DNA from: Cyanobium sp. Tous-M-B4
GTDB taxonomy: Bacteria; Cyanobacteriota; Cyanobacteriia; PCC-6307; Cyanobiaceae
NCBI RefSeq assembly: GCF_024345395.1
Contig: NZ_JAGQBA010000002.1
Coordinates: 372,001 to 436,000, forward strand
Reading direction: 5' to 3'
DNA: 64,000 nt
Shown: positions 1-64,000 of the stretch, in pieces
Layout of the letters: every line of letters begins with the position of its first letter
How positions within the stretch are numbered: the stretch's first letter is position 1
Program-made: the position numbers and the translations under genes
Notes under the pieces: model-generated
The model's database searches: none
Told to the model about the DNA's origin: nothing
Seen by the model: only the letters and a program-made list of their open reading frames with translations

Positions 1-580
1 GGTGATCGGCGGCGGTGGGGGAGGGGGCGAGGGCGTTGAGGGAACTGGAGGAGAAATCCATAAGATGGCCACGCAGGGCAAGCAGGCCCTGGCGGGAGCG
101 TGTCTTCACCGTGCCCAGGGGTATCTGCAGGTGTTCGGCGATCGTCGACTGACTCATGCCCTCGTAGTAGGCCAGTTCCAGTACCTGGCGCTGGTTGGGG
201 TGAATGCGTGCCAGGGCGCTGCGCATGCGCTCGGCCAGATCCCCCAGCTCCGCCCAGTCGTGGGGGCTGCGGGTGTGCCCGCCTAGAAGCTGGGTAGACC
301 AGCGCTGCAGCAGATGCCAGCGATTGCGTTGCTGGCTGAGGCGGTTGATCGCCATCGAGCGGGTGAGCAGCAGCAGGTAGGCGAGCACCGGCCCGCGGCT
401 GGCGTCGTAGCGCTCTTGGCGCCAGTAGCGCAGGAAAACGTCCTGCAAAAGATCTTCCGCCGCGGCGCTGTCGCGGCAGAGACGCAGCGCCAAGCGGTAG
501 ACAGCAGGGCTGTAGGCGTCGTAGAGGCCGGCCAGATCGTCGGGCGGCGGTGGCGAGAGTTTGTAATCGTTGACGACCAT
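1..580 (-). CDS. ECF-type RNA polymerase sigma factor (partial, cut by left edge)
   Basis: The frame opens at an ATG (578-580) and stays open to the window edge, giving 193 visible residues; the C-terminus is outside. A region 2 helix with AAAEDLLQDVFLRYWRQ lies near residues 39-55, which is the core-polymerase and -10 binding part of extracytoplasmic-function sigma factors. A region 4 helix-turn-helix spans about 117-171, including YYEGMSQSTIAEHLQIPLG. There is no region 1 or 3, as expected for ECF factors. Such factors are normally controlled by an anti-sigma factor encoded next to them, which here would lie off the left edge. The nearest genes upstream are the haloperoxidase and the Cys-rich protein, but no regulatory link is visible. 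Family call is firm; the stimulus is unknown. Confidence 0.9.
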   Translation of the reverse strand, partial: MVVNDYKLSPPPPDDLAGLYDAYSPAVYRLALRLCRDSAAAEDLLQDVFLRYWRQERYDASRGPVLAYLLLLTRSMAINRLSQQRNRWHLLQRWSTQLLGGHTRSPHDWAELGDLAERMRSALARIHPNQRQVLELAYYEGMSQSTIAEHLQIPLGTVKTRSRQGLLALRGHLMDFSSSSLNALAPSPTAADH

Positions 581-2803
581 GCAGCGAACTGGGATCTGTA
601 GGTTCTACCAGCTGCTTGTGGGATTGGTTTTAAGTCTGTGGCTTCTACCCATCCTGCGATCGGTTGCTGCTTGGGTCGCACCTTGATCAGCTTTGCTGGG
701 TGAACAGGGCTATGGGTTTGGATTCATTCTGGAGGGTCGGTGTGCAGTGGCAGCATTGGACGAAAGCAATGTGCTGGCTATGGCCTGCTGTGATCTTGGT
801 GAGGGACTGCGAAATCGATCTCCTAGAAGTCTTTCCCAATCACTGATCATTAGGGATGGTAAGTTTGTACGGCTTAGTTTTTTCTCCCAATTAACTTCTC
901 CCAATTCGGACGAATCTAAGTATCGGCTTTCCGCAGTATTTAACGCTTTTGTTGGTTACTTAGAGATTCATCAGCCTCGGCTTCCATAGGCTTAATCAGC
1001 TATTGGACACAGATTCCGGCAGGCCGCGAGCGGACTCAATTTTTATTTTGCCAGTTGCCCAACTGAATTTGGTGTGTTTTGTAACCGTCTCATGGGACTG
1101 AATGGCTGGCCAATCGCATATTGGCAAGGCGCTCGACACCTTGCTTTGTTTGCAGTCTCGATCAATGAGAACGACTCAGGTAGAGGGTGTTTGCTCGCTC
1201 TCGCGGACCTCTACTCTAGAGCCTGGGTGTGGGGTGTGCTTAATCCACCTACTCGGGTAGTTAAATCTAGGCCCTGCGAAACTTGGCTTAGAATTTATAT
1301 TTTAAGTGAGCGCTAGCAGAGGCCGACATGTTGCATATAAATCACCATTTTCCCCCTGCCTCGCCCAGCGCAGCGCTGACTTTCTGATCGCGGTTGTGCG
1401 CCCTAGCCGGCAAGCAACCGGCAGGTGAAACTGGATAGTCATCTCACGTGGACTTTCGAGCGATTCAGTCACCTGAGTTGATGGCCGAGCAGTAGCCCGG
1501 AGATACCACGATCCGCGCCATGCGCAGACATGGCATCAGCAATGGCAGGCCGTATGACGATATCTGTCACAACGTATTTGCTTAGCGTACCTATCGGTGC
1601 GACACGAGTTTGCTGACTTGTGCCAAGGCCCTGTTGCAGATCGTTTCCGATTGGTGGTGAATCGATATAGCAGGCACTGGGATCGTGACGGGCCTATGCG
1701 GGAAGTTTCCAACCGCTATCGGGAGGATCATGGAGTAATAACCCCGGCCGCGCCAAGCTGGGCAGCCTGGCGAGCAAAACCCTTCGATCTGATGGGATTT
1801 GGTCGATCACTGAGGTCATCGCTGCCCTCGCTTACGTCATCAATGGACTGCTAAACAGGCAGGTAAGGTAAAGCCCCTATAATTACTTGTAATAGGCCTT
1901 AGATTTATTGTATTATTGAGAGACAATGTTATAGGCTGAATATATCTTAATAAGTCTAGCCGCTCCCTTGTTGTATCTTCATGCGGTGTAATCGTGATGG
2001 TTGTCAAAAGAGCTCACTTGCGTGATCCGGTCGTTTCGGATCTGGGAATTTTGCTTTGGCTTGCTGTGGCATGCAGGTGACGTTGCGGCAGATGCGGGAG
2101 GGCTTTGTGTGCCTGATTCATATCGACTATGCTCCCATCGCGGCTGTTGCTGATCACGAGTATATGCTCTAAAGGGTGTAGTCCCTCCCGGCTTTGATGG
2201 ATCTCACTTTTTTGACTGCATTCAATTGCGAATGCTTTTTGATAGGATTTTGACCTCATATGCTTCAATTGATCAAGTCGCGACTGAATTATTTCGCTTA
2301 TGGATATCATCGGCCTCTTCGGCTTAAGTGCGGATTCACTTATGATAGGTGTGTAGCAATTGCCTGTGTACGCTCAAGGCTAAATAGCTAATAGCCCATT
2401 TGGTCAATAGTACGGATGTTGCATCGTCTTTGATGAGTTTGGAATCTTGCTTAGTTACCCATGGCTGGATCCATAAATATAAGTACATCTAATGCCCGGA
2501 GCGGCTGAAAATTGAATGTTGCCGGACTCTAGGTTCTTGGGCTTAACATTCTAGGTATATCTATGTTTCCTATTGTAGCAAGTTGCGATAAATCGCGGCC
2601 AAATACAAATCTTGGAGGATTTTGGAGCGTCACCGCTGGAGCTGGAGTAGTACGTCAAATTGCTTGGGGCTAGATCGATGAATTGCCACTTTTAGTGGAT
2701 CTGGCAATGCTAAATCTGTATGATAGTAGATCGCATTAAGCACTCAGGGGTAGTGCTAATGCGATCTTGGCCTAATAATATAAATTGTATGGTGGGACTC
2801 TTA
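581..2803. other. 2.2 kb AT-rich stretch without a convincing gene
   Basis: Short open frames occur here (for example about 1074-1316, 1597-1854 and 2014-2310). Their products show no recognisable domain, consistent start region or credible composition. Base composition is clearly more AT-rich than the flanking conserved genes, especially after about 1860. A short run reading RHGIS near 1520-1535 faintly recalls IS3-type transposase OrfA, but nothing around it supports a transposase. I read this as non-coding or decayed sequence, possibly part of an island with the haloperoxidase gene. Small RNAs cannot be excluded. Confidence 0.55.
2729..2766 (-). terminator. Stem-loop downstream of the haloperoxidase gene
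   Basis: GATCGCATTAAGCAC (2729-2743) and GTGCTAATGCGATC (2753-2766) are complementary apart from one bulged A, separated by a 9-base loop. The hairpin lies about 40 bases past the stop of the minus-strand haloperoxidase gene. No strong U-run follows, so it is a weak intrinsic terminator candidate or a 3' stabilising structure. Confidence 0.45.
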
Positions 2804-4375
2804 TCAACTCCACAGGCTGGAGACTTCTTTGAAGACAGCGCTGCCTATTGCTTGGCCTAGTTGGAGTCCCTGTTCATTGCCATCATCAAAGTGGATTCCC
2901 CCATAAATCCTTGAGATGCCAGATTCTTTCCAGGCATCTTCCCATGTATCCCACTTGAGCCTAACAGGAATATTCTTATTTTTTTCAATTAGGGAAGTTG
3001 TCTTGATTGATGCTCCAAATTTTTCACTTCCAGTTATTTCCTCAATAAATTTTCCGGCTGCCGAAGAGAAAGTGCTATGCCCAGATACGAACTCTGAGAA
3101 AGGTGGGGAGTAGCCGCTTCCAGGTGTTTGGTATGTGACCCAGTCTTTTCCATTAATCTCTTTGGTCTTTTGGGCGTCACGAGAATAGGCATCAAATACG
3201 TATTGCCCAGTGATATCATCTTTTTCCCCAAGAAGTCCAAGCCTGCTGAGCTCCCTAATGGCTGTCAGGGGACGCGTGTAGTCAGTTTCAGTCTTTAAGC
3301 CCCATGCAGCAACGGAAGCACTGAGGAGAGATTGACCAATGCCAAAAAATAGTTTTGCGTCGTCAGCAAGATTATTGTCGAACTTTTCTGAAGCATATTT
3401 TCCAAACTCCATCCATGAACCTGGTGGAAACCCTGTGCCAGCACCATCCTCCCAGAATTCAGCAATGAGTTTTTGCTTGGGATTGAGATTTGCACTGGCT
3501 TCGACTACCCGTTCGGCTTGATTGATGAATTCAGGATTGATCCACTTCCCTACCAAGTCTTTCGAGATCTTTTTGGTTTTGTCCCCAACAGTGATCTTGC
3601 CTTTGTCGAGGTTGACATCGGCATCCTTGATTAACAGAAAAGGTTCGGGATCCTTAAGGTCGGCTTTGAGGTTTTCTAGCTCGTTTTTGCCAAGAATCTG
3701 ACTTACTTCCCCCCATTGCGGAGTGAGAAACTGCTGCAAGCCACTAGTAGGAACATCTCCAACATTAAACTCGGGCGTCCAGCTGTCTAGGCTTTCGATA
3801 TCGTTGGGGCCTGAGTTTGTTGGCAAAAAGTTTGAAGTATCAGACGCGCCATCATTTTTGTAGGATTTTGCAATTGCAGAGGCAACTTTTTGACTAATCT
3901 TAGACGCTAAATCGTTAGCTTTGGCTCCAAGATCTCTGAAATTTTTGCTAGCTACATCCTCAAAAATGGCTTTGGCGCCAGGGGCCTCATTGCGCATAGC
4001 CTTAACTGTCGAGTCAAGGACCACATTGTTAATGAAATCTCGCTTGTACTCCTTGCTCCTTCCCTTCAGGAAGGCCTCGGCCGTTCTCTCAGCTGAGTTG
4101 ATCAGCGAAGTAAGAGAGCTCTTCTTAAGGCTTGAATTAAATGAATCCTCAAAGATCTGATAAGATTCGTAGAGAGCGCTGCCCATAAGGCCATAAAAGC
4201 GAGCTGCAATGGTTGGCCCGAACCTTCCATTAATCAACACTGACTTGCTTTCTACAGCATCTGTAGCAGCCCCTGCGAGTTTAAAGGCAAGAGTTGTTGA
4301 TCCGTCTGTTGACCGCGCTTCTGTGTTTAGGGTGGCTGCGTCGGGATTGGCGCGAACTAGAACGGGCTTGCCCAA
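2804..4375 (-). CDS. Vanadium-dependent haloperoxidase (PAP2 superfamily)
   Basis: This 523-residue protein oxidises halides (bromide, iodide or chloride) with hydrogen peroxide using bound vanadate. All expected vanadate-pocket residues are visible: Lys361 and Arg368 in LKTETDYTRPL, Ser431-Gly432-His433 in EFVSGHSTFSSAA, and Arg489 with the catalytic His495 in SRIYGGIHFDD. The length suits the bacterial vanadium haloperoxidase/chloroperoxidase group rather than ordinary PAP2 phosphatases. The best start is a TTG at 4375: the frame is closed by a TAA only eight codons upstream, and no ATG or GTG precedes the conserved part. No clear ribosome binding site is seen. No obvious signal peptide. 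The gene is markedly more AT-rich than its neighbours, which suggests acquisition. Halide preference cannot be read from sequence. Confidence 0.9.
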   Translation of the reverse strand: MGKPVLVRANPDAATLNTEARSTDGSTTLAFKLAGAATDAVESKSVLINGRFGPTIAARFYGLMGSALYESYQIFEDSFNSSLKKSSLTSLINSAERTAEAFLKGRSKEYKRDFINNVVLDSTVKAMRNEAPGAKAIFEDVASKNFRDLGAKANDLASKISQKVASAIAKSYKNDGASDTSNFLPTNSGPNDIESLDSWTPEFNVGDVPTSGLQQFLTPQWGEVSQILGKNELENLKADLKDPEPFLLIKDADVNLDKGKITVGDKTKKISKDLVGKWINPEFINQAERVVEASANLNPKQKLIAEFWEDGAGTGFPPGSWMEFGKYASEKFDNNLADDAKLFFGIGQSLLSASVAAWGLKTETDYTRPLTAIRELSRLGLLGEKDDITGQYVFDAYSRDAQKTKEINGKDWVTYQTPGSGYSPPFSEFVSGHSTFSSAAGKFIEEITGSEKFGASIKTTSLIEKNKNIPVRLKWDTWEDAWKESGISRIYGGIHFDDGNEQGLQLGQAIGSAVFKEVSSLWS

Positions 4376-4716
4376 ATTAATAGGTTGAAAAAGTTTTTAC
4401 ATATTAACTGTACTGCGGAATTCACCCCTTCCCGCTCATTTCTCTTTTGGCTGAGGATATCTGGTTTAAAAGTTAATAGAAAACTTCTTTGGTGAGAAGA
4501 GCTTTCTGTTGGCTCTTGAGTCCTTTGTGTGGCTTCCCTTGCTTCATTGGAGGGCCTTGCCTCTCTTTTGCTCGATGACTGGCTGCGCTCCAGGGCTATG
4601 ACGCTTGATCGAGGGTTGTTGGGTTTTGCTTGCTGTTGGTCGCGGATGGGGCGGAAGGGCGGGGCCTGCCACGATGCAGGCCTCAGTGATGGACTGTCTT
4701 GCTTGAGACGTCTGGA
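4376..4716. other. Intergenic gap with no supported feature
   Basis: This gap of about 340 bases lies between the haloperoxidase start and the stop of the Cys-rich gene. It must hold the haloperoxidase promoter on the minus strand. The first 150 bases are AT-rich and the remainder GC-rich. No gene or clear hairpin was recognised. Confidence 0.4.
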
Positions 4717-4947
4717 TTAATTGGCTGCGCAACAGCTTTTGGCTTTTCCGGCACATCCGCCACTCGGCTTGGCTGCACAGCAACCTTTTTGAGTGCCTGA
4801 GCCGCATCCTCCCATCATCAGTTCTTGCTTGGCGCCACAGGCACCCTTGGGGCCGCATGACCCTGCATATGCTGGCAACCCGACCGCTGCTGCGGAGATC
4901 GCGACAGCTCCAAGAGCAGTACGAAGGCGGCTGGAAAGTGAAGGCAT
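4717..4947 (-). CDS. Small secreted Cys-rich protein (unknown function)
   Basis: A 76-residue protein. Residues 1-28 form a typical Sec signal peptide: a basic start (MPSLSSRLR), a hydrophobic Ala/Val core, and a cut site after AYA. The mature part of about 48 residues is Gly/Lys-rich and holds eight cysteines, including two CC pairs (GCCAAK and SCCAAN). Such composition suggests a periplasmic metal-binding peptide (metallothionein-like) or the precursor of a modified metallophore of the bufferin/HvfA kind. It lacks the repeated EGKCG motif of HvfA, and no DUF692 (MNIO) modifying enzyme is visible in the window. It stands alone between two non-coding gaps. That it is a gene is likely from the clean signal peptide; the function is not recognised. 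Confidence 0.65.
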   Translation of the reverse strand: MPSLSSRLRTALGAVAISAAAVGLPAYAGSCGPKGACGAKQELMMGGCGSGTQKGCCAAKPSGGCAGKAKSCCAAN

Positions 4948-5435
4948 GACAAATGAGAAAAGACATACTTATTACCGGTTCAGAGGTGAACTGGTTTTCG
5001 TGGGGTTGTCGGACCGAGCTCGAACCGTGACAGGCTGATTAGGAAAATGTGAGTTGGTGGCTGGAGGCTGGCGTTTAGGGCGTGCAGTACTAGGGGCTCA
5101 GGTGGCTATTGCGCATAGGCCAGCAGCCGGCTTGCTGGAGTAGGGGGGGGGGCCTAGAGCTGACGCAGATTTGTGGAAGCTTCCAGCTCCAGGAGGCTCC
5201 GATTTGGTGTGCGCAACCGTGCTGGTGCAGCTTGGGGTGGAGAGTTGAAGGCTCGTCGGCGAAGGCGTCGAGCTTGAGGGTGAGTGGAACTTGGCTGGGT
5301 AGGTGGGTCCAGGGGGTAGCGCTCTACTTGAGCTCGACGCCCTGCTCACCGTTACACGTAGTCTGGTTGAGATTTGCTTTTGGCCTAGCGGCTCGCTAGT
5401 AGGCCAGTGCAGAGAGGATGAGAGAAGCCAGTCTC
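4948..5435. other. Intergenic gap with a poly-G run and hairpins
   Basis: No gene is supported in these roughly 490 bases. It holds a run of ten G (5143-5152), preceded by a perfect 6-bp stem CCAGCA...TGCTGG (5120-5138). Near the GAP-family gene lie two hairpins: GGCCTAGCG/CGCTAG..GGCC at 5382-5405 and TGAGAGA/TCTCTCA at 5419-5438. The second overlaps the GAP stop codon. Neither is followed by a U-run on the minus strand. Confidence 0.5.
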
Positions 5436-6122
5436 TCAGCTCAGCCGCAGGCCCTCGATGCCCTGCCAGCCCAGATAGATCGCCAGGGCCACGCTCACCA
5501 GGCCCACCAGCAGGTCGCCCTTGGCGAACAGCCACTGCTTGCCCCGCTCCAGCAGGGGCAGCACGCGCTCTGGGCCGGCTAGCAGCAGGGCCAGCAGCGG
5601 CAGCAGCAGCAGGCTGGCGCTCACCAAGCTGAATGCCCCAGTGGCCAGCAGCTCCTGGCCGCGGCCGAGCCCCGCTGACAGCAGGCTGCTGGCGGACTTG
5701 GCAAACAGAAATAGATCGTCGGGGCTGGCCACCTGCAAGCCGGCACTGATGGCCAGCAGCAGCGGCAGGGGCAGGGCACAGAACTGATCGAGGCGGCGCG
5801 TCCAGCCCGGCGGCCCCGCACCCTCTTCATTTTTATTCAGCAGCTCCTTCGCCCCCAGCCCCAGCAGGGCGCCGGCGGCCAGCAGGTCGAGGCCGGTGAG
5901 GTGGACGCTGCCCTTGTCCATGCTCAGCAGCAGGCCGTGGCCCACCGTGAGCAGCAGGGTTACGGCCAGGGCGGCGGTGACCAGCCAGCCCGCCACAAAC
6001 AGCCCGCCGCGCTGCAGGGGTTTGGGGCCGAGCAGCAGCAGCAGCAGCAGGCCGATGTGCAGCGGCGAAAAGCCGATCGCCAATCCAAAAGCTGCTAGCT
6101 CGCTGAGCAGGTTGGTACTCAT
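5436..6122 (-). CDS. GAP/Sap-family membrane protein (DUF2910-like)
   Basis: A 228-residue integral membrane protein with about six hydrophobic segments, starting LLSELAAFGLAIGFSPLHIG and ending in a last segment near GLVSVALAIYLGWQGIEGL. The N-terminal segment followed by a repeat of the same fold is typical of the GAP/Sap family, named after mycobacterial proteins implicated in surface glycolipid export. The wider fold recalls LysE/cytochrome-biogenesis-type transporters. The substrate in cyanobacteria is unknown. Its ATG overlaps the stop of the upstream phosphatase gene by 4 bp (ATGA), so it is the last gene of the zwf-opcA-cobB run and translationally coupled. Confidence 0.7.
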   Translation of the reverse strand: MSTNLLSELAAFGLAIGFSPLHIGLLLLLLLGPKPLQRGGLFVAGWLVTAALAVTLLLTVGHGLLLSMDKGSVHLTGLDLLAAGALLGLGAKELLNKNEEGAGPPGWTRRLDQFCALPLPLLLAISAGLQVASPDDLFLFAKSASSLLSAGLGRGQELLATGAFSLVSASLLLLPLLALLLAGPERVLPLLERGKQWLFAKGDLLVGLVSVALAIYLGWQGIEGLRLS

Positions 6123-6763
6123 GGTGCGGTCCTTATCGGGGCATTCCAGCGCACGATCGTGCGCCGTTCCCGCTCGTGGCCGAGCACCGACAGCGTGGCC
6201 GTATTCAGGTTGAACAGGGCCCCGCCTGCAGCACCCAGCCCCAGCCAGCTGCCCGCCAAGCTGCGCAAAATATGGCCGTGGGCTACCAGGGCAACGGCGC
6301 CCAGCTCGGCCTGGGAGGCCACCAGGGATTCGGCTAGGGCGATCACCCGCCGGCAGCGCTGCTCCACTTCCAGGCAGCTTTCACCGTCTGGGCAGCCGTG
6401 GCTCCATAAGGTCCAGTCGGGCACCTGGGCGCGGATCTCGGCGGTGCTGATGCCCTCGTAGCGGCCGTAGTCCCACTCCTGCAGGTCGGGGCAGATCTGG
6501 GCGCCCTCCCCCAGGCCCGCCAGCTCGGCGGTGCGCCGGGCCCGTTGCAGCGGACTCACCAGCACCGCCGCAAAGCGCTGGCTTGCCAGCCCTGGCGCTA
6601 AGGCCCGGGCCTGCGCCTCGCCCTCCGGCAGCAGGGGCAGGTCGGTGCGGCCGGTGTGGCGCCCGTCGCGGGCCCAGCTGGTCATCCCATGGCGCAGCAG
6701 CCACAGTTCGAGCTGGGGAGGCGTGCTGAATGTTTCGGGCAGCTTGCCCAGCAGCTGAGTCAT
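6119..6763 (-). CDS. Histidine phosphatase family protein (phosphoglycerate-mutase-like)
   Basis: A 214-residue protein starting at the ATG at 6763. A TTG six codons earlier exists but lies inside the acylphosphatase gene. The phosphohistidine signature LWLLRHGMTSWARDGRH sits near the N-terminus, and the second catalytic histidine is in LVAHGHILRSLAG near the C-terminus, with an ETxW-like EWDYGRYEG between. Members include sugar phosphatases, alpha-ribazole phosphatase (CobC) and true mutases. Proximity to a cobyrinate synthase gene raises the CobC possibility, but the protein also sits among sugar-phosphate genes, so substrate is undecided. Confidence 0.85.
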   Translation of the reverse strand: MTQLLGKLPETFSTPPQLELWLLRHGMTSWARDGRHTGRTDLPLLPEGEAQARALAPGLASQRFAAVLVSPLQRARRTAELAGLGEGAQICPDLQEWDYGRYEGISTAEIRAQVPDWTLWSHGCPDGESCLEVEQRCRRVIALAESLVASQAELGAVALVAHGHILRSLAGSWLGLGAAGGALFNLNTATLSVLGHERERRTIVRWNAPIRTAP

Positions 6764-6764
6764 T

Positions 6765-7067
6765 TCAGCGACGGACTTCAAACCAGTCGGTGCCGGCGGC
6801 GGCCACCTGGCTGCTAGCCACGCTGTTCACCACCGCATCAGCCGGGCCCTTCTCGCACCACAGCCGCAGCTCGGTGAGCTCCTGCGGGCAGCCCTCAGCT
6901 TCTATCTCCACCGAACCATCGGAGCAGTTGCGCACCCAGCCGCTCAAGCCAAGATCCTGGGCTCGCAGTTTGCAGGCGGCCCGGTAGCCCACCCCATGCA
7001 CCTGGCCGCGCACGATCAAACGCCAGCGTTCTTGCTGGATCTGGGGCCGGGGTTCGTGGGGCTGCAC
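6765..7067 (-). CDS. Acylphosphatase
   Basis: Hydrolyses carboxyl-phosphate bonds of acyl phosphates. The family core WRLIVRGQVHGVGYRAACK carries the phosphate-binding loop and catalytic Arg, followed by SGWVRNCSDGSVEIEAEG with the catalytic Asn. The open frame continues upstream to 7190 inside cobB, but that part is low-complexity and the family is only about 90-100 residues. I therefore choose the GTG at 7067 (100 residues), which overlaps the end of cobB by 52 bp; a TTG at the start of LIVRGQ would be the next option. The stop is 1 bp before the next gene's ATG, so it is part of the same transcript. Confidence 0.8.
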   Translation of the reverse strand: MQPHEPRPQIQQERWRLIVRGQVHGVGYRAACKLRAQDLGLSGWVRNCSDGSVEIEAEGCPQELTELRLWCEKGPADAVVNSVASSQVAAAGTDWFEVRR

Positions 7068-8506
7068 GAAGCGGCGCTCGTCGGCAGCGGCGCGGCGCGC
7101 GCGGCTGCGGCTGCCAGGCGTGAGGGAATCACCGGGCATCCAGCCCAGTGGAGGTGCAGCCAGCTGGCGTGCACGTTCGGCGCTGTCCATCCTTCGCTCC
7201 GGGTTGCGGTCCCCCAGCCGTCAAGCTGCCACAGCCCACCGCCGGCTGCCACAGAGTTGTCGCAGTTGGATAGGGGCTCCAGTTGCCAGCGGTGAAATTC
7301 ATGGCCGCAAAAGCTCTCGCCCGGCTGCACCAGCAAGCCATTGGCCGTGGCGGTAGCCGTGCGATAGCCCAGGCTCAGGGCGCCTTTGCGGGCCTGGAAG
7401 GGCAGCACGCCCGCCATTGGCTGCAGCTGCCCCTCGCTATCGGCCAGCTGCTCGCCCAGCAGCAGCAGGCCGCCGCATTCGGCCACCAGCGGCAGCCCAG
7501 CCGCCGCTGCCCGGGCCAGGTCGCCCAGGCTGCGCCGGCTTGCCGCCAGCTGGGCCGTGTGCAGCTCCGGGTAGCCCCCCGGCAGCAGCACCGCCCGGCA
7601 GCCCTCGGGTAGGGGCTCATCGGCCAAGGGGCTCCAGGCCAGCGGCTCCAGCCCCACCGCCTCGAGCAGCTCGCCGGCCTCCGGATAGCGGAAATGGAAG
7701 GCCGCATCGCTGGCGATCGCCACCGGCAGGGGCTGGGAGCTCGGTTGCGGGTTGGAGCTCTGCCGCAGGCGCTGGGGGCTCTGGCGCAGGCACCAGCTGA
7801 TCGGATTTTCGGCCCCTGGCTCGGCTGCTGGTGGGGCCAGGAGGGGCAGCAGCTGCTCCAGGTCTAGGTGGCGGGCGGCCAGCTCGGCCCACTGCTCCTG
7901 GCGCTGCTCAAGGTCTTGCAGCTCCCCAGGCGGCAGCAGACCCAAGTGACGGGAGGGCAGCTCCAGGCTGGGGTGGTGCGGCAGAACCCCCAGCAGCGGC
8001 ACCTCGATGCTGGCCAGCGCTTCTGCCAGCAGGGCGTGGTGGCGCTCGCTGCCCACCCGGTTGAGCACCACCCCGGCCAGCTGCACCACTGGTGGGCCAT
8101 GGTCGCGGAAGCCCCGCACCAGCGCCGCCAGGGAGCCCGCCTGCCGCGACGCTTCCACCACAAACACCACCGGCAGGCCGAGCTGGGCCGCCACCGCTGC
8201 CGAGCTGCCCTCACTGCTGGGGCCGCGGCCATCGAACAGGCCCATCACCCCTTCCACCAGCGCCAAGTCGGCCCGGCTGCCGTGCCAGGTGAAGCAGCGC
8301 TCCAGCCACTCGGGCCCGCACAGCAGCGGATCGAGGTTGCGGCAGGTGTGGCCGCTCACCCGGCTGAGCAGCTGGGGATCGAGGTAGTCGGGCCCCACCT
8401 TGAAGGGCTGCAAACCCAGGCTCTGCGACCGGGCCCAGGCCGCCAGGCACAGCGACAGCAGGGTCTTGCCGCTACCGCTGCTGGGCGCGGCGATCAGACA
8501 GGCCAT
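7016..8506 (-). CDS. cobB: Cobyrinate (hydrogenobyrinate) a,c-diamide synthase
   Basis: An ATP- and glutamine-dependent amidotransferase of corrinoid (vitamin B12-type) synthesis that amidates the a and c side chains. The N-terminal half is a P-loop dethiobiotin-synthetase-like domain with SSGSGKTLLSLCLA at residues 8-21 and the conserved FKVGPDYLDPQL. The C-terminal half is a class I glutamine amidotransferase-like domain with the nucleophile in LVAECGGLLLLG and the conserved CGHEFHRW. Length of 496 is slightly above the family norm; the last 40 residues are low-complexity and overlap acylphosphatase. The ATG directly follows the opcA stop. Also called CbiA in anaerobic-pathway organisms such as cyanobacteria. 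Confidence 0.9.
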   Translation of the reverse strand: MACLIAAPSSGSGKTLLSLCLAAWARSQSLGLQPFKVGPDYLDPQLLSRVSGHTCRNLDPLLCGPEWLERCFTWHGSRADLALVEGVMGLFDGRGPSSEGSSAAVAAQLGLPVVFVVEASRQAGSLAALVRGFRDHGPPVVQLAGVVLNRVGSERHHALLAEALASIEVPLLGVLPHHPSLELPSRHLGLLPPGELQDLEQRQEQWAELAARHLDLEQLLPLLAPPAAEPGAENPISWCLRQSPQRLRQSSNPQPSSQPLPVAIASDAAFHFRYPEAGELLEAVGLEPLAWSPLADEPLPEGCRAVLLPGGYPELHTAQLAASRRSLGDLARAAAAGLPLVAECGGLLLLGEQLADSEGQLQPMAGVLPFQARKGALSLGYRTATATANGLLVQPGESFCGHEFHRWQLEPLSNCDNSVAAGGGLWQLDGWGTATRSEGWTAPNVHASWLHLHWAGCPVIPSRLAAAAARAAPLPTSAASCSPTNPGPRSSKNAGV

Positions 8507-9802
8507 CTAGGGCAGCAGTTTGGCCGCGAGGGGGGCGGCGGCGGCCAGCAGGGGGTTGGTGGAGTCATGGCCGCCGGAGAGCAGGCGGGCCATCTCCATC
8601 TCCTCGCTCTCATTGGGCAGGGGCACCACCTCCTCAGCCAGTTCCATGCTGGCCATGCCGCCCGATTCGAGCCGCATGCAGCCGCCCGATTCGGAGCAGA
8701 GGATCACGCATAGCGGTGAGCCCTGGCTGCTTTGGCAGATCAGCCGCAGCCCCACCATGGCGCCGGGGTGGGTTTTGGGTACGCCCACTGGCACTGGCAT
8801 CTGGCGGAAGCGCACGGTCTGGCCGTCGGTGCGCTCGAATTCAGCGCCGATGCCATCGCCCACCCCATCGCCATCCACCGCATAGGTCGAGATCAGGTGC
8901 CAGCCCAGTCGGTCGGCTAGCCAGGCCGCCAACAGCAAACCCTTCACCGGGTTGGATCCCTCCACGTCGAGGTCGAGCTGCACCACGTGGTTGAGGGCAT
9001 CACGCCGCGAGGGCGGATCAAACACCATCGCCAGCGATTCGCGCCAGCTGCGCAGCCGCAGCCAGTTGAGGTCGTTGATCGGTTGGCCCGCATCGATCCG
9101 ATCCACCAGTAGGTCGAGGCAGCGGCGTGGATCCCCCAGCGACGAATCCACCACCAGGCGCCGGGTGCCGGTGGCTAGAGCCGCCATCACCTCAGGGGCC
9201 TCGTCGAGGCTGCTGTTCCACCACACCCAGCAGGGCAGGTCTGGGGCGATCAGGGGTTGGACCAGATCGAGGTTCTGGCGCAGGGCACCGGTGCCGCCCC
9301 TGAGCACCACCACGTCGCCGCAGGCGGAGCTGCCAGCGCCCTCCTCCGGCAGGGGGCAGTAGGCGGCCACCAGGGTTTCTAAGGGCTGGCCGCCGTCGAG
9401 GGTGGGGGCCAGGGTGATCAGCCGCCGGGGCATGTGGGCGCTGATCGCCCCTTCCACAAACTGACCGCGCTGGTCTTCGGCGTGGTGATTGCCTCCCAGC
9501 TGGCCGAGCGCCCAGGCCAGCTGGGGATCCATCGGTGCCGTGCTCAGGGGCAAGCCACAGCTCACCGCCGCGGCGCGGGCCGCCTCCAGCACCGTTTCAT
9601 TGAGCAGGCCGGTGATTGGTCCATCGAGCCGGCCGCAACGCACCAGCTGCTGCTCCAGCCAGGAGCCCTCCCACACCACCAGGGTGAAGGTGGCGGCGCC
9701 GGGGGAGCTGCCCAATTCCTGATTCCAGAGGCGCTCCAGGTAGCCGGGCACCTGGTCGGGGGGGAGGGCGAGGGGGGCCTGGAGGGTGAGCTGGGTCGAC
9801 AT
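8507..9802 (-). CDS. opcA: Glucose-6-phosphate dehydrogenase assembly protein OpcA
   Basis: A 431-residue protein. OpcA is a redox-sensitive activator of glucose-6-phosphate dehydrogenase that links the oxidative pentose phosphate pathway to thioredoxin state in cyanobacteria. The family pattern is clear: RRLITLAP, GDVVVLRGG, LPCWVWWNSSLDE, RRLVVDSS, the LNWLRLRSWRE motif near the middle, and a C-terminal Cys-containing stretch around RLICQSSQGSPLCVILCSE. It lies 36 bp downstream of zwf on the same strand, the standard cyanobacterial order, and abuts cobB. Confidence 0.93.
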   Translation of the reverse strand: MSTQLTLQAPLALPPDQVPGYLERLWNQELGSSPGAATFTLVVWEGSWLEQQLVRCGRLDGPITGLLNETVLEAARAAAVSCGLPLSTAPMDPQLAWALGQLGGNHHAEDQRGQFVEGAISAHMPRRLITLAPTLDGGQPLETLVAAYCPLPEEGAGSSACGDVVVLRGGTGALRQNLDLVQPLIAPDLPCWVWWNSSLDEAPEVMAALATGTRRLVVDSSLGDPRRCLDLLVDRIDAGQPINDLNWLRLRSWRESLAMVFDPPSRRDALNHVVQLDLDVEGSNPVKGLLLAAWLADRLGWHLISTYAVDGDGVGDGIGAEFERTDGQTVRFRQMPVPVGVPKTHPGAMVGLRLICQSSQGSPLCVILCSESGGCMRLESGGMASMELAEEVVPLPNESEEMEMARLLSGGHDSTNPLLAAAAPLAAKLLP

Positions 9803-9838
9803 GGGGTCAGACTCGCGGTGGGTTCAGGGCAACAGAAA

Positions 9839-11362
9839 TCAGGGGCGACGCCAGGCCAGGCCGTCTTCGGCCAGCAGGTTGTCGGCGGCGGCAGGACCCC
9901 AGGTGCGGGCCTCGTAGGGGTATACGGGCAGCTGGGAGGGGGCGTCCTCGATCAGTTCCAGCAGCGGTGTGTAGAGACGCCAGGCGGCCTCCACCTCGTC
10001 ACTGCGGGTGTAGAGGGTGGGGTCGCCCAGCATGGCGTCAGCTAGCAGGCGCACGTAGCCCTCGTCGCTGGGTTCGCCGAAGCTGTCGTCGTAGGAGAAG
10101 GCCATGTCCACCGGCCGGCTGCGCATGCCGGAGCCGGGGGCCTTCACCTCAAATTTAAATTCAGCACCTTCATCGGGCTGGATGCGCAGGATCAGCTGGT
10201 TGGGGGTTGGGGCGCCGCCAGCGGCATCGAACAGGTGCACCGGGGCCTCCCGGAAGGTGAGCACCACCTCGGAGAGCCGCTTGGGTAGGCGCTTGCCGGT
10301 GCGCAGGTAGAAGGGCACGCCCTGCCAGCGCCAGTTGTTGATGAACAGCTTCATCGCCACGTAGGTCTCCGTGGTGCTTTCCGGGTTCACCCCCGGCTCA
10401 TGGCGGTAGCCGGCGATTGGTCGGGTGCTGGATCCCCCTGGCCCGTATTGGCCCCGCACACAGCACTTCCAGGGCTCGTCTTCATTGGCTAGGCGGGCTG
10501 CCTGCAGCACCTTGGCCTTCTCGTTGCGCATCGACTCGGGATCGAAGCGTCCCGGTGCCTCCATCGTCGTCAGGGCCAGCATCTGGGTGAGGTGGTTCTG
10601 CACCATGTCGCGCAGGGCGCCCGAGCTTTCGTAGTAGCCGGCCCGCTCCTCCACGCCCACGGTTTCGGCCGCCGTGATCTGCACGCTGGAGATGTAGTTG
10701 CGGTTCCAGATCGGCTCGAAGATCGTGTTGGCGAAGCGCAGCACCAGGATGTTCTGAACCGTCTCCTTTCCCAGGTAGTGGTCGATCCGGAAGATCTGAC
10801 TTTCCTGGGCGCTGGTCTGAACCACCCGGTTGAGTTCCTGGGCGCTGCCGTAGTCGCGGCCGAAGGGCTTCTCGATCACCACCCGGCTACGAGCCGGGTC
10901 GCTCAGCAGCCCGGCGGCGGCCAGGGAGCGGCAGCCACTGCCGTAAAAATTCGGCGACACCGACAGGTAGAAGGTGCGGTTGCCCCGGGTGGCCCGCAGC
11001 CGGTCGATGCCGTCTAGCCGCTGGCCCAGCCGCACCACCGAAGGGGGATCCTCCAGATCCACCGGCTCATAGAAAAGCCCGGCGGCAAATTGCTCCCAGG
11101 CCACCCGGTGCTCAGCCACCTCTTGGGCCATGGCCTCGGCCATCTTGCCGCGGAATTCCTCATCGCTCCAGGGGCGGCGGGCGCAGCCCAGCACCGCAAA
11201 TTCACTGGGGAGGCGGCGCTGGCGAAACAGCTCAAACAGCGCCGGTACCAGCTTGCGGTGGGTGAGGTCGCCACTGGCCCCAAAAATCACCAGGCATTGG
11301 GGCGGGATAACCCGCTCTTGGCGGAGTCCTACCCGCAGTGGATTGGTGAGCACAGCGCCCAT
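9839..11362 (-). CDS. zwf: Glucose-6-phosphate 1-dehydrogenase
   Basis: First enzyme of the oxidative pentose phosphate pathway: glucose-6-phosphate to 6-phosphogluconolactone with NADP reduction, important at night. The Rossmann motif FGASGDLTHRKLVPALFELF lies near the N-terminus, and the active-site signature RIDHYLGKE is present in the middle. The chosen ATG at 11362 gives 507 residues (MGAVLTNPLRVGLRQ); an upstream start at 11383 would add seven residues (MGTRQAF). It is the first gene of the minus-strand run with opcA and cobB. petH upstream ends in a strong terminator, so zwf probably has its own promoter in the roughly 90 bases between. Confidence 0.96.
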   Translation of the reverse strand: MGAVLTNPLRVGLRQERVIPPQCLVIFGASGDLTHRKLVPALFELFRQRRLPSEFAVLGCARRPWSDEEFRGKMAEAMAQEVAEHRVAWEQFAAGLFYEPVDLEDPPSVVRLGQRLDGIDRLRATRGNRTFYLSVSPNFYGSGCRSLAAAGLLSDPARSRVVIEKPFGRDYGSAQELNRVVQTSAQESQIFRIDHYLGKETVQNILVLRFANTIFEPIWNRNYISSVQITAAETVGVEERAGYYESSGALRDMVQNHLTQMLALTTMEAPGRFDPESMRNEKAKVLQAARLANEDEPWKCCVRGQYGPGGSSTRPIAGYRHEPGVNPESTTETYVAMKLFINNWRWQGVPFYLRTGKRLPKRLSEVVLTFREAPVHLFDAAGGAPTPNQLILRIQPDEGAEFKFEVKAPGSGMRSRPVDMAFSYDDSFGEPSDEGYVRLLADAMLGDPTLYTRSDEVEAAWRLYTPLLELIEDAPSQLPVYPYEARTWGPAAADNLLAEDGLAWRRP

Positions 11363-11453
11363 GAATGCCTGTCTGGTGCCCATGGTTTAACGGGCCTGGA
11401 GCCGTCGCCCACCGCTTGGCCCACTTTGTGATGGTTTCTGTGTGGGATTCGCC

Positions 11454-11480
11454 AAAAAAAAGCCCGCCTTGGGGGCGGGC
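11454..11480 (-). terminator. Rho-independent terminator of petH
   Basis: Read on the minus strand, GCCCGCC (11480-11474) pairs with GGCGGGC (11468-11462) around a five-base loop and is followed at once by eight T. It starts about 25 bases past the petH stop. This is the clearest intrinsic terminator in the window. Confidence 0.9.
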
Positions 11481-11504
11481 AGAAGAAGCAAATTTGGCTC
11501 GAAT

Positions 11505-12653
<1,149 letters not shown>

Positions 12654-12833
12654 TCAGTCCCCTCAAAAGCGCGCTGATCATAGGGAACACGACCGCAGCG
12701 AATTCCCGGCAGACACAGCTAGGTTTGTGCCCCAGCACACTTACGCCGTGCGTCCTTGGCGCAGCTTCTTGCCCAATCAGGTCTGCCCGGCCAGCTGGCT
12801 GAGCCAGTTTTGCTGTCGAAGGGGCCTGCGGAT

Positions 12834-13358
12834 GTGATCAATTCCGCCCAAACCTCCGTTTGCAGCCTCGACACCATCCAGCAGGAGATGGAGCGGCTTC
12901 CCCAGGGCACCAGGCGCCTGGCAGTGCAGTTGCGCCTACCGCTTGATCCCCGCTGGATCTGGTCCGTGCTTACCGATTACGCCAATCTCAACAGCTTTAT
13001 TCCCAACCTGGCTTCCTCCCGCCAGCTGTGGCGCCGCGGCAATCGGGTGGGTTTGGAGCAGGTGGGCACCCAGCAGTTCTGCGGGCTGCGTTTCAGCGCC
13101 AAGGTGGAGCTGGAGCTTGAGGAGGATCTCGAGGCAGGCGAGCTGCGCTTTTGCATGTGCCGCGGAGATTTCCGCCGCTTTGAAGGCTGTTGGCAGATCG
13201 GCCGCACTGGTGAAACCACCCATCTGCTCTACGAGCTCACGGTGCAGGGCCGGCCCGGCATGCCGATTGGCTTAATTGAGCAGCGTCTGCGCGAAGACCT
13301 GGCCAACAACCTGCGGGGAGTGCAGCGAGAGGCCGAACGCCGCGCTGCCCAATCCTGA
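12834..13358 (+). CDS. SRPBCC (START/cyclase-like) family protein
   Basis: A protein of about 174 residues with the helix-grip lipid/polyketide-binding fold. The pattern RLAVQLRLPLDPRWIWSVLTDYANLNSFIPNL, with a Trp near the first helix, is typical of the cyclase/dehydrase-like (PF03364) group. C-terminal IGLIEQRLREDLANNLRGVQREAE forms the long closing helix. The frame is open from a TTG at 12756, but the GTG at 12834 is preceded by AAGGGG at a suitable distance and gives an N-terminus of normal length. It is divergent from petH. Ligand unknown; cyanobacterial relatives are annotated only by family. Confidence 0.75.
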   Translation: MINSAQTSVCSLDTIQQEMERLPQGTRRLAVQLRLPLDPRWIWSVLTDYANLNSFIPNLASSRQLWRRGNRVGLEQVGTQQFCGLRFSAKVELELEEDLEAGELRFCMCRGDFRRFEGCWQIGRTGETTHLLYELTVQGRPGMPIGLIEQRLREDLANNLRGVQREAERRAAQS

Positions 13359-13365
13359 ATTAACA

Positions 13366-13466
13366 GGAGTTGAATTCCCGATTCAGCAGGAGTTGAAGTC
13401 CTGTTTAGTGGGAGTTGAAATAACAAACCCTTCTCTTTTGCCCATTGGGCATTAAAGGAGTTGGAT
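13366..13466. repeat. Spaced GGAGTTGAA repeats, about 23-bp period
   Basis: GGAGTTGAA begins at 13366, 13389 and 13411, and a variant GGAGTTGGA at 13457. Spacings are 23, 22 and 46 bases. The flanks resemble each other (TAACA, AGCA, TAGT). The array lies between the stop of the SRPBCC gene and the 3' end of tRNA-Glu. Confidence 0.7.
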
Positions 13467-13473
13467 TTATGTA

Positions 13474-13546
13474 TACCCCCAAGGGGATTCGAACCCCTGT
13501 CGCCTCCGTGAAAGGGAGGTGTCCTAGGCCTCTAGACGATGGGGGC
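13474..13546 (-). tRNA. tRNA-Glu (anticodon UUC)
   Basis: A 73-base cloverleaf on the minus strand. The acceptor stem GCCCCCA/TGGGGGT ends in discriminator A; the anticodon loop CTTTCAC carries TTC; the T arm contains the universal GGTTCGAATCC. The CCA end is not encoded, as usual in cyanobacteria. In cyanobacteria tRNA-Glu also feeds 5-aminolevulinate, hence chlorophyll and bilin, synthesis. Confidence 0.97.
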
Positions 13547-13623
13547 GAGGCCACAACGCTGTAAGGCGTTGATGTATTGGAAGCTACGGGGCAGGGGGAC
13601 CCTTCGTCAAGGCGAGCAGCGCT

Positions 13624-14823
13624 TCAGGGCCTGTTATCAGTGGGGGCGACGCGACGATCAGGGCCCCTTGGCGTCAGTGCGGGTTGGACCTGGCCGCTCC
13701 AGACCGGCACGCTGACGTGGAAGCAAGCACCCTCGCCGGGCTCCGACACCACCCAGATGCGCCCCCCGTGCACCTCGGCGATGCGGCGGCACACCGATAG
13801 GCCCACGCCGTAGCCAGAGGTGGTGCCGGAGGTTTGGGGCAGGCGCACCCGATCCAGAAAAATCCGTTGCTGCTCCGCTTTGGGGATACCCGGCCCGGTG
13901 TCGCAAACGCTCACCTGCACCCACTGGTCGGTGCGGTGCAGCAGGGTCAGGTGCACCTGGCCCCGGTCCGGGGTGAACTTCAGGGCGTTTTCCAGCAGGT
14001 TCAGCAATACCTGGCGCATGCGGCGCTGGTCGGCGAACACATCTGGCAGGTCGGCCGGGATGTCGGTGATCAGCTCCAGGTCGCGGCCGATCCAGAGTTT
14101 TTCCAGCTCCAGGATCGCCTCGGCGGCCACCTTGCCCAGCGCCAGGCGCTGGGGGTTGAACAGGGCCTCCCAGCGGGTTGTGCCCACCTCCAGCAGGTCC
14201 TTGGAGAGTTCCTGGATGTCGTCGAGGCGGCGGGTGAGTACGTCCCGGAAGCGGCTCTCGTCGATCTGGCCGAGGGTGTGGCTCTGGAGGGCGAGCTTGG
14301 CAGCCGTCAGCGGCGTGCGCAGCTCGTGGGCCACCATGCGCAGCAGGCGTTCCTGCACCCCAAGGCGCTCGATCAGGGTTTCGTTTTCCTGGCGCAGCAC
14401 CAGCAGCTGGTCTTCGAGCTGCAGCTCGCGCTTGGTGCGGCTGCCATCAATTTCAGCGGGCCGCAGGCTCATGCCCAGGCTCGTAACCACCTCCATCTGC
14501 TGCCAGCGCGGCAGCCAGCTGCGCAGCTTCTGGGTGATCGCATTGCCGGCGATCACCTGCTTGGGCAGGGGGTCGAGCTTCACCAGGGCTGGGGTGGCCA
14601 CCAGCCGGTGCAGCTCCAGTAGCTGGGGTTGGTGGGCCGGATCGGCGATCTCCAGGCTCACCTTGAAGGCGCACTCCTCGCTTTTGAGGAACTGGATCAG
14701 GTTGCGCAGGTCCTGGCTGGCCAGGTGGTAGCTGGTGGCGACCAGCAGCAGCTTCAGTTCGGGGCGTTCGGTCGCTCCGTCGTTGGCGACCTGGGCGGCC
14801 GTGGTGGGGTGTTCGGCGCTCAC
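13624..14823 (-). CDS. sasA: Circadian clock output histidine kinase SasA
   Basis: A sensor kinase that reads the KaiC state and phosphorylates RpaA. Residues about 20-105 are a KaiB-like thioredoxin-fold domain ([35 protein letters not shown]), which competes with KaiB for KaiC. A coiled linker follows ([23 protein letters not shown]), then the H box [17 protein letters not shown], the N box [11 protein letters not shown] and the ATP-lid motifs DTGPGIP and GYGVGLSVC. The GTG at 14823 gives about 399 residues; a further GTG at 14853 would add ten. The C-terminal tail past VSVPVW is Arg/Pro-rich and variable. Confidence 0.94.
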
Positions 14824-14912
14824 GCAGCTAACCCTATGGGGATTTGGCCACACCAGCTCAATTTCGCTATGACTAAAGCAATCAATGCCGTGCGCCCTAG
14901 GGCCGGGGTGTC

Positions 14913-15473
14913 ATGAGCATGTCTCCAAACTCCAGTCCAGTGGCGCCGCGCCCCAGGATTCAGCTCGACAGCAATTTGCGGCGCTGGTTTGCCCGCAATC
15001 TTGGCCTGTGGCGCTCGCGCAGGCTCTACTTCTTTGAGGATGGCGAGTCGCTGCGGGTCGACATGATGCTGCGGGTGGAAATATTCAGCGAGCCGGTGGA
15101 GGGTGATGCTGCCTATCGCTTCACCTGGTGGCCCGAGCAGGAATTCGAATTCTTCGACAAAAAGCCCCGCTACGTGCCCACTGGCACCATGGAGGCCAAT
15201 TTATGCGGCCACCAGCTCAGCCGCAGCTGTGGCTACTTGAGCGGCACTCCCACCAAAAGCCAGATCCGCCAGGTGGATGAGCATGAGCTGATTTTTGAAT
15301 CCAGCTACCAGGAGTGGCACATTCTTGAGCACATTCGCCTGGTCGACCAGGACCGCTACCGCTCCCGTTCGATCTACTCCTGGAAGAACGGCGCCCTGGA
15401 TGTGGCCGAAACCCACCACGAGATCCGGGTTGAAGAAGCGGGGGCGCCCATCCCGCCTGACGCCCCGTCCTGA
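14913..15473 (+). CDS. Conserved cyanobacterial protein, possibly lipocalin-like
   Basis: A 186-residue soluble protein starting at the ATG at 14913, divergent from sasA. It is rich in aromatic and charged beta-strand-like segments: RRLYFFEDGESLRVDMMLRV, YRFTWWPEQEFEFFD, ELIFESSYQEWHILEHIRLV and RYRSRSIYSWKNGALDVAET. The C-terminal strand pattern and size loosely recall the CpeS/CpcS phycobilin lyase lipocalin fold. The diagnostic N-terminal helix motif of those lyases is not seen, so this is only a guess. No catalytic motif was recognised. The downstream gene overlaps by 1 bp at 15473 or lies 44 bp on, depending on its start. Confidence 0.6.
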   Translation: MSMSPNSSPVAPRPRIQLDSNLRRWFARNLGLWRSRRLYFFEDGESLRVDMMLRVEIFSEPVEGDAAYRFTWWPEQEFEFFDKKPRYVPTGTMEANLCGHQLSRSCGYLSGTPTKSQIRQVDEHELIFESSYQEWHILEHIRLVDQDRYRSRSIYSWKNGALDVAETHHEIRVEEAGAPIPPDAPS

Positions 15474-15517
15474 TGCAGCAGCATGCAGTCATTAAATTTT
15501 CTTTTCCGGTGTTCCTG

Positions 15518-15973
15518 ATGCCCCGTAGTTTTCTGGCTCCCCTGCTGGTGCTTCCCCTGCTGCTGGTGCCCGCAGCGGCCCTGGCCGCTCCAGCCACTGA
15601 GGCGGAAATGAACCTGTACACCCGTATTGCAGCCGTAAACGTATGCATTGCCAGGGGGGCAGGGGTTCCCTTCGATAAAGCGGTGGGCATTGCTGGCGAA
15701 ACCGTCGCCCAGCTGATTCAGGGCCAGCACGATGGTGTAATCAGCCAGGTGGGAGCTAAGCCGCTCAGCATCGACGACCTGCGCAAGGGATCGATCAACT
15801 CGGCTGTCCTCGGTGCCGCTGAGATCTGCCCCAAGGAGGTGCCTGCAGATGTGATGGCCAAGGTGCAAGACGCCATCAAGCAGTCGCCAGATGCCAAGCC
15901 AGCAGTGAAGCCCGCCACCCCTAAGGCCGTTACTCCTAAGGCCGTTACTCCCAAGCCCGCTACCCCCAAGTAA
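15518..15973 (+). CDS. Secreted protein with C-terminal Thr-Pro-Lys repeats (unknown)
   Basis: About 151 residues from the ATG at 15518; the frame is open from 15473, but the later ATG starts a clean signal peptide (PRSFLAPLLVLPLLLVPAAALA, then APATEAE). The mature part has a conserved-looking pattern with cysteines in VNVCIARGAGVPF and AEICPKEVPADVMAKVQDAI. It ends in four 15-base repeats encoding xATPK/AVTPK units (15911-15970). It is a periplasmic or cell-wall-associated protein of unknown function; the basic Pro-rich tail could bind peptidoglycan or DNA, but that is guesswork. Confidence 0.65.
   Translation: MPRSFLAPLLVLPLLLVPAAALAAPATEAEMNLYTRIAAVNVCIARGAGVPFDKAVGIAGETVAQLIQGQHDGVISQVGAKPLSIDDLRKGSINSAVLGAAEICPKEVPADVMAKVQDAIKQSPDAKPAVKPATPKAVTPKAVTPKPATPK
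15911..15970 (+). repeat. Four tandem 15-bp coding repeats
   Basis: The units CCCGCCACCCCTAAG, GCCGTTACTCCTAAG, GCCGTTACTCCCAAG and CCCGCTACCCCCAAG stand head to tail just before the stop codon. They encode PATPK-AVTPK-AVTPK-PATPK. Copy number may vary between strains. Confidence 0.9.
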
Positions 15974-15978
15974 TTCCC

Positions 15979-18636
15979 ATGCCGCTCGTGCGCCTCGCCG
16001 ATTACCGTCCGGCGCCGTATCTGCTTGAGCGCACCGATCTAACGGTGCAGCTCCACTCCGGCCACACCGAGGTGCTGGCCCGGCTGGCCTTCTTGCCCAA
16101 TCCGCTGGCCCAGCCGGGACCGTTGGTGCTCCAGGGCGTCGACTTGGAGCTGCTGGAATTGCGTCTCGATGGCGAGCTCCTGCCGGCTGAGGCCTTTGAG
16201 CTCAGCGACGACCAGCTGGTGATCACCCAGCCTCCCGCTGGGGTTTTTCAGCTGCAGAGCCGGGTGCGCATCCACCCGGAAACCAACAGCACCCTTGAAG
16301 GCCTCTACGCCAGTGGCGGGCTGTTCACGACCCAGTGCGAAGCCGAGGGATTTCGGCGTATCACCTTTCACCCCGACCGCCCCGATCTGCTCAGTCGCTT
16401 TCAGGTGCGGATCGAAGCCGATCGGGCCAGCTGTCCGGTGCTGCTCTCCAACGGCAACTGCCTAGACAGCGGCGACCTCGACGACGGCCGCCACTTCGCT
16501 GTTTGGGACGACCCTTTCCCCAAACCCTCCTATTTATTTGCCCTGGTGGCGGGCCAGCTTGAAGAGGTGAAAGACAGCTTCACCACCGCCAGCGGCCGTG
16601 CCGTGGCCCTGCGCATCCACGTGGAACCAGGCGATGCGCCTTACACCGCCCACGCCATGGCGTCGCTGAAACGCTCGATGGCCTGGGATGAGCAGCGCTA
16701 CGGCCTCGAATACGACCTCGATGAGTTCAACATCGTGGCGGTGCGCCACTTCAATATGGGCGCGATGGAGAATAAAAGCCTCAATATCTTTAATTCCAAG
16801 CTGGTGCTAGCCGACGCCGAAACCGCTACCGATGGCGAGCTTGAGCGGATCGAGAGCGTGATTGCCCACGAGTATTTCCACAACTGGACAGGCAATCGCA
16901 TCACCTGTCGCGACTGGTTCCAGCTGTCGCTCAAAGAAGGGCTAACCGTGTTTCGCGACCAGAGCTTCACGGAAGATATGCACGGTGCGGCATTGAATCG
17001 CATCGAAAATGTTTCGATGTTGCGTAATAGCCAGTTTCGTGAAGATGCCGGCCCCACTGCCCATCCCGTGCAGCCTGATGCTTATCAGGCGATCGACAAC
17101 TTCTACACCACCACGATCTATGAAAAGGGATCGGAACTTATTCGTATGTTGCATACCCTGCTGGGTGAGGAGGCGTTCATGCGGGGGATGGCGCTCTACG
17201 TGAGCCGCCACGACGGCACCGCCGCTACCTGCGAAGACTTCGTGCAGGCGATGCAGGATGCCGCGCCCGTGCCGCCGCCCTTTGATTTCGCCCAATTTCG
17301 CCGTTGGTATCACCAGGCCGGCACGCCGCGGCTGCACATCCAGCGCCACTGGGATGGCGAAGCGGGCGTGCTGGAGCTGCAGGTGCAACAACACACCCCA
17401 GCCACACCCGGCCAGAGCGAAAAGCAGCCGCTGGTGATTCCCCTCGCCCTGGGGTTCCTGGGTCAGGGCGGCGAATCCCTGCCCGTGCGGCTTGAGGGGG
17501 AACCAGCCCCAGCCCGACTAGCCGGCGATGGCACCCGCCTGCTGGTGATCGACCAGCCCCAGCAAACCTTGCGTTTGGTGGGGTTGCCCCAGCAGCACCA
17601 TCCACCGGCCCTTTCCCTGCTGCGCCATTTTTCAGCGCCGGTGATCCTGGAAATGGGCCGGCCCACCGCCGAGCTGGTGCACCTGCTGGCTGCCGATAGC
17701 GATCCTTTTGCCCGCTGGGATGCGGGCCAGGTGCTGCTGCGCCAAGCCGTGCTGGCCCGCGCCGCAGGCAGCGCCGATGGCCTGCTGGAAGAGGAGCTGA
17801 TCGATGCCTTCGGCCGGATCCTGGCCGATCCCTCCCTATCTGAGGCCAGCCGCAGCGTGTTGCTGGCCTTGCCAGGTTTGCCCGAGCTCGAAGATGCCGC
17901 CGTTGCCATTGGCGCTGAGCCCGATCCACCGGCCCTATTTGCGGCGCTGCTTGCCCTGCAGCAGCGTTTTGGTGCGGCCTTGGCCGTGCCCCTGACCGCT
18001 GCTCTGGAGCGCTGCACGCCCCAGTGGAGCCTGGCCTGGCCCGCTGGTAATGGCGATCGCCTGCTTACGGGCACCGTGTGGAGCTGGCGGGTGGCCGCCG
18101 GTGATGCGCAGGTTGCGGAGGCTGCAGCGGCGGCGGTGCAAGGCCCCTCGATGACCCTGGCTCGCGCTGGCCTCAGGGCCCTGCAGTGCCATCCGATCGC
18201 TGAGCGCCAGCAGGCGGTGGAGGCTTTTTACCAACGCTGGCAGCACAAGCCGGTGATCCTTGATGCCTGGTTTGCCCTTGAAGCTTCTGCGCCCTTTGCC
18301 GATGGCCTGGAGCGGGTGGCTCGCCTGCTGGAACACCCCCGCTTTGATCCCGCCGCGCCCAATTCGGTGCGGGCCGTGCTCGGGGGGCTCGCCGGTAATA
18401 CGGCGGTGTTCCATGCGGCCGATGGCTCCGGCTATCGCTTCATGGCAGCTCGCATCGCCGATCTCGACCAGCGCAACCCGATCACGGCCTCTCGACTGGC
18501 CAAGGTGTTTAGCCGCTGGCAGAGCTACGGACCAGCCCGTTCAGCCGCGATGCGCGCAGCCCTCGAGCAGCTCGCTGCAGCACCGCTTTCGCCCAATACC
18601 GGCGAGGTGGTGAGCCAGTGCCTCGGCGCTGATTAA
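15979..18636 (+). CDS. pepN: Aminopeptidase N (M1 zinc metallopeptidase)
   Basis: Removes N-terminal amino acids from peptides in the cytoplasm. The exopeptidase motif GAMEN lies at residues 261-265 and the zinc site HEYFHNWTGN has His297, His301 and the third ligand Glu320 (KEGLTVF), with the M1 spacing of 18 residues. Length 885 matches the Escherichia coli-type enzyme. It starts 5 bp after the repeat protein and its stop abuts the stop of the convergent glycoside-hydrolase-like gene. Confidence 0.96.
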   Translation: MPLVRLADYRPAPYLLERTDLTVQLHSGHTEVLARLAFLPNPLAQPGPLVLQGVDLELLELRLDGELLPAEAFELSDDQLVITQPPAGVFQLQSRVRIHPETNSTLEGLYASGGLFTTQCEAEGFRRITFHPDRPDLLSRFQVRIEADRASCPVLLSNGNCLDSGDLDDGRHFAVWDDPFPKPSYLFALVAGQLEEVKDSFTTASGRAVALRIHVEPGDAPYTAHAMASLKRSMAWDEQRYGLEYDLDEFNIVAVRHFNMGAMENKSLNIFNSKLVLADAETATDGELERIESVIAHEYFHNWTGNRITCRDWFQLSLKEGLTVFRDQSFTEDMHGAALNRIENVSMLRNSQFREDAGPTAHPVQPDAYQAIDNFYTTTIYEKGSELIRMLHTLLGEEAFMRGMALYVSRHDGTAATCEDFVQAMQDAAPVPPPFDFAQFRRWYHQAGTPRLHIQRHWDGEAGVLELQVQQHTPATPGQSEKQPLVIPLALGFLGQGGESLPVRLEGEPAPARLAGDGTRLLVIDQPQQTLRLVGLPQQHHPPALSLLRHFSAPVILEMGRPTAELVHLLAADSDPFARWDAGQVLLRQAVLARAAGSADGLLEEELIDAFGRILADPSLSEASRSVLLALPGLPELEDAAVAIGAEPDPPALFAALLALQQRFGAALAVPLTAALERCTPQWSLAWPAGNGDRLLTGTVWSWRVAAGDAQVAEAAAAAVQGPSMTLARAGLRALQCHPIAERQQAVEAFYQRWQHKPVILDAWFALEASAPFADGLERVARLLEHPRFDPAAPNSVRAVLGGLAGNTAVFHAADGSGYRFMAARIADLDQRNPITASRLAKVFSRWQSYGPARSAAMRAALEQLAAAPLSPNTGEVVSQCLGAD

Positions 18637-19791
18637 TCAGCGCCGGTAGCTCTGGTGTAGCTGGCGGAAGGCAGCTTGGCGGTAGGCAGCCCCCTCAGGC
18701 CCGGCGTGCAAACCCCAAAGTCCCTCCCAGTAGAAATAGATCACGCCATGGCCCCGCTGCAGCGACAGCTGGGCTTTCTGGCCCAGGGTCGCCATGGTGG
18801 GGGTGCGGCCACCAAAGCCCGCCAGGATGCCGATCTCCACAGGCATGCCCCAGCTGCGCGCCTTCACCAGAGCCGGTTGGTTGAGGTCCTTTTCGAAGCC
18901 CTTCACCGAGTGGGCGTAGTTCTGCACTACAAGGTCGTCGATCAGCTCGCCTAAGGACCAAAGCTCCCAGTCCTGCAGCCAGTGGTTGTAAGCAAAGCGG
19001 AAGGGGCCTGGCGAGAGGCTGATCACCGTGCCAGAGGGCTTGAGCTGGCCCCGCAGCTCCCGCAGCAGGGCGGTGAGCTGCTGACGCCGCCAGCGCATCC
19101 AGGCCCGATCCGTGTGGTCGTCTGGCGGCTCCCGGCCCGTGGCCGCCCGGAATAATTCGCGACTGGTGGGGTCGTAGCCGAGCTCCACGGGCCAGGCAAA
19201 GTGGTCGTCGAGCTGGATGCCATCGACGCTGCAGCGCTGCACTATCTCGCCGATCAGGCCAAGAAAGCGCTGCCGCACCCCCGGGTGGGCCGGGTTGAGC
19301 CACACCATTGGCTTGCCGTGCATGACCATCTCACTGCTGCCATCACGGCGCTGCAGCACCCAGTCGGGGTTTTGGCGCACCACGGCTGCGTCGGCCGGCT
19401 CCATCAGGCCGTACTCAAACCAGGGGATCACCTGCAGGCCGCGGCGATGGGCGGCCTTGGTGAAGCGGCAGATCGGATCGAGGTTGGGATTGGCTTTCGC
19501 TAGGGCCGGCTCCATCGGCGCATGGAGGGAGCGGTGGAAGGTGGTTCCCCTGCTCCACACGTTGGGATAGAGGGTGTTGAAGCCCGCTTCTGCCAGTTCC
19601 TGCACCGCCCGATCGATGCGGGCGGGGTCGTAATAGAGCGGGCTGGGGCTATTGGTGAGCCACACGCCGATACGCCGGGGTGGAGCTGGCTGCGCTTGGG
19701 CCAGCAGCGGAGCGGTGGCAGCCCAAGGCAGGGTGAGCAAAATGCTCGCCGCAGCAGGCAAAAAGGCTTTTAAGCGGGCAAAACGACGCAA
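18637..19791 (-). CDS. Family-10-like glycosyl hydrolase (DUF187/GHL10), secreted
   Basis: A 384-residue protein with an N-terminal signal peptide (RLKAFLPAAASILLTLPWAA, cut near LLAQAQ). The core shows the GHL10 pattern: RRIGVWLTNSPSPLYYD, AGFNTLYPNVWSRGTTF, RGLQVIPWFEYGL, VDGIQLDDHFAWP, ISLSPGPFRFAYNHW and VVQNYAHSVKGFE. Relatives (YngK in Bacillus) are extracellular or periplasmic TIM-barrel proteins thought to act on glycans; biochemical proof in this family is thin. The stop abuts the stop of pepN. The gene starts about 30 bp past the prs stop, so cotranscription with prs is possible. Confidence 0.82.
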   Translation of the reverse strand: MRRFARLKAFLPAAASILLTLPWAATAPLLAQAQPAPPRRIGVWLTNSPSPLYYDPARIDRAVQELAEAGFNTLYPNVWSRGTTFHRSLHAPMEPALAKANPNLDPICRFTKAAHRRGLQVIPWFEYGLMEPADAAVVRQNPDWVLQRRDGSSEMVMHGKPMVWLNPAHPGVRQRFLGLIGEIVQRCSVDGIQLDDHFAWPVELGYDPTSRELFRAATGREPPDDHTDRAWMRWRRQQLTALLRELRGQLKPSGTVISLSPGPFRFAYNHWLQDWELWSLGELIDDLVVQNYAHSVKGFEKDLNQPALVKARSWGMPVEIGILAGFGGRTPTMATLGQKAQLSLQRGHGVIYFYWEGLWGLHAGPEGAAYRQAAFRQLHQSYRR

Positions 19792-19823
19792 CTTCAGCGG
19801 ATATGCCCTCAGCGGAACTGGTT

Positions 19824-20831
19824 TCAGCGGAACATCGAGCTCACCGAGCTCTCCTCGTGGATGCGCCAGATCGCTTCGCCGAGCATCTTGGCCACCGAGA
19901 GCACCTGAAGCTGGGGGAAGCGGTCGTCATCGCGGCGGGGAATGCTGTTGGTGACAAGCACCTCCTCGAATAACCCAGGCTCCGACATCCGCTCGATTGC
20001 CGGCGGGGAAAACACCGCGTGGCTGGCGCAGGCCAGCACCCGGGTTGCCCCCCGCTGCCGCAGCAGCCGGGCACCGGCACAGATCGTGCCGCCGGTGTCG
20101 ATCATGTCGTCGATCAGGATTGCGGTCTTGCCCACCACATCGCCAATCACGGTGAGGCTTTCGGCCACGTTGTGACCGGAGCGACGCTTGTCGATGATCG
20201 CTAGGGGTGCGTCATTCATCTGCTTGGCGAAGGCCCGGGCCCGCGCCACACCTCCCACGTCCGGGGACACCACCACCACTTCACCAAGGTCGCGGGTGCG
20301 CAGATAGTCGACCAGCACCGGCGAGCCATAGATGTGGTCGCAGGGGATGTCGAAATAGCCCTGGATCTGGGCGGAGTGCAGGTCCATTGCCAGCACCCGA
20401 TCCACCCCTGATTTAGCCAGCAGGTTGGCAACGAGTTTGGCGGTGATCGATTCCCGTCCGGCGGTCTTGCGGTCGGCGCGGGCGTATCCGTAATAAGGGA
20501 TCACCGCGGTGATCTGCCGGGCCGAGGCCCGCTTGCAGGCATCCACCATGATCAGCAGCTCCATCAGGTGATCGTTCACCGGGGCGCAGGTGGGCTGGAT
20601 CAGGAAGACATCGCAGCCGCGGATCGACTCCTGAATCTGGATGTAAAGCTCGCCGTCTGCGAAGCGTTTGATCACCCGCGGCCCATCTGGCACGCCCAGA
20701 TAGGTGCCAATTTCCTGAGCCAGGGCTTGGTTGGAGGTGCCACTGAACAGCCGCAGACGCCGGGTGTCGTGATTCGGCTGGCTCGCGCTGCCCTGGGGTG
20801 CCACGCGATCAGCGGTCAGAAAACTGGTCAC
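19824..20831 (-). CDS. prs: Ribose-phosphate pyrophosphokinase
   Basis: Makes PRPP from ribose-5-phosphate and ATP for nucleotide, His and Trp synthesis. Seen are the start of the catalytic core RLRLFSGTSNQALAQEIGTY, the ATP-binding region YYGYARADRK, the divalent-ion site VLAMDLHSAQIQGYFDIP, and the PRPP loop AILIDDMIDTGGTICAGA. The frame extends upstream to 21041, but the first 70 residues are low-complexity. The GTG at 20831 gives 335 residues, which is the family length. Confidence 0.95.
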   Translation of the reverse strand: MTSFLTADRVAPQGSASQPNHDTRRLRLFSGTSNQALAQEIGTYLGVPDGPRVIKRFADGELYIQIQESIRGCDVFLIQPTCAPVNDHLMELLIMVDACKRASARQITAVIPYYGYARADRKTAGRESITAKLVANLLAKSGVDRVLAMDLHSAQIQGYFDIPCDHIYGSPVLVDYLRTRDLGEVVVVSPDVGGVARARAFAKQMNDAPLAIIDKRRSGHNVAESLTVIGDVVGKTAILIDDMIDTGGTICAGARLLRQRGATRVLACASHAVFSPPAIERMSEPGLFEEVLVTNSIPRRDDDRFPQLQVLSVAKMLGEAIWRIHEESSVSSMFR

Positions 20832-20899
20832 GGCGGGCGCTAACGCGTCGGCTGAAACCTGATGGTAGAAGCGAGCCCGCCCACCTAGTACAAAAATCC

Positions 20900-21403
20900 A
20901 TGACTCTTTCCCTGCCTGGTCGGCAACGCCCGTTGGTGCTGGTGGGAGCTGGTGCAGCGGCTGCGGTGGCGGCGCTGCAAGCAGAAGCGGGGCCATCGCT
21001 GGCCTTGGCCCTGGGCCTGCCCTGGGGCAAACCGCTCGCAATTGAGCAGCCGCCCCAATCGCTGGCCTCCTTGGCTGAGCAGGGACCAGGCCTGGTGCCC
21101 TTGCCGCTTGATCCCGGCCTGGTGTTGCAGGGATTCGGCCACTGGGCCGAGGCCCTAGGGGCCTGGCGCCAGCCGGTGCTGCTGCTGCTGGCGGCCGAGC
21201 AGCTGCAGACGGGCCTGCCGGCGGCGATGGCTGCCCTGCTGACCCAGTGGCAAGTGCCCTTGGCCGGGCTGGTGCAGGCCGGTGGCCCCTGGCAGCCAGA
21301 CCTGCGCCGCGGCGATGGCCTGCCCTGGTTGGGAACCCTGGAGGAGCCTTTTGACCTGGCCCCTGCTTTGGCCCTGCGCTTGGAGCTATTGCTCAGCCGT
21401 TGA
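20900..21403 (+). CDS. Hypothetical protein, Leu/Ala-rich (unrecognised)
   Basis: 167 residues from the ATG at 20900, divergent from prs. The composition is very Leu/Ala/Gly-rich but interrupted by Pro, Gln and Trp, so it is probably soluble and not membrane-spanning. Visible stretches include RPLVLVGAGAAAAVAALQAE and VPLPLDPGLVLQGFGHWAEA. No domain was recognised. Its 3' end overlaps the convergent LCP gene by 18 bp. Likely a lineage-specific cyanobacterial gene; coding nature is supported mainly by frame length and codon pattern. Confidence 0.5.
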   Translation: MTLSLPGRQRPLVLVGAGAAAAVAALQAEAGPSLALALGLPWGKPLAIEQPPQSLASLAEQGPGLVPLPLDPGLVLQGFGHWAEALGAWRQPVLLLLAAEQLQTGLPAAMAALLTQWQVPLAGLVQAGGPWQPDLRRGDGLPWLGTLEEPFDLAPALALRLELLLSR

Positions 21404-22381
21404 GCTAGCCGCTACCGGCCAGAGGGGCTCAGGGGCGCTGCTGCTGATCTCGCGCAGGCTCAGTTTTCCCCCTCGGCTGCTGTTGGGTTCGGGTGCCGGT
21501 TCGGGTGCCGGGGCAAGGGGCAGGCTGGTGAATTGCACGCTCTCGGCCTGATCTAGGCCAGCCGCCAGCAGGCTCAGGGTTTCTGGCTGGCTCAAGTTGG
21601 TGACAACCCCCTGGTTGTTGAGTGATTTGAGCAAATTGGCAAGTTGGCCCAGCTGCTCCGGCAGGGCCAGCTCCCGCAGCAGGCTGCGAACCACCAGCTG
21701 CTGGTTGTCCTGGCGACTCTCCTCAGGCCGGTCTGGATCGCGGTAGCGCACCAGTTGCTCCACCTGGTTGCCCTTGAGCCGTTGCAGTCCGCCCTGAAGG
21801 TTGATGCTGAAGCGCTGGCTCTTGTCGTTGTAGCGAAGAGCCAGGGTGGGATTGGCGGCGATGCTGCCCAGGCCATCCACCAGGCTGCGCAGGTTGGAGC
21901 GGCCCAGCACCAAAAAGCGCGCTGGCTGGCCCGAGTCGAGGCCCACCAGGTTGCTCACCGCATCAGCGGTGAGGGCTACGCCGCCGATGCGATACAGGCT
22001 GCCGAGACTCTGGGGGCGTTTCTGGCCCGGCAGTTGCACGGCCAGGTTGGGCGGCAGGCTGAGCACCTGCAGGGGCCCCTGGGGATTAACCCGCACCAGC
22101 AGCAGGGCATCGGCGTTGGCTGCCCCCCGGGGAGCGGCCTTGTTGAGCGGATCGCCGGGACGCTCGCTGTCCAGGCCGATCACCAGCATGGTGATGCTGC
22201 GGCTGGGGGGCTTGGCTAAGTCGGCAGGCGTCAGCTGCTGCAGCGGTTCTGTGGCACGGTCGCCTATGGGCCAGAGCACACCGATCAGACCAGCGCCCAT
22301 GGCCATGCCCACGGCTAACGCACCCAGCCGCAACAGGGTGGGTCCCCGGCGGGGCTGGCTTGGGGCGGAACGTCGGGCCAT
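21386..22381 (-). CDS. LytR-CpsA-Psr (LCP) family protein
   Basis: 331 residues from the ATG at 22381. After a basic N-terminus there is one membrane anchor (LGALAVGMAMGAGLIGVLWP, about residues 17-36), then the LCP domain: ITMLVIGLDSERPGD, NADALLLVRVNPQ, VLSLPPNLAVQLPG, KGNQVEQLVRYRDPD and the Arg/Gln-rich RQDNQQLVVRSLL. LCP enzymes attach polyprenyl-linked glycopolymers to the cell wall at the outer face of the inner membrane. The usual catalytic Arg/Asp set is partly recognisable (RDPD, R, Q). The C-terminal tail is Pro-rich. The cyanobacterial substrate is unknown. Confidence 0.8.
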   Translation of the reverse strand: MARRSAPSQPRRGPTLLRLGALAVGMAMGAGLIGVLWPIGDRATEPLQQLTPADLAKPPSRSITMLVIGLDSERPGDPLNKAAPRGAANADALLLVRVNPQGPLQVLSLPPNLAVQLPGQKRPQSLGSLYRIGGVALTADAVSNLVGLDSGQPARFLVLGRSNLRSLVDGLGSIAANPTLALRYNDKSQRFSINLQGGLQRLKGNQVEQLVRYRDPDRPEESRQDNQQLVVRSLLRELALPEQLGQLANLLKSLNNQGVVTNLSQPETLSLLAAGLDQAESVQFTSLPLAPAPEPAPEPNSSRGGKLSLREISSSAPEPLWPVAASSTAEQ

Positions 22382-22472
22382 GGGGGCTTGTCGGCAAACC
22401 ACTTTGGCCCAAGCCTCTACGCCTTGCACCCGATAGGTTGTGGCGGCGCAGATGCGATGGGGAAATCCGCTG

Positions 22473-23669
22473 ATGGCTGCAACTGCTCCCCATGAGCGCG
22501 CCCGGCCCCTGGCCAAGGGCAGCGTCTATCCCGCCAAAGATTTATGCAGCCAGTGCGGTCTGTGTGACAGCCGCTGGGTTGCTTACGTGAAAAACAGCTG
22601 CGCCTTTCTGGAGCAGCGCTTTGAGGCTATGGAGGCTGCGGCCCATGGCCGTAGCCGCGACCTCGACAACGAGGAGGAGCTTTATTTCGGGGTGCAGCAG
22701 CGCATGCTCACCGCCCGGCTCCAGCAACCGATCGAAGGGGCCCAGTGGACGGGGATCGTCAGCCGCATCGGTGTGCGGGCCCTGGAAACTGGCCTTGTCG
22801 ACGCGGTGCTTTGCGTTGGCCAAAGCGAGGAGGATCGCTTCACGCCCGTGCCCCGCCTCGCCCGCACCCCGGAGGAGGTGCTCAGTGCCCGGGTGAATAA
22901 GCCCACCCTGTCCCCAAATCTGGAGGTGCTGGAGCAGCTGCCCGGCAGCGGCATCCGCAAGCTGCTGGCGATCGGTGTGGGCTGCCAGATCCAGGCCCTG
23001 CGGGCGGTGCAACCCACCCTGCCCCTCGACGAGCTCTACGTGCTGGGCTTGCCCTGCGTTGACAACGTCAGTCGAGCGGGCCTGCAGACCTTCCTCGACA
23101 GCACCGTCAGCTCGCCAGAGACGGTGGTGCACTACGAGTTCATGCAGGACTTCCGCATCCACTTCCGCCACAGCGACGGCCGCGAGGAAACGGTGCCTTT
23201 CTTTGGTTTGGATACACCCAAGCTCAAGGATGTATTTGCTCCCAGTTGTTTGAGTTGTTTCGACTACACCAACGCCGGCGCCGATCTGGTGGTGGGCTAC
23301 ATGGGCGCGACCTTCGGCCGCCAATGGCTCACGGTGCGCAACCCCAGGGGCCAGTTGTTGCTGGATCTGGTGGAGGAGGAGCTCGACGTGGCACCAGTTA
23401 CCTCCAGTGGTGAGCGTTTTGCGGCGGTGCAGCAGGGCATCGAGGCCTACGACAAGGCCCTGAAGCTGCCCATGTGGTTGGCCAACCTGATCGGTTTGGT
23501 GGTGCAGCGTCTCGGGCCGAAGGGCCTGGAATATGGCCGCTTTTCGATCGACTCCCACTTCACCCGCAACGCCCTCTGGTTGCGGCGTAACCACCCAGAA
23601 AAGCTCGAAGCCCACATTCCGGCGTTTGCCAAGGCCATCATTAGCCGATATCGGCTGCCGGCCTCGTGA
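22473..23669 (+). CDS. bciB: FrhB-family chlorophyllide 8-vinyl reductase (BciB type)
   Basis: Iron-sulfur flavoprotein of the F420-hydrogenase beta-subunit family. In cyanobacteria this group (Synechocystis slr1923) reduces the 8-vinyl group of divinyl (proto)chlorophyllide; the plant relative reduces hydroxymethyl chlorophyll. Visible are the N-terminal cluster motif DLCSQCGLCDSRW, LLAIGVGCQIQALRAV, LYVLGLPCVDNVSR, and FAPSCLSCFDYTNAGADLVVG with further cysteines. The ATG at 22473 gives 398 residues, a usual length; the open frame begins 11 codons earlier. The stop overlaps the malQ GTG by 4 bp. HCAR-type activity cannot be excluded by sequence alone. Confidence 0.85.
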   Translation: MAATAPHERARPLAKGSVYPAKDLCSQCGLCDSRWVAYVKNSCAFLEQRFEAMEAAAHGRSRDLDNEEELYFGVQQRMLTARLQQPIEGAQWTGIVSRIGVRALETGLVDAVLCVGQSEEDRFTPVPRLARTPEEVLSARVNKPTLSPNLEVLEQLPGSGIRKLLAIGVGCQIQALRAVQPTLPLDELYVLGLPCVDNVSRAGLQTFLDSTVSSPETVVHYEFMQDFRIHFRHSDGREETVPFFGLDTPKLKDVFAPSCLSCFDYTNAGADLVVGYMGATFGRQWLTVRNPRGQLLLDLVEEELDVAPVTSSGERFAAVQQGIEAYDKALKLPMWLANLIGLVVQRLGPKGLEYGRFSIDSHFTRNALWLRRNHPEKLEAHIPAFAKAIISRYRLPAS

Positions 23670-25192
23670 ATCAGGCCCACCGCCATGCCGGGGTGCTGCT
23701 GCACCCCACCTCCCTGCCCGGTAAGGGTGGTTGCGGCAGCTTTGGCCAGGCTGCTCACGATTGGCTTGACCTCCTCGGTCGCCATCGCATTGGCGTTTGG
23801 CAACTGCTGCCCCTTGCTCCCCCCGACGGCACCGGTTCGCCCTACAGCTCCCCTAGCGGCTCGGCCCTCAACCCCTGGCTGCTGGATGGCGAGCGGTTGC
23901 GGCAGGAGGGCTTTTTGCAGCCAGAGGACCTGGAGGCCCTACCTGGAGCTGCGCTGACGGCCGGGCCGATGGATTTGTCTGTGGTTGCGGTCCGTAGTAC
24001 GGCTTTGGGAGAGGCTTTGGTCCGCCGCTGGGGCGCCCAGCCCGCGGAGCAGCAACGGGCTTTTGCCCGCTGGCGGCGCAGCCAACGGCGCTGGCTGCCA
24101 GACCACGCCCTATTCATGGTGATTCGCCGGCTCCAGGGCGGCCAGCCCTGGTGGCAGTGGCCGGCGCCCCTGGCCCAGCGTCAGCGCCGCGCCCTGGCGC
24201 GAATTGCCGCCGATCATGCCGACTGGCTGCTGCAGGAGCAGTTGCTGCAATGGCAGCTGCAGCGCCAGTGGCAGCAGCTGCGCCGCCAGGCCAGCCAGGC
24301 CGGCGTGCAGTTGCTGGGCGACCTGCCGTTTTATGTGGCCCACGACAGCGCCGACGTCTGGGCCCACCGCTCCTTGTTTTCCCTGCGCCCCGATGGCTCG
24401 CTCACGGCCCAGAGCGGCGTGCCACCGGACTACTTTTCGGCCACCGGCCAGCTCTGGGGCACTCCTGTTTACCGCTGGCCCAGGCACCTGCTCAGTGGCT
24501 TCAGCTGGTGGCTGGCCCGCCTGCAGCGCCAATTTGAATTGTTCGACCAGCTGCGGCTCGATCACTTCCGAGCCCTGCAGGCCTTCTGGAGCGTGCCGGG
24601 TGATGCCCCCACCGCCGAGAATGGCCGCTGGCGCTGGTTTCCAGGCTGGCCGCTGCTGGCCTTGCTCTGGCTGCGCCGCGGCAGGCACCTGCCCCTAATT
24701 GCTGAGGATCTTGGTGTGATCACCCCGGCGGTGGAGGCCCTGCGAGATGGTTTCGACTTGCCAGGCATGAAAATCCTGCAGTTCGCCTTTGATGGCGACC
24801 CCAACAACCCCTACTTACCAGCCAACATCCGCGGTCGCCGCTGGGTGGTGTACACCGGCACCCACGACAACGCCACCAGCGTTGGCTGGTGGCAGAGCCT
24901 CGGTGACGACGCCCGTCAGCGGGTGGCCGAGGCGGTGGGTGCACCGATCACGGCGCCGGCCTGGCAGTTGCTGGAGCTGGCCCTGGCGAGCTCTGCCGAC
25001 CTAGCCGTGGCCCCCTTGCAGGATCTGCTGGAGCTCGATGACCGGGCCCGCTTCAATACTCCAGGCACCAGTTCGGGCAACTGGACTTGGCGCCTACAGC
25101 AGCCGGTGGCCAGTCTGGACGGGGCCCTGCAGGGCTATGGCGCCATGGCGGCGCGCTATGGCCGGGCGGCCTCTGCTGGTGAGCTGAACTGA
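23666..25192 (+). CDS. malQ: 4-alpha-glucanotransferase (amylomaltase)
   Basis: GH77 enzyme that transfers glucan chains between malto-oligosaccharides in glycogen breakdown. The start HRHAGVLLHPTSLPGKGGCG is diagnostic. Further motifs are WQLLPLAPPDGTGSPYSS, LLGDLPFYVAHDSADVWAH, LRLDHFRALQAFWSVP with the nucleophile Asp, LIAEDLGVITPAVEALRD with the acid/base Glu, and VYTGTHDNATSVGW. Length 508 is standard. GTG start, 4-bp overlap with bciB, so probably co-translated. Its 3' end overlaps the convergent RodZ-like gene by 37 bp. Confidence 0.95.
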   Translation: MNQAHRHAGVLLHPTSLPGKGGCGSFGQAAHDWLDLLGRHRIGVWQLLPLAPPDGTGSPYSSPSGSALNPWLLDGERLRQEGFLQPEDLEALPGAALTAGPMDLSVVAVRSTALGEALVRRWGAQPAEQQRAFARWRRSQRRWLPDHALFMVIRRLQGGQPWWQWPAPLAQRQRRALARIAADHADWLLQEQLLQWQLQRQWQQLRRQASQAGVQLLGDLPFYVAHDSADVWAHRSLFSLRPDGSLTAQSGVPPDYFSATGQLWGTPVYRWPRHLLSGFSWWLARLQRQFELFDQLRLDHFRALQAFWSVPGDAPTAENGRWRWFPGWPLLALLWLRRGRHLPLIAEDLGVITPAVEALRDGFDLPGMKILQFAFDGDPNNPYLPANIRGRRWVVYTGTHDNATSVGWWQSLGDDARQRVAEAVGAPITAPAWQLLELALASSADLAVAPLQDLLELDDRARFNTPGTSSGNWTWRLQQPVASLDGALQGYGAMAARYGRAASAGELN

Positions 25193-25965
25193 CCGGGCTG
25201 GCCCTTGACTGGCTGCAGGGGCGAGCCGTTCCAGCTCACTTGATCGCCGGCGCTGGGTGGAGGGTTGAGGCTGAGGCGGAAGCCGCCACTGAGGGGCAGG
25301 CTGAGGCTGCCGCTGCTGTTACGCAGGTTGGTGCGAACTCCGCTGGCGCTCTCCAGCGTCAGCTGGCTGGGCTGGCTTAATTGCAGCTCCAGCACTCCGG
25401 CCGCTGGAATTTGGCTTGGCTTTGCCCGCCGCAGTTGCCCAACCCCCTGGCCCCTGGCGGCCAGCTCCAGGGGGCGCAGTTCGGGATATAGCTGCAGCAG
25501 GGCTTGATCAGGCCGCGGCGGTTTGGCCTGGTCCCTGGCAGGTAGCGGCGAAATCGGCCGTAGCGCCAGCAGCCCTCGTGCTGCCAGTTGCTGCTGCTGC
25601 AGGTTCACCGCGTAGATCAGGCCCAGGGTCAGTAGGCCGTAGAGCAGCGTGCCCTGCCAGGTGGTGAATACATCGATTGAGCCCGGCGTGAAACGACGTA
25701 GCAGGGGCTCTCGCCTTTGGCCCTGAAAACGGAGCTGCTCGCTGCTTGGCAGCACCGTTTCTAAGCTGCCCGCTGGCAGCTCTAGGTGCCGCTCGATCAG
25801 CGGCACCATGGTGCGCAGGTAGGTGGCTTCCGGTAGGCGGTCGCGCCAGCCTCGCTCTAGGGCCTCCAGCACTGCTGCGCTGATACGTGTTTGCAGGGCG
25901 AGATCCCGCAGGCTTAGGCCCCGTTCCTCGCGCCGCAGCCGCAGCCGCTGGCCTGCTGCCAGCAA
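25156..25965 (-). CDS. RodZ-like protein: Xre-type HTH plus membrane anchor
   Basis: 269 residues. Residues 3-75 form a RodZ-type helix-turn-helix (GQRLRLRREERGLSLRDLAL, then ISAAVLEALERG and LPEATYLRTMVPLIERHLEL). One membrane segment follows (TLLYGLLTLGLIYAVNL, about residues 105-121), then a periplasmic part ending in a beta-rich DUF4115-like domain (ELQLSQPSQLTLE... SLSLPLSGGFRLSL). RodZ links MreB to the wall-elongation machinery. No ATG or GTG exists at the N-terminus; the TTG at 25965 is the best start. The upstream in-frame extension is Pro/Arg-rich and lacks any start. It runs downstream of the pseudouridine synthase. Confidence 0.75.
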   Translation of the reverse strand: MLAAGQRLRLRREERGLSLRDLALQTRISAAVLEALERGWRDRLPEATYLRTMVPLIERHLELPAGSLETVLPSSEQLRFQGQRREPLLRRFTPGSIDVFTTWQGTLLYGLLTLGLIYAVNLQQQQLAARGLLALRPISPLPARDQAKPPRPDQALLQLYPELRPLELAARGQGVGQLRRAKPSQIPAAGVLELQLSQPSQLTLESASGVRTNLRNSSGSLSLPLSGGFRLSLNPPPSAGDQVSWNGSPLQPVKGQPGQFSSPAEAARP

Positions 25966-26075
25966 CGGATCAGCTGGAGCCTCGGCAGGCCCACTTGGGG
26001 CCGCTGAATTACCACGGCGCCACCAGCGGCCGGGGCGGCCTCGCGGGCGCTTTGGTGGCTGCGGGGTAGAGGGGC

Positions 26076-26807
26076 TCAGGGTGGGGGTGTGGGATTAAGC
26101 AGTTGCCATTCTTGGCGATCGAGGCGCCGCCAGCGACCTTCGGGCAATGCGCCCAGCTGCAGGGGGCCGATTGCCAGCCGCTGCAGATCGAGCACGGGGT
26201 GGCCAAGGGCCTCGGCAGTGCGCCGGATCTGACGGTTGCGTCCCTCTCCCATCCGCAGTTCGATTTCGGTTGCCTGGGGGCGCCTTTGAATCAGCGCCAG
26301 CCCCACCGGTTGGCTGGCCTGGCCATCAAGGGGCACTCCGGCGGCCCAGCGCTCCAGCACCTGGTCATCCGGTTGGCCCTTCACCCACACCCGGTAAGTC
26401 TTGCGGTGGCCGTAGCGGGGATGGGTGAGCCGCAGGGTTACCTCCCCCTGGTTGCTGAGCAGCAGGGCGCCGCGGCTGTTGGCATCGAGCCGGCCCACCG
26501 GGTGGAGTCCGCTGCCGTGGCGCAGTTCGTCTGGCAGCAGGTCCAGCACGGTGGTTCGCCCCTCGGGGTCGTGGCAGCTGCAAACCACTCCCACCGGTTT
26601 GTTGAGCAGCAGCAGCAGGGGCTGGGGCCGGGCCGCCAGGGGCTCTCCCCGCACGGTGATGCGATCGCGCTCTGGGTCGGCCCGATCGCCCAGCTGGGCT
26701 ACGGCACCATTCACCTGCACCAGGCCTTGGCCCAGCAGCTGTTCTGCCTGGCGCCGGGAGCAGAGCCCGGCGTTGGCTATCAGTTTTTGCAGCCGCTCAG
26801 AGGCCAT
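26076..26807 (-). CDS. rluB: RsuA/RluB-family pseudouridine synthase
   Basis: About 243 residues from the ATG at 26807 (MASERLQKLIANAG). An S4 RNA-binding domain at the N-terminus (LQKLIANAGLCSRRQAEQLL, VQVNG) is followed by the catalytic domain: LLNKPVGVVCS, HPVGRLDANSRGALLLSN with the catalytic Asp, HKTYRVWV-type RKTYRVWVKG and MGEGRNRQIRRTAEALGHPV. Members modify 16S or 23S rRNA; sequence favours the 23S-type RluB but does not decide it. An ATG three codons upstream (26816) is also possible. Divergent from the sigma factor gene with only about 70 bp between. Confidence 0.88.
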   Translation of the reverse strand: MASERLQKLIANAGLCSRRQAEQLLGQGLVQVNGAVAQLGDRADPERDRITVRGEPLAARPQPLLLLLNKPVGVVCSCHDPEGRTTVLDLLPDELRHGSGLHPVGRLDANSRGALLLSNQGEVTLRLTHPRYGHRKTYRVWVKGQPDDQVLERWAAGVPLDGQASQPVGLALIQRRPQATEIELRMGEGRNRQIRRTAEALGHPVLDLQRLAIGPLQLGALPEGRWRRLDRQEWQLLNPTPPP

Positions 26808-26839
26808 GCCATCCATGTTCGCCCTTGAAAAGAATGGTA

Positions 26840-26869
26840 GGTTTACGAAACCAAAGAGTTTCGTAAACC
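26840..26869. promoter_or_regulatory. Perfect 12-bp inverted repeat in front of the sigma gene
   Basis: GGTTTACGAAAC (26840-26851) and GTTTCGTAAACC (26858-26869) are exact reverse complements around the 6-base spacer CAAAGA. The right arm ends 8 bases before the sigma ATG. It may be a protein operator serving both divergent genes, or a 5'-leader hairpin that hides the ribosome-binding region. Confidence 0.8.
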
Positions 26870-26877
26870 GGCTCGCC

Positions 26878-27894
26878 ATGTCCGCCCTGTCCGTTCTTGG
26901 CTCCAGCCCCAGTGCCGGCGCTGCCTCGGCCCAATCAGGCGGCGACCTAGTGCGCAGCTACCTGCGGGACATCGGCCGAGTGCCGCTGCTATCTCACGAG
27001 CAGGAGATCACCTTGGGCCGCCAGGTGCAGGAGCTGGTGGGTTTGGAGGAGCTTGAGCAGGAGCTGGAGGTGCAGCTGGGTAACAAGCCAAGCCAGGTGG
27101 AATTGGCCCAGGCCGCTGGTCTGAGCGCGCCCCTACTTAAGAAGCGCTTGCAGGCTGGCCGGCGTGCCAAGGAGCGGATGGTGGCTGCGAATTTGCGGCT
27201 GGTGGTGAGCGTGGCTAAGAAGTACACGCGTCGGAATATGGAGCTGCTGGACCTGATCCAGGAGGGCACGATCGGTTTGGTGCGCGGCGTTGAGAAGTTC
27301 GACCCAACCCGTGGGTACAAATTTTCAACTTATGCGTATTGGTGGATTCGCCAGGGGATCACGCGGGCAATCGCTGAGAAGAGCCGGACGATCCGGCTGC
27401 CAATCCACATCACCGAAACGCTGAACAAGCTGAAGAAGGGTCAGCGAGAACTAAGCCAGCTGCTGGGGCGCACGCCGACGGTGACGGAGCTTGCCGAAGC
27501 GGTGGAACTGCCGGAAGAGGAGGTGAAGGATCTGCTGTGCCGTGCGCGCCAACCGGTGAGCTTGGAGACGAAGGTGGGCGATGGGGATGACACCGAACTG
27601 CTTGACCTGCTGGCAGGAGATGCGGAGCTGCCGGAGGAGCGGGTGGATGGTGAGTGCCTGAAGGGCGACCTGCGTGCGCTGCTGGAGCAACTGCCGGAGC
27701 TGCAGGGGCGGGTGCTGAAGATGCGTTATGGGATTGAGGCTGGGGAGCCGCAAGAGAGCTCGGAGCCGATGAGCCTGAGCGCCATCGCTAAGCAATTGGG
27801 CATGAGCCGCGACAAAACTCGCAACCTGGAGCGCAAAGCCCTCGAAGGCGTACGGGCCCAATCACGCATGCTTGAGGGTTATCTGGTGGCTTGA
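26878..27894 (+). CDS. Group 2 sigma-70 RNA polymerase sigma factor
   Basis: 338 residues from the ATG at 26878. The frame is open far upstream, but that part is the antisense of rluB. Regions in order: region 1.2 [21 protein letters not shown]; region 2 [38 protein letters not shown] and [18 protein letters not shown]; region 3 [19 protein letters not shown]; region 4 [10 protein letters not shown] and [20 protein letters not shown]. The long acidic region 1.1 of the primary SigA is absent, which marks a non-essential group 2 factor of the kind cyanobacteria carry in several copies. The perfect inverted repeat just upstream suggests special control. Confidence 0.93.
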
Positions 27895-27915
27895 GCTGAC
27901 ACAGCCGCTTGGCTT

Positions 27916-27951
27916 TGCCGCCTATTCGGCAGGTAACTTGATATATTTTTT
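27916..27951 (+). terminator. Weak terminator candidate after the sigma gene
   Basis: TGCCG (27916-27920) pairs with CGGCA (27927-27931) around CCTATT, and a T-rich stretch (ATATATTTTTTAA) follows 9-20 bases later. It lies between two convergent genes. The stem is short and the T-run displaced, so this is only a candidate. Confidence 0.35.
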
Positions 27952-27962
27952 AAGTAGTTAAA

Positions 27963-28430
27963 TTAGAAAAACTGATCGAAGTTGTCGAAATCGACTGCAC
28001 TGAAGGTGCCTGCTTCCACCTGAGCCATAAGCCGTTCCAGCTGCACCCACAGGGCGCCAGCTGTGGCAATCGACAACACAAAGGAAACCAGCAGGGCAAC
28101 CCCGGCCGAGAAACCGAATACCTGCAGGCTGCCGCCAATAAACAGGGTGATGCCGATCACCACGCCGAAGTAAGGCAGGGTGACCGCAAAACTGCCAAGC
28201 GGTAGCAGGGGCAGGCGATCCTGTTTCCAGCCCTCCAGCTTGTTTTCTACCAATTTGGCGAAGGTGAGCCCGCAGAGCACGCCGATGGCCAGGCCCACAC
28301 CAGCCACTAGGTAGGGGGGCTGGATGATCTGGGCATATTCCAGCAGGATGTCACTCGCATCTAAATCGCCGTACATCCAGCCGTCCGGCAGGGCGCTGCT
28401 GTCCATGGCGTCGAGGGGCAGGCTGGCCAT
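27963..28430 (-). CDS. Membrane protein of unknown function
   Basis: 155 residues with about 20 soluble residues of an Asp-rich N-terminus, then several hydrophobic segments: PYLVAGVGLAIGVLCGLTFA, LGSFAVTLPYFGVVIGITLF and AGVALLVSFVLSIATAGALW. The C-terminal tail is acidic (SAVDFDNFDQFF). No known domain was recognised; the pattern resembles small conserved cyanobacterial membrane proteins. It lies 38 bp downstream of the periplasmic binding protein gene on the same strand, so it may be cotranscribed with it. Confidence 0.7.
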   Translation of the reverse strand: MASLPLDAMDSSALPDGWMYGDLDASDILLEYAQIIQPPYLVAGVGLAIGVLCGLTFAKLVENKLEGWKQDRLPLLPLGSFAVTLPYFGVVIGITLFIGGSLQVFGFSAGVALLVSFVLSIATAGALWVQLERLMAQVEAGTFSAVDFDNFDQFF

Positions 28431-28468
28431 CTGCTGAGACTGGTCTGGGTGGCCGAGACCCTAGGCCC

Positions 28469-29629
28469 TCAGGGTTCCCAGCGCTGGGAACCCAGGAAGG
28501 TGAGTTCGACGAAGCTGCTGCCGTTGTGGTCCTCGGGACCCAGTTGCACCCGGTAGCCACCAAGGTCTACATCGCGCATGGTCTCAAGCGCGGTCACAAA
28601 GCGTTGGCGGCTGGGTTCCGGCCCGGCTCGACGCAGGCCTTCCACTGTCATTTTTGCGGCAAGGAAGCCCTCCAGGCTGTTAAAGCCGAAGTGCGGTTTG
28701 GCCTGCTGGCGCCGCATCAATTCCTGGTATTCCCTCACCACTGGCACCCTTTCGTTCCAAGGGAAAGGCACCACCTGGGCGACGCCAATGCCACTGGCCT
28801 CATGGCTTTGCAGGGAGGCACGCAGGGCGCTGGTACCTACAAACGACACGTTCATCAGCTGGGCTGTGCTGCCGCGCCGCCGCATCTCGCGGCTTAAGGA
28901 GGCCGAGCTCGGGTAGGCAGCTACCACCAAAACTGCATTGGCATTGGCGTTTTGCACCATGCTGGCTGCCCTGCCGGTTTGGTTTGAGTTGCGCTCAACG
29001 CTGGCAGTAGCCACTGGTTTGAGGCCATGGCGTCTCAAGGCGTTGAGAGATCCCTTGAGGCCGTCTTGTCCAAAGGCATCGTTTTGATAGACAACCGCAA
29101 CGCGATGGCGGCCGCTGCGCACTAAGTAGTCGACCATCCGGTCAATTTCCATGTGGTAACTGGTACGCAGGTTGAACACCATGGGGCGATGGGGCTGGCG
29201 TAGCAGTTGGGCGCCGGTGAGTGGAGCGATCAAAGGGATTTTCTGTTTCTCAACCAAGGGCAACACCGCCTTGACGGTGGGGGTGCCCACATAACCAAAC
29301 AAAGCAAACACCTTGTCGCGCTCAACCAGCTGCTTGGTGTTGCGCAGGGTGAGAGGTGGGTCGTAGCGGTCGTCGAGGCTCAGCAGCTTCAGGCGCTTGC
29401 CATGGACGCCACCTTGGCGATTCACCTCTGAGAAATAGGCCAGAGCCCCTTGCCGGTATTCGCTGCCGAGCATGCCGGAGGGGCCGCTGAGGGCCGCCGA
29501 CTGCCCCAGCACCAGTTCTGTTGATGCCAGGCCAGGCAGGGCCAGCGTCAGGGCCAGCGCCACTGCGGTGCCTACTCGCTCACAAGCGGCTTTCGGCTTT
29601 AACTTCAGCAAACTGCAGCAGTTGGGCAT
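28469..29629 (-). CDS. Periplasmic binding protein, type 1 (branched-chain amino-acid/LIVAT family)
   Basis: 386 residues from the ATG at 29629; the frame continues upstream without stop, but only as antisense of the next gene. A signal sequence spans about residues 16-36 (VGTAVALALTLALPGLAS). The Peripla_BP_6 fold is clear: LVLGQSAALSGPSGMLGSEY at the mature start, FALFGYVGTPTVKAVLPLVE, IPLIAPLTGAQLLR, RHRVAVVYQNDAFGQDGLKG and ALRRHGLKPVATASVERNSN. Such proteins normally deliver amino acids or urea to an ABC importer, yet no permease or ATPase gene is adjacent. Instead it is divergent from a ligand-gated channel homologue, with start codons overlapping on opposite strands. Ligand unknown. 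Confidence 0.88.
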   Translation of the reverse strand: MPNCCSLLKLKPKAACERVGTAVALALTLALPGLASTELVLGQSAALSGPSGMLGSEYRQGALAYFSEVNRQGGVHGKRLKLLSLDDRYDPPLTLRNTKQLVERDKVFALFGYVGTPTVKAVLPLVEKQKIPLIAPLTGAQLLRQPHRPMVFNLRTSYHMEIDRMVDYLVRSGRHRVAVVYQNDAFGQDGLKGSLNALRRHGLKPVATASVERNSNQTGRAASMVQNANANAVLVVAAYPSSASLSREMRRRGSTAQLMNVSFVGTSALRASLQSHEASGIGVAQVVPFPWNERVPVVREYQELMRRQQAKPHFGFNSLEGFLAAKMTVEGLRRAGPEPSRQRFVTALETMRDVDLGGYRVQLGPEDHNGSSFVELTFLGSQRWEP

Positions 29630-30863
29630 GGGTAAGCGCAGGCAAAGGCCTTGGAACGTGCTGGCGATGGTTGCCGTTGTTCTGGCGGCCATCCTGGCAA
29701 TTTTGGGGATCGGGCGCATTGATGTGAGCCCGGTGCTAAGCCGCGATTCTTTGCGTCTCTCCTCCGCATCCCGCGCTCTCACCACCCTGCCCCTCGGCGA
29801 AAAGCCTGCCCTTGGTGTATGGAGCTCCATGCGGGGAGACCAGCTCAGCGCTGGCGAGGAACGGGTCGATCGGGCTGAGCTGGAGCGAGCCCCATACAAG
29901 GTGGAAGTGGGAGTGTATTCGACTAGCAATTATGAGCTAGATCTAACGGTGCCAAGCTATTCAAGTGGTGGCTATGTATGGCTGCGCTGGGAGGAGCCTA
30001 TGCAGCGTTATGTGGAAACTCATGGCGGAGATATTTCCAGCTTGTTTATTGTTCTAAATACCTTGCTTTCTGATAAGGATTCAAGCCTTAGGCCGGTGGG
30101 CGAAATGCCGGTGCGACTTGCCGATGGCGGCTACTATCAATTATTCACGTATGTTGGTCGTTATTATGTAGATAAGGCTAGTTTTCGCCACTATCCTTTT
30201 ATGAATATTAGCCTGCCACTTGTCATTGAGGCTAATGACGTGGATGGAGAGCTCGGTTATCAAAATCTCCGTTTAATTCCAGAGATTCGCAACAGCGGCA
30301 TGGGTCTCTATGCACGCATTATTGGCTGGCTAAATACCGGCTGGTCAATTGCGGAATACCGACACCACTACGCTACAAATTTTGGCCTTGGTGGCGAAGA
30401 AAACGACTACAGCCAGATCCTCTTTGAAATTTCCTATGGCACCTCTTCGTGGTCATCTTTCTGGAGATTGTTGTTGCCACTCTCCGTGCTGATGGCCATG
30501 GTGTTGTTGGTATTTAAGGTGCGGCCTGATGAGCAGGATGCTCGTGCCAGTATCCCGGTCACTGTGCTTCTTACGCTGGTTTTTCTACAGCAAACCTATC
30601 GTGACAAGTTGCCTGATTTGCCCTTTCTTACCTTCCTTGATCAAGTATATGTCGTTGCTTACGTAGTCACGCTGGCAGCGTTTGTGTTGGTGCTATGGAT
30701 TGGGCGTCGCTATGCCGTGATGGAATCGATTGAAGATCCAGCAGAGAAGCATGCACTATTAATGCATCTAAATCGCCTCGACGATATCTGGCCCCTAGTG
30801 GTAGTGCTGGTGGGTGGTGCTGCAATGACCTTCTGCTGGATGACGATCCCCCAAGTTGTTTGA
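29628..30863 (+). CDS. Pentameric ligand-gated ion channel homologue (Pro-loop receptor)
   Basis: 411 residues from the ATG at 29628. A signal anchor is at about 11-29. The periplasmic domain (about 85-275) has the hallmark strands VEVGVYSTSNYELDL (92-106) and YVWLRWEEP (116-124), the Pro loop DKASFRHYPFMNISLPLVIE (182-201), and GWLNTGWSIAEYR with YSQILFEISYG before the membrane. Four segments follow: M1 278-298, M2 about 308-325, the M2-M3 link LPDLPFLTFLDQ (328-339) typical of the family, M3 337-359 and M4 387-407. There is no Cys pair in the loop, as in prokaryotic members (GLIC, ELIC). M2 carries Thr/Leu lining but its ion preference cannot be read. The gene is more AT-rich than its neighbours. 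An internal ATG at 29667 would remove most of the anchor. Confidence 0.75.
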   Translation: MGKRRQRPWNVLAMVAVVLAAILAILGIGRIDVSPVLSRDSLRLSSASRALTTLPLGEKPALGVWSSMRGDQLSAGEERVDRAELERAPYKVEVGVYSTSNYELDLTVPSYSSGGYVWLRWEEPMQRYVETHGGDISSLFIVLNTLLSDKDSSLRPVGEMPVRLADGGYYQLFTYVGRYYVDKASFRHYPFMNISLPLVIEANDVDGELGYQNLRLIPEIRNSGMGLYARIIGWLNTGWSIAEYRHHYATNFGLGGEENDYSQILFEISYGTSSWSSFWRLLLPLSVLMAMVLLVFKVRPDEQDARASIPVTVLLTLVFLQQTYRDKLPDLPFLTFLDQVYVVAYVVTLAAFVLVLWIGRRYAVMESIEDPAEKHALLMHLNRLDDIWPLVVVLVGGAAMTFCWMTIPQVV

Positions 30864-30888
30864 GCTATCTATAAATTAGTTCTAATGT

Positions 30889-32556
30889 TTAAGCGGGTTG
30901 CAGTGTGAGCCTTGCCAGCATGCCACTCACCAACTTGCGGGGTGAAAAAGTACGTCCCATCAGTCCCATCAAGGCTCGCAAATCATCTGTGTGCAAGCGA
31001 TCACCCTGGACCAAGGTAAGCAGCAGCCGTTGACGCAGGCTGCCGCCTTCTGGACCCAACAGCAGTTTCAGGCCAGCTCCAGCAACTGGAAGCAAATCGG
31101 GGCTGGTGGAATCGTTTTCCACAACCGCCAATAGATTCTCCAGTCGTTCAAGCTGCAGGCGGCCGTGTCGATCAAAGAGCACCTCAAGCAGTTTTTCGCG
31201 CATCTCACTGGTGTCTCCTGCCAGCAGGCGCCGGGCGACGTATGGATAGGCAACTCGGATGATCTTGAAGCTGGGATCAAGCCGCAGAGCCAAGCCCTCC
31301 TGGCTTACCACCGCCCGAATGATCAGGGCGAAGCGAGCCGGCACCCGAAAGGGATAGGCATACATCAGCTCCGAAAAGCGATCGGTGATGGCTTTGAAGT
31401 TGAAGGAGCCCACGTTGTCGCCTAAGGCGCCACCAAGCACCTCCTCAAGGGCAGGAATGATTGGCTCGAGGTCGGCCTTGGGGTTGAGGAAACCCAGGCT
31501 GACGAAATCATCGGCCAGGGCGCTGAAATCCCGATTGATCAGGTGAACAACGGCACCGGTGAGGGTGAGGCGATCGCTGTCGCTGATCGAATCCATCATG
31601 CCGAAATCCACATAGGCCACATGGCCTAGGGGGCCGGTTTTGCCGGAGAGCGCAAACAGGTTGCCGGGGTGGGGATCAGCGTGGAAATAGCCAAATTCGA
31701 GCAGTTGCTGCAGTCCGGCGATCACGCCAGTGCGGATCAGGGCCGAGGGATCCAGGTTGCGAGCTTCCAGCGCCTGGCGTTCCTGCAACTTGGTGCCATT
31801 GATCCACTGGGTAGTGAGCACCCGCTGGCTGGATAGCAGTCGCTCCACCCGCGGCACTGTCACCTCGGGCTGGCGGGCGAATAGATCGGCAAATCGTTCA
31901 GCGTTATTGGCCTCGAGCCGGTAATCAATCTCTTCAAACAATGTTGAGCCGAATTCATCGATGATGTCGCCGAGGCCAAAGCCCAGGTTGAGCGGCAACA
32001 GCGGCGCACTCAGCACAGCTAACAGGCGGATGATCACTAGATCCCGCCGCAAAATTGTGGGCAGATTGGGGCGTTGCACCTTGACTGCCACCCAGTGGCC
32101 ATCAGCGAGCTGCGCTTTGTAGACCTGGCCCAGGCTGGCTGCTGCTACGGGGTAGTCGGGGAATACCTCAAACAGCTGGTCGGCCGGGGCGCCCAATTCC
32201 TGTTCAATGGTTGCTAGCGCAATCGCATGGGGATAGGCGGGCAGGTTGTCCTGCAGCTGGGTTAGCTGTTCGAGCCAGTCGCGCCGTACCAGATCGGGCC
32301 GGGTGGAAAGGGCTTGGCCCACCTTGATGAAGCAGGGGCCCAGGTCGGTGAGCGTAGTGAGAATGCGCTGGCCCAGCCGTTGCTGCACCTGGGCATTGCT
32401 GCTGTTGCCCTGCACCACCAACACCAGGGCCAGGCTGGACAGCTGCCAGATCACCACGATCAGCCGGGCGATCAGCACCCAGGGGCGCAACAGCAACCAG
32501 CGCAGGTCCCGGCCCGGGTCGTAACCCAGCTCCTTGGCAGCATCGGCGTTGGTCAA
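30889..32556 (-). CDS. ABC1/UbiB-family atypical protein kinase
   Basis: 555 residues from a TTG at 32556 (TNADAAKELGYD). The open frame runs further upstream but overlaps the next gene and is low-complexity there. Family motifs: the KxGQ motif in LGPCFIKVGQALSTRPDL, the Ala-rich ATP loop PVAAASLGQVYKAQL, VAVKVQRPN, the catalytic GYFHADPHPGNLF and VAYVDFGMMD. UbiB/ABC1 proteins support quinone (plastoquinone, tocopherol) metabolism at membranes. Two hydrophobic stretches occur at the N-terminus (VLIARLIVVIWQLSSLALVL). It is convergent with the channel gene and divergent from the decarboxylase-like gene. Confidence 0.9.
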   Translation of the reverse strand: MTNADAAKELGYDPGRDLRWLLLRPWVLIARLIVVIWQLSSLALVLVVQGNSSNAQVQQRLGQRILTTLTDLGPCFIKVGQALSTRPDLVRRDWLEQLTQLQDNLPAYPHAIALATIEQELGAPADQLFEVFPDYPVAAASLGQVYKAQLADGHWVAVKVQRPNLPTILRRDLVIIRLLAVLSAPLLPLNLGFGLGDIIDEFGSTLFEEIDYRLEANNAERFADLFARQPEVTVPRVERLLSSQRVLTTQWINGTKLQERQALEARNLDPSALIRTGVIAGLQQLLEFGYFHADPHPGNLFALSGKTGPLGHVAYVDFGMMDSISDSDRLTLTGAVVHLINRDFSALADDFVSLGFLNPKADLEPIIPALEEVLGGALGDNVGSFNFKAITDRFSELMYAYPFRVPARFALIIRAVVSQEGLALRLDPSFKIIRVAYPYVARRLLAGDTSEMREKLLEVLFDRHGRLQLERLENLLAVVENDSTSPDLLPVAGAGLKLLLGPEGGSLRQRLLLTLVQGDRLHTDDLRALMGLMGRTFSPRKLVSGMLARLTLQPA

Positions 32557-32586
32557 GGCACAGCAGTGGCTAGCTGGGCAGACTCT

Positions 32587-33939
32587 ATGAACGCCACCCC
32601 TCTTGCCATGGGCCTGCCGCTGCATCTGCCGGCCCACGGCCGCGGTCGGGGTCTGTCTCCTGCCCTGAGGAGCCTGCTGCGCCAGCGGCCGGGCAGCTGG
32701 GACCTGCCGGAGCTGCCGGAGCAGGGTGGCCCCCTGATCGATACCGGTGCCGTCGCTGAGGCTCAGCGGCGTTGTGCCTCCCAGCTTGGTGCGGAGGCGG
32801 TCTGGTTTGGTGTTAACGGCGCCAGTGGCCTGCTGCAGGCGGCCCTGCTGGCCCTGGCTCCCCCTGGCAGCCGGGTGCTGCTGCCCCGCAACCTGCACCG
32901 CTCCTTGCTGCACGGCTGCGTGCTGGGCCAGCTGCGGCCCGTGCTGTTTGACCTGCCCTTCGATCCGGCCAGCGGCCTGTGGCTGCCACCGAGTCCAGCC
33001 CATCTCGAGGTGGTGCTCGCAGCAGCAGAGCAGGACGGTCCCCTGGCGGCCCTAGTGCTGGTATCGCCCAGCTACCAGGGCCAGCGCGCCGAGCTGCCGG
33101 CCCTAGTGGCATTGGCCCACGGCCGTGGGCTGCCCGTGCTTGTCGATCAAGCCCATGGCCGCGGGGTGGCCTTGGCTGCTGGGGCCGACCTAGTGGTGCT
33201 CTCGGGCCAGAAGGCTGGCGGCGGTTTGGCCCAGAGCGCAGCCCTGTTGCTGCAGGGCTGCAGGGCTGATCGCGATGCCGTGGCCCGGGCCCTGCTGTGG
33301 CTGCAGACCTCCAGCCCCAGCGCCCTGTTGCTGGCCTCCGCAGCAGCTGCTCTCGACGACCTCACCAGCTCGGCGGGCCGGCGCCGCTGGCAAGCGGCAT
33401 GGCGCTGCGGCGAGCGCTTGCAGCGCCGCTGCCGTGCGCTGGGCTTGCCCCTGGTTGCCAATGACGACCCGCTGCGGTTGGTGCTGCACACCGCTGCCAT
33501 GGGAATCAATGGGCTGGAGGCCGATGCCTGGTTGCTGCAGCGGGGTGTGATCGCCGAGTTGCCGGAACCGGGGGCGCTCACTTTTTGCTTGGGTATGGCG
33601 CCGCCCCCTGGGCTGGTGTGGCGCCTGCCCCACCAGCTGCTGCGCCTGCGGCGTGCCCTGGGGGGACCGCCCCTGCCACCCTTCAGCGCGCCACCGCTGC
33701 CGCTGGTAGCGGAGCCGGAGCTGCCCCTGGCCGAGGCCTGGCGCGCTCCAGCGGAAGTGGTGGCTTTGGCGGCGGCAGCTGGACGGATCGCCGCCGAACC
33801 CCTTTGTCCCTATCCGCCGGGTATACCCCTGCTGGTGCCCGGCGAGCGGATCGATCTGGCTAGGGCTACCTGGCTGCGGCAGCAGCAGCAGCTTTGGCCA
33901 GGCCAGATCGCTGATACGGTGAGGGTTGTGGCCGGATAG
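32587..33939 (+). CDS. Orn/Lys/Arg decarboxylase-family PLP enzyme
   Basis: 450 residues from the ATG at 32587. The N-terminus LPLHLPAHGRGRGLSPALRS and the aspartate-type pocket PVLVDQAHGRGVAL match the fold-type I Orn/Lys/Arg decarboxylase major domain, as do VWFGVNGASGLLQAALLAL and VLVSPSYQGQ. The expected PLP lysine motif (S-x-H-K) reads VVLSGQKAGGGLAQSAALLL, with Gln in place of His before the Lys. The C-terminal decarboxylase domain is shortened (AAAAGRIAAEPLCPYPPGIP, LVPGERI). Length is near that of the short YaaO/SpeA-like bacterial type. Substrate unknown. It overlaps nothing and precedes a cbiT-like gene by 7 bp. Confidence 0.82.
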   Translation: MNATPLAMGLPLHLPAHGRGRGLSPALRSLLRQRPGSWDLPELPEQGGPLIDTGAVAEAQRRCASQLGAEAVWFGVNGASGLLQAALLALAPPGSRVLLPRNLHRSLLHGCVLGQLRPVLFDLPFDPASGLWLPPSPAHLEVVLAAAEQDGPLAALVLVSPSYQGQRAELPALVALAHGRGLPVLVDQAHGRGVALAAGADLVVLSGQKAGGGLAQSAALLLQGCRADRDAVARALLWLQTSSPSALLLASAAAALDDLTSSAGRRRWQAAWRCGERLQRRCRALGLPLVANDDPLRLVLHTAAMGINGLEADAWLLQRGVIAELPEPGALTFCLGMAPPPGLVWRLPHQLLRLRRALGGPPLPPFSAPPLPLVAEPELPLAEAWRAPAEVVALAAAAGRIAAEPLCPYPPGIPLLVPGERIDLARATWLRQQQQLWPGQIADTVRVVAG

Positions 33940-33946
33940 GGGGCCG

Positions 33947-34606
33947 ATGGATTCCAGTGCCGCGGCCGATCTAGGCCAAGCTTCCCAGCAGCCGACCTAC
34001 CAGTGGGATTTCGTCACCCCTGGGCTGCCGGATAGTGCCTTTGAAGACGCTCCGGGCTTCAGCCCCACCCCCATGGAGCTGAGGGTGATGCTGCTGGCCC
34101 ATCTGCGCCCCCGCGCCGATTCCCTGGTGTGGGATGTGGGCGGCGGCACTGGTGCCCTGGCCCTGGAAATCGCCCGGCTGATGCCCAGGGGGGCAGTGCA
34201 TACCCTCGAGCGCGACCCCGATGCCATCGAGTTGTTGGAGCAAAACCGACGCCGCTTTGGCATCACCAACCTGCACATCCACGCTGGCGCTGCGCCGGAT
34301 GATCTGGACCAGCTGCCCGCCCACCCAGATCGGGTGCTGCTGGAGGTGGGACGGCCCTTGGGTGATGTGCTGCTGGCGGTATGGGAAGCGCTGGTGCCCC
34401 GCGGGCGCTTGGTGATCAGCACCGCCAGCCTGGAGGGCTTGGTGGATGCCACCGATACCCTTGGCCAGCTGGCGGCCTGCGATGTGCAGGTGGTGCAGGC
34501 CACCGTGCACCGCATGCAACGGCGCGGCAGCCAGGCCAAATTGGCTGCGGCCGAACCACTGTTTTTGATTGCTGCCGAGCGCTCAGCTAGCTCGGAGACC
34601 TCCTGA
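33947..34606 (+). CDS. cbiT: CbiT-like precorrin methyltransferase/decarboxylase subunit
   Basis: 219 residues from the ATG at 33947 (MDSSAAADLG); an in-frame ATG seven codons earlier lies inside the previous gene. N-terminal GLPDSAFEDAPGFSPTPMEL resembles the P-x-T-K/P-x-E entry of CbiT. The SAM loop is SLVWDVGGGTGALALEIARL, followed by VHTLERDPDAIELLEQN and PRGRLVISTASLE. CbiT decarboxylates and methylates cobalt-precorrin at C-15. The usual K of T-K-xE reads P here (SPTPMEL). Cobalamin-type synthesis in the host is supported by cobB elsewhere in the window. Confidence 0.8.
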   Translation: MDSSAAADLGQASQQPTYQWDFVTPGLPDSAFEDAPGFSPTPMELRVMLLAHLRPRADSLVWDVGGGTGALALEIARLMPRGAVHTLERDPDAIELLEQNRRRFGITNLHIHAGAAPDDLDQLPAHPDRVLLEVGRPLGDVLLAVWEALVPRGRLVISTASLEGLVDATDTLGQLAACDVQVVQATVHRMQRRGSQAKLAAAEPLFLIAAERSASSETS

Positions 34607-34613
34607 TCGCCGC

Positions 34614-35537
34614 GTGTTGATACCTCCTACCCAGCCAGCTAAACCCCGCACCGCCACCTCCTTACCCCGGCTGTTGAGCGGCTGGCTGGCTGGGGGCTTT
34701 GGCTTCGTGGTGGTGATGCTTGGGGGCTGGTGGTTCACGGTGGCCGTGGGGGTGATCGTGCACTTGGGGCTGCTGGAGTTCTTCCGGATGGCCCAGTTCA
34801 AGGGGATCCGGCCCGCCACCAAAACCACCCTGGTGGCGGTGCAGCTGCTGCTGGTCACCACCCAGCTGGCCAGTGGCAGTGGCTTATTGGGTGGCGGTTG
34901 GTTTGCCGGTGATGTGGCCGCAGCTGTGCTGCCGGCCTCTGGGGCGGTGATCTGCGGCTGGCTGCTGTTGCAGCCGGTCACCGGCACCATCGCCGACATC
35001 GCGGCTTCAATTTTCGGGCTGTTTTACCTGGGTTTTCTGCCCAGCTACTGGATACGTCTGCGCGACCTGGCCGGAGACGCTCTGGCGCCCAACCTGGCCG
35101 GCCAGCCCTGGCCCGCCAGTGCCGGCCTCGCCCTCACCCTGCTGGCCTGCTTCTTGATAGTTGCCACCGACATCGGCTCCTACGTGATCGGCCGCCGGCT
35201 GGGGCGCCATCCGCTTTCGCCAATCTCCCCTGGCAAAACGGTGGAGGGGGCCCTGGGCGGGGTGGCCTGTGCGGTGGCGGTGGGTGCTTTCGGCGGCACC
35301 TTGATCGGCTGGAGCTGGGGCTGGCTGATCGGTGCGGTGCTCGGGGCGGTGGTGGCCCTGTTTGCCCTGGTGGGTGATCTCACCGAATCGATGATGAAGC
35401 GCGATGCAGGCCTAAAGGATTCCGGTGATGCCATTCCTGGGCATGGCGGGATCCTGGATCGAATCGACAGTTATTTGTTTGTGCCGGCGGTGGTTTACTC
35501 GCTGGTAACCCTGGTGTTGCCCCTCTTGCAGGGCTAG
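34614..35537 (+). CDS. cdsA: Phosphatidate cytidylyltransferase
   Basis: Makes CDP-diacylglycerol from phosphatidate and CTP for phospholipid (phosphatidylglycerol) synthesis in the inner membrane. About 307 residues with seven to eight membrane segments. The CdsA signature MMKRDAGLKDSGDAIPGHGG continues into ILDRIDSYLF near the C-terminus; SPGKTVEGALGG is also typical. The open frame starts at 34569, within cbiT; I choose the GTG at 34614 (next codon TTG at 34617 is an alternative), 7 bp past the cbiT stop. Confidence 0.93.
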   Translation: MLIPPTQPAKPRTATSLPRLLSGWLAGGFGFVVVMLGGWWFTVAVGVIVHLGLLEFFRMAQFKGIRPATKTTLVAVQLLLVTTQLASGSGLLGGGWFAGDVAAAVLPASGAVICGWLLLQPVTGTIADIAASIFGLFYLGFLPSYWIRLRDLAGDALAPNLAGQPWPASAGLALTLLACFLIVATDIGSYVIGRRLGRHPLSPISPGKTVEGALGGVACAVAVGAFGGTLIGWSWGWLIGAVLGAVVALFALVGDLTESMMKRDAGLKDSGDAIPGHGGILDRIDSYLFVPAVVYSLVTLVLPLLQG

Positions 35538-35544
35538 TGCAGGA

Positions 35545-36183
35545 CTAAGGGCTCACCTGGGCCGTGCCAATCAGCTGCACCATGCCTGCCTCTATGCGGG
35601 CATCGCTGATGTGGATGCCGGGATCCATCGGCAGCCTGCTGCTGACCTCGCCGTCAACGGAGCGAATTTCGATGCTGCCCCTAGCTGCCAGCACGGTGGT
35701 GGCGAGCTCGACCAAGTCGGGAGCCCCAAGGGCTCGGGCGGCAAACACCAGGTTGTCGCGGCACATGCGCAGCTCCACCAGGGGCACGATGCCAAGCAGG
35801 GCCTCGCCCAGGCCATCGCCTAGGGCGCGCCACTGGGGGGCGCTGAGGGAGCGGGTGAGGCCGTCGGCGGTGAAACTCACCTGGCCCTGGATCTCGAAGG
35901 CCCGCTCCAGCTGCAGCGGTTGGCCCTTGAGCAGGTTGCCGCTGTGCACCTGGATGGGACCGCTGCTTAGCTCCACCAGCTCGAAGTGGAGGTCCCTGTA
36001 GATCACCCGGCGGGCCAGCAGTTGCACGCCGGCCAGACGACCGCGCAGTAACTGCAAGCCAGTTCCTTGCAGCTGGATATCGAGACTGCCGATGGACTGG
36101 CACTGCTGGCGCACCCAGAGCTGCAGGCCGCTGGCCAGCAGCTGCATCACCGGCCCGCCTGGTTTGTCGTCGCTGCTGCTCAT
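35545..36183 (-). CDS. DUF2993 (LmeA-like) phospholipid-binding domain protein
   Basis: 212 residues. The pattern LASGLQLWVRQQCQSIGSLD, LLRGRLAGVQLLARRVIYRD and LHFELVELSSGPIQVHSGNL is the DUF2993 signature seen in cyanobacteria and actinobacteria, where LmeA binds acidic phospholipids. Repeated beta strands fit a tubular lipid-binding (TULIP-like) fold. No clear signal peptide is present, so cytosolic or membrane-peripheral action is likely. Its start overlaps the stop of the upstream hydrolase gene by 4 bp (ATGA), and its stop is 8 bp from the convergent cdsA stop. Confidence 0.8.
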   Translation of the reverse strand: MSSSDDKPGGPVMQLLASGLQLWVRQQCQSIGSLDIQLQGTGLQLLRGRLAGVQLLARRVIYRDLHFELVELSSGPIQVHSGNLLKGQPLQLERAFEIQGQVSFTADGLTRSLSAPQWRALGDGLGEALLGIVPLVELRMCRDNLVFAARALGAPDLVELATTVLAARGSIEIRSVDGEVSSRLPMDPGIHISDARIEAGMVQLIGTAQVSP

Positions 36184-37073
36184 TGCTGGGAAGGGGCGTC
36201 GAGCCAGGTGGCGGCGACGGTGGCGGTCTGATCGAGGTGCGGTAGGTGGCCGCAGGCATCCAGCTCAAGCACCCGCTCTCCTAACAGGGCCAGGGCCGCC
36301 CGCTTCTGGGGTGCCCGCAGGATGCGGTCATTGGCGCCCCACAGCACCTTGATTGGTTGGTGGGGCAGGGGGGCGCCGGCGCCGGCGAAGCCACCGGAGC
36401 GGGCAAAGCGCCGCAGGGCATCAGCCCAGCCAGGGCTTTGCAGGTGCAGCGAGGCGATCTCCAGTTCGGCAGCTCCCACGGCGGCGTCCGGATCGGCGAA
36501 GGCGGTGCGGCAAAGGCCCCGGCGCACCCCTGGTAGGGCCAGAAAGCGCACGCCTAGGCCATCGAGCAGGGGCGGCAGGGGCATGGGACGGCCAGTTAGG
36601 CCGGCTGGAGCCAGCAGCAATAGCCGATTCACCTGCTCGGGCAGGCGTCGGGCCAGCTCCACCGCCACCGAGCCACCCATCGAGGCACCGATCAGGCCGA
36701 GGGGGGCGGGATTGCGGCTGCCAATTTCCCGCGCCAAAACCTCCAGGTGGCGCAGCACGCCGCTGGGGCTGTAATCGCCGCCGCTGGGCCTTGGGCAGAA
36801 GCCAAAGCCGTACAGGTCGGGAATGAATAGCTGCACGCCGCTGGCCAGCAGGGGGGCCAGACGCCGGAATTCCAGGAAGGAACTATCAAAGCCATGCAGC
36901 AGCAACACCGGTGGCCCCTCGCCCAGCACGGCCACAGGCCAGGGCCCCTCACCGCCGAGTTCAGGCAGGGGCCACCACTGCACCTGCGCTGCCAGGGCCC
37001 TGCCCTGGGGATCCAGCAGGCTGCTGGCCGCTGCCGCCACCAGGGCTTGCTGGGCTGTGGGCTCGCTGTTCAC
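36180..37073 (-). CDS. Alpha/beta-fold hydrolase
   Basis: 297 residues. The oxyanion region PPVLLLHGFDSSFLEFRRLA, the nucleophile elbow GLIGASMGGSVAVELARRLP, the late acid around KVLWGANDRILRAP and the catalytic His in DACGHLPHLDQ form a complete triad. This type is widespread in cyanobacteria with unknown substrates. It sits in the minus-strand chain gldA-like, hydrolase, DUF2993, with 4-bp overlaps at both ends, so the three are probably translated together. Confidence 0.88.
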   Translation of the reverse strand: MNSEPTAQQALVAAAASSLLDPQGRALAAQVQWWPLPELGGEGPWPVAVLGEGPPVLLLHGFDSSFLEFRRLAPLLASGVQLFIPDLYGFGFCPRPSGGDYSPSGVLRHLEVLAREIGSRNPAPLGLIGASMGGSVAVELARRLPEQVNRLLLLAPAGLTGRPMPLPPLLDGLGVRFLALPGVRRGLCRTAFADPDAAVGAAELEIASLHLQSPGWADALRRFARSGGFAGAGAPLPHQPIKVLWGANDRILRAPQKRAALALLGERVLELDACGHLPHLDQTATVAATWLDAPSQQ

Positions 37074-38176
37074 GCGGGCTGGCGCTCGCTGCTGCAGGTG
37101 CTCACCAGGGCGGCCAGTAGGTCGTTGGGCCCTACGGCAAAGGGCAGGTGGTGCAGATCGGAATCGTCGCGGCAGGCAAAGGCGCAGGCCTGCTGCAGCT
37201 GGTGCAGACCTGCCTCAGCCAGGCCAAGCTCCTCCAGGCTCACCGGCAGGCCGAGCTTGCGGAACAGGGGCAGCAGCTGGCGCCGGGATTGGCCGGCCAG
37301 CTGGTTGCCGCCGAGCACCTCCTCCAGCCGCAGCTGCACCAGGATCCCGAAGCCCACTTTTTCGCCATGTAGGCGGCCATGGCTGGCCTCCAGTTGGGTG
37401 AGGCCGTTGTGAACGGCATGGGCGGCCACGGTGCGGCAGCGGGCTCCCCCAATACCGCCGATCAAGCCAGCGCTGAGGCCGCAGGCTTCAGCCACCCGCT
37501 CCCAGGCGGGGCCGTGGGGATCCTGGAGGGCAAATTCGGCTTCCAGCATGAGTTGGTCGCGCAGCACCCGGGCCATCTGAACCGCTTGCTGCACCAGGCC
37601 ATCGCCGCTGGCGCCACTGCTCACCGACGACTCATACCACTTGGCCATGGCGTCGGCGATGCCGCTTGCCAAGGTGCGTGCTGGGGCTTGGCGGACCAGG
37701 TCGTGGTCAAAGATGAGCAGATCTGGGCAGCGGGCCAAGGCCACATCGCCCAGAAAGGCACCTTCAGCTGAATAGATGTTTGCCAGGGCAGTCCAGCCCG
37801 CGCAGGTGGCCGCACTGGTGGGCACGGTGATGCAAGGCAGGCTTAGCCGGTGGGCCAGCAGCTTGCCGGCATCGAGCACCTTGCCGCCACCAATGGCCAC
37901 AACTGCATCGCAGCCTTGCTTTTGACAAATCGCGGCGACCGGTTGCAGGTCTTCTTCGCAGCAGTCGAACTGCAACTCGGCGCAGTGTGGCTCAAGCCCA
38001 GCCTGATGTAAGTCGGCAACCAGCTGCTGCCTCAGCCGGGCTGTTACGACGCTGCGACCCAGCACCAGGGGGCGCTGGCCCAGGGCAGCTAGCCGCGGGA
38101 TGCCCTGGAGCCAAGCTCCAGGGCCCCTCAACACCTCTGCAGGTGCGATGGCGTGTTGGCTCAGGGAGTTGCTCAT
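37070..38176 (-). CDS. Iron-containing alcohol dehydrogenase, glycerol-dehydrogenase type
   Basis: 368 residues. The NAD-binding VVAIGGGKVLDAGKLLAHRL, ITVPTSAATCAGWTALANIY, GIADAMAKWYE with a metal-ligand Asp, and AAHAVHNGLTQLEASHGRLH followed by GEKVGFGILVQL with the two metal-ligand His match the GldA/glycerol-1-phosphate dehydrogenase family. The true substrate in cyanobacteria is not established; dihydroxyacetone/glycerol is a reasonable inference. The downstream neighbours (hydrolase, lipid-binding DUF2993) hint at lipid-related metabolism. Confidence 0.85.
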   Translation of the reverse strand: MSNSLSQHAIAPAEVLRGPGAWLQGIPRLAALGQRPLVLGRSVVTARLRQQLVADLHQAGLEPHCAELQFDCCEEDLQPVAAICQKQGCDAVVAIGGGKVLDAGKLLAHRLSLPCITVPTSAATCAGWTALANIYSAEGAFLGDVALARCPDLLIFDHDLVRQAPARTLASGIADAMAKWYESSVSSGASGDGLVQQAVQMARVLRDQLMLEAEFALQDPHGPAWERVAEACGLSAGLIGGIGGARCRTVAAHAVHNGLTQLEASHGRLHGEKVGFGILVQLRLEEVLGGNQLAGQSRRQLLPLFRKLGLPVSLEELGLAEAGLHQLQQACAFACRDDSDLHHLPFAVGPNDLLAALVSTCSSERQPA

Positions 38177-38228
38177 CCCGCTGCTGCTTTCATCCCCAAG
38201 TGATGGTACGGGCTAGGCCCGAATCCCC

Positions 38229-40781
38229 TCAAACTCCAGCCGCAGCCAATTCCGGCTCGGCCGGCAGGGCTGCCTGCTTGCGGATCACTACCTGCTTGTC
38301 TTCATTGACATCGACCAAGGCGGAGTCGCCATCGCCAATCCGTCCGGTGAGGAATTCCTCGGCCAGCGAATCTTCAAGCAGCCGCATCACAGCTCGGCGT
38401 AGGGGACGGGCGCCGTAGGAGGGGTTGTAGCCCTCCTCGACCAGCCGTTCCTTAAAGGCTTCCGTAACTGATAGGGCAATGCCCTTCTCCAACATCCGGC
38501 TGAACACCTCCTTGAGCATGATCTCGGCAATATCCTTGACCTCGTCGCGGTTGAGCTGACGGAAGACAATGATTTCGTCGAGGCGATTGAGGAATTCAGG
38601 GCGGAAGTATTGCTTCAGCTCCTCATTAACTAGCGAGCGAATGCGGTTGTAGTTGGTCTCATCTGCATCACCACCGCCAAACTCGAAGCCGAGGCCGCCG
38701 CCGCCCTTTTCAATCACCTTCGAACCAATGTTCGAGGTCATAATTATCAGGGTGTTCTTAAAGTCCACCGTGCGGCCCTTGGAATCGGTCAGGCGACCGT
38801 CTTCGAGCAGTTGCAGCAGCAGGTTGAACACATCGGGGTGTGCTTTTTCGATCTCGTCGAATAGCACCACGGTGTAGGGACGGCGGCGTACAGCCTCGGT
38901 GAGCTGGCCACCTTCATTGAAGCCCACATAGCCTGGAGGCGAGCCGATCAGCTTGCTGACCGTGTGGCGCTCCATGAATTCCGACATGTCAAGCCGGATC
39001 ATGGCTTCTTCGCTGCCGAAAAAGTAAGCCGCCAGGGACTTGGTGAGCTCGGTTTTACCAACGCCGGTTGGGCCGGAGAAGATAAAGCTGGCAATCGGGC
39101 GGTTGGGATTTTTCAGCCCAACCCGGGCCCGGCGGATGGCACGGGACACGGCCTTAACGGCTTCGTCTTGGCCAATCAAGCGCTGGTGGAGGGTCTCCTC
39201 CATGTTCAGCAGCTTGGCTGTCTCGCTTTCGGTGAGCTTCTGAACAGGCACACCGGTCCAGGAGGCAACGATGTGGGCGATGTCTTCCTCCGTAACCATG
39301 GGCGTGCGGTCGCCATCGGCGGCACCCTCAAACACTGCTATGGGTGCACTGCTACCGGCCTCAGCAGTCACGGCCTCAGCTGCTGGCTCCTCATCTTTGC
39401 GGGTCTGCAGGATTGAACGAATCTGCTCGCGCAGCTCTACTTCCTTATCGCGCAACTCACCTGCCTTGGTGAAGTCTTGCTCCCGCACGGCCTGTTCTTT
39501 GTCTTTCTGGACAGCGCGCAGCTGCTTATCAGCTTCCTTAGCGGCAGGCGGCAACTTGGAATTCATCAGCCGCACCCGGCTGCCGGCTTCGTCTACCAGG
39601 TCGATTGCCTTGTCTGGTAGGAAGCGATCAGAGATGTAGCGGTCGCCTAGGGTGGCTGCCGCAATTAGGGCCTCATCGGCAATTATGAGGCGGTGGTGAG
39701 CTTCGTAGCGATCCTTCAGACCACGCAGAATTTCGATCGTGTCAATAACGGAAGGCTCGCCCACCATCACCGGCTGGAAGCGGCGCTCTAGGGCCGCGTC
39801 GCGCTCGATGTGTTTGCGGTACTCATCAAGGGTGGTGGCGCCGATGCATTGAAGTTCACCCCGGGCTAGGGCAGGCTTGAGAATGTTGGCGGCATCGATA
39901 GCACCTTCTGCCGCACCTGCGCCAATTAAGGTATGCACCTCATCGATCACGAGGATTACATTGCCGGCGCTGCGGATCTCCTCCATGATTTTTTTGAGGC
40001 GCTCCTCAAATTCACCCCGATATTTGGTGCCTGCCACCAGCAGGCCGATGTCCAAGGTGAGAACTCGTTTGTCTTCGAGGATGTCTGGAATATCACCAGA
40101 ATTGATTCGCTGAGCCAAGCCTTCGGCGATGGCTGTTTTGCCTACGCCAGGCTCGCCAATTAGCACCGGATTATTCTTAGTACGACGACCCAGTATTTGG
40201 ATTACACGCTCAATTTCGTTCTGACGACCCACCACCGGATCGAGCTTGCCGTCGGCGGCCTGCTGGGTGAGATTGCTGCCAAACTCGTCGAGGGTTGGTG
40301 TTTTGGTGGAGCCCTTGCCGCTGCCACCACCGGCGGCTACCTCGGCTGTTTCGCCCAGCATGCGGATCACCTGGGTGCGCACCTTGGCCAGATCAACGCC
40401 AAGATTTTCCAGGACCCGAGCAGCTACACCCTCACCCTCACGGATCAAGCCAAGCAGCAGGTGCTCGGTGCCGATGTAGTTGTGACCAAGCTGGCGAGCT
40501 TCTTCTAAGGAGAGTTCCAGAACTCGCTTGGCGCGAGGCGTGAAGGGGATCTCCACGGCAACGAAGCCTGAGCCTCTGCCGATGATTTTTTCAACCTCAA
40601 CGCGGGCATCTTTGAGGTTCACCCCCATCGACTTGAGCACCTTGGCGGCAACGCCAGTTCCCTCACCGATCAGGCCAAGCAGGATCTGTTCGGTGCCCAC
40701 AAAGTTGTGGCCAAGGCGGCGGGCCTCCTCTTGGGCCAGCATGATCACCTTGATGGCTTTCTCAGTAAACCGCTCGAACAT
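38229..40781 (-). CDS. clpC: ATP-dependent Clp protease ATP-binding subunit ClpC
   Basis: AAA+ unfoldase that feeds the ClpP/ClpR protease core; essential in cyanobacteria. 850 residues: two N-terminal Clp_N repeats (about 2-145, with [20 protein letters not shown]), D1 with Walker A GEPGVGKT at 209-216, a middle coiled-coil/UVR region ([20 protein letters not shown]) that marks ClpC rather than ClpB, and D2 with GPTGVGKTE and [20 protein letters not shown]. It stands alone with a leader of about 180 bases to rimI. Confidence 0.97.
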
Positions 40782-40960
40782 TGGCCTAGGCCTGGTACAA
40801 GTGCTTCCAAGCTACCAGGGTTAACAGGTGTGGTGTGGTTTACGCCGCATCAAAGGCAGATCCCCTGCGGTAGCTGGCTCTAAGGCGTTTGAAGGCAACA
40901 ATGCAAATTGCTGAATTGCCGGTCATTAGCAATAAGAAAAGCCGGTTATCCACACCACTG

Positions 40961-41437
40961 CTACGCATTATTCAGGTCAGATAACCGCAGCCATTGGATC
41001 AGGGCGTCTTCGCCATTGCGGTAGTAACCGCGACGCACTCCCGCATCACGGAAGCCCAGGCGGCGGTATAGGGCCACTGCTGCAGTGTTTGCCGGGGCTA
41101 CTTCCAGGGTGGCGTGCAGGGCCCCCTGCTGCCCGGCCTCCAGCAGCAGGGCCTTCAGCACCTGCTGGCCGAAGCCCCGGCGCCGCTGCTCCGGATCCAC
41201 CGCCACCACGGTGATGTGCAGTTCATCCACCACCAGCCATCCGCTAGCCATGGCCAGCAGCTGCTGCCCTTGCCAAAGTCCCACCCCGGGGCGCCGCTGC
41301 TCCGCCAGCTCGGTCTGCCACTGGGCGCGGTTCCAGAGGCCGCCGAGGCTGGCCTGGTCGAGGCCTAAGCAGGCCTCCAGGTGCTCAGGAGCCAGGGCCG
41401 CCTGGTGCAGCGCCGCCAGGGAGGTCCTTACATTCAT
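40961..41437 (-). CDS. rimI: GNAT acetyltransferase, ribosomal-protein-alanine type
   Basis: 158 residues from the ATG at 41437. The open frame begins at 41527, but the first 30 residues are antisense to lysA. The acetyl-CoA site VAVDPEQRRRGFGQQVLKAL is clear, followed by LEVAPANTAAVALYRRLGFR and RRGYYRNGEDALIQWLRL, the order typical of RimI (N-terminal alanine acetylation of ribosomal protein S18). Other protein N-acetyltransferases share these motifs. Divergent from lysA with about 27 bp between. Confidence 0.85.
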   Translation of the reverse strand: MNVRTSLAALHQAALAPEHLEACLGLDQASLGGLWNRAQWQTELAEQRRPGVGLWQGQQLLAMASGWLVVDELHITVVAVDPEQRRRGFGQQVLKALLLEAGQQGALHATLEVAPANTAAVALYRRLGFRDAGVRRGYYRNGEDALIQWLRLSDLNNA

Positions 41438-41464
41438 GCTCACTAGACCCGCGCGGCCAAAGCC

Positions 41465-42853
41465 ATGCTGACCTCCCATGAGCCCGCTGCGCTGCTGAAT
41501 CCCTTTGAAAGCGATAGGGATCCCCATAGTCCTAATCGCAATCTCACCCCCCTCACCACTGCCCTCGATAGTGAGGGGCGCCTATTGGTGGGTGGCTGCC
41601 TGCTGAGCGACCTGGCCCGCGATTACGGCACACCTTTATATGTGCTCGATGAAGCCACCCTGCGGGGCACCTGCCGGGCCTACCGGGAAGCCCTCGCCCA
41701 GCACTACCCAGGGCCGTCCCTAGCCATCTACGCCTCCAAGGCCAATAGCTCCTTGGCCATAACTGCCCTGGTGGCATCCGAAGGCCTGGGGCTTGATGCG
41801 GTTTCTGCTGGCGAGTTGCTCACAGCCCTGCAGGGGGGCATGCCGGCGGAGCGCATCGTGCTGCACGGCAACAACAAGAGCCGCGAAGAGCTGGCCCTGG
41901 CAGCCGAGCAGGGCGTCACGGTGGTGGCTGACAACTGGCGCGATCTTGAGCTGCTGGCTGCCCTGGCCCCTGACTTGCAGCGACCTGTGCAGCTGATGCT
42001 GCGTTTTACGCCGGGCATTGAGTGCCACACCCATGAGTACATCCGCACCGGCCACCTCGACAGCAAGTTTGGCTTTGATCCCGACCAGCTCGAGGCGGTG
42101 CTGCAGCACCTGGTGACCTGTTCCTGGGCCCAGCTCACCGGGTTGCACGCCCATATCGGCTCCCAGATTTTCGAGCTCCAGCCCCACCGCGATCTGGCTG
42201 GCGTGATGGCCGACGCCCTGGCCTTGGCCCGCTCCCTGGGGCACCCGGTGGTTGATCTCAACGTGGGCGGTGGCCTGGGTATTCGCTACACCACCAGCGA
42301 CGATCCGCCGAGCATCAGTGAGTGGGTGCGCACCGTGGCTGAGGCGGTGGTGGTGGCCTGTCAGGAGCGGGGGCTGGAGCTGCCCCGCCTGCTCTGTGAG
42401 CCGGGGCGTTCCCTGGTGGCCAGTGCCGGGGTCACCCTCTACGAGCTGGGCAGCCGCAAGGACATCCCCGGCCTCCGCACCTACCTCTCGGTGGACGGCG
42501 GCATGAGCGACAACCCCCGGCCGATCACTTACCAGTCCCAATACACGGCGGTATTGGCCGATCGCCCCACGGCCGAGGCCAGCGAAACCGTCACCGTGGC
42601 TGGTAAGCACTGCGAATCTGGCGACGTGCTGCTCAAGGATTTGGCCCTGCCGCCAGCTGGCAGCGGCGATGTGTTGGTGGTTTTTGCCACCGGCGCTTAC
42701 AACGCCTCGATGAGCTCCAACTACAACCGCATCCCTCGGCCAGCGGCGGTGTTGGTCCACGACGGGTTCGCTGATTTGGTGCAGCGCCGCGAGCAGCCGG
42801 AAGACCTACTGCGCTACGACGTTTTGCCAACTCGGTTGCGATCGGTAAGGTGA
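41465..42853 (+). CDS. lysA: Diaminopimelate decarboxylase
   Basis: Last step of lysine synthesis, meso-diaminopimelate to lysine; PLP fold-type III. 462 residues. The PLP lysine lies in SLAIYASKANSSLAITALVA, then GLDAVSAGELLTAL, LHGNNKSREEL, HAHIGSQIFE, NVGGGLGI and LCEPGRSLVASAG. The C-terminal VTVAGKHCESGDVLLKDL and ATGAYNASMSSNYNRIPRPA complete the active site. First gene of a long plus-strand run to 47427. Confidence 0.95.
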   Translation: MLTSHEPAALLNPFESDRDPHSPNRNLTPLTTALDSEGRLLVGGCLLSDLARDYGTPLYVLDEATLRGTCRAYREALAQHYPGPSLAIYASKANSSLAITALVASEGLGLDAVSAGELLTALQGGMPAERIVLHGNNKSREELALAAEQGVTVVADNWRDLELLAALAPDLQRPVQLMLRFTPGIECHTHEYIRTGHLDSKFGFDPDQLEAVLQHLVTCSWAQLTGLHAHIGSQIFELQPHRDLAGVMADALALARSLGHPVVDLNVGGGLGIRYTTSDDPPSISEWVRTVAEAVVVACQERGLELPRLLCEPGRSLVASAGVTLYELGSRKDIPGLRTYLSVDGGMSDNPRPITYQSQYTAVLADRPTAEASETVTVAGKHCESGDVLLKDLALPPAGSGDVLVVFATGAYNASMSSNYNRIPRPAAVLVHDGFADLVQRREQPEDLLRYDVLPTRLRSVR

Positions 42854-42867
42854 GTTAATCGATTGGA

Positions 42868-43704
42868 GTGCGCGTGATCGGGCCGCAACTGGGTGAGTTG
42901 CTAAGGCTGATCGATTTGCGCTTGCTACTTGATCTGCTATTCGCCTTCGGCCTGGGTGTGCTTGTGCTGGGCCGGGTCACCGAGGCCCGCACCCTCTGGC
43001 TGCTGCGTGGCTATTTGTTGCTGGTGGCCCTGGCCTGGGTGGTGCAGCGCTACGCCAACCTGCCGCTCACCAGCAAGCTTGTTGATGCCCTGGTGCTGGC
43101 CTGCAGCCTCGCCCTGGCGATTCTCTGGCAGGGGGAGCTGCGCAGGCTGATGGAGCTGCTGGGCACCGGCCGCATCGGGGTTCTGTTTGGCAGCCGCAGC
43201 CAAGACCAACTGGGATCGGGATCGGTGGCGGTTCTAAGTGAGGCTGCCGGCCGCCTTTCCCAGGCCCGCCGCGGCGGCTTGATCGTGGTGGATCTGGGCA
43301 GCGACCTGCGTCCCGAAGACTTCTTGAATCCCGGCATTGGCCTCGACGCCAAGCTGTCGGTGGATTTGCTGCTCAACCTGTTCGCCGCTGACACGCCGCT
43401 GCACGACGGTGCCGTGCTGGTGAAGTCCAACCGCATCGTCGCCGCCGGTGTGATCCTGCCCCTATCCCGCCAGGGCATCAACCGCTATGGCACCCGCCAT
43501 CTGGCGGCTCTGGGTCTGACCGAGCGCTTCGATCAGTGCCTGGCGATCGTTGTGTCGGAGGAAACCGGCACCCTGTCGCTGGCGAGTCAGGGCCGCCTCG
43601 AGCGGCCGATTACCAGCAGCCGTCTGCACGACCTGCTCAGCCAGGCCCTGGCCTTGCCTGTTGGGCGTAGCGTGGTGAAGGACACGCCGGAATCCCGCGG
43701 ATGA
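42868..43704 (+). CDS. cdaA: Diadenylate cyclase (c-di-AMP synthase), CdaA type
   Basis: 278 residues from a GTG at 42868. N-terminal hydrophobic segments ([35 protein letters not shown] and [16 protein letters not shown]) anchor it in the membrane, as in CdaA. The DAC domain has the catalytic [20 protein letters not shown] and the nucleotide-binding [15 protein letters not shown]. c-di-AMP controls potassium, osmotic and night-time responses in cyanobacteria. It lies 14 bp after lysA, and its stop overlaps uppS by 4 bp; in many bacteria cdaA also sits among cell-wall genes. Confidence 0.93.
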
Positions 43705-44474
43705 GTCGCGCCCTGGCGACCACCACTGCGACTGCCCCCGAGGTAGTGACGCCTGGCCTTGATCCGGCGAGGTTGCCCAGCCATGTGGCCGTGATCATGG
43801 ACGGCAATGGCCGCTGGGCAAAGCAGCGCAATCTTCCCCGGGTGATGGGCCACCGTGAAGGGGTTGAGGCCCTTAAGCGCACCTTGCGGCTCTGCAGCGA
43901 CTGGGGCATCAGCGCCCTCACCGCCTACGCCTTTTCCACCGAAAACTGGAGCCGCCCTGGCGAGGAGGTGAGCTTTCTGATGGCCCTGTTTGAGCGGGTG
44001 CTGGCCCGCGAGCTTCAATCCCTGGAGCAGGAGCAGGTGCGGATTCGCTTTCTTGGCGATCTTGAGCCCCTGCCGGAGGGGCTGCAGCGCCTGATTGCCG
44101 ATGCCACCGAGCGCACGGCAGCTAATACCGGCATTCACTTCAACGTTTGCACCAACTACGGCGGCCGAGCCGAGCTGGTGCGGGCTGCCCAGCGGCTGGC
44201 GCGGCGCTGCGTGGCTGGGGAACTAGATCCTGCCGCAATCGATGAGCAGCAGCTCGCCGCCGAGCTGCACACCGCTGGTGAGTGCGATCCGGATCTGCTG
44301 ATCCGCACCAGTGGCGAGAGGCGCATCAGCAATTTCCTGCTTTGGCAGCTCGCCTACGCCGAAATCCACATCACCGATGTGCTCTGGCCCGATTTCAATC
44401 AGGCGGCCCTGCTCGATGCCCTGCTCGACTACCAAGGCCGCCAGCGCCGCTTTGGTGGTGTCGAACCCTGCTGA
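43701..44474 (+). CDS. uppS: Isoprenyl transferase (undecaprenyl diphosphate synthase type)
   Basis: cis-prenyltransferase that makes the polyprenyl carrier for peptidoglycan and glycan synthesis. 257 residues: [20 protein letters not shown] near the N-terminus with the catalytic Asp, [61 protein letters not shown] and [16 protein letters not shown] overlap with cdaA. Ends about 17 bases inside the likely bioB start. Confidence 0.95.
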
Positions 44475-45429
44475 ACTCGCCTTGATCACGCGTCACGACT
44501 GGTCCCGTTCCGAAATCCAGGCGCTGCTGGAGCAGCCCCTGATGGAGTTGCTTTGGCAGGCCCAGCAGGTGCACCGCTCCGCCAACCCCGGCTACCACGT
44601 GCAGCTGGCCTCCCTGCTCAGCGTCAAGACCGGCGGCTGCGAAGAGGACTGCGCCTACTGCCCCCAGTCGCTGCACAACAGCAGTGATGTGGCGGGCCGG
44701 CCGGAGCTGGAGGTGGAGCCGGTGCTGGAGCGGGCCCGGGCCGCCAAGCAAGCCGGGGCCCATCGTTTCTGCATGGGCTGGGCCTGGCGTGAGATCCGCG
44801 ACGGTGCTCCCTTTGAGGCGATGCTGCAGATGGTGCGCGGTGTGCGCGAGCTGGGCCTGGAGGCCTGTGTAACCGCCGGCATGCTGAGCGACTCCCAGGC
44901 CGAGCGCCTAGCTGAAGCCGGCCTCACCGCCTACAACCACAACCTCGACACCAGCCCCGAGCACTACGACCGGATCATCACCACCCGCACTTACCAGGAG
45001 CGGCTGGAAACCCTGGCCCGGGTGCGCCGCTCCGGCATCACCCTCTGTTGTGGCGGCATCATCGGCATGGGCGAAACCGACGCCGATCGGGCCGGGCTGC
45101 TGCAGGTGCTTGCCAACTTGAATCCCCACCCGGAGAGCGTGCCGATCAATGCCCTGGTGGCGGTGGAGGGCACTCCCCTAGAAGACTTGCCGCCGGTCGA
45201 CCCCCTGGAGCTGGTGCGGATGGTGGCCACGGCTCGGATCCTGATGCCCCAGGCGCGGGTGCGGCTCAGTGCAGGCCGCGAGCAGCTGGGTCGGGAAGCC
45301 CAGATTCTTTGCCTGCTGGCTGGTGCTGATTCGATTTTTTATGGCGACACCCTGCTAACCACCTCCAATCCTGCGGTGGAGGCCGACCGGGAGCTCCTGG
45401 CCGCCGCCGGCGTGCAGGTGGGCGGATGA
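44458..45429 (+). CDS. bioB: Biotin synthase
   Basis: Radical-SAM enzyme that inserts sulfur into dethiobiotin. Radical-SAM cysteines are in [11 protein letters not shown], followed by [28 protein letters not shown] and [12 protein letters not shown]. The open frame starts inside uppS; the tandem GTGs at 44455/44458 give about 323 residues and overlap uppS by about 17 bp, while a TTG at 44482 lies after the uppS stop. I chose 44458 without strong evidence. The stop overlaps the next gene by 4 bp. Confidence 0.93.
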
Positions 45430-46361
45430 GTGTGCTGGTGGCGGCGTTTTATCGCTTCGCCGCCCTTGAGGGCCTGCCAGAGCTGCAGCGCGAGCTGGGC
45501 GACCTGGCAGCAGCCGAGGGGGTAAGCGGCACGATCCTGCTGGCGCCTGAGGGGGTAAACGGCACGATTGCCGGAGCAGATGCTGGCGTTCAGGCGCTGC
45601 TGGCTCGGCTGCGGCAGGTGGCAGGCCTGGAGCGGTTGGAAGCCAAGTTCAGTCGCTCGGAGATTCAGGCTTTCCACCGGCTCAAAGTGCGGCTAAAGCG
45701 CGAGATCGTGACCATGGGTGAGCCCCAGGTGAGTCCCTATCTGGCCTCGGAGGTAGGCACCCACGTGCCCCCTGGGCAGTGGGATGCCCTGATCGCCGAC
45801 CCCGACACCCTGGTGATCGATACCCGCAACGCCTACGAGGTGGCGATCGGCAGCTTTGAGGGTGCGATTGATCCGGGCACCGAAACTTTTCGCGAGTTTC
45901 CCCATTGGGTGGAGCGGGAGCTCAGGCCGCTGGTGGAGCAGCGCCAGCCCCGGGCGATTGCGATGTTCTGCACCGGTGGCATCCGCTGCGAGAAGGCCAC
46001 GGCTTACCTGCAGCAGCAGGGTTTTGCCGGGGTGCACCACCTTGAGGGGGGAATCTTGCGCTACCTCGAGGAGATCCCCGAGCCGCTAAGCAGCTGGCGC
46101 GGCGAGTGTTTTGTGTTTGATAAGCGAGTAGCCGTCAACCACCAGCTCGAGCCCGGAGAGCACAGCGTTTGCCATGCCTGCGGCCTGCCGCTTTCGCCTG
46201 CCGATCGCAAGCTGGCCAGCTACGTGGCCGGGGTGAGCTGCCGCCACTGCCTCGAGCGCTTCAGCGACGCTGATCGTCAGCGTTTCGCCGAGCGTCAGCG
46301 CCAGATGGAGCGAGCCCGCCAGCGGGGTGAGCAGCACCTTGGTGGGCGCCCCGTTGGCTGA
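45426..46361 (+). CDS. trhO: tRNA uridine(34) 5-hydroxylase, rhodanese-like (TrhO)
   Basis: 311 residues. TrhO hydroxylates U34 of certain tRNAs, a step in cmo5U synthesis. Seen are the N-terminal ferredoxin-like part ([30 protein letters not shown]), the rhodanese domain with [20 protein letters not shown] and the active-site loop [15 protein letters not shown], then a C-terminal Cys-rich zinc-like region ([22 protein letters not shown]). ATGA-type overlap with bioB; overlaps the next gene by 35 bp. Confidence 0.92.
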
Positions 46362-47427
46362 TTACCAGCCAATTTTGTACAGCTTTCGCCGCTGCCCCTA
46401 CGCGATCCGGGCGCGGCTGGCCTTCGCTGCCGCTGGCCTGCAACCTGGCCAGGACCTGGAGTTGCGCGAGGTGAGCCTCAAGGCCAAGCCCCCCGAGCTG
46501 CTGGAGGCCTCCGCCAAGGGCACGGTGCCGGTGTTGGTGCTGGGGGCTCAGGTGCTGGATGAAAGTCTGGCAATCATGCGCTGGGCCCTGGAGCGCCGCG
46601 ACCCCCTCGGCTGGTTGGCGGGCTGGAGCCCAGCCCAGCTGGCCGATATGGAGGCACTGATTGCCACCAACGACGGCCCCTTTAAGCAGCACCTCGATCG
46701 CTTCAAATACCCCGATCGCTACCAAGGGGAGCCAGCCAGCACCAACCGGCTTGCTGGCCTCACGATCCTGCGCCGCTGGAATGAGCAACTAGGGGCCGGA
46801 GGCTGGCTGCTCGGCGATCGCCCTTCCCTGGCCGACTGGGCCCTGCTGCCCTTCGTGCGCCAGTTTCGCCTGGTGGATCCGGCGGGCTTTGACGCCGAGC
46901 CGCAGTTGGCGGCGCTCCAGGCCTGGCTGGGTCGGTTTTTGGCTTCTCCGGAGCTGGCGGCGGTGCAGGAGGTTCCCTGGGCGGCGCGAGCCCCTTGGCG
47001 CTCACCTGGCTTGCTTTATCACCTGGCGCTGCGGCCCGAGTGGCAGGCGGCCCGGGCCGATGGCGTGTATCGCCGCTCCACCCGTGGCTTGGCTTTGGAA
47101 TCGGTGGGCTTCATCCACCTCAGCTCAGCGCACCAGGTGCCGGCCACCGCTAACCGCTTCTACGCCGATCTGCCCGCCGCTGAGGTGTTGTTGCTTACGG
47201 TCGATCCCCAGCGCCTGGCGGCTGCCGGTTTGGAGGTGCGCTTTGAGCCGGCCGCCTCGAACGCTGGCAACACTGGTGGGGAGCTGTTCCCCCATCTCTA
47301 CGGCGCCTTGCCCCTGGGGGCCGTGCTGCGCGCTGAGCCCTGGCAGCGGCAGGCCATAGCGCAGGTGGGTGTGGGCGCTTGCGTCACTGGAGCACCTCCA
47401 GCTCAAGCAGCTGGGCCGCTTGGTTGA
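46327..47427 (+). CDS. Fusion: glutathione S-transferase-like domain plus DUF952
   Basis: 366 residues from a GTG at 46327. Residues about 15-90 are a thioredoxin-fold GST N-domain (LYSFRRCPYAIRARLAFAAA with a CPY site, GTVPVLVLGAQVLDESLAIM), and about 100-215 the helical C-domain (LGDRPSLADWALLPFVRQFR). From about 234 a separate DUF952 domain begins: LLYHLALRPEWQAARADGVY, VGFIHLSSAHQVPATANRFY, LLLTVDPQRLAAAGLEVRFE and FPHLYGALPLGAVLRAEPW. DUF952 is a small ADP-ribosyltransferase-like fold of unknown role. The last residues (Ala/Pro-rich) overlap the convergent PIN gene by 44 bp. Function of the fusion is unknown. Confidence 0.82.
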   Translation: MSSTLVGAPLADYQPILYSFRRCPYAIRARLAFAAAGLQPGQDLELREVSLKAKPPELLEASAKGTVPVLVLGAQVLDESLAIMRWALERRDPLGWLAGWSPAQLADMEALIATNDGPFKQHLDRFKYPDRYQGEPASTNRLAGLTILRRWNEQLGAGGWLLGDRPSLADWALLPFVRQFRLVDPAGFDAEPQLAALQAWLGRFLASPELAAVQEVPWAARAPWRSPGLLYHLALRPEWQAARADGVYRRSTRGLALESVGFIHLSSAHQVPATANRFYADLPAAEVLLLTVDPQRLAAAGLEVRFEPAASNAGNTGGELFPHLYGALPLGAVLRAEPWQRQAIAQVGVGACVTGAPPAQAAGPLG

Positions 47428-47809
47428 GGCGACGGTCGAAACAGGCGAAGGTCATGGGAAGGTCCAGTTGCTGGTGCAGGTTGTGGGCTGCAGCCAGTTG
47501 CACGCTGTCGTAGCCGCGTAGGGCAAATGCTTCTGCATAGATTCCGGCTTTTTCAACTAGCGGCTGGGTGACATCAGCGATCACAAAGTCAGGCCAAGCC
47601 CGCTCAAACATGGATCGAGCCTGGTCTAATCCAAGCTGATTAGCACCCTTGAAGCGAGTGCGCTGGGCAAAGGCAGCCATCGACTCAGCCCAGGTGATCC
47701 TGCAGACCGCGATTCCTTCTGAAGAAGAGCTTGCCTCGATCATGGTCTCGCTGCCCTGCTCGTCGATGAAGAGCTTGAGAAGGGCAGAGGTATCACAAAA
47801 AAGGATCAC
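47384..47809 (-). CDS. PIN-domain ribonuclease toxin (VapC type)
   Basis: 141 residues. Acidic metal ligands of the PIN fold are visible: Asp6 in MILFCDTSALLKLFIDE, the glutamate in ITWAESMAAFA, and aspartates in LRGYDSVQLAAAHNLHQ and FACFDRRLNQAA. VapC toxins cleave tRNA or rRNA until bound by their antitoxin. The gene begins 5 bp after the stop of the Phd/YefM-like antitoxin, the usual order. Its 3' end overlaps the convergent fusion gene. Confidence 0.88.
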   Translation of the reverse strand: MILFCDTSALLKLFIDEQGSETMIEASSSSEGIAVCRITWAESMAAFAQRTRFKGANQLGLDQARSMFERAWPDFVIADVTQPLVEKAGIYAEAFALRGYDSVQLAAAHNLHQQLDLPMTFACFDRRLNQAAQLLELEVLQ

Positions 47810-47814
47810 AGTCT

Positions 47815-48132
47815 CTAACCACGATCCTCGATCACGATGTCACTTATCAGTGGGCCGCCATCGTTCAGCTTTACGGGTGGTGGAATCACAGGATTCTTGC
47901 CATTCCAGCTGATCACGCCGGCATCAATCGCTTTCTGCAGCGGATTGGTTGAGGCTGAAGCAGCTGGGTTCAGAGCTGTGATGCGTGCGATGGGCTTGCG
48001 ATGGGAGGTGACTTCCACTACCTCGCCAGATTGGGCACGGGCCAGCCATTCGGAGAGATGGGTCTTGAGATCCCGCACCGAAACCTGGCTTGCGACTACT
48101 TCTGACACGCTTGAAGCCACATATGCGACCAC
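47815..48132 (-). CDS. Antitoxin of the Phd/YefM family
   Basis: About 105 residues from the GTG at 48132, chosen because GGGAGG lies 8 bases upstream; GTGs at 48120 and 48108 are alternatives. The Phd/YefM DNA-binding part is QVSVRDLKTHLSEWLARAQS, then GEVVEVTSHRKPIARITAL. The C-terminal region (VISWNGKNPVIPPPVKL, ISDIVIEDRG) is the toxin-binding tail. It neutralises the PIN toxin and probably represses their shared promoter. The frame is open upstream to 48543, but only as antisense of the neighbouring gene. Confidence 0.85.
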   Translation of the reverse strand: MVAYVASSVSEVVASQVSVRDLKTHLSEWLARAQSGEVVEVTSHRKPIARITALNPAASASTNPLQKAIDAGVISWNGKNPVIPPPVKLNDGGPLISDIVIEDRG

Positions 48133-48202
48133 ATTAGCCGCCTCCCGCTGCGATGGGGCGTTGGGCAACGGTTGAGACTGGCCCAGGCCGTGGCGGTTGT
48201 GG

Positions 48203-48736
48203 ATGTCCAGCTCTTCCCCCGGGGCACCTACCTGCCCCAGCCCCAGCCTGGAGCAGCTGGAACAGGAAGCCCGCACGCGCGGCCTGTTGCTGCGCCTGCA
48301 GGTGGGCCGGCCAGCTGGGTTGGCCTGGAGCCTGCGGCTGGGAGTGGCGCGCAGGGATGGGAAGAGGCTGGTGCTGCTTGGTGAGATCAAAGGCTGGGCC
48401 CTGCCTGCGGCCGCTGGCCTGCGGCTCGACACGATGCGGGTGCAGGGCGAGGACACGGCCGCCGTAGGACCCTTGATCTGGGCGGCCACCTTTGCCTGGG
48501 CCCTGGAGGCAACCCCCTGCTGCCAGGCCACGATCCTGGCCATCCGCGACAGCGAGGCCCAGCACCGCCGCCTGGTGCGCTACTTCCGCCAGCTGGGCTT
48601 CAGCCCCCTGCGCGAGCTCGGTGCCGGCGTTGCCGATCTGGCCCCCCGGCTGATCTGGGGCGGGGGTGGTCTTTTGATGCGGGCCGATTGCACTGAGGTG
48701 TTGCGCCGCAGTGGACGGCGGCTGGGTCTGGACTGA
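48203..48736 (+). CDS. Hypothetical protein, possible GNAT-like fold
   Basis: 177 residues from the ATG at 48203, divergent from the antitoxin; a TTG two codons earlier is also possible. The N-terminal 20 residues are Ser/Pro-rich. The rest has a pattern seen in acetyltransferase folds: GLAWSLRLGVARRDGKRLVL, LRLDTMRVQGEDTAAVGPLI, CQATILAIRDSEAQHRRLVR, YFRQLGFSPLRELGAGVADL. The latter (residue numbering and the YFRQLGF phrase) recalls the C-terminal GNAT helix-strand. A clear acetyl-CoA loop is missing. Probably a conserved picocyanobacterial protein of unknown function. Confidence 0.6.
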   Translation: MSSSSPGAPTCPSPSLEQLEQEARTRGLLLRLQVGRPAGLAWSLRLGVARRDGKRLVLLGEIKGWALPAAAGLRLDTMRVQGEDTAAVGPLIWAATFAWALEATPCCQATILAIRDSEAQHRRLVRYFRQLGFSPLRELGAGVADLAPRLIWGGGGLLMRADCTEVLRRSGRRLGLD

Positions 48737-48770
48737 TCAACTTCCAAGCCGGCATCGGCTTGCAGCTGCT

Positions 48771-50000
48771 TCAAAACTGCAGCTGCAAGCCGATGCCGGC
48801 CGCCAGGATCGGCTCGGCGTTGCTGCCATCGGGGTTGAGGATCAGCTGCAGCACCGGCTGAAGACTGAGGTTGGCGTTCACCAGCCAGCTGTAGTTGAGT
48901 TCGAGCACGGTTTCACTGCTTTGGCCAGGCGAGAGGGTGGGGCTAAAGCGGCTGCTGCCGATCCCTAGGGCCAGCACGTCGAGGGGGCGGCCTGGCACTA
49001 GCCCCTGACTGAGCCAGCCCCCACCGAGAAATAGGGGTACGGGATTGGTGTCCCACTCGAAGCCAGCGTTTACGCCCAGCCAGAAGCGGTTGTCGAGCCC
49101 CAGTGGCAGCTGCGCCGCCATGGTGAGGGTGGCCATGGCGGCCCCATCCAGGTTGCCAGTGCTGCGGTTGTCGACGTAGCCGCTGGCGATCTGTAGGAGG
49201 GGCGGTGGCAGCTGGCGGTTGATTTGCTGGTCGCCGACGCGGATTGGCTTTTGCATCGCCGCCGCTCCCGGTAAGCGCTCATAGCTCCACTGGACTACCT
49301 GGAGGTGGCCGTTCAGGCGCTGCTGGTCGGGGTTGACGCCGAATAGGGAAGCCAGGCTGTATTCGGGATCCAGCAGAAAGGCGCCGTAGTGCCATTCGCC
49401 CCAGCGGCCGGCAGGCTCCGGTCGCCAACTCAGCTGCAGGCCAGGAGCGGTGTAGGGGTTGATTGGCAGCCCGTCAACACTGAGGTTGAGGGTGTCGTTG
49501 AGGGCTGAGTGCACGTAGGCATCAAGCACCGGTGCACTGACGAAACCGGGATTGAGCGAGAACACCCCGGCCTTGATGCCGATGCCTCCCTGGCCTGGCT
49601 GGCGCTCCACGCTGGCTTCGGTGAGCCAGAGGCCGGTGGGGTGGGCCGTGCTCTGCAGGGGGAAGGCGGCGCCGAGGCTCTTTGCGTAGTTGGCATCACC
49701 GCTGAACAGCATCAACTGCAGGTTGGTGCGCCAGTGGTCGGCTTCTTGCCACTGCTGCTGCTCCTTGGCCAGCCCGCTGCTGAATGTTGCCCCCAAGGTG
49801 AGTTGCTGCATCCAGCTGGCGCCTTGACGATCGCCACCGCTGGGGTTGGCCAGGGGCTGGGCCTGCAGGTTGAAGTCGAGGTCGAGCCAGCTGGCTGTTG
49901 GCGCCGGCTCTGCCAAAACTGAATACGGCAGCAGCCAATTGGTTGCTAGCAGCAGTAGGGGTGCCAGCAGGCGTTTGGAGGATCGTGCCGCGCCGCTCAA
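48771..50000 (-). CDS. Outer-membrane carbohydrate-selective porin, OprB-like
   Basis: About 409 residues from a TTG at 50000. A signal peptide (LLAPLLLLATNWLLPYSVLA, then EPAPT) precedes a beta-barrel pattern: LTEASVERQPGQGGIGIKAG, FVSAPVLDAYVHSALNDTLN, YTAPGLQLSWRPEP, WHYGAFLLDPEYSLASLFG and the terminal aromatic GIGLQLQF, whose last Phe is typical of outer-membrane proteins. Alternating strands and the late ELNYSWLVNANLSLQPVLQL fit OprB. Cyanobacterial SLH-OprB porins carry an S-layer-homology domain, which is not present here, so this is the short form. The frame is open upstream, but only as antisense of the J-domain gene. Confidence 0.72.
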   Translation of the reverse strand: MSGAARSSKRLLAPLLLLATNWLLPYSVLAEPAPTASWLDLDFNLQAQPLANPSGGDRQGASWMQQLTLGATFSSGLAKEQQQWQEADHWRTNLQLMLFSGDANYAKSLGAAFPLQSTAHPTGLWLTEASVERQPGQGGIGIKAGVFSLNPGFVSAPVLDAYVHSALNDTLNLSVDGLPINPYTAPGLQLSWRPEPAGRWGEWHYGAFLLDPEYSLASLFGVNPDQQRLNGHLQVVQWSYERLPGAAAMQKPIRVGDQQINRQLPPPLLQIASGYVDNRSTGNLDGAAMATLTMAAQLPLGLDNRFWLGVNAGFEWDTNPVPLFLGGGWLSQGLVPGRPLDVLALGIGSSRFSPTLSPGQSSETVLELNYSWLVNANLSLQPVLQLILNPDGSNAEPILAAGIGLQLQF

Positions 50001-50121
50001 ACGCTTACAGGCTCCAGATGGGGCTTGCCACTGGCTTGGAGTGGCGTTGGGGCAAGTATGCCGGTGCTGGCATTTCCATGCTCCGCAACAATGGCGACCT
50101 GGGTTGAGGTAGGGGGGTTGG

Positions 50122-50871
50122 ATGGGTTTTGATCCCCGCCACTGGCGCCCCTCTGCCACCTCACCTCCGGTTACGGCCAATCTGGAGGAGCTACTGGCCG
50201 AAAACGAGAGCCTGCGCCGGGAGGTGCGGGCTCTGAGGCAGCAGTTAGACCAGCAAGTCTGGTCGCACCAGCAAGCCTGGTCGCAACAGCAAGCCTGGTC
50301 ATCCAATCGGGCCCGCAGCCGTGTCACCTCCGCCGCTTCCCACGGGATCACGCCGGCTCGGCTGGAGCGCTGGGGAGCCGCCATGGCATCCCATCCCCGC
50401 TGGCAGGAGCTGCGCCTGGGGCCGCCCGCTGGTTTGCGGGGTTTGGTGGAGGAGTTGCGTAGCCAGTGGTGGGATCCGCGACTCGAGCTGGAACAGGAGC
50501 TAAACCGCCGCTGCCCCGGCCTGGGCTCTGAGCTGGTTGAGGCCTTGCGGGGACCCCACTGCCGCTGGCGCTGGGCTGTGCGGGCTGCCTTTGCGCTCTA
50601 TGGTCCGCGCGCTCCAGAGTGGCTGGAGGAGGACCCAGTGCGGGTCGTGGAGGAGTTGCTGCGGCGCAGCCCAGGCAGCTCTGGCACAACCTCCAGCGCA
50701 GCTGATCCTCGCCAGCAAGCCCTAGCGCTGTTGGGCTTGGCGCCCGGTGCCAGCCCTGCCGAGATCCGGCGGGCCTACCGGCGACTGGCTAAAAACCACC
50801 ACCCCGATCTTGGTGGAGAGGTGACGGCCTTCCATCGCCTTGATGCGGCCTATCGATTGCTGGTCGGTTGA
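50122..50871 (+). CDS. J-domain protein with C-terminal DnaJ module
   Basis: 249 residues. The N-terminal quarter is a coiled coil ([21 protein letters not shown]) followed by three QQAWSx repeats. The middle is helical without a known domain ([29 protein letters not shown]). The last 60 residues are a J domain: [34 protein letters not shown] with the HPD triad that stimulates Hsp70 ATPase, and [14 protein letters not shown]-terminal J domain is the less usual arrangement. Its end overlaps the convergent lipA by 22 bp. Confidence 0.88.
50251..50304 (+). repeat. Three tandem 18-bp coding repeats
   Basis: Units CAGCAAGTCTGGTCGCAC, CAGCAAGCCTGGTCGCAA and CAGCAAGCCTGGTCATCC stand head to tail and encode [18 protein letters not shown] in the J-domain protein. 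Confidence 0.9.
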
Positions 50872-51776
50872 GGGGCTGCGTGATAGCTGCTACGCACCAG
50901 CGGCCCGCTGCGCACCTGCTCAAACCCCAGCTCCCTGGCCCTGGCTCCCAGCTGATCAAATTCTTCTGGAGTCCAGTAGCGAGCCACCGGAATGTGGGCA
51001 AGGGATGGGCGCAGGTATTGGCCCAGGGTCAGGCGCTGGCAATCGACTGATCGCAGGTCGCCCATCGTCTGCAGCACCTCGGCTTCGGTTTCGCCCAGCC
51101 CCAGCATCAGCCCGCTTTTGGTGGGGATGGCGGGCGCCAGTTCGCGGGCAGCGGCCAACAGGGCCAGGGAGCGGCGGTAGGTGGCGCCCCGGCGCACCTC
51201 TCCTTGAAGATGTTCCACGGTTTCGAGGTTGTGGTTGAAGCAGGCGGGCTGCGCCGCCAGCACTGCGGCCAGCCGTTGGCGTTGGGCCGCTAACCCCTCC
51301 TGTTCGTCGCGCTGGCCGCCCCAGAAGTCGGGCGTTAGCACTTCGATGCCGATCGCCGGGCTGCGGCGGCGGATCGCGGCCATGGCGGTGGTGAATAGAT
51401 GGGCGCCGTGGTCCGCTAGATCGTCCCGGGCCACGGCCGTGAGCACCACATAGGAGAGCTTGAGCGCGGTAACTGCCTCGGCTACCCGCTCGGACTCACC
51501 TGCGTCTAGGGGTTGGGGTGCCTGGCCCTTCTCCACCTGGCAGAAGGCGCAGCTGCGGGTGCAGATCGGGCCTCCCAGCAAAAAGGTGGCGGTGCCAGCG
51601 GCGTAGCACTCGGCTCGGTTGGGGCAGCGGCCCTCCTCGCAGATGGTGTGCAGCCGCTGCTGCTTCACCAATCCCTGCACGTTTTCCAGGGCTGAGGCGT
51701 TGCCCACCGGACGCCGCAGCCACTCGGGCAGCCGTTTGGCAGGGGCGATGCTGCTGTAGCGGGTCGTGCTGGTCAT
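50850..51776 (-). CDS. lipA: Lipoyl synthase
   Basis: Radical-SAM enzyme that adds two sulfurs to octanoyl groups on lipoate-dependent proteins. 308 residues from the ATG at 51776. Auxiliary cluster cysteines lie in [12 protein letters not shown] and the radical-SAM cluster in [19 protein letters not shown] near the end supplies the conserved Ser ligand. Also [20 protein letters not shown] and [19 protein letters not shown]. The start of the open frame at 51833 lies in the gap to recR. Downstream of recR on the same strand. Confidence 0.95.
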
Positions 51777-51795
51777 GGCAGGGCCACCTTTGCGC

Positions 51796-52416
51796 TTACT
51801 CCACCTGGCGTCTGCCCTCAAAGGCCCGGGCAAGGGTTACCTCGTCGGCGTATTCCAGCTCGCTGCCGACGGGCAAGCCGTAGGCAATGCGGCTCACGGT
51901 GGTGAATGGTTTGAGCAGCCGGGCCAAATAAAGGCTGGTGGTATCCCCTTCGACGCTTGGTGTCAGGGCCAGGATCACCTCAGTGATGGACTCCTTGTCG
52001 ACCCGGTTCACCAGGGGCTGGATCTGCAGCAGCTCGGGGCCGATGCCATCCATTGGTGAGATCAAGCCGCAGAGCACGTGGTAGTGCCCCTTGAACTCCC
52101 TGGTGCGCTCCATCGCCAGCAGGTCGCGGGAATCGGCCACAACACAAAGCTGGCCGTTGCCGCGCTCCTGGTTGCGGCAGATCTCACAGATCGGCTCGGC
52201 CGAGAGGTGGAAGCAGCACTTGCACTGGCCCACCTGGCTGCGGGCCGCCAGCAGGGCGTCGGCGAAGTTGCGTACCTGCTCCTCAGGCTGGCGCAAAAGG
52301 TGCAAAGCCAGCCGCTGGGCCGTGCGCGGGCCAATGCCAGGTAAGCGCTCGAACTGGTCGATCAGCCTGGCCAGGGGGCGGGTAAAGCCGCTCAGCAGTC
52401 CGCCGCAATTGCTCAG
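51796..52416 (-). CDS. recR: Recombination mediator RecR (start codon unclear)
   Basis: Works with RecF/RecO to load RecA at gaps. The helix-hairpin-helix [20 protein letters not shown], the zinc motif C-x2-C ([18 protein letters not shown]), and the Toprim domain with [37 protein letters not shown] and [15 protein letters not shown] are all present. The only standard start codon in frame (TTG at 52305) would delete the helix-hairpin-helix. The full conserved N-terminus ([20 protein letters not shown]) is open back to a TAA that ends at 52420, with no ATG, GTG or TTG. I place the start at the CTG at 52416 (206 residues), as family length requires; the real initiation codon is unknown. Confidence 0.85.
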
Positions 52417-52436
52417 AACTTAGGCAGCCTGCTCGA

Positions 52437-53132
52437 TCAGCTGGGATTGGGGGCTCCGCTATCGAGGCTGGCCCTATCAAGTTGTGCTGCATCAAGTTCT
52501 GCCCCATCAAGTTGGGCACCTTCAAGTTGGGCACCCTCAAGATCGGCGCCAACTAAAATCGCGTCACGCAAGTTGGCACCGCGCAGATCAGCCCCGCGCA
52601 AGTTTGATCCGCTCAGATCGGTGCCGGCCAGGTTGGCTCGGCGCAGCACGCTTCCTTCCAGGTTGACGTTGTGCCAATGGCCGTTGGCAGCCTGCAGATT
52701 GCGCAGGTCAAAGCCCGCTAGCTGCTGGCCGTCGATTGGGAGCCCGGCGCTGTTAAGGATTTCTAGAGCAGAAATACGCCCCACCAGCCATTTGACGCCG
52801 GTGGCATTGCAGTTCATCAGCAGCTCGTAGGCCTCGATGTTGTCGCGTTGGCGCCGTTTTTGAGCCTCCAGCACGTAGAGGAAAGCGGCCGTCACGATGC
52901 TGAGCGATTCCACATTGCCGACGCTGATCAGAGCCTCCGCATCCCGCCAAAGGCACCCCGGGGCCCAGCGGTTGTTGCGGCAGGTGGCGTAGCTGTTCAC
53001 CACCAGCAGCAGCGCCATGGCCGCTGCACCCGATAGGGCTAGGCGGAACAGAAAGGAGCCGTCTAGCAGGCGGAAGAAGCGGGAGTCGTGACGACGCTGC
53101 TGCCGGTCCACCCAGGTGGATTGGCGTGGCAT
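52437..53132 (-). CDS. Membrane-anchored pentapeptide-repeat protein
   Basis: 231 residues from the ATG at 53132 (PRQSTWVDRQQRRHDSRFFR). Two hydrophobic segments occur (FLFRLALSGAAAMALLLVVN and ESLSIVTAAFLYVLEA). The C-terminal 80 residues form a pentapeptide beta-helix of A(D/N)LxG units: NVNLEGSVLRRANLAGTDLS, NLRGADLRGANLRDAILVGA and DLEGAQLEGAQLDGAEL. The function of such cyanobacterial proteins is generally unknown. It lies upstream of recR and lipA on the same strand, its stop about 20 bases from the presumed recR start. Confidence 0.82.
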   Translation of the reverse strand: MPRQSTWVDRQQRRHDSRFFRLLDGSFLFRLALSGAAAMALLLVVNSYATCRNNRWAPGCLWRDAEALISVGNVESLSIVTAAFLYVLEAQKRRQRDNIEAYELLMNCNATGVKWLVGRISALEILNSAGLPIDGQQLAGFDLRNLQAANGHWHNVNLEGSVLRRANLAGTDLSGSNLRGADLRGANLRDAILVGADLEGAQLEGAQLDGAELDAAQLDRASLDSGAPNPS

Positions 53133-53274
53133 GGGGAGACTGGAGATCAGGAGCCCATGCTGACCCCTGGGGGCACGGCTGCCCAGCAGAATGGCGCCAC
53201 GCAACGCGCCTTGAGCCATGGCTGTCTTTCGCAATCAGGCAGGTTTTCGCAATCGGGCTGTCCTACGTACTTTT

Positions 53275-53805
53275 ATGCCGCGTCTGGTTGCCTTGGTGCT
53301 GGCGGGGCTGTTGGTTGCTTGCAGTGCTGCGGCAGCCGGGCTCAATGGTTTCCAGAGCCCCGACGGGCGCTACGCCTTCCTCTACCCCACCGGTTGGACC
53401 CGGGTGCAGGTGAGCGGCGGCCCCCAGGTGGTGTTTCACGACCTGATCAACAGCGATGAAACCCTTAGCCTGGTGATTTCTGAGGTGAACTCCACCAACG
53501 ACCTCGAAAAACTCGGCAGTGCCGTGGCCGTCGGGGAGCAGTTGCGCCGCACCGTGATCGCCCCTGAGGGCAGCGGCCGGGCCGCCGAACTGGTGGAGGC
53601 GTCCGAGCGCCAGGAGGGGCCCCGCACCTTCTACGACCTGGAATACGCCGTGCACCTCGACGACCGCGACCGCCACGAGCTGGCCACTGTGGTGCTCGAC
53701 CGGGGCCGCCTGTACACCTTTGCGGCCAGCACCAATGAAATCCGCTGGGCCAAGGTGAAGGACATGTTCCACCAGGTGGTTACCTCGTTCACCCTGCTGG
53801 TGTGA
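53275..53805 (+). CDS. PsbP-family lipoprotein (CyanoP-like)
   Basis: 176 residues from the ATG at 53275; an upstream in-frame start at 53218 would disrupt the signal. The lipoprotein signal MPRLVALVLAGLLVACS ends in a lipobox with the lipidated Cys. The PsbP fold follows: LNGFQSPDGRYAFLYPTGWT, VQVSGGPQVVFHDLINSDET, LSLVISEVNSTNDLEKLGSA and YDLEYAVHLDDRDRHELATV. CyanoP is a lumenal assembly factor of photosystem II. Family is clear, but cyanobacteria can carry several PsbP-domain proteins, so orthology to CyanoP is probable, not sure. The stop overlaps the next GTG by 4 bp. Confidence 0.88.
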   Translation: MPRLVALVLAGLLVACSAAAAGLNGFQSPDGRYAFLYPTGWTRVQVSGGPQVVFHDLINSDETLSLVISEVNSTNDLEKLGSAVAVGEQLRRTVIAPEGSGRAAELVEASERQEGPRTFYDLEYAVHLDDRDRHELATVVLDRGRLYTFAASTNEIRWAKVKDMFHQVVTSFTLLV

Positions 53806-54899
53806 CGGCTTCGGCACCAGCCGATGTGGTGATCGTTGGCGCTGGGGTGGCTGGTGCTCTGTTGGCCTTGGCGTTGCGGGAGCTGGGGGCGTCGGTGACG
53901 GTCGTCGCTGCCCCCGCCAGCCATGGGCCTTGCTCCGCTACCGAGCTCAGCTATGGCGCTCTGCCGGGATGGCCCCTGGCCGCAACCCCCTTAGCTCGCT
54001 TGGCGGCCGGAGCCTCTAAGCGCTGGCGGTTTCTGCAAGAACGCCATGGTGATTTGGGCTGGCGGCCCTGCCGCTTGCGTTTGCACGGGGCTGCCGCCGG
54101 TTGGCGGCCCCTTAGTGCCTGGTGGCCGCTGCCCTTCGCCCAAGTGGATTCCGCAGTCTTGGCGGCGCGCTTGCCGCTGGTGCTGGCGGCTGCGGGGGTG
54201 ACGGGCAAAACGGGCCGGGTGGAGCGCCTGGATCGCCAGCCAGCCCCTGGTTGGCGGCTTTCCCTCAGTGATGGCAGCGACCTGCAGGCCCCCCAGCTGG
54301 TGCTGGCTGCGGGCGCCCAGTGCCGCGAGCTCTGGCCGCTCCTGCCCCAGCGCTTGCGCAGCAGCTGGGCGGCGGCGCTGGAGCTGGCCTCCTTTCCGGC
54401 GCCGCTGGGCCGGGCCGCTGCCTGGCTGCCGGTCAGCTTTGGGCGGGTCGCTCTGGAGCGGCGCGCCGCTGGCCTGAGCCAGCCGGAGTGGCTGGTGGAT
54501 GGCGGGTTGGTGCCCCGGGCAGAAGGGGCACTGTTGGGTCAGCACACCCTGGTGCGACCGGGCCTGGAGCTGGGCCCAGCGCCGCCGCCTATGGAGGTGG
54601 AAAGGCAACTGCGCCAAGAGCTAGCGGCGCAAGCCTGGGGGGAGCCGCTGGCGGCGCTGCCTGGTTGCCTGCGCCAGGCGGCCGTGGCCTTTTGCAGTGA
54701 GGGCTTGCCCCTGGTAGGTCCGCTGGCGGAGGCACCTGGGCTGTGGGTGTTCACCGGCTTCAGTGCGGGGTTCAGCCAGGTGCCGGTGCTGGCACCGCTG
54801 CTGGCCCAGGCCTTGGTGGCGGGTGGTGATCGGGTGGAAGCGGCGATGCAGCGCCTGCAGCAGCTGGGCCTGGGCTGGCCGGATCAGGCGGGGGGCTGA
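53802..54899 (+). CDS. FAD-dependent oxidoreductase (DadA/glycine oxidase-like)
   Basis: 365 residues, GTG start overlapping the PsbP stop. The dinucleotide fold VVIVGAGVAGALLALALREL is at the N-terminus, and the late FAD contact GLWVFTGFSAGFSQVPVLAP near the C-terminus, with PQLVLAAGAQCRELWPLLP between. This matches the DAO superfamily (amine or sugar-amine oxidation). Substrate unknown. Coupling with a PsbP-like gene suggests coexpression. Confidence 0.82.
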   Translation: MTASAPADVVIVGAGVAGALLALALRELGASVTVVAAPASHGPCSATELSYGALPGWPLAATPLARLAAGASKRWRFLQERHGDLGWRPCRLRLHGAAAGWRPLSAWWPLPFAQVDSAVLAARLPLVLAAAGVTGKTGRVERLDRQPAPGWRLSLSDGSDLQAPQLVLAAGAQCRELWPLLPQRLRSSWAAALELASFPAPLGRAAAWLPVSFGRVALERRAAGLSQPEWLVDGGLVPRAEGALLGQHTLVRPGLELGPAPPPMEVERQLRQELAAQAWGEPLAALPGCLRQAAVAFCSEGLPLVGPLAEAPGLWVFTGFSAGFSQVPVLAPLLAQALVAGGDRVEAAMQRLQQLGLGWPDQAGG

Positions 54900-54931
54900 C
54901 AGGCGTCCCTGATTCCTGCAAGCTGGGCGCC

Positions 54932-56272
54932 ATGACTCAGGCCACTCCAACCCCAGCCCAGCTGTGGCCCCGCCGGCAATGGCAGCAGATGCAGACGCGC
55001 TGGAAGGGGCTGCGCGATCACAACCAGGTGGGCGTGAGCCTGGCGGGGGTGGGCGGCGTGCTGGTGCTGTGGGCCCTGTTCTGGCCCGTGCCCACCGAGG
55101 TGGAAGGCATGGGCGTGCTGATCTACCCCAACAACGCCGGCATCCTTAACGCCCGTGCTGGCGGCCAGGTGCGGGAGGTGTTCGTCAAGGAGGGGGAGCC
55201 GGTGGCGCGCGGCCAGGTGCTGATGCAGCTCTACCTGCCGGTGCTGGAGCGCCAGCTCGATCAGCAGCGCGGCAACCTGCGCCAACTGCAGCGGCACAAC
55301 GCCCAGCTCGATGAGCGCGATGCCTTGCGCTTGCTCACCGAGAAGCGCGCCCTGGATACGTCTCTGGCCAAGTTGTCCGACGATCGCCGTCGCTACGGCG
55401 CCTTGCAGTCGACGTACTCCAGCAAACTGCGCAACCTGGATTGGCTGGCCCAGCGCGAGGTGGTGGCCCCGCTCTCCACCGAGGTGGTGTCGGCGGAGCA
55501 GGGGTTTACCAGCACCAGCGTGAATCTCGACGACGTGAAGATCAACGAGAAGAACGTGGTGACCAATTACCAGCAGGTGAAGCTCAACATCGAAACCCAG
55601 GCCCTGCAGCGCCGCTATCAGATCGACGATCTCAAGCGTGAGATCCAGGTGACCGAAGCCAAAATCGGCTACGACGGCAAGGTGCATGCCGACCGGGACG
55701 GCACGGTGTTGGATCTGCAGGTGATCGCCGGCCAGACCGTGGGCACCGGCCAGCGGCTGGGCACGATCGGCCGACCTGAACAACCCAGTTCCAAAGACCG
55801 CCCGTTGCGGGTGGTGGCTTACTTCGCCCCCGCTGATGCCCGCCGCCTGCCCCTGGGGCTGCCCGTGGAGGTGGTGCCGCAGTGGAACCAGCGCGGCCGC
55901 TTTGGCGGCATCGTGGGCAAGGTGAAGCAGGTGCTCACCCTGCCCGCCACCGCAGACGACATTTCCACCACCACCGGCAACGCCCAGCTGGCCCAGGAAC
56001 TCACCAAGAACGGCCCGGTGATGCGCAGCGAAATTGAACTGGAGCGGGATCCCTCCAGCGTGGATGGCTACCGCTGGACCCTCTCGGGGGGCAGCGGCGT
56101 GTTCCCGATCCGCGACGGCCTCACGGTGTCGACCCACGCCTATGTGGAGTGGCGCTCGCCGATCAGCTACGTGATTCCAGGCCTGCGCTCCCTCACCGGC
56201 GGCTTCCGCGCCCCTTGGATCGATCTGCGCTGGAACCTGCCCTTCCTGCGCCAGCCCAACACTGTTTCGTGA
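54932..56272 (+). CDS. HlyD-type membrane fusion protein, NHLM bacteriocin-secretion-like
   Basis: 446 residues. A short cytoplasmic start and one membrane anchor (VGVSLAGVGGVLVLWALFWP, about residues 33-52) lead into a biotinyl-lipoyl domain (AGGQVREVFVKEGEPVARGQ), a long periplasmic coiled coil (about 95-240), the second lipoyl half (ADRDGTVLDLQVIAGQTVGT) and a beta domain (AYFAPADARRLPLGLPVEVV, RFGGIVGKVKQVLTLPAT). The layout fits the NHLM-type secretion protein family. Such adaptors connect an inner-membrane pump to an outer-membrane channel. No peptidase-ABC transporter or precursor peptide gene lies beside it; the facing operon has TolC- and FUSC-type genes. Confidence 0.82.
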   Translation: MTQATPTPAQLWPRRQWQQMQTRWKGLRDHNQVGVSLAGVGGVLVLWALFWPVPTEVEGMGVLIYPNNAGILNARAGGQVREVFVKEGEPVARGQVLMQLYLPVLERQLDQQRGNLRQLQRHNAQLDERDALRLLTEKRALDTSLAKLSDDRRRYGALQSTYSSKLRNLDWLAQREVVAPLSTEVVSAEQGFTSTSVNLDDVKINEKNVVTNYQQVKLNIETQALQRRYQIDDLKREIQVTEAKIGYDGKVHADRDGTVLDLQVIAGQTVGTGQRLGTIGRPEQPSSKDRPLRVVAYFAPADARRLPLGLPVEVVPQWNQRGRFGGIVGKVKQVLTLPATADDISTTTGNAQLAQELTKNGPVMRSEIELERDPSSVDGYRWTLSGGSGVFPIRDGLTVSTHAYVEWRSPISYVIPGLRSLTGGFRAPWIDLRWNLPFLRQPNTVS

Positions 56273-56475
56273 CCCGCCCCGTGGACGCCAAGCCCCGTTT
56301 CCAGATCCGCAACCCCCTGCTGCGTCAGGAATTTCCCTGGCTGGTCAGCGAGGTGGTGTTGCTGCTGATCCTGTTCAACGCCAACCCCCCGGAGCTGTGG
56401 TTCTGGCTGGTGGTGCTGCTGGTGGTGCTGCTCTATCGCGTGGAGCGCTGGTGGTCGTCGCGGCCCAACGCCTGA
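56269..56475 (+). CDS. Small membrane protein coupled to the fusion protein
   Basis: 68 residues, GTG start overlapping the fusion-protein stop by 4 bp (GTGA). One or two hydrophobic stretches: PWLVSEVVLLLILFNANPPE followed by LWFWLVVLLVVLLYRV, ending in basic/Trp residues (ERWWSSRPNA). Size and position recall AaeX (about 67 residues) beside AaeA in enterobacterial aromatic-acid exporters, but the sequences do not look related. Its coupling argues for a part in the same machine. Ends 4 bp before the stop of the convergent FUSC gene. Confidence 0.7.
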   Translation: MTRPVDAKPRFQIRNPLLRQEFPWLVSEVVLLLILFNANPPELWFWLVVLLVVLLYRVERWWSSRPNA

Positions 56476-56479
56476 GTTC

Positions 56480-57505
56480 TCAGCTCACAAGCTCTCGCCA
56501 TTGGCGTTCGGTGCTTTCCATGGTGTGATCCATGCGGTTGAGCACCATCAACTGAGCGGCCACCCGTTGCAGTTGCTCTGGACTTAGTCGCCTGTAGGCA
56601 GCCTTGGATTCGGGCGATTGCAGGGCCTCCAAGGACAGCGTCGAACGCGGTTGGCTCGGCGGTGGCTGTAGTTGGATTGAATGGCTGAGCTGCTGTTGCC
56701 AGCTCAGCAAACGCTCGACCACACCCTGCACAAAAGCTAGGCCTGCGTCGTAGTCGACCTGTAGACCCCAGCCCAGCCAGTCGGCATTCGGCAGGCGCCG
56801 CAGCTCGTCGAGATCCAGGATCAGGGCCTCGCTGGCCTGGTCCAGCAGCGCCCACATTCTTGCCACTGGATGCTGGCTCGCCAGGGTGCCCAGTTCCAGC
56901 AGGGCGCCCTGGCGTTGGTCGCGCAGGCTGATCAGGTTGATGCGCAGGTTGCGAATCTGTTGCCCCTGCTGGTGGCGCCGCTGCACTACCTGCTGCAAGG
57001 CTTCTCCCAGATCCACCAGCAGCTGCAGCAGTCCCTCGCGCTGCTGGATCCGGGCTCGAGAAGGCCAGAAAAGGCGCAGGCTGAGCAGGGCCATCAAGAT
57101 GCCGAAGGCGGTCCAGAGCAAGCGCAGCGGGATCCAGCTGTCGAGCTGCTGGTCATGCGTCAGCCAGCCCATCACCACCACGAAGCAGCAGACCCCGTAG
57201 CCCACCGTGAGCCGCAACGAGCCGGCGATCAGCCGGGCCAGCAGTAGGGCCAGCGGCAGGGCTACCACCGGGGGCAGCTGGCCCCAGGCCCGGTAGCCAA
57301 AGAACACCACCATGGCTCCCACTGCGGTGCCAACCAGGCGCTGACGGCCGAGTTCGAGGGTGTTGCCGTAGTTCCCTACGGTGACGCTCAGCACAGCCAA
57401 GGAGGCGTAAAGCGCAAAGGGCAGGCCGGTGAGGCTGGCAAAGCCGTTCACCACCGTCACGGTTGCGGCGAGGCGCACGGTGTCCCGCAGGGCTGGGCTG
57501 GTCAT
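56480..57505 (-). CDS. FUSC-family half-transporter A2
   Basis: 341 residues from the ATG at 57505, which overlaps the stop of A1 by 4 bp (ATGA); the open frame goes back to 57583 inside A1. About six N-terminal membrane segments: GFASLTGLPFALYASLAVLS, GTAVGAMVVFFGYRAWGQLP, VVALPLALLLARLIAGSLRL and GVCCFVVVMGWLTHDQQLDS. Then the FUSC-like LLWTAFGILMALLSLRLFWP leads into a helical cytosolic region. The GxxG/RxxGTxxG pattern (RQRLVGTAVGA) marks FUSC/AaeB aromatic-acid exporter relatives. Only about half the length of AaeB (about 650), so it presumably pairs with A1. Confidence 0.8.
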   Translation of the reverse strand: MTSPALRDTVRLAATVTVVNGFASLTGLPFALYASLAVLSVTVGNYGNTLELGRQRLVGTAVGAMVVFFGYRAWGQLPPVVALPLALLLARLIAGSLRLTVGYGVCCFVVVMGWLTHDQQLDSWIPLRLLWTAFGILMALLSLRLFWPSRARIQQREGLLQLLVDLGEALQQVVQRRHQQGQQIRNLRINLISLRDQRQGALLELGTLASQHPVARMWALLDQASEALILDLDELRRLPNADWLGWGLQVDYDAGLAFVQGVVERLLSWQQQLSHSIQLQPPPSQPRSTLSLEALQSPESKAAYRRLSPEQLQRVAAQLMVLNRMDHTMESTERQWRELVS

Positions 57506-58527
57506 CGGTTCGACGCCGAGAGCTGCGCCAGGGCGGATCTGAGCAGTGCCCGGCTGTGGAGCAGCTGTTTCAACACTTGGCACTGCTGGCCGATGGTAAG
57601 CAGCAGGGGCTGGGGAGCGCCTAGGTGCCCGGCTTCCTCAAGCCAAAGCTGAGCGGAGCTTGAGGGGCTCGGCACCGGGGCAGCGGCGGGCAGGGCATGC
57701 AGGCGCTCGGCAAGATCAGCAAGCGTGCTCCGCAGCAGCAGCTCAGGTCTCTCTGCCGGCACTGGGGTGGCCAGCTGCCGTAACAGGGGCTCCAGCAGCA
57801 GCCACTGGCGTAACACCTGTCGCCAGATGCTGCCGGCCTGGGCCCAGCGCGACAGCTGGTGTTGGGTGTGGGCGGGCATGGGAAGGCCCTGGTTTTGGTC
57901 GCGGAGCTGTTGCAAAAGCTGAATGCTGGGCAGCAGATCCTGGGAGCGCAGGGCAGCTGGGGGCTCACCGCCGCTATCCAGCCACTGCTGCATGGCCAGG
58001 ATTTGCGCCTCGAGTTGGCTGGCGATCCGGGCTTCCAGGGCAGGGAGCTGTTGCAGGGGGCGGCGTGGCCAGAGGGCCCAGGTGGCGATCTGCGCCATCA
58101 AGATGCCAACCACTGCCGCGAAGGCCAGGTCAAAAATCGTCGCCCAGTTGAACTGGTTGCCGCGGTGCATCAGTTCCACGGCCCAGCAGCTCAAATACCC
58201 CGTACTCAGGCCTTTGAGCAGCCCCAGGCTGCGCACCAGCACGCCGGTTAGCAGGATTGCCAGGCCCAGCACCACCCAACTGGTGGATATCTCTTGCAGC
58301 ACGATGGCCGTGAGGAGGCCGATCAAGGCGCCGGCCACCAGCTGGCCGATGCTGCGGGCGGGGGTGAGGTCATTCTCATTCACGAACAACACAGCCATCA
58401 CCAGAGCCAGGGGAAGCAGCTGGTTGCGCCCTGACCAAAACAGGATCCCGATCGTCAGGGTGCTGGCCAGCCAGATGCGCAGACTGTTGCGCCAAAGAGG
58501 GCTTAGGGAGTGCAGGCCGGCAGCCAT
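57502..58527 (-). CDS. FUSC-family half-transporter A1
   Basis: 341 residues. Six hydrophobic N-terminal segments (LRIWLASTLTIGILFWSG, LLPLALVMAVLFVNENDLTP, GQLVAGALIGLLTAIVLQEI, LVVLGLAILLTG-like and VVGILMAQIATWALWPRRPL) are followed by about 180 residues of helical, Gln/Leu-rich cytosolic sequence. The closing ...ALWP at the end of the last segment corresponds to the LFWP motif of FUSC proteins. Starts 14 bp after the TolC stop and is translationally coupled to A2. It has the same layout as B1. Confidence 0.8.
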   Translation of the reverse strand: MAAGLHSLSPLWRNSLRIWLASTLTIGILFWSGRNQLLPLALVMAVLFVNENDLTPARSIGQLVAGALIGLLTAIVLQEISTSWVVLGLAILLTGVLVRSLGLLKGLSTGYLSCWAVELMHRGNQFNWATIFDLAFAAVVGILMAQIATWALWPRRPLQQLPALEARIASQLEAQILAMQQWLDSGGEPPAALRSQDLLPSIQLLQQLRDQNQGLPMPAHTQHQLSRWAQAGSIWRQVLRQWLLLEPLLRQLATPVPAERPELLLRSTLADLAERLHALPAAAPVPSPSSSAQLWLEEAGHLGAPQPLLLTIGQQCQVLKQLLHSRALLRSALAQLSASNR

Positions 58528-58541
58528 GGGGTGTCGCCCGT

Positions 58542-60335
58542 TCAGGGTTGGGTGATGGGGCTGCTGCTGAGCTGCAGCTGGGGCTGGATCGGCAGGTTTG
58601 GATCCCGGGGCATCGGCAGCAGTTCTTTCAGCAACTTCGCGTAGGTGATGTTCACGCCCACCGTGGCGTTGAGCCGCCGCACCAGGCTGTTGATGAGACG
58701 GTCTTGGGTGTTGGAGAGATTGAGCTCGTTGTCGAGGCCGGTTAGATAGCGCAGCCGCACGTCACGGAAGGCCTCCAGGGCAGCCGCCACGCCTCGGCGG
58801 GCTGAACTCAGCTTGGCCAGGCTGGCTTCGTGGTTGAAGAAGGCCTGCTCCATGCGCAGGCGGATGTCGTTGCGACTGGCGGCGTATTGCTGGGCCGTGG
58901 CCGCAGCCTGTTTGGTAAGGGCCCGGGCCTGGCCAGCGGTGGTGCCGGCATCAAACAGCAGCCAGGTGAAGGTCAAACCCACCGACCAGTCCCAGCCGTT
59001 GCTGGTGCTCAGGGGCAGGGCGGTGGAACCGCAGCAGCCGCCCCCGCCAAGAGTGAAGTCGCCGAGGCTGGTTTGGGAGCTGCTGCCACCGCCGCTGGCA
59101 AACAGCGAGAGTTTCGGCAATAGACCTGCCGCGGTGGCCTGGCTCTGCTGGGCCAGGGCCGTGCGGGTGGCCAGGATCGCCTCCAGTTCGGGGTTGCCCC
59201 GGTAGGCCGCCAGCAGGCTGGCCTCCAGATCGAGGGGCCAGCGGGGCTGCACCACGATCGGGTCGCTGGGGCTGGGGGTCACGCTGGCGGGCAGGTTGAG
59301 CAGCACCGCCAGTTGGCGGCGAGCCACTGCCCGATCCGCCAGAGACTGGATAAGGGTCTCTTCGTCGGCTGCCTGAATTGCCCGGCGACGCAGCACATCG
59401 AGCCTGGGCACTAGGCCCGCCTGCTTGAGGTCGAGGGTGTCCTGCAGGATCACCAGGTCGTTGCGCAGGTTGGCGTCGTAGACGCGCACCAGCTGCTCGT
59501 CTTGCTGGAGCTGGTAGTAAGCCTCACTCACCTGCAGCTGCAGGGAGCGCAGCTGGTTGGCATAGGTGTTGCGCTGCTGCTCCAGGCTGGCGCGGGCCGC
59601 GCGCACCGAGGGCGTGCGGGCGAAGTCGAGCAGGGCGTAGTTGAGTTGCAGGCTCCCCTCAACGCCCCATTCCCCGGAGGTGGCCGCCACGGAACCGCCG
59701 TTGGGCACATAGAAGGGGCCTGCGGTGGGCACGGGTGCCCCGCCTGACGGGGAGGGGCTGAGCAGCCCTGCAGGGTCAAACAGCGGGCCGAACCCCAGGT
59801 TGTCGTTTGGCTTCTTGGAGGTGGTGGTGCTGCGAGCCCCCTCGTAGCCACCAGTGGCAAAGGCGCTGATAGTTGGCCAGTAGCTGCCCATGGCGGCCTG
59901 GACGCGGGCCAGGGCGGCAGCCACCTGCTCGCGCTGGGCCTGCAGGGTGGCGCTGTTGGCAAAGGCGATGGCCAGGGCCTGCTCCAGGCTGAGGCTGGCA
60001 ACGCCGCCAGCCTGAAGCTGCTGGGGGGTGGGCAGATCCAGGGGCGGGCCGGCCACCGTGTCGGCGGGTTGAATCGGACCGGTGGCGGGTTGGTTGGCCC
60101 GGATCAGGTTGGCGGGCAGCTCCGGTGTGCTGAGCACGTCGCCTACCGGGGGCTCGGGCTCGCTAGGCAGCAGCTGATCCAGGGCCCGCAGCTGCGCATC
60201 CAGCCGCTGCCAGCTGCGCTCCAGCAGCTTGGTGCTCTGGGGCTGGGCTGGGGGCTGGGCCAGGGCAGCCGGGGCCAGTTGGGCGGGGATGACCCCGAGC
60301 CACAACAGGGCCATAACGCGCTTGCGCATTGCCAC
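58542..60335 (-). CDS. TolC-family outer-membrane efflux protein
   Basis: 597 residues. A signal peptide (KRVMALLWLGVIPAQLAPAA, cut near LAQPP) is followed by two OEP repeats: SLEQALAIAFANSATLQAQR, then long helices (NQLRSLQLQVSEAYYQLQQD, ARRGVAAALEAFRDVRLRYL) and second-repeat LDLEASLLAAYRGNPELEAI. A GGGGCCGS stretch interrupts the middle (near residue 435). A Pro/Gln-rich N-terminal extension of about 80 residues precedes the first repeat. The start lies inside the upstream channel-like gene (193-bp overlap). It would be the outer-membrane exit duct of this locus. Confidence 0.9.
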   Translation of the reverse strand: MAMRKRVMALLWLGVIPAQLAPAALAQPPAQPQSTKLLERSWQRLDAQLRALDQLLPSEPEPPVGDVLSTPELPANLIRANQPATGPIQPADTVAGPPLDLPTPQQLQAGGVASLSLEQALAIAFANSATLQAQREQVAAALARVQAAMGSYWPTISAFATGGYEGARSTTTSKKPNDNLGFGPLFDPAGLLSPSPSGGAPVPTAGPFYVPNGGSVAATSGEWGVEGSLQLNYALLDFARTPSVRAARASLEQQRNTYANQLRSLQLQVSEAYYQLQQDEQLVRVYDANLRNDLVILQDTLDLKQAGLVPRLDVLRRRAIQAADEETLIQSLADRAVARRQLAVLLNLPASVTPSPSDPIVVQPRWPLDLEASLLAAYRGNPELEAILATRTALAQQSQATAAGLLPKLSLFASGGGSSSQTSLGDFTLGGGGCCGSTALPLSTSNGWDWSVGLTFTWLLFDAGTTAGQARALTKQAAATAQQYAASRNDIRLRMEQAFFNHEASLAKLSSARRGVAAALEAFRDVRLRYLTGLDNELNLSNTQDRLINSLVRRLNATVGVNITYAKLLKELLPMPRDPNLPIQPQLQLSSSPITQP

Positions 60336-61177
60336 AGTGATGCAGATAAGCGCCTTGGTCGGCGCATTCTGATTGGTGCAGCGGTTCTGCGGACCTGGGG
60401 GTGTTCGGCTTCAGGGGCGGCAGCTAGCTTCCTCGGTTTGCCCAGCACACCGGCGATCAGGATTGCCACATAGAGCTGGCCCACGATCGTGATGCCCACG
60501 CTGGCGGTGAGGCTGGTGAGGCTGCCGCTTTTTAGCACCGGGCTGCCGATGGTGGTGAGGCTGGCGAAGGCGGCGCCCAGCATCGCCGGTGCATGGCCGA
60601 TGCCATCGGGTAGGGCATGGCCATGGGCCGGCAGGTTGAAAGCCGCCGGGTCGAGCACCAGCAGCGAATTGAGCACGATGCCGCCGGTGAATCCCACCAG
60701 CAGATACCCGGCCGCGGCTCCCATCAGCAGGTCGCCGTTGAAGAGTGGCTCCTCGGCCAGGGCATTGACCAGGTTCCAGAGCAGCTGCAGCATCAGCATC
60801 AGCCAGACCACCAGATGCACCACGCTGAGCTGAATGGCCAGGGCTGGGTCGAATACCAGGGCCATCTGCCACATCACCTCGATCAACAGCGCCAGGAGCC
60901 AGGCGAACCCCACCACCTGGCGGCGCAGCAAAGCCTTCTTTAGCCGCTGTTTCAGCTGCTGGGGAATCGACTCGCCCGGCGATGGCTCGAGTCTGTTTTG
61001 AGGCAAGAGGGGCGAATCCAGCAGTACGGCGACGCTGGCGATCACTAGATACACCAGGCTGACCAGCCGTGGTGCTTCCTCAAGGCCGCGCAGACCCACC
61101 AAGGCCAATACCTCAACCGCCAGGAGGCCTCTGTAAAAAGCGTGGCGCTGTTGAAGCAGGCTGCTGATCACGGCCAT
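60143..61177 (-). CDS. Ion-channel-like membrane protein with degenerate filter
   Basis: 344 residues; about 280 are outside the TolC overlap. Early membrane segments (YRGLLAVEVLALVGLRGL, LVYLVIASVAVLLDS) and later ones (FAWLLALLIEVMWQMALVF, VHLVVWLMLMLQLLWNLV, LLMGAAAGYLLVGFTGGIVL). The last pair resembles Ion_trans_2 potassium channels: pore helix and loop GAAFASLTTIGSPV (201-214), then inner helix SLTASVGITIVGQLYVAILI (222-241). The filter reads TTIGSPV instead of TxGYGD, so potassium selectivity is unlikely. After residue 280 the frame is Arg/Pro/Ser-rich and antiphase to TolC, hence doubtful. Role in the operon unknown. Confidence 0.72.
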   Translation of the reverse strand: MAVISSLLQQRHAFYRGLLAVEVLALVGLRGLEEAPRLVSLVYLVIASVAVLLDSPLLPQNRLEPSPGESIPQQLKQRLKKALLRRQVVGFAWLLALLIEVMWQMALVFDPALAIQLSVVHLVVWLMLMLQLLWNLVNALAEEPLFNGDLLMGAAAGYLLVGFTGGIVLNSLLVLDPAAFNLPAHGHALPDGIGHAPAMLGAAFASLTTIGSPVLKSGSLTSLTASVGITIVGQLYVAILIAGVLGKPRKLAAAPEAEHPQVRRTAAPIRMRRPRRLSASLWQCASALWPCCGSGSSPPNWPRLPWPSPQPSPRAPSCWSAAGSGWMRSCGPWISCCLASPSPR

Positions 61178-61186
61178 CGATGTGCT

Positions 61187-62248
61187 TCAGCTCCTGTCGA
61201 GAATTGCCAGCCAGTTCCCTTCGCCATTGCGGATGGCCTGCTCGGCCTGACGGCAGAGCATCAGCCGGCTGGCGATCCGCTCGAGTCGTTCCAGGGAGGC
61301 GGTGTTGGCGGTGGGGTCGTTGAGCTCCTGGTCCAGCTCCTGCCAGCTGAGCGGCAGCTGCAGCCCGGTGTCGGGTGGTTTTGGCAGCCCCCGGCGAATA
61401 CGGATCTGCCGTTCCCATCGGCCTAGCTGGCTTGCCATGGCCTGCAGCAACTCCGCTTCGGCCCGGTGCAGCTGCACCACCAGCTGGGGATCTTGTAGGG
61501 AGGGTGGCTCGCGCACCAGGCCGCCCACCAGGGTGATCAGGCGGGAGGCAGTGGCCTCGAAATTGGCCATCAGCAGGGTGGCCGGATGGCGCTCCGGCAA
61601 TGTGCCCAGCTCCTGCAGCAGCACAGGCCGCTGCCCCCGGATGGCGATCAGCTGGTTGCGCAGGGCCCGGTAGCGGCTGATTCCGATCGGATCAGCCCCC
61701 TCCCCCTGGTCGGCCGCGGCGGGATCTACCCGCGCCGCCAGGTCGCAGAAGCAGCTCTGCAACTGGCCGAGCAGGCCGGCGACCTGGGTCATGCTGGTGT
61801 CGAGTCCGCGGGCTGGCCAAAACAGCCGCAGGCCCAGCAGCGTGATCAGCACCCCGAAGCTGGTCCAGAAAAAGCGAAGCGGAATCCAGGCGGCTAGACC
61901 GCCCTCGTGGACGAGCCAGCCCATCACGATGACGATGCCGCCCACCTTGTAGCCCACCTGCAGTTTCAGCAGGCCGCCCAGCAGGCGCAGGGCGCCGAGG
62001 GTGAGCGCGAGCGCCAGCGGCATCGGCAGGCCCCGCAACCCCTCGTAGCCGATCAGCAACAGCACCGACCCGAGCGCCGTGCCCAGCAGGCGCTGGCTGC
62101 CCAGGGCGAGCGCGCCGCCGTAGGTGCCGGTGGACACCGCCAACACCGCCAGAGAAACGTATTGGCTGTCTCCCACCCCCGACAAGCTGGCGAAAGCGTT
62201 GCCGAGCCCTGCGGTGAAGGCTGTGCGCAGGCCGTTGCGGTTGATCAC
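61187..62248 (-). CDS. FUSC-family half-transporter B2
   Basis: 353 residues from the GTG at 62248, whose GTGA overlaps the B1 stop; the open frame reaches back to 62362 as low-complexity sequence inside B1. Membrane segments: AGLGNAFASLSGVGDSQYVS, LAVLAVSTGTYGGALALGSQ, RLLGTALGSVLLLIGYEGLR, LALALTLGALRLLGGLLKLQ and FFWTSFGVLITLLGLRLFWP. The last matches the A2 segment LLWTAFGILMALLSLRLFWP closely. A helical cytosolic region follows. It is thus a paralogue of A2. Confidence 0.8.
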   Translation of the reverse strand: MINRNGLRTAFTAGLGNAFASLSGVGDSQYVSLAVLAVSTGTYGGALALGSQRLLGTALGSVLLLIGYEGLRGLPMPLALALTLGALRLLGGLLKLQVGYKVGGIVIVMGWLVHEGGLAAWIPLRFFWTSFGVLITLLGLRLFWPARGLDTSMTQVAGLLGQLQSCFCDLAARVDPAAADQGEGADPIGISRYRALRNQLIAIRGQRPVLLQELGTLPERHPATLLMANFEATASRLITLVGGLVREPPSLQDPQLVVQLHRAEAELLQAMASQLGRWERQIRIRRGLPKPPDTGLQLPLSWQELDQELNDPTANTASLERLERIASRLMLCRQAEQAIRNGEGNWLAILDRS

Positions 62249-63201
62249 AGCGGAGCCATCCGGTTCAGCCCGCCCAGGCAGGCATGCAGCGGGCGCCCCT
62301 CCTCCGCGAGAGCCAGCAGCGGCAGCAGTGGGAGCTGCTGCTGCTGGGCCAGCTGCTGCCAACGCTGGGGCTCACGCCCTGGGGTCGGCCCGGGCTCTCC
62401 GCTGAGCTGCCGCTGCAGCTCCTTCACCGCGTGCCGCAGCAGATCGGCCTGCAGGCTCTGATGTTCGGGCAGGCCGGCCACCAGCCTCTCCCAGGCGATC
62501 CAGTGAAAGTGGGCCAGCTGCCATAGCCGCAGCCGTTGCTCCCAGCCGCTGCGTTTGAGGGCCTGATGGCGGGGGCCACTGCGCTCCTGGGCCACCAGTT
62601 GCTCCATGCATTGCAGGGCGTTGGTGAGCGGTGCCGGATCCAGCGGCTCGGGCCTGGATAGTCGTTGGGCCAGCCAGTCGCTGTAGGCCTGCAGCTGGGT
62701 CTTTAGGGCGTAACGCAGGCGCCCATCGGCTGCTTTGAGTTCGCTGCTGCTGTTTTGCGGCCAGAACAGCAGGCCCACCAGGATCGCCACAATGCAACCC
62801 ACCACCGTGTCGAGGGCGCGGTTGAACACGTAGTCCCAGCCCAGCGCCGTATGGCCGGGAAGCATCAGAAACATCACAGCGATCAGCGCGGCCGTGCCTA
62901 AGGCGTTCTGCCAGCCCAGAAGCTGCAGCACAGGAATCATCACCAGCATCGACACCAGGACGCCGATCCAACCGCCGAGGATGGTGTGCACCAGGAAGGT
63001 GATGAGGCCCCCCGCCACGGTGCCCAGGATTCGGCCGCTGGCGGCCTTCAGTGAGTGGTCGTCGTTATCGTCGACAACCATCACCACTGCCATCAGCGGG
63101 TACCAGGCAAATTGAATGCGTTCGGTCCAGACGGCAATGGCGGCTGTGATGAGCGCGGCTACAAATAGCTTCAGGCTGTTGCGCAGCAGCATGTTTTGCA
63201 C
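62245..63201 (-). CDS. FUSC-family half-transporter B1
   Basis: 318 residues from a GTG at 63201; an ATG at 63192 is an alternative. Membrane segments: LKLFVAALITAAIAVWTERI, YPLMAVVMVVDDNDDHSLKA with the FUSC-like substrate-proximal acidic loop, RILGTVAGGLITFLVHTILG, VLVSMLVMIPVLQLLGW, ALGTAALIAVMFLMLPGHTA and LDTVVGCIVAILVGLLFWPQ. The last is the classic end of a FUSC domain. A cytosolic helical half follows. It is the first gene of the minus-strand export operon and a paralogue of A1. Confidence 0.82.
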   Translation of the reverse strand: MQNMLLRNSLKLFVAALITAAIAVWTERIQFAWYPLMAVVMVVDDNDDHSLKAASGRILGTVAGGLITFLVHTILGGWIGVLVSMLVMIPVLQLLGWQNALGTAALIAVMFLMLPGHTALGWDYVFNRALDTVVGCIVAILVGLLFWPQNSSSELKAADGRLRYALKTQLQAYSDWLAQRLSRPEPLDPAPLTNALQCMEQLVAQERSGPRHQALKRSGWEQRLRLWQLAHFHWIAWERLVAGLPEHQSLQADLLRHAVKELQRQLSGEPGPTPGREPQRWQQLAQQQQLPLLPLLALAEEGRPLHACLGGLNRMAPL

Positions 63202-63766
63202 GGTCTGAGGCAGCTCTCAGCTGAGTCGAGCTTATGGGGATCGGCCCTGTTGCGCTTGGCTTACCCGCTGCGCTTGGCTGTCGTGAGGGGGCTGATATGA
63301 GCTGGCTACCGGCGCTATTCCCCAACCTGCCCATCCTGCGGTCTCCTGCTGAAGGGTCCTTTCATCGCCATTCCGAGGTGGTCATAAACGGGATAGGTGT
63401 TGTTGGTAGCGAGGGCGATGCTGAGCACAGAAAGACATTCATTAGCTGCTCGGTCTCCTTTGGATCCAGCCAACCAGAAAACTGATGCGTTCGATGTCTA
63501 TCGCCAGAGCCAGATTCATCAGGCGCACTCCCAGTTCCAGGAGCGCCTGGTTCTGCAAGAGAAGAGCCGGTGGCTGACCGCCTTGCTGCACCCCCTCCAG
63601 AGGAAGCTGTCGACATTGATGTCGGTTTCTTGGCCCAGGGTGCTCTGCGTTGAACCATCAGGGACAAATAATTCCTTGCTAAGTGCGAAGAAGTGCCTGA
63701 TCTCTCCTCCCCCTCGCCTGGCGCCAGGTGATTGCATTCTTAGGTGGGTAAAGCGCCTCTTACTGA
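63202..63766. other. Divergent intergenic region, no supported gene
   Basis: These roughly 565 bases separate the divergent FUSC operon and nitrilase-family gene and must hold both promoters. Several short frames occur on both strands, but none has a recognisable domain or plausible start. Base composition is slightly lower in GC than the flanks. No operator-like repeat was noticed. Confidence 0.45.
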
Positions 63767-64000
63767 ATGTCGGCCCGATCTCACTTGCGCCTTGCTACCA
63801 GTTCCCTTGGCCTAGTGCTATCCGGCCTGCTGAGCAGTGGGGTGATGCTGCCGGCACGTGCCCAGGTGGACAGAGCCCAACTGGGCAGCCGTCCGGTGAA
63901 GGTGGCCGCAGTCGACTTCATCCCCGCCTGGGGCGACCTTGACGGCAACATTCGCCGCCTCGTGCAGGCGGCCGAGCGCGTGGCGGCCGAGGGCGTGCAG
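63767..64000 (+). CDS. Secreted carbon-nitrogen hydrolase (nitrilase superfamily), partial
   Basis: The first 78 residues are visible; the gene runs off the right edge. Residues 1-32 form a signal peptide (RLATSSLGLVLSGLLSSGVM, cut near LPARAQ). The nitrilase start follows at about 44-78: VKVAAVDFIPAWGDLDGNIR and RLVQAAERVAAEGVQ, matching the first strand and helix of the family up to just before the catalytic Glu, which is outside. The export signal is unusual for this mostly cytosolic superfamily. The start is the ATG at 63767. Confidence 0.7.
   Translation, partial: MSARSHLRLATSSLGLVLSGLLSSGVMLPARAQVDRAQLGSRPVKVAAVDFIPAWGDLDGNIRRLVQAAERVAAEGVQ

Follow-up and report, generated by a model that had tools for sequence, protein, structure and literature searches.

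A pentameric ligand-gated channel gene coupled to the gene of a separate type I periplasmic binding protein in picocyanobacteria

In Cyanobium sp. Tous-M-B4, a pentameric ligand-gated ion channel (pLGIC) homologue and a periplasmic binding protein (PBP) are encoded by adjoining genes, and genetic coupling of the two is strongly supported. In all 59 places where this type of PBP was found among 399 genomes of the order, it adjoins a channel gene, although the first scan scored only the best four or fewer candidates per genome and may miss weaker PBPs. We favor the reading, to which we assign a probability of roughly 0.6, that the PBP serves as a sensor subunit of its own and would gate the channel, so that the pair would form a two-part chemoreceptor. 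This reading is suggested because the PBP lacks a neighboring transporter, has become attached to channels repeatedly and in varying orientation, and is accompanied by a conserved stretch of the channel linker. The window referred to below is the whole 64,000-nucleotide stretch of DNA analysed, which belongs to a genome of 2.74 Mb.

The channel and its divergent neighbor

An earlier note had described a Pro-loop receptor-like protein with a Pro loop near residues 182-201 and four membrane segments, and all three points hold. ELIC is the best phmmer match of the channel among PDB sequences, and a profile built from 22 channel sequences aligns to ELIC over profile positions 80-358, which cover the extracellular domain and M1-M3 (Table 1). 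D182, P190, F191 and P197 are invariant in 22 relatives, P190 being the proline at the loop tip. The AlphaFold model is of low confidence (mean pLDDT 61) and consists of an N-terminal helix, a low-confidence linker (residues about 30-73), a beta-rich domain and four C-terminal helices. Searched with Foldseek, it returned pLGICs as all of its top 50 matches, with ELIC and GLIC the best (E 3.5e-14 to 5e-13, TM ~0.4-0.5). The Pfam check proposed earlier is weak when taken alone, because PF02931 had no match and PF02932 (E=0.0022) fell under the Pfam cut-off; the family match comes from the ELIC profile and the fold. By homology, the Pro-loop proline and the predicted four-helix layout, the protein is classed as a member of the pLGIC (Cys-loop/Pro-loop receptor) superfamily.

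The extracellular and membrane domains are homologous to those of ELIC and GLIC. Unlike these, the window channel has about 80 N-terminal residues, comprising a hydrophobic segment and a linker, that the ELIC alignment leaves uncovered. We know of no PBP partner for ELIC or GLIC. In M2 aligned to ELIC we take Thr to be at 6' and Leu at 9' (prime numbering), and residues -2' to 0' give mixed indications for ion selectivity. Among 24 close relatives, the nearest named ones by channel are Synechococcus sp. CS-1330, at 97%, and Cyanobium usitatum, at 94%.

The neighboring gene had been described as a divergent type 1 PBP gene, and it does lie head-to-head with the channel gene on the opposite strand. 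Its PF13458 score (199.2 bits versus a gathering score of 31.7) assigns the product, at the level of sequence, to the type I PBPs of the Peripla_BP_6 (branched-chain amino-acid type) family; the nearest solved structures are listed in Table 1. Judging by family, an amino acid or an amide-like compound is the probable ligand. The N-terminus, read by eye, is hydrophobic and signal-like, with no lipobox. Together with the predicted topology of the channel, this would place the PBP, the linker and the extracellular domain all in the periplasm. We refer to this PBP type as P6 and to a UrtA-like type as P5.

The earlier observation that no ABC transporter parts lie alongside is borne out for the two flanking genes, a 155-aa membrane protein and an ABC1/UbiB-type kinase, neither of which proved on scanning to be such a part, and for PF02653 permeases, the closest of which is ~104 kb away. 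The window genome encodes five PF13458 proteins and five PF02653 permeases. Two of these PBPs adjoin permeases; the other three are the window PBP, a 53%-identical paralogue (contig C3) and the PBP of locus L162 (contig C1), and no PF02653 permease lies near the PBPs of the window kind in this genome. The L162 protein (L162:4796-5941) is another type I PBP encoded away from PF02653 permeases, and the genes on either side presumably encode flavodiiron proteins. The 155-aa membrane protein (window 27963-28430, - strand) comes after the PBP gene, reads the same way and occurs in 40 retrieved loci; its TctB match is below the cut-off. It is also kept at locus L083, where the PBP has been lost.

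No spacer separates the two genes: at the predicted starts, the ATGs overlap in one CATG. In the pairs counted as alike in Table 1, the channel start lies 86-95 residues ahead of the domain; any in-frame CATG overlap, counted by script, occurs in 21 of 40 head-to-head pairs. The overlap was considered as a regulatory device and dropped, since with the frames locked a C before the ATG suffices and the starts are predicted; we treat it as anatomy only. The window PBP and channel are two genes on opposite strands, not one polypeptide. Open frames of 800-900 aa in relatives were considered as PBP-channel fusions and rejected by translation and tblastn, which gave no PBP similarity for the extra length; this length looks like an antisense open frame in G+C-rich DNA.

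Table 1. Features of the channel and binding protein genes, in window coordinates
Feature	Position	Strand	Basis
Type I PBP, 386 aa if begun at ATG 29629	28469..29629	-	PF13458 E=1.9e-58; 3lop/4kv7 E about 1e-55
Peripla_BP_6 domain, PBP residues 41-371	28517..29509	-	PF13458 match
CATG common to both predicted starts	29627..29630	.	Read from sequence; 16/40 head-to-head pairs alike
pLGIC, 411 aa, predicted start ATG 29628	29628..30863	+	ELIC E=7.4e-8, profile E=4.9e-12, fold search
N-terminal hydrophobic helix, residues 9-29 (putative signal anchor or signal peptide)	29652..29714	+	Low-confidence model helix; role presumed
Linker box R39-D-S-L-R-L-S45, candidate PBP-contact element	29742..29762	+	R[DE]xLRL[ST] count in paired versus PBP-less channels
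Pro loop, residues 182-197	30171..30218	+	Four invariant residues in 22 relatives
Predicted TM helices M1-M4, residues 274-297, 300-327, 336-367, 371-405	30447..30842	+	Model helices; M1-M3 aligned to ELIC

Coupling, mobility and exchange of partners

Channel relatives (E<=0.001) occur in 106 of the 399 genomes of the order, and P6 (E<=1e-60) in 46. The 59 P6 places comprise 45 that are head-to-head with a pLGIC gene, 5 that are tail-to-tail with one, and 9 that are co-directional with a bestrophin-like gene. A rough estimate at one gene per kb puts the chance of a random PBP neighbor at 2 x 5 / 2,700, or ~0.4% per channel. Seen from the channel side, P6 accompanies 43 of the 48 A-type channels (the best matches of the order search, at least 50% identical, with short fragments excluded), and one more (G282:C155) lies at a contig edge. 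Four A-type channels persist without P6 (G046, G121, G051 and G042); at the G046 locus (L083) the flanking genes are as in the window and the PBP alone is gone. Over a non-random collection of 141 distinct channels, 55 have P6 or P5 beside them and 86 do not.

How often the two genes adjoin in cyanobacteria had been set as a check; the pairing is complete within the order, as seen from P6, and did not turn up in the genomes examined beyond it. A search of the phylum gave a channel match in 39 of 386 genomes. No P5- or P6-type PBP (profile E<=1e-3) lies near the pLGICs of 18 genomes outside the order (19 loci, L187-L205, with flanks mostly of at least 4 kb per side and two with ~1.5 kb on one side), or in the 1.5-kb flanks of the channel in a nineteenth, G550 (L186). 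The idea that the pairing is general in cyanobacteria was rejected on the 18 genomes, and the 86 unpaired channels and the four PBP-less A-type channels speak against it too. The earlier note had named two outcomes as speaking against it, no channel-family match and a pair adjacent in no relative; we examined both, and found a match to the family and adjacency in relatives.

The pair is retained over channels that are 50-100% identical. Many copies share the context seen in the window (sigma factor, 155-aa membrane protein, ABC1 kinase), and others lie in different genomic contexts (the L037 group, L042, L048, L069 and L098). Tandem double pairs occur at L031 and L033 and in G043 and G125. Clades of the channel tree (141 sequences) and the P6 tree (50 sequences) match, one clade being the second tandem pair, in a comparison made by eye on quick searches with long branches flagged. 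In five genomes of genus g5 (L092, L094, L097, L150 and L151), diverged pairs are tail-to-tail, with channels 38-42% identical to that of the window. Movement and duplication of the pair as a unit are part of the strong support for a functional link. At L101 (L101:2062-3189), the channel gene is interrupted between two frames, and the P6 PBP is kept alongside in a longer frame.

P5 (PF13433 E=4.8e-122; solved urea-binding proteins E about 1e-108) lies directly downstream of a pLGIC of another clade in 8 of 8 places in the order at 66% identity or more; the next matches in the order are at most 52% identical. Loci of this kind include L119 and L122-L128, and a ninth case is on the named contig L051. 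The channel and P5 frames of L119 (L119:2767-5156) overlap by 4 bp, and this P5, read by eye, is a lipoprotein. Genome G043 (L130) has a P5-type pair in tail-to-tail form, at 50%. Ten of the 13 channels in the P5-linked clade are paired, and tblastn found no P5 at the unpaired L071, L129 and L104 (a short contig). Past the P5 gene, most of L119 and L122-L128 have a DUF4079 gene.

A bestrophin-like gene, present in 10 of the 399 genomes, has a P6 gene of a sister branch of the window PBP upstream in 10 of 10 loci, with one P6 truncated at a contig end and another split in two. In the window genome (L121:3732-5740, contig C3), the 53%-identical paralogue is followed by this gene with a 4-bp ORF overlap. 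The L121 pair sits between two PstS-like genes. The L121 bestrophin-like protein matches PF14023 with 56.8 bits against a cut-off of 32, and its model (pLDDT 78) is almost all helical, with no separate ligand-binding domain. Foldseek ranks bacterial bestrophin structures best (TM ~0.68, probability 1.00), with a best E of only 2e-3, and the predicted fold is that of a bestrophin. It shares PF14023 and this fold with bacterial bestrophins, and differs in being encoded with a PBP at every locus found. The PBP-bestrophin pairing is the least expected part of the findings.

The linker box and readings of the pair

Five columns, at residues 39, 43, 51, 70 and 73, are conserved in PBP-paired A-type channels and altered in PBP-less ones, and all fall in the N-terminal linker. 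A similar number of clade-specific columns (4-5) came from one of six control clades (L167/L029/L165); the column count alone is thus no evidence, and linker and extracellular domain were compared instead, with a consensus from relatives below 80% identity only and with linker bounds (residues 36-80) set after the column scan. In the four PBP-less channels, which trace to two losses in the tree, 4-6 of 12 conserved linker columns deviate, versus 1-4 of 66 columns of the extracellular domain. The 37 paired channels depart from the consensus at one linker column at most, out of 12-13 conserved ones, and, among those listed, at up to 8 of 74 extracellular-domain columns.

The pattern R[DE]xLRL[ST], written after viewing the alignment just as the region was chosen after inspection, occurs in 41 of the 45 PBP-paired members of a 64-sequence clade, in none of its 18 PBP-less members with known flanks, and in none of 77 channels outside it. 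L025, L060 and L022 are paired and off-pattern by one residue, and the interrupted channel of L101 has RDAQRLS. PBP-less L087 has a near variant (RDSLHLT), and L021, at a contig edge where pairing is not readable, carries the pattern. Well-supported branches provide three independent contrasts (mean 2.4 as expected, 0 opposite and 0.6 equal; sign test median p 0.5), a number that cannot reach significance. The apparent tracking of PBP presence by the box in both orientations, and its degradation where the PBP is missing, is a strong lead.

How might such a pair work? The soluble periplasmic PBP would take up a small molecule, and the ligand-loaded form would dock on the periplasmic face of the pentameric channel, possibly at the linker box. 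Docking would then alter channel opening, and a nutrient or metabolite level would thereby be turned into ion flux, to which the cell may respond. Direct gating of the channel by the PBP appears likely. The earlier suggestion of a separate subunit that presents its ligand is plausible, with contact at the protein level favored by the linker box. The sensor-subunit reading draws further support from the several genomic contexts, tandem duplication, matching clades, partner swaps and a sensor-kinase precedent discussed below. It is weakened by the four PBP-less A-type channels, the 86 unpaired channels, the L087 variant, the small number of contrasts, the control clade and the low-confidence model.

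The PBP might instead merely concentrate the ligand and hand it over to the orthosteric site of the channel, with no lasting contact. Such a relay is proposed for fused and operonic partners in the excerpted text of Tasneem et al. (PMC549065), and the channel does keep a full extracellular domain. However, relay alone does not explain a linker conserved at the protein level together with the PBP, and the bestrophin-like partner, as modeled, offers no separate domain to receive a ligand; we consider this explanation unlikely. Improbable, in our view, is that the genes are mere neighbors in one nutrient response whose products never touch, the PBP serving an ABC importer encoded elsewhere. The genome does have PF02653 permeases elsewhere and a channel can outlive its PBP, but those permeases adjoin PBPs of their own, and the coupling recurs in three orientations, two PBP subfamilies and two channel families. 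The earlier note had also offered shared regulation. The functional link that it drew between PBP and channel has strong support, as the association is kept, mobile, duplicated and recurrent with other PBP and channel families; shared regulation is weak as a full explanation, because there is no shared spacer and because one clade has the genes tail-to-tail and another has them co-directional.

Could the linker conservation be an effect at the level of DNA? With starts that overlap or nearly so, the DNA upstream of the PBP gene is channel coding sequence, and a PBP promoter inside the first channel codons, relaxed upon PBP loss, could leave a pair that functions with a box that is no docking element. 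Yet codon diversity is 0.58 over 11 conserved linker columns and 0.55 over the same residues within the extracellular domain, and since linker codons are as variable as elsewhere, the constraint acts on the protein. Moreover, tail-to-tail pairs, in which the PBP promoter is elsewhere, retain the box in 5 of 5 channels. A DNA effect is thus very improbable.

A wider reading is conceivable as well. Tentatively, and at somewhat less than even odds, picocyanobacteria may use PBP-gated channels as a general receptor class, in which separable type I PBPs are swapped like sensor cartridges between unrelated channels, pLGIC and bestrophin-like, the window-group pLGICs make contact through the linker box as a dedicated periplasmic element, and orphan urtA-type proteins are included.

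Known systems and other channel neighbors

According to excerpts of Tasneem et al. 2005 (PMC549065), some pLGICs of alphaproteobacteria carry fused PBP-I domains, and conserved pLGIC neighborhoods include stand-alone genes for PBP-II or Cache proteins. Joint ligand sensing, by ligand concentration followed by channel binding, is proposed there, and the cyanobacterial pLGIC forms are termed simple. Coupling of a pLGIC to a PBP, fused or operonic in those systems, is common to ours, which differs in having a separate type I PBP in cyanobacteria, with three arrangements, two PBP subfamilies and a linker box that tracks the PBP. Fused PBP-pLGICs and operonic PBP-II partners have thus been known since 2005; the variant with a separate type I PBP is new here. 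In work on DeCLIC (PMC12664993; PMC9897478), a fused N-terminal domain is described as calcium-binding. This is likewise a pLGIC with an extra periplasmic ligand-responsive module, but that module is fused and binds calcium, whereas in the window it is a separate PBP.

Sections of a review of picocyanobacterial binding proteins (PMC8786288) mention orphan urtA genes in marine Synechococcus, whose role and partners are called unresolved. The P5 proteins resemble their products in being UrtA-like PBPs without transporter genes and are encoded directly behind a pLGIC gene; that these are the genes of the review is only possible. Activation of sensor kinases by binding proteins encoded beside them is described in PMC11113362. 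The words 'periplasmic' and 'operon' are absent from the available part of Jaiteh et al. 2016 (PMC4795631). Our search of the open-access literature, with subscription papers mostly outside its scope, found nothing on cyanobacterial PBP-pLGIC or PBP-bestrophin pairs.

To our knowledge, few bacterial pLGICs have an established native ligand or physiological role. Should the PBP be the sensor, an agonist could be found through an ordinary binding assay on the soluble protein, and the pair would serve as a minimal model for gating by a ligand-binding subunit that is separate from the channel. Transporter-less binding proteins of picocyanobacteria would also gain a possible role. Animal glutamate receptors, as discussed in parts of PMC549065 and PMC12664993, have PBP-fold domains fused into them; the window PBP, if a sensor, would be a parallel in the form of a separate subunit.

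Other pLGICs of the collection have other neighbors. In a sister pLGIC clade of nine channels, an MFS gene lies upstream in eight, and a sensor-like protein is encoded before the MFS gene in seven (L088, L089, L074, L090, L091, L093 and L096). Of two of these sensor-like proteins that were scanned, one matched dCache below the cut-off (E=2.9e-5) and the other had no match. At L072 (L072:2707-4795), a pLGIC gene is divergent from that of a Tll0287-like protein (PF11845 E=1.6e-40). The pLGIC gene of L099 (L099:3757-7073) shares 4 bp with a long ORF upstream of it, which we take to be ATP-grasp-like, and an MFS-like ORF lies farther upstream.
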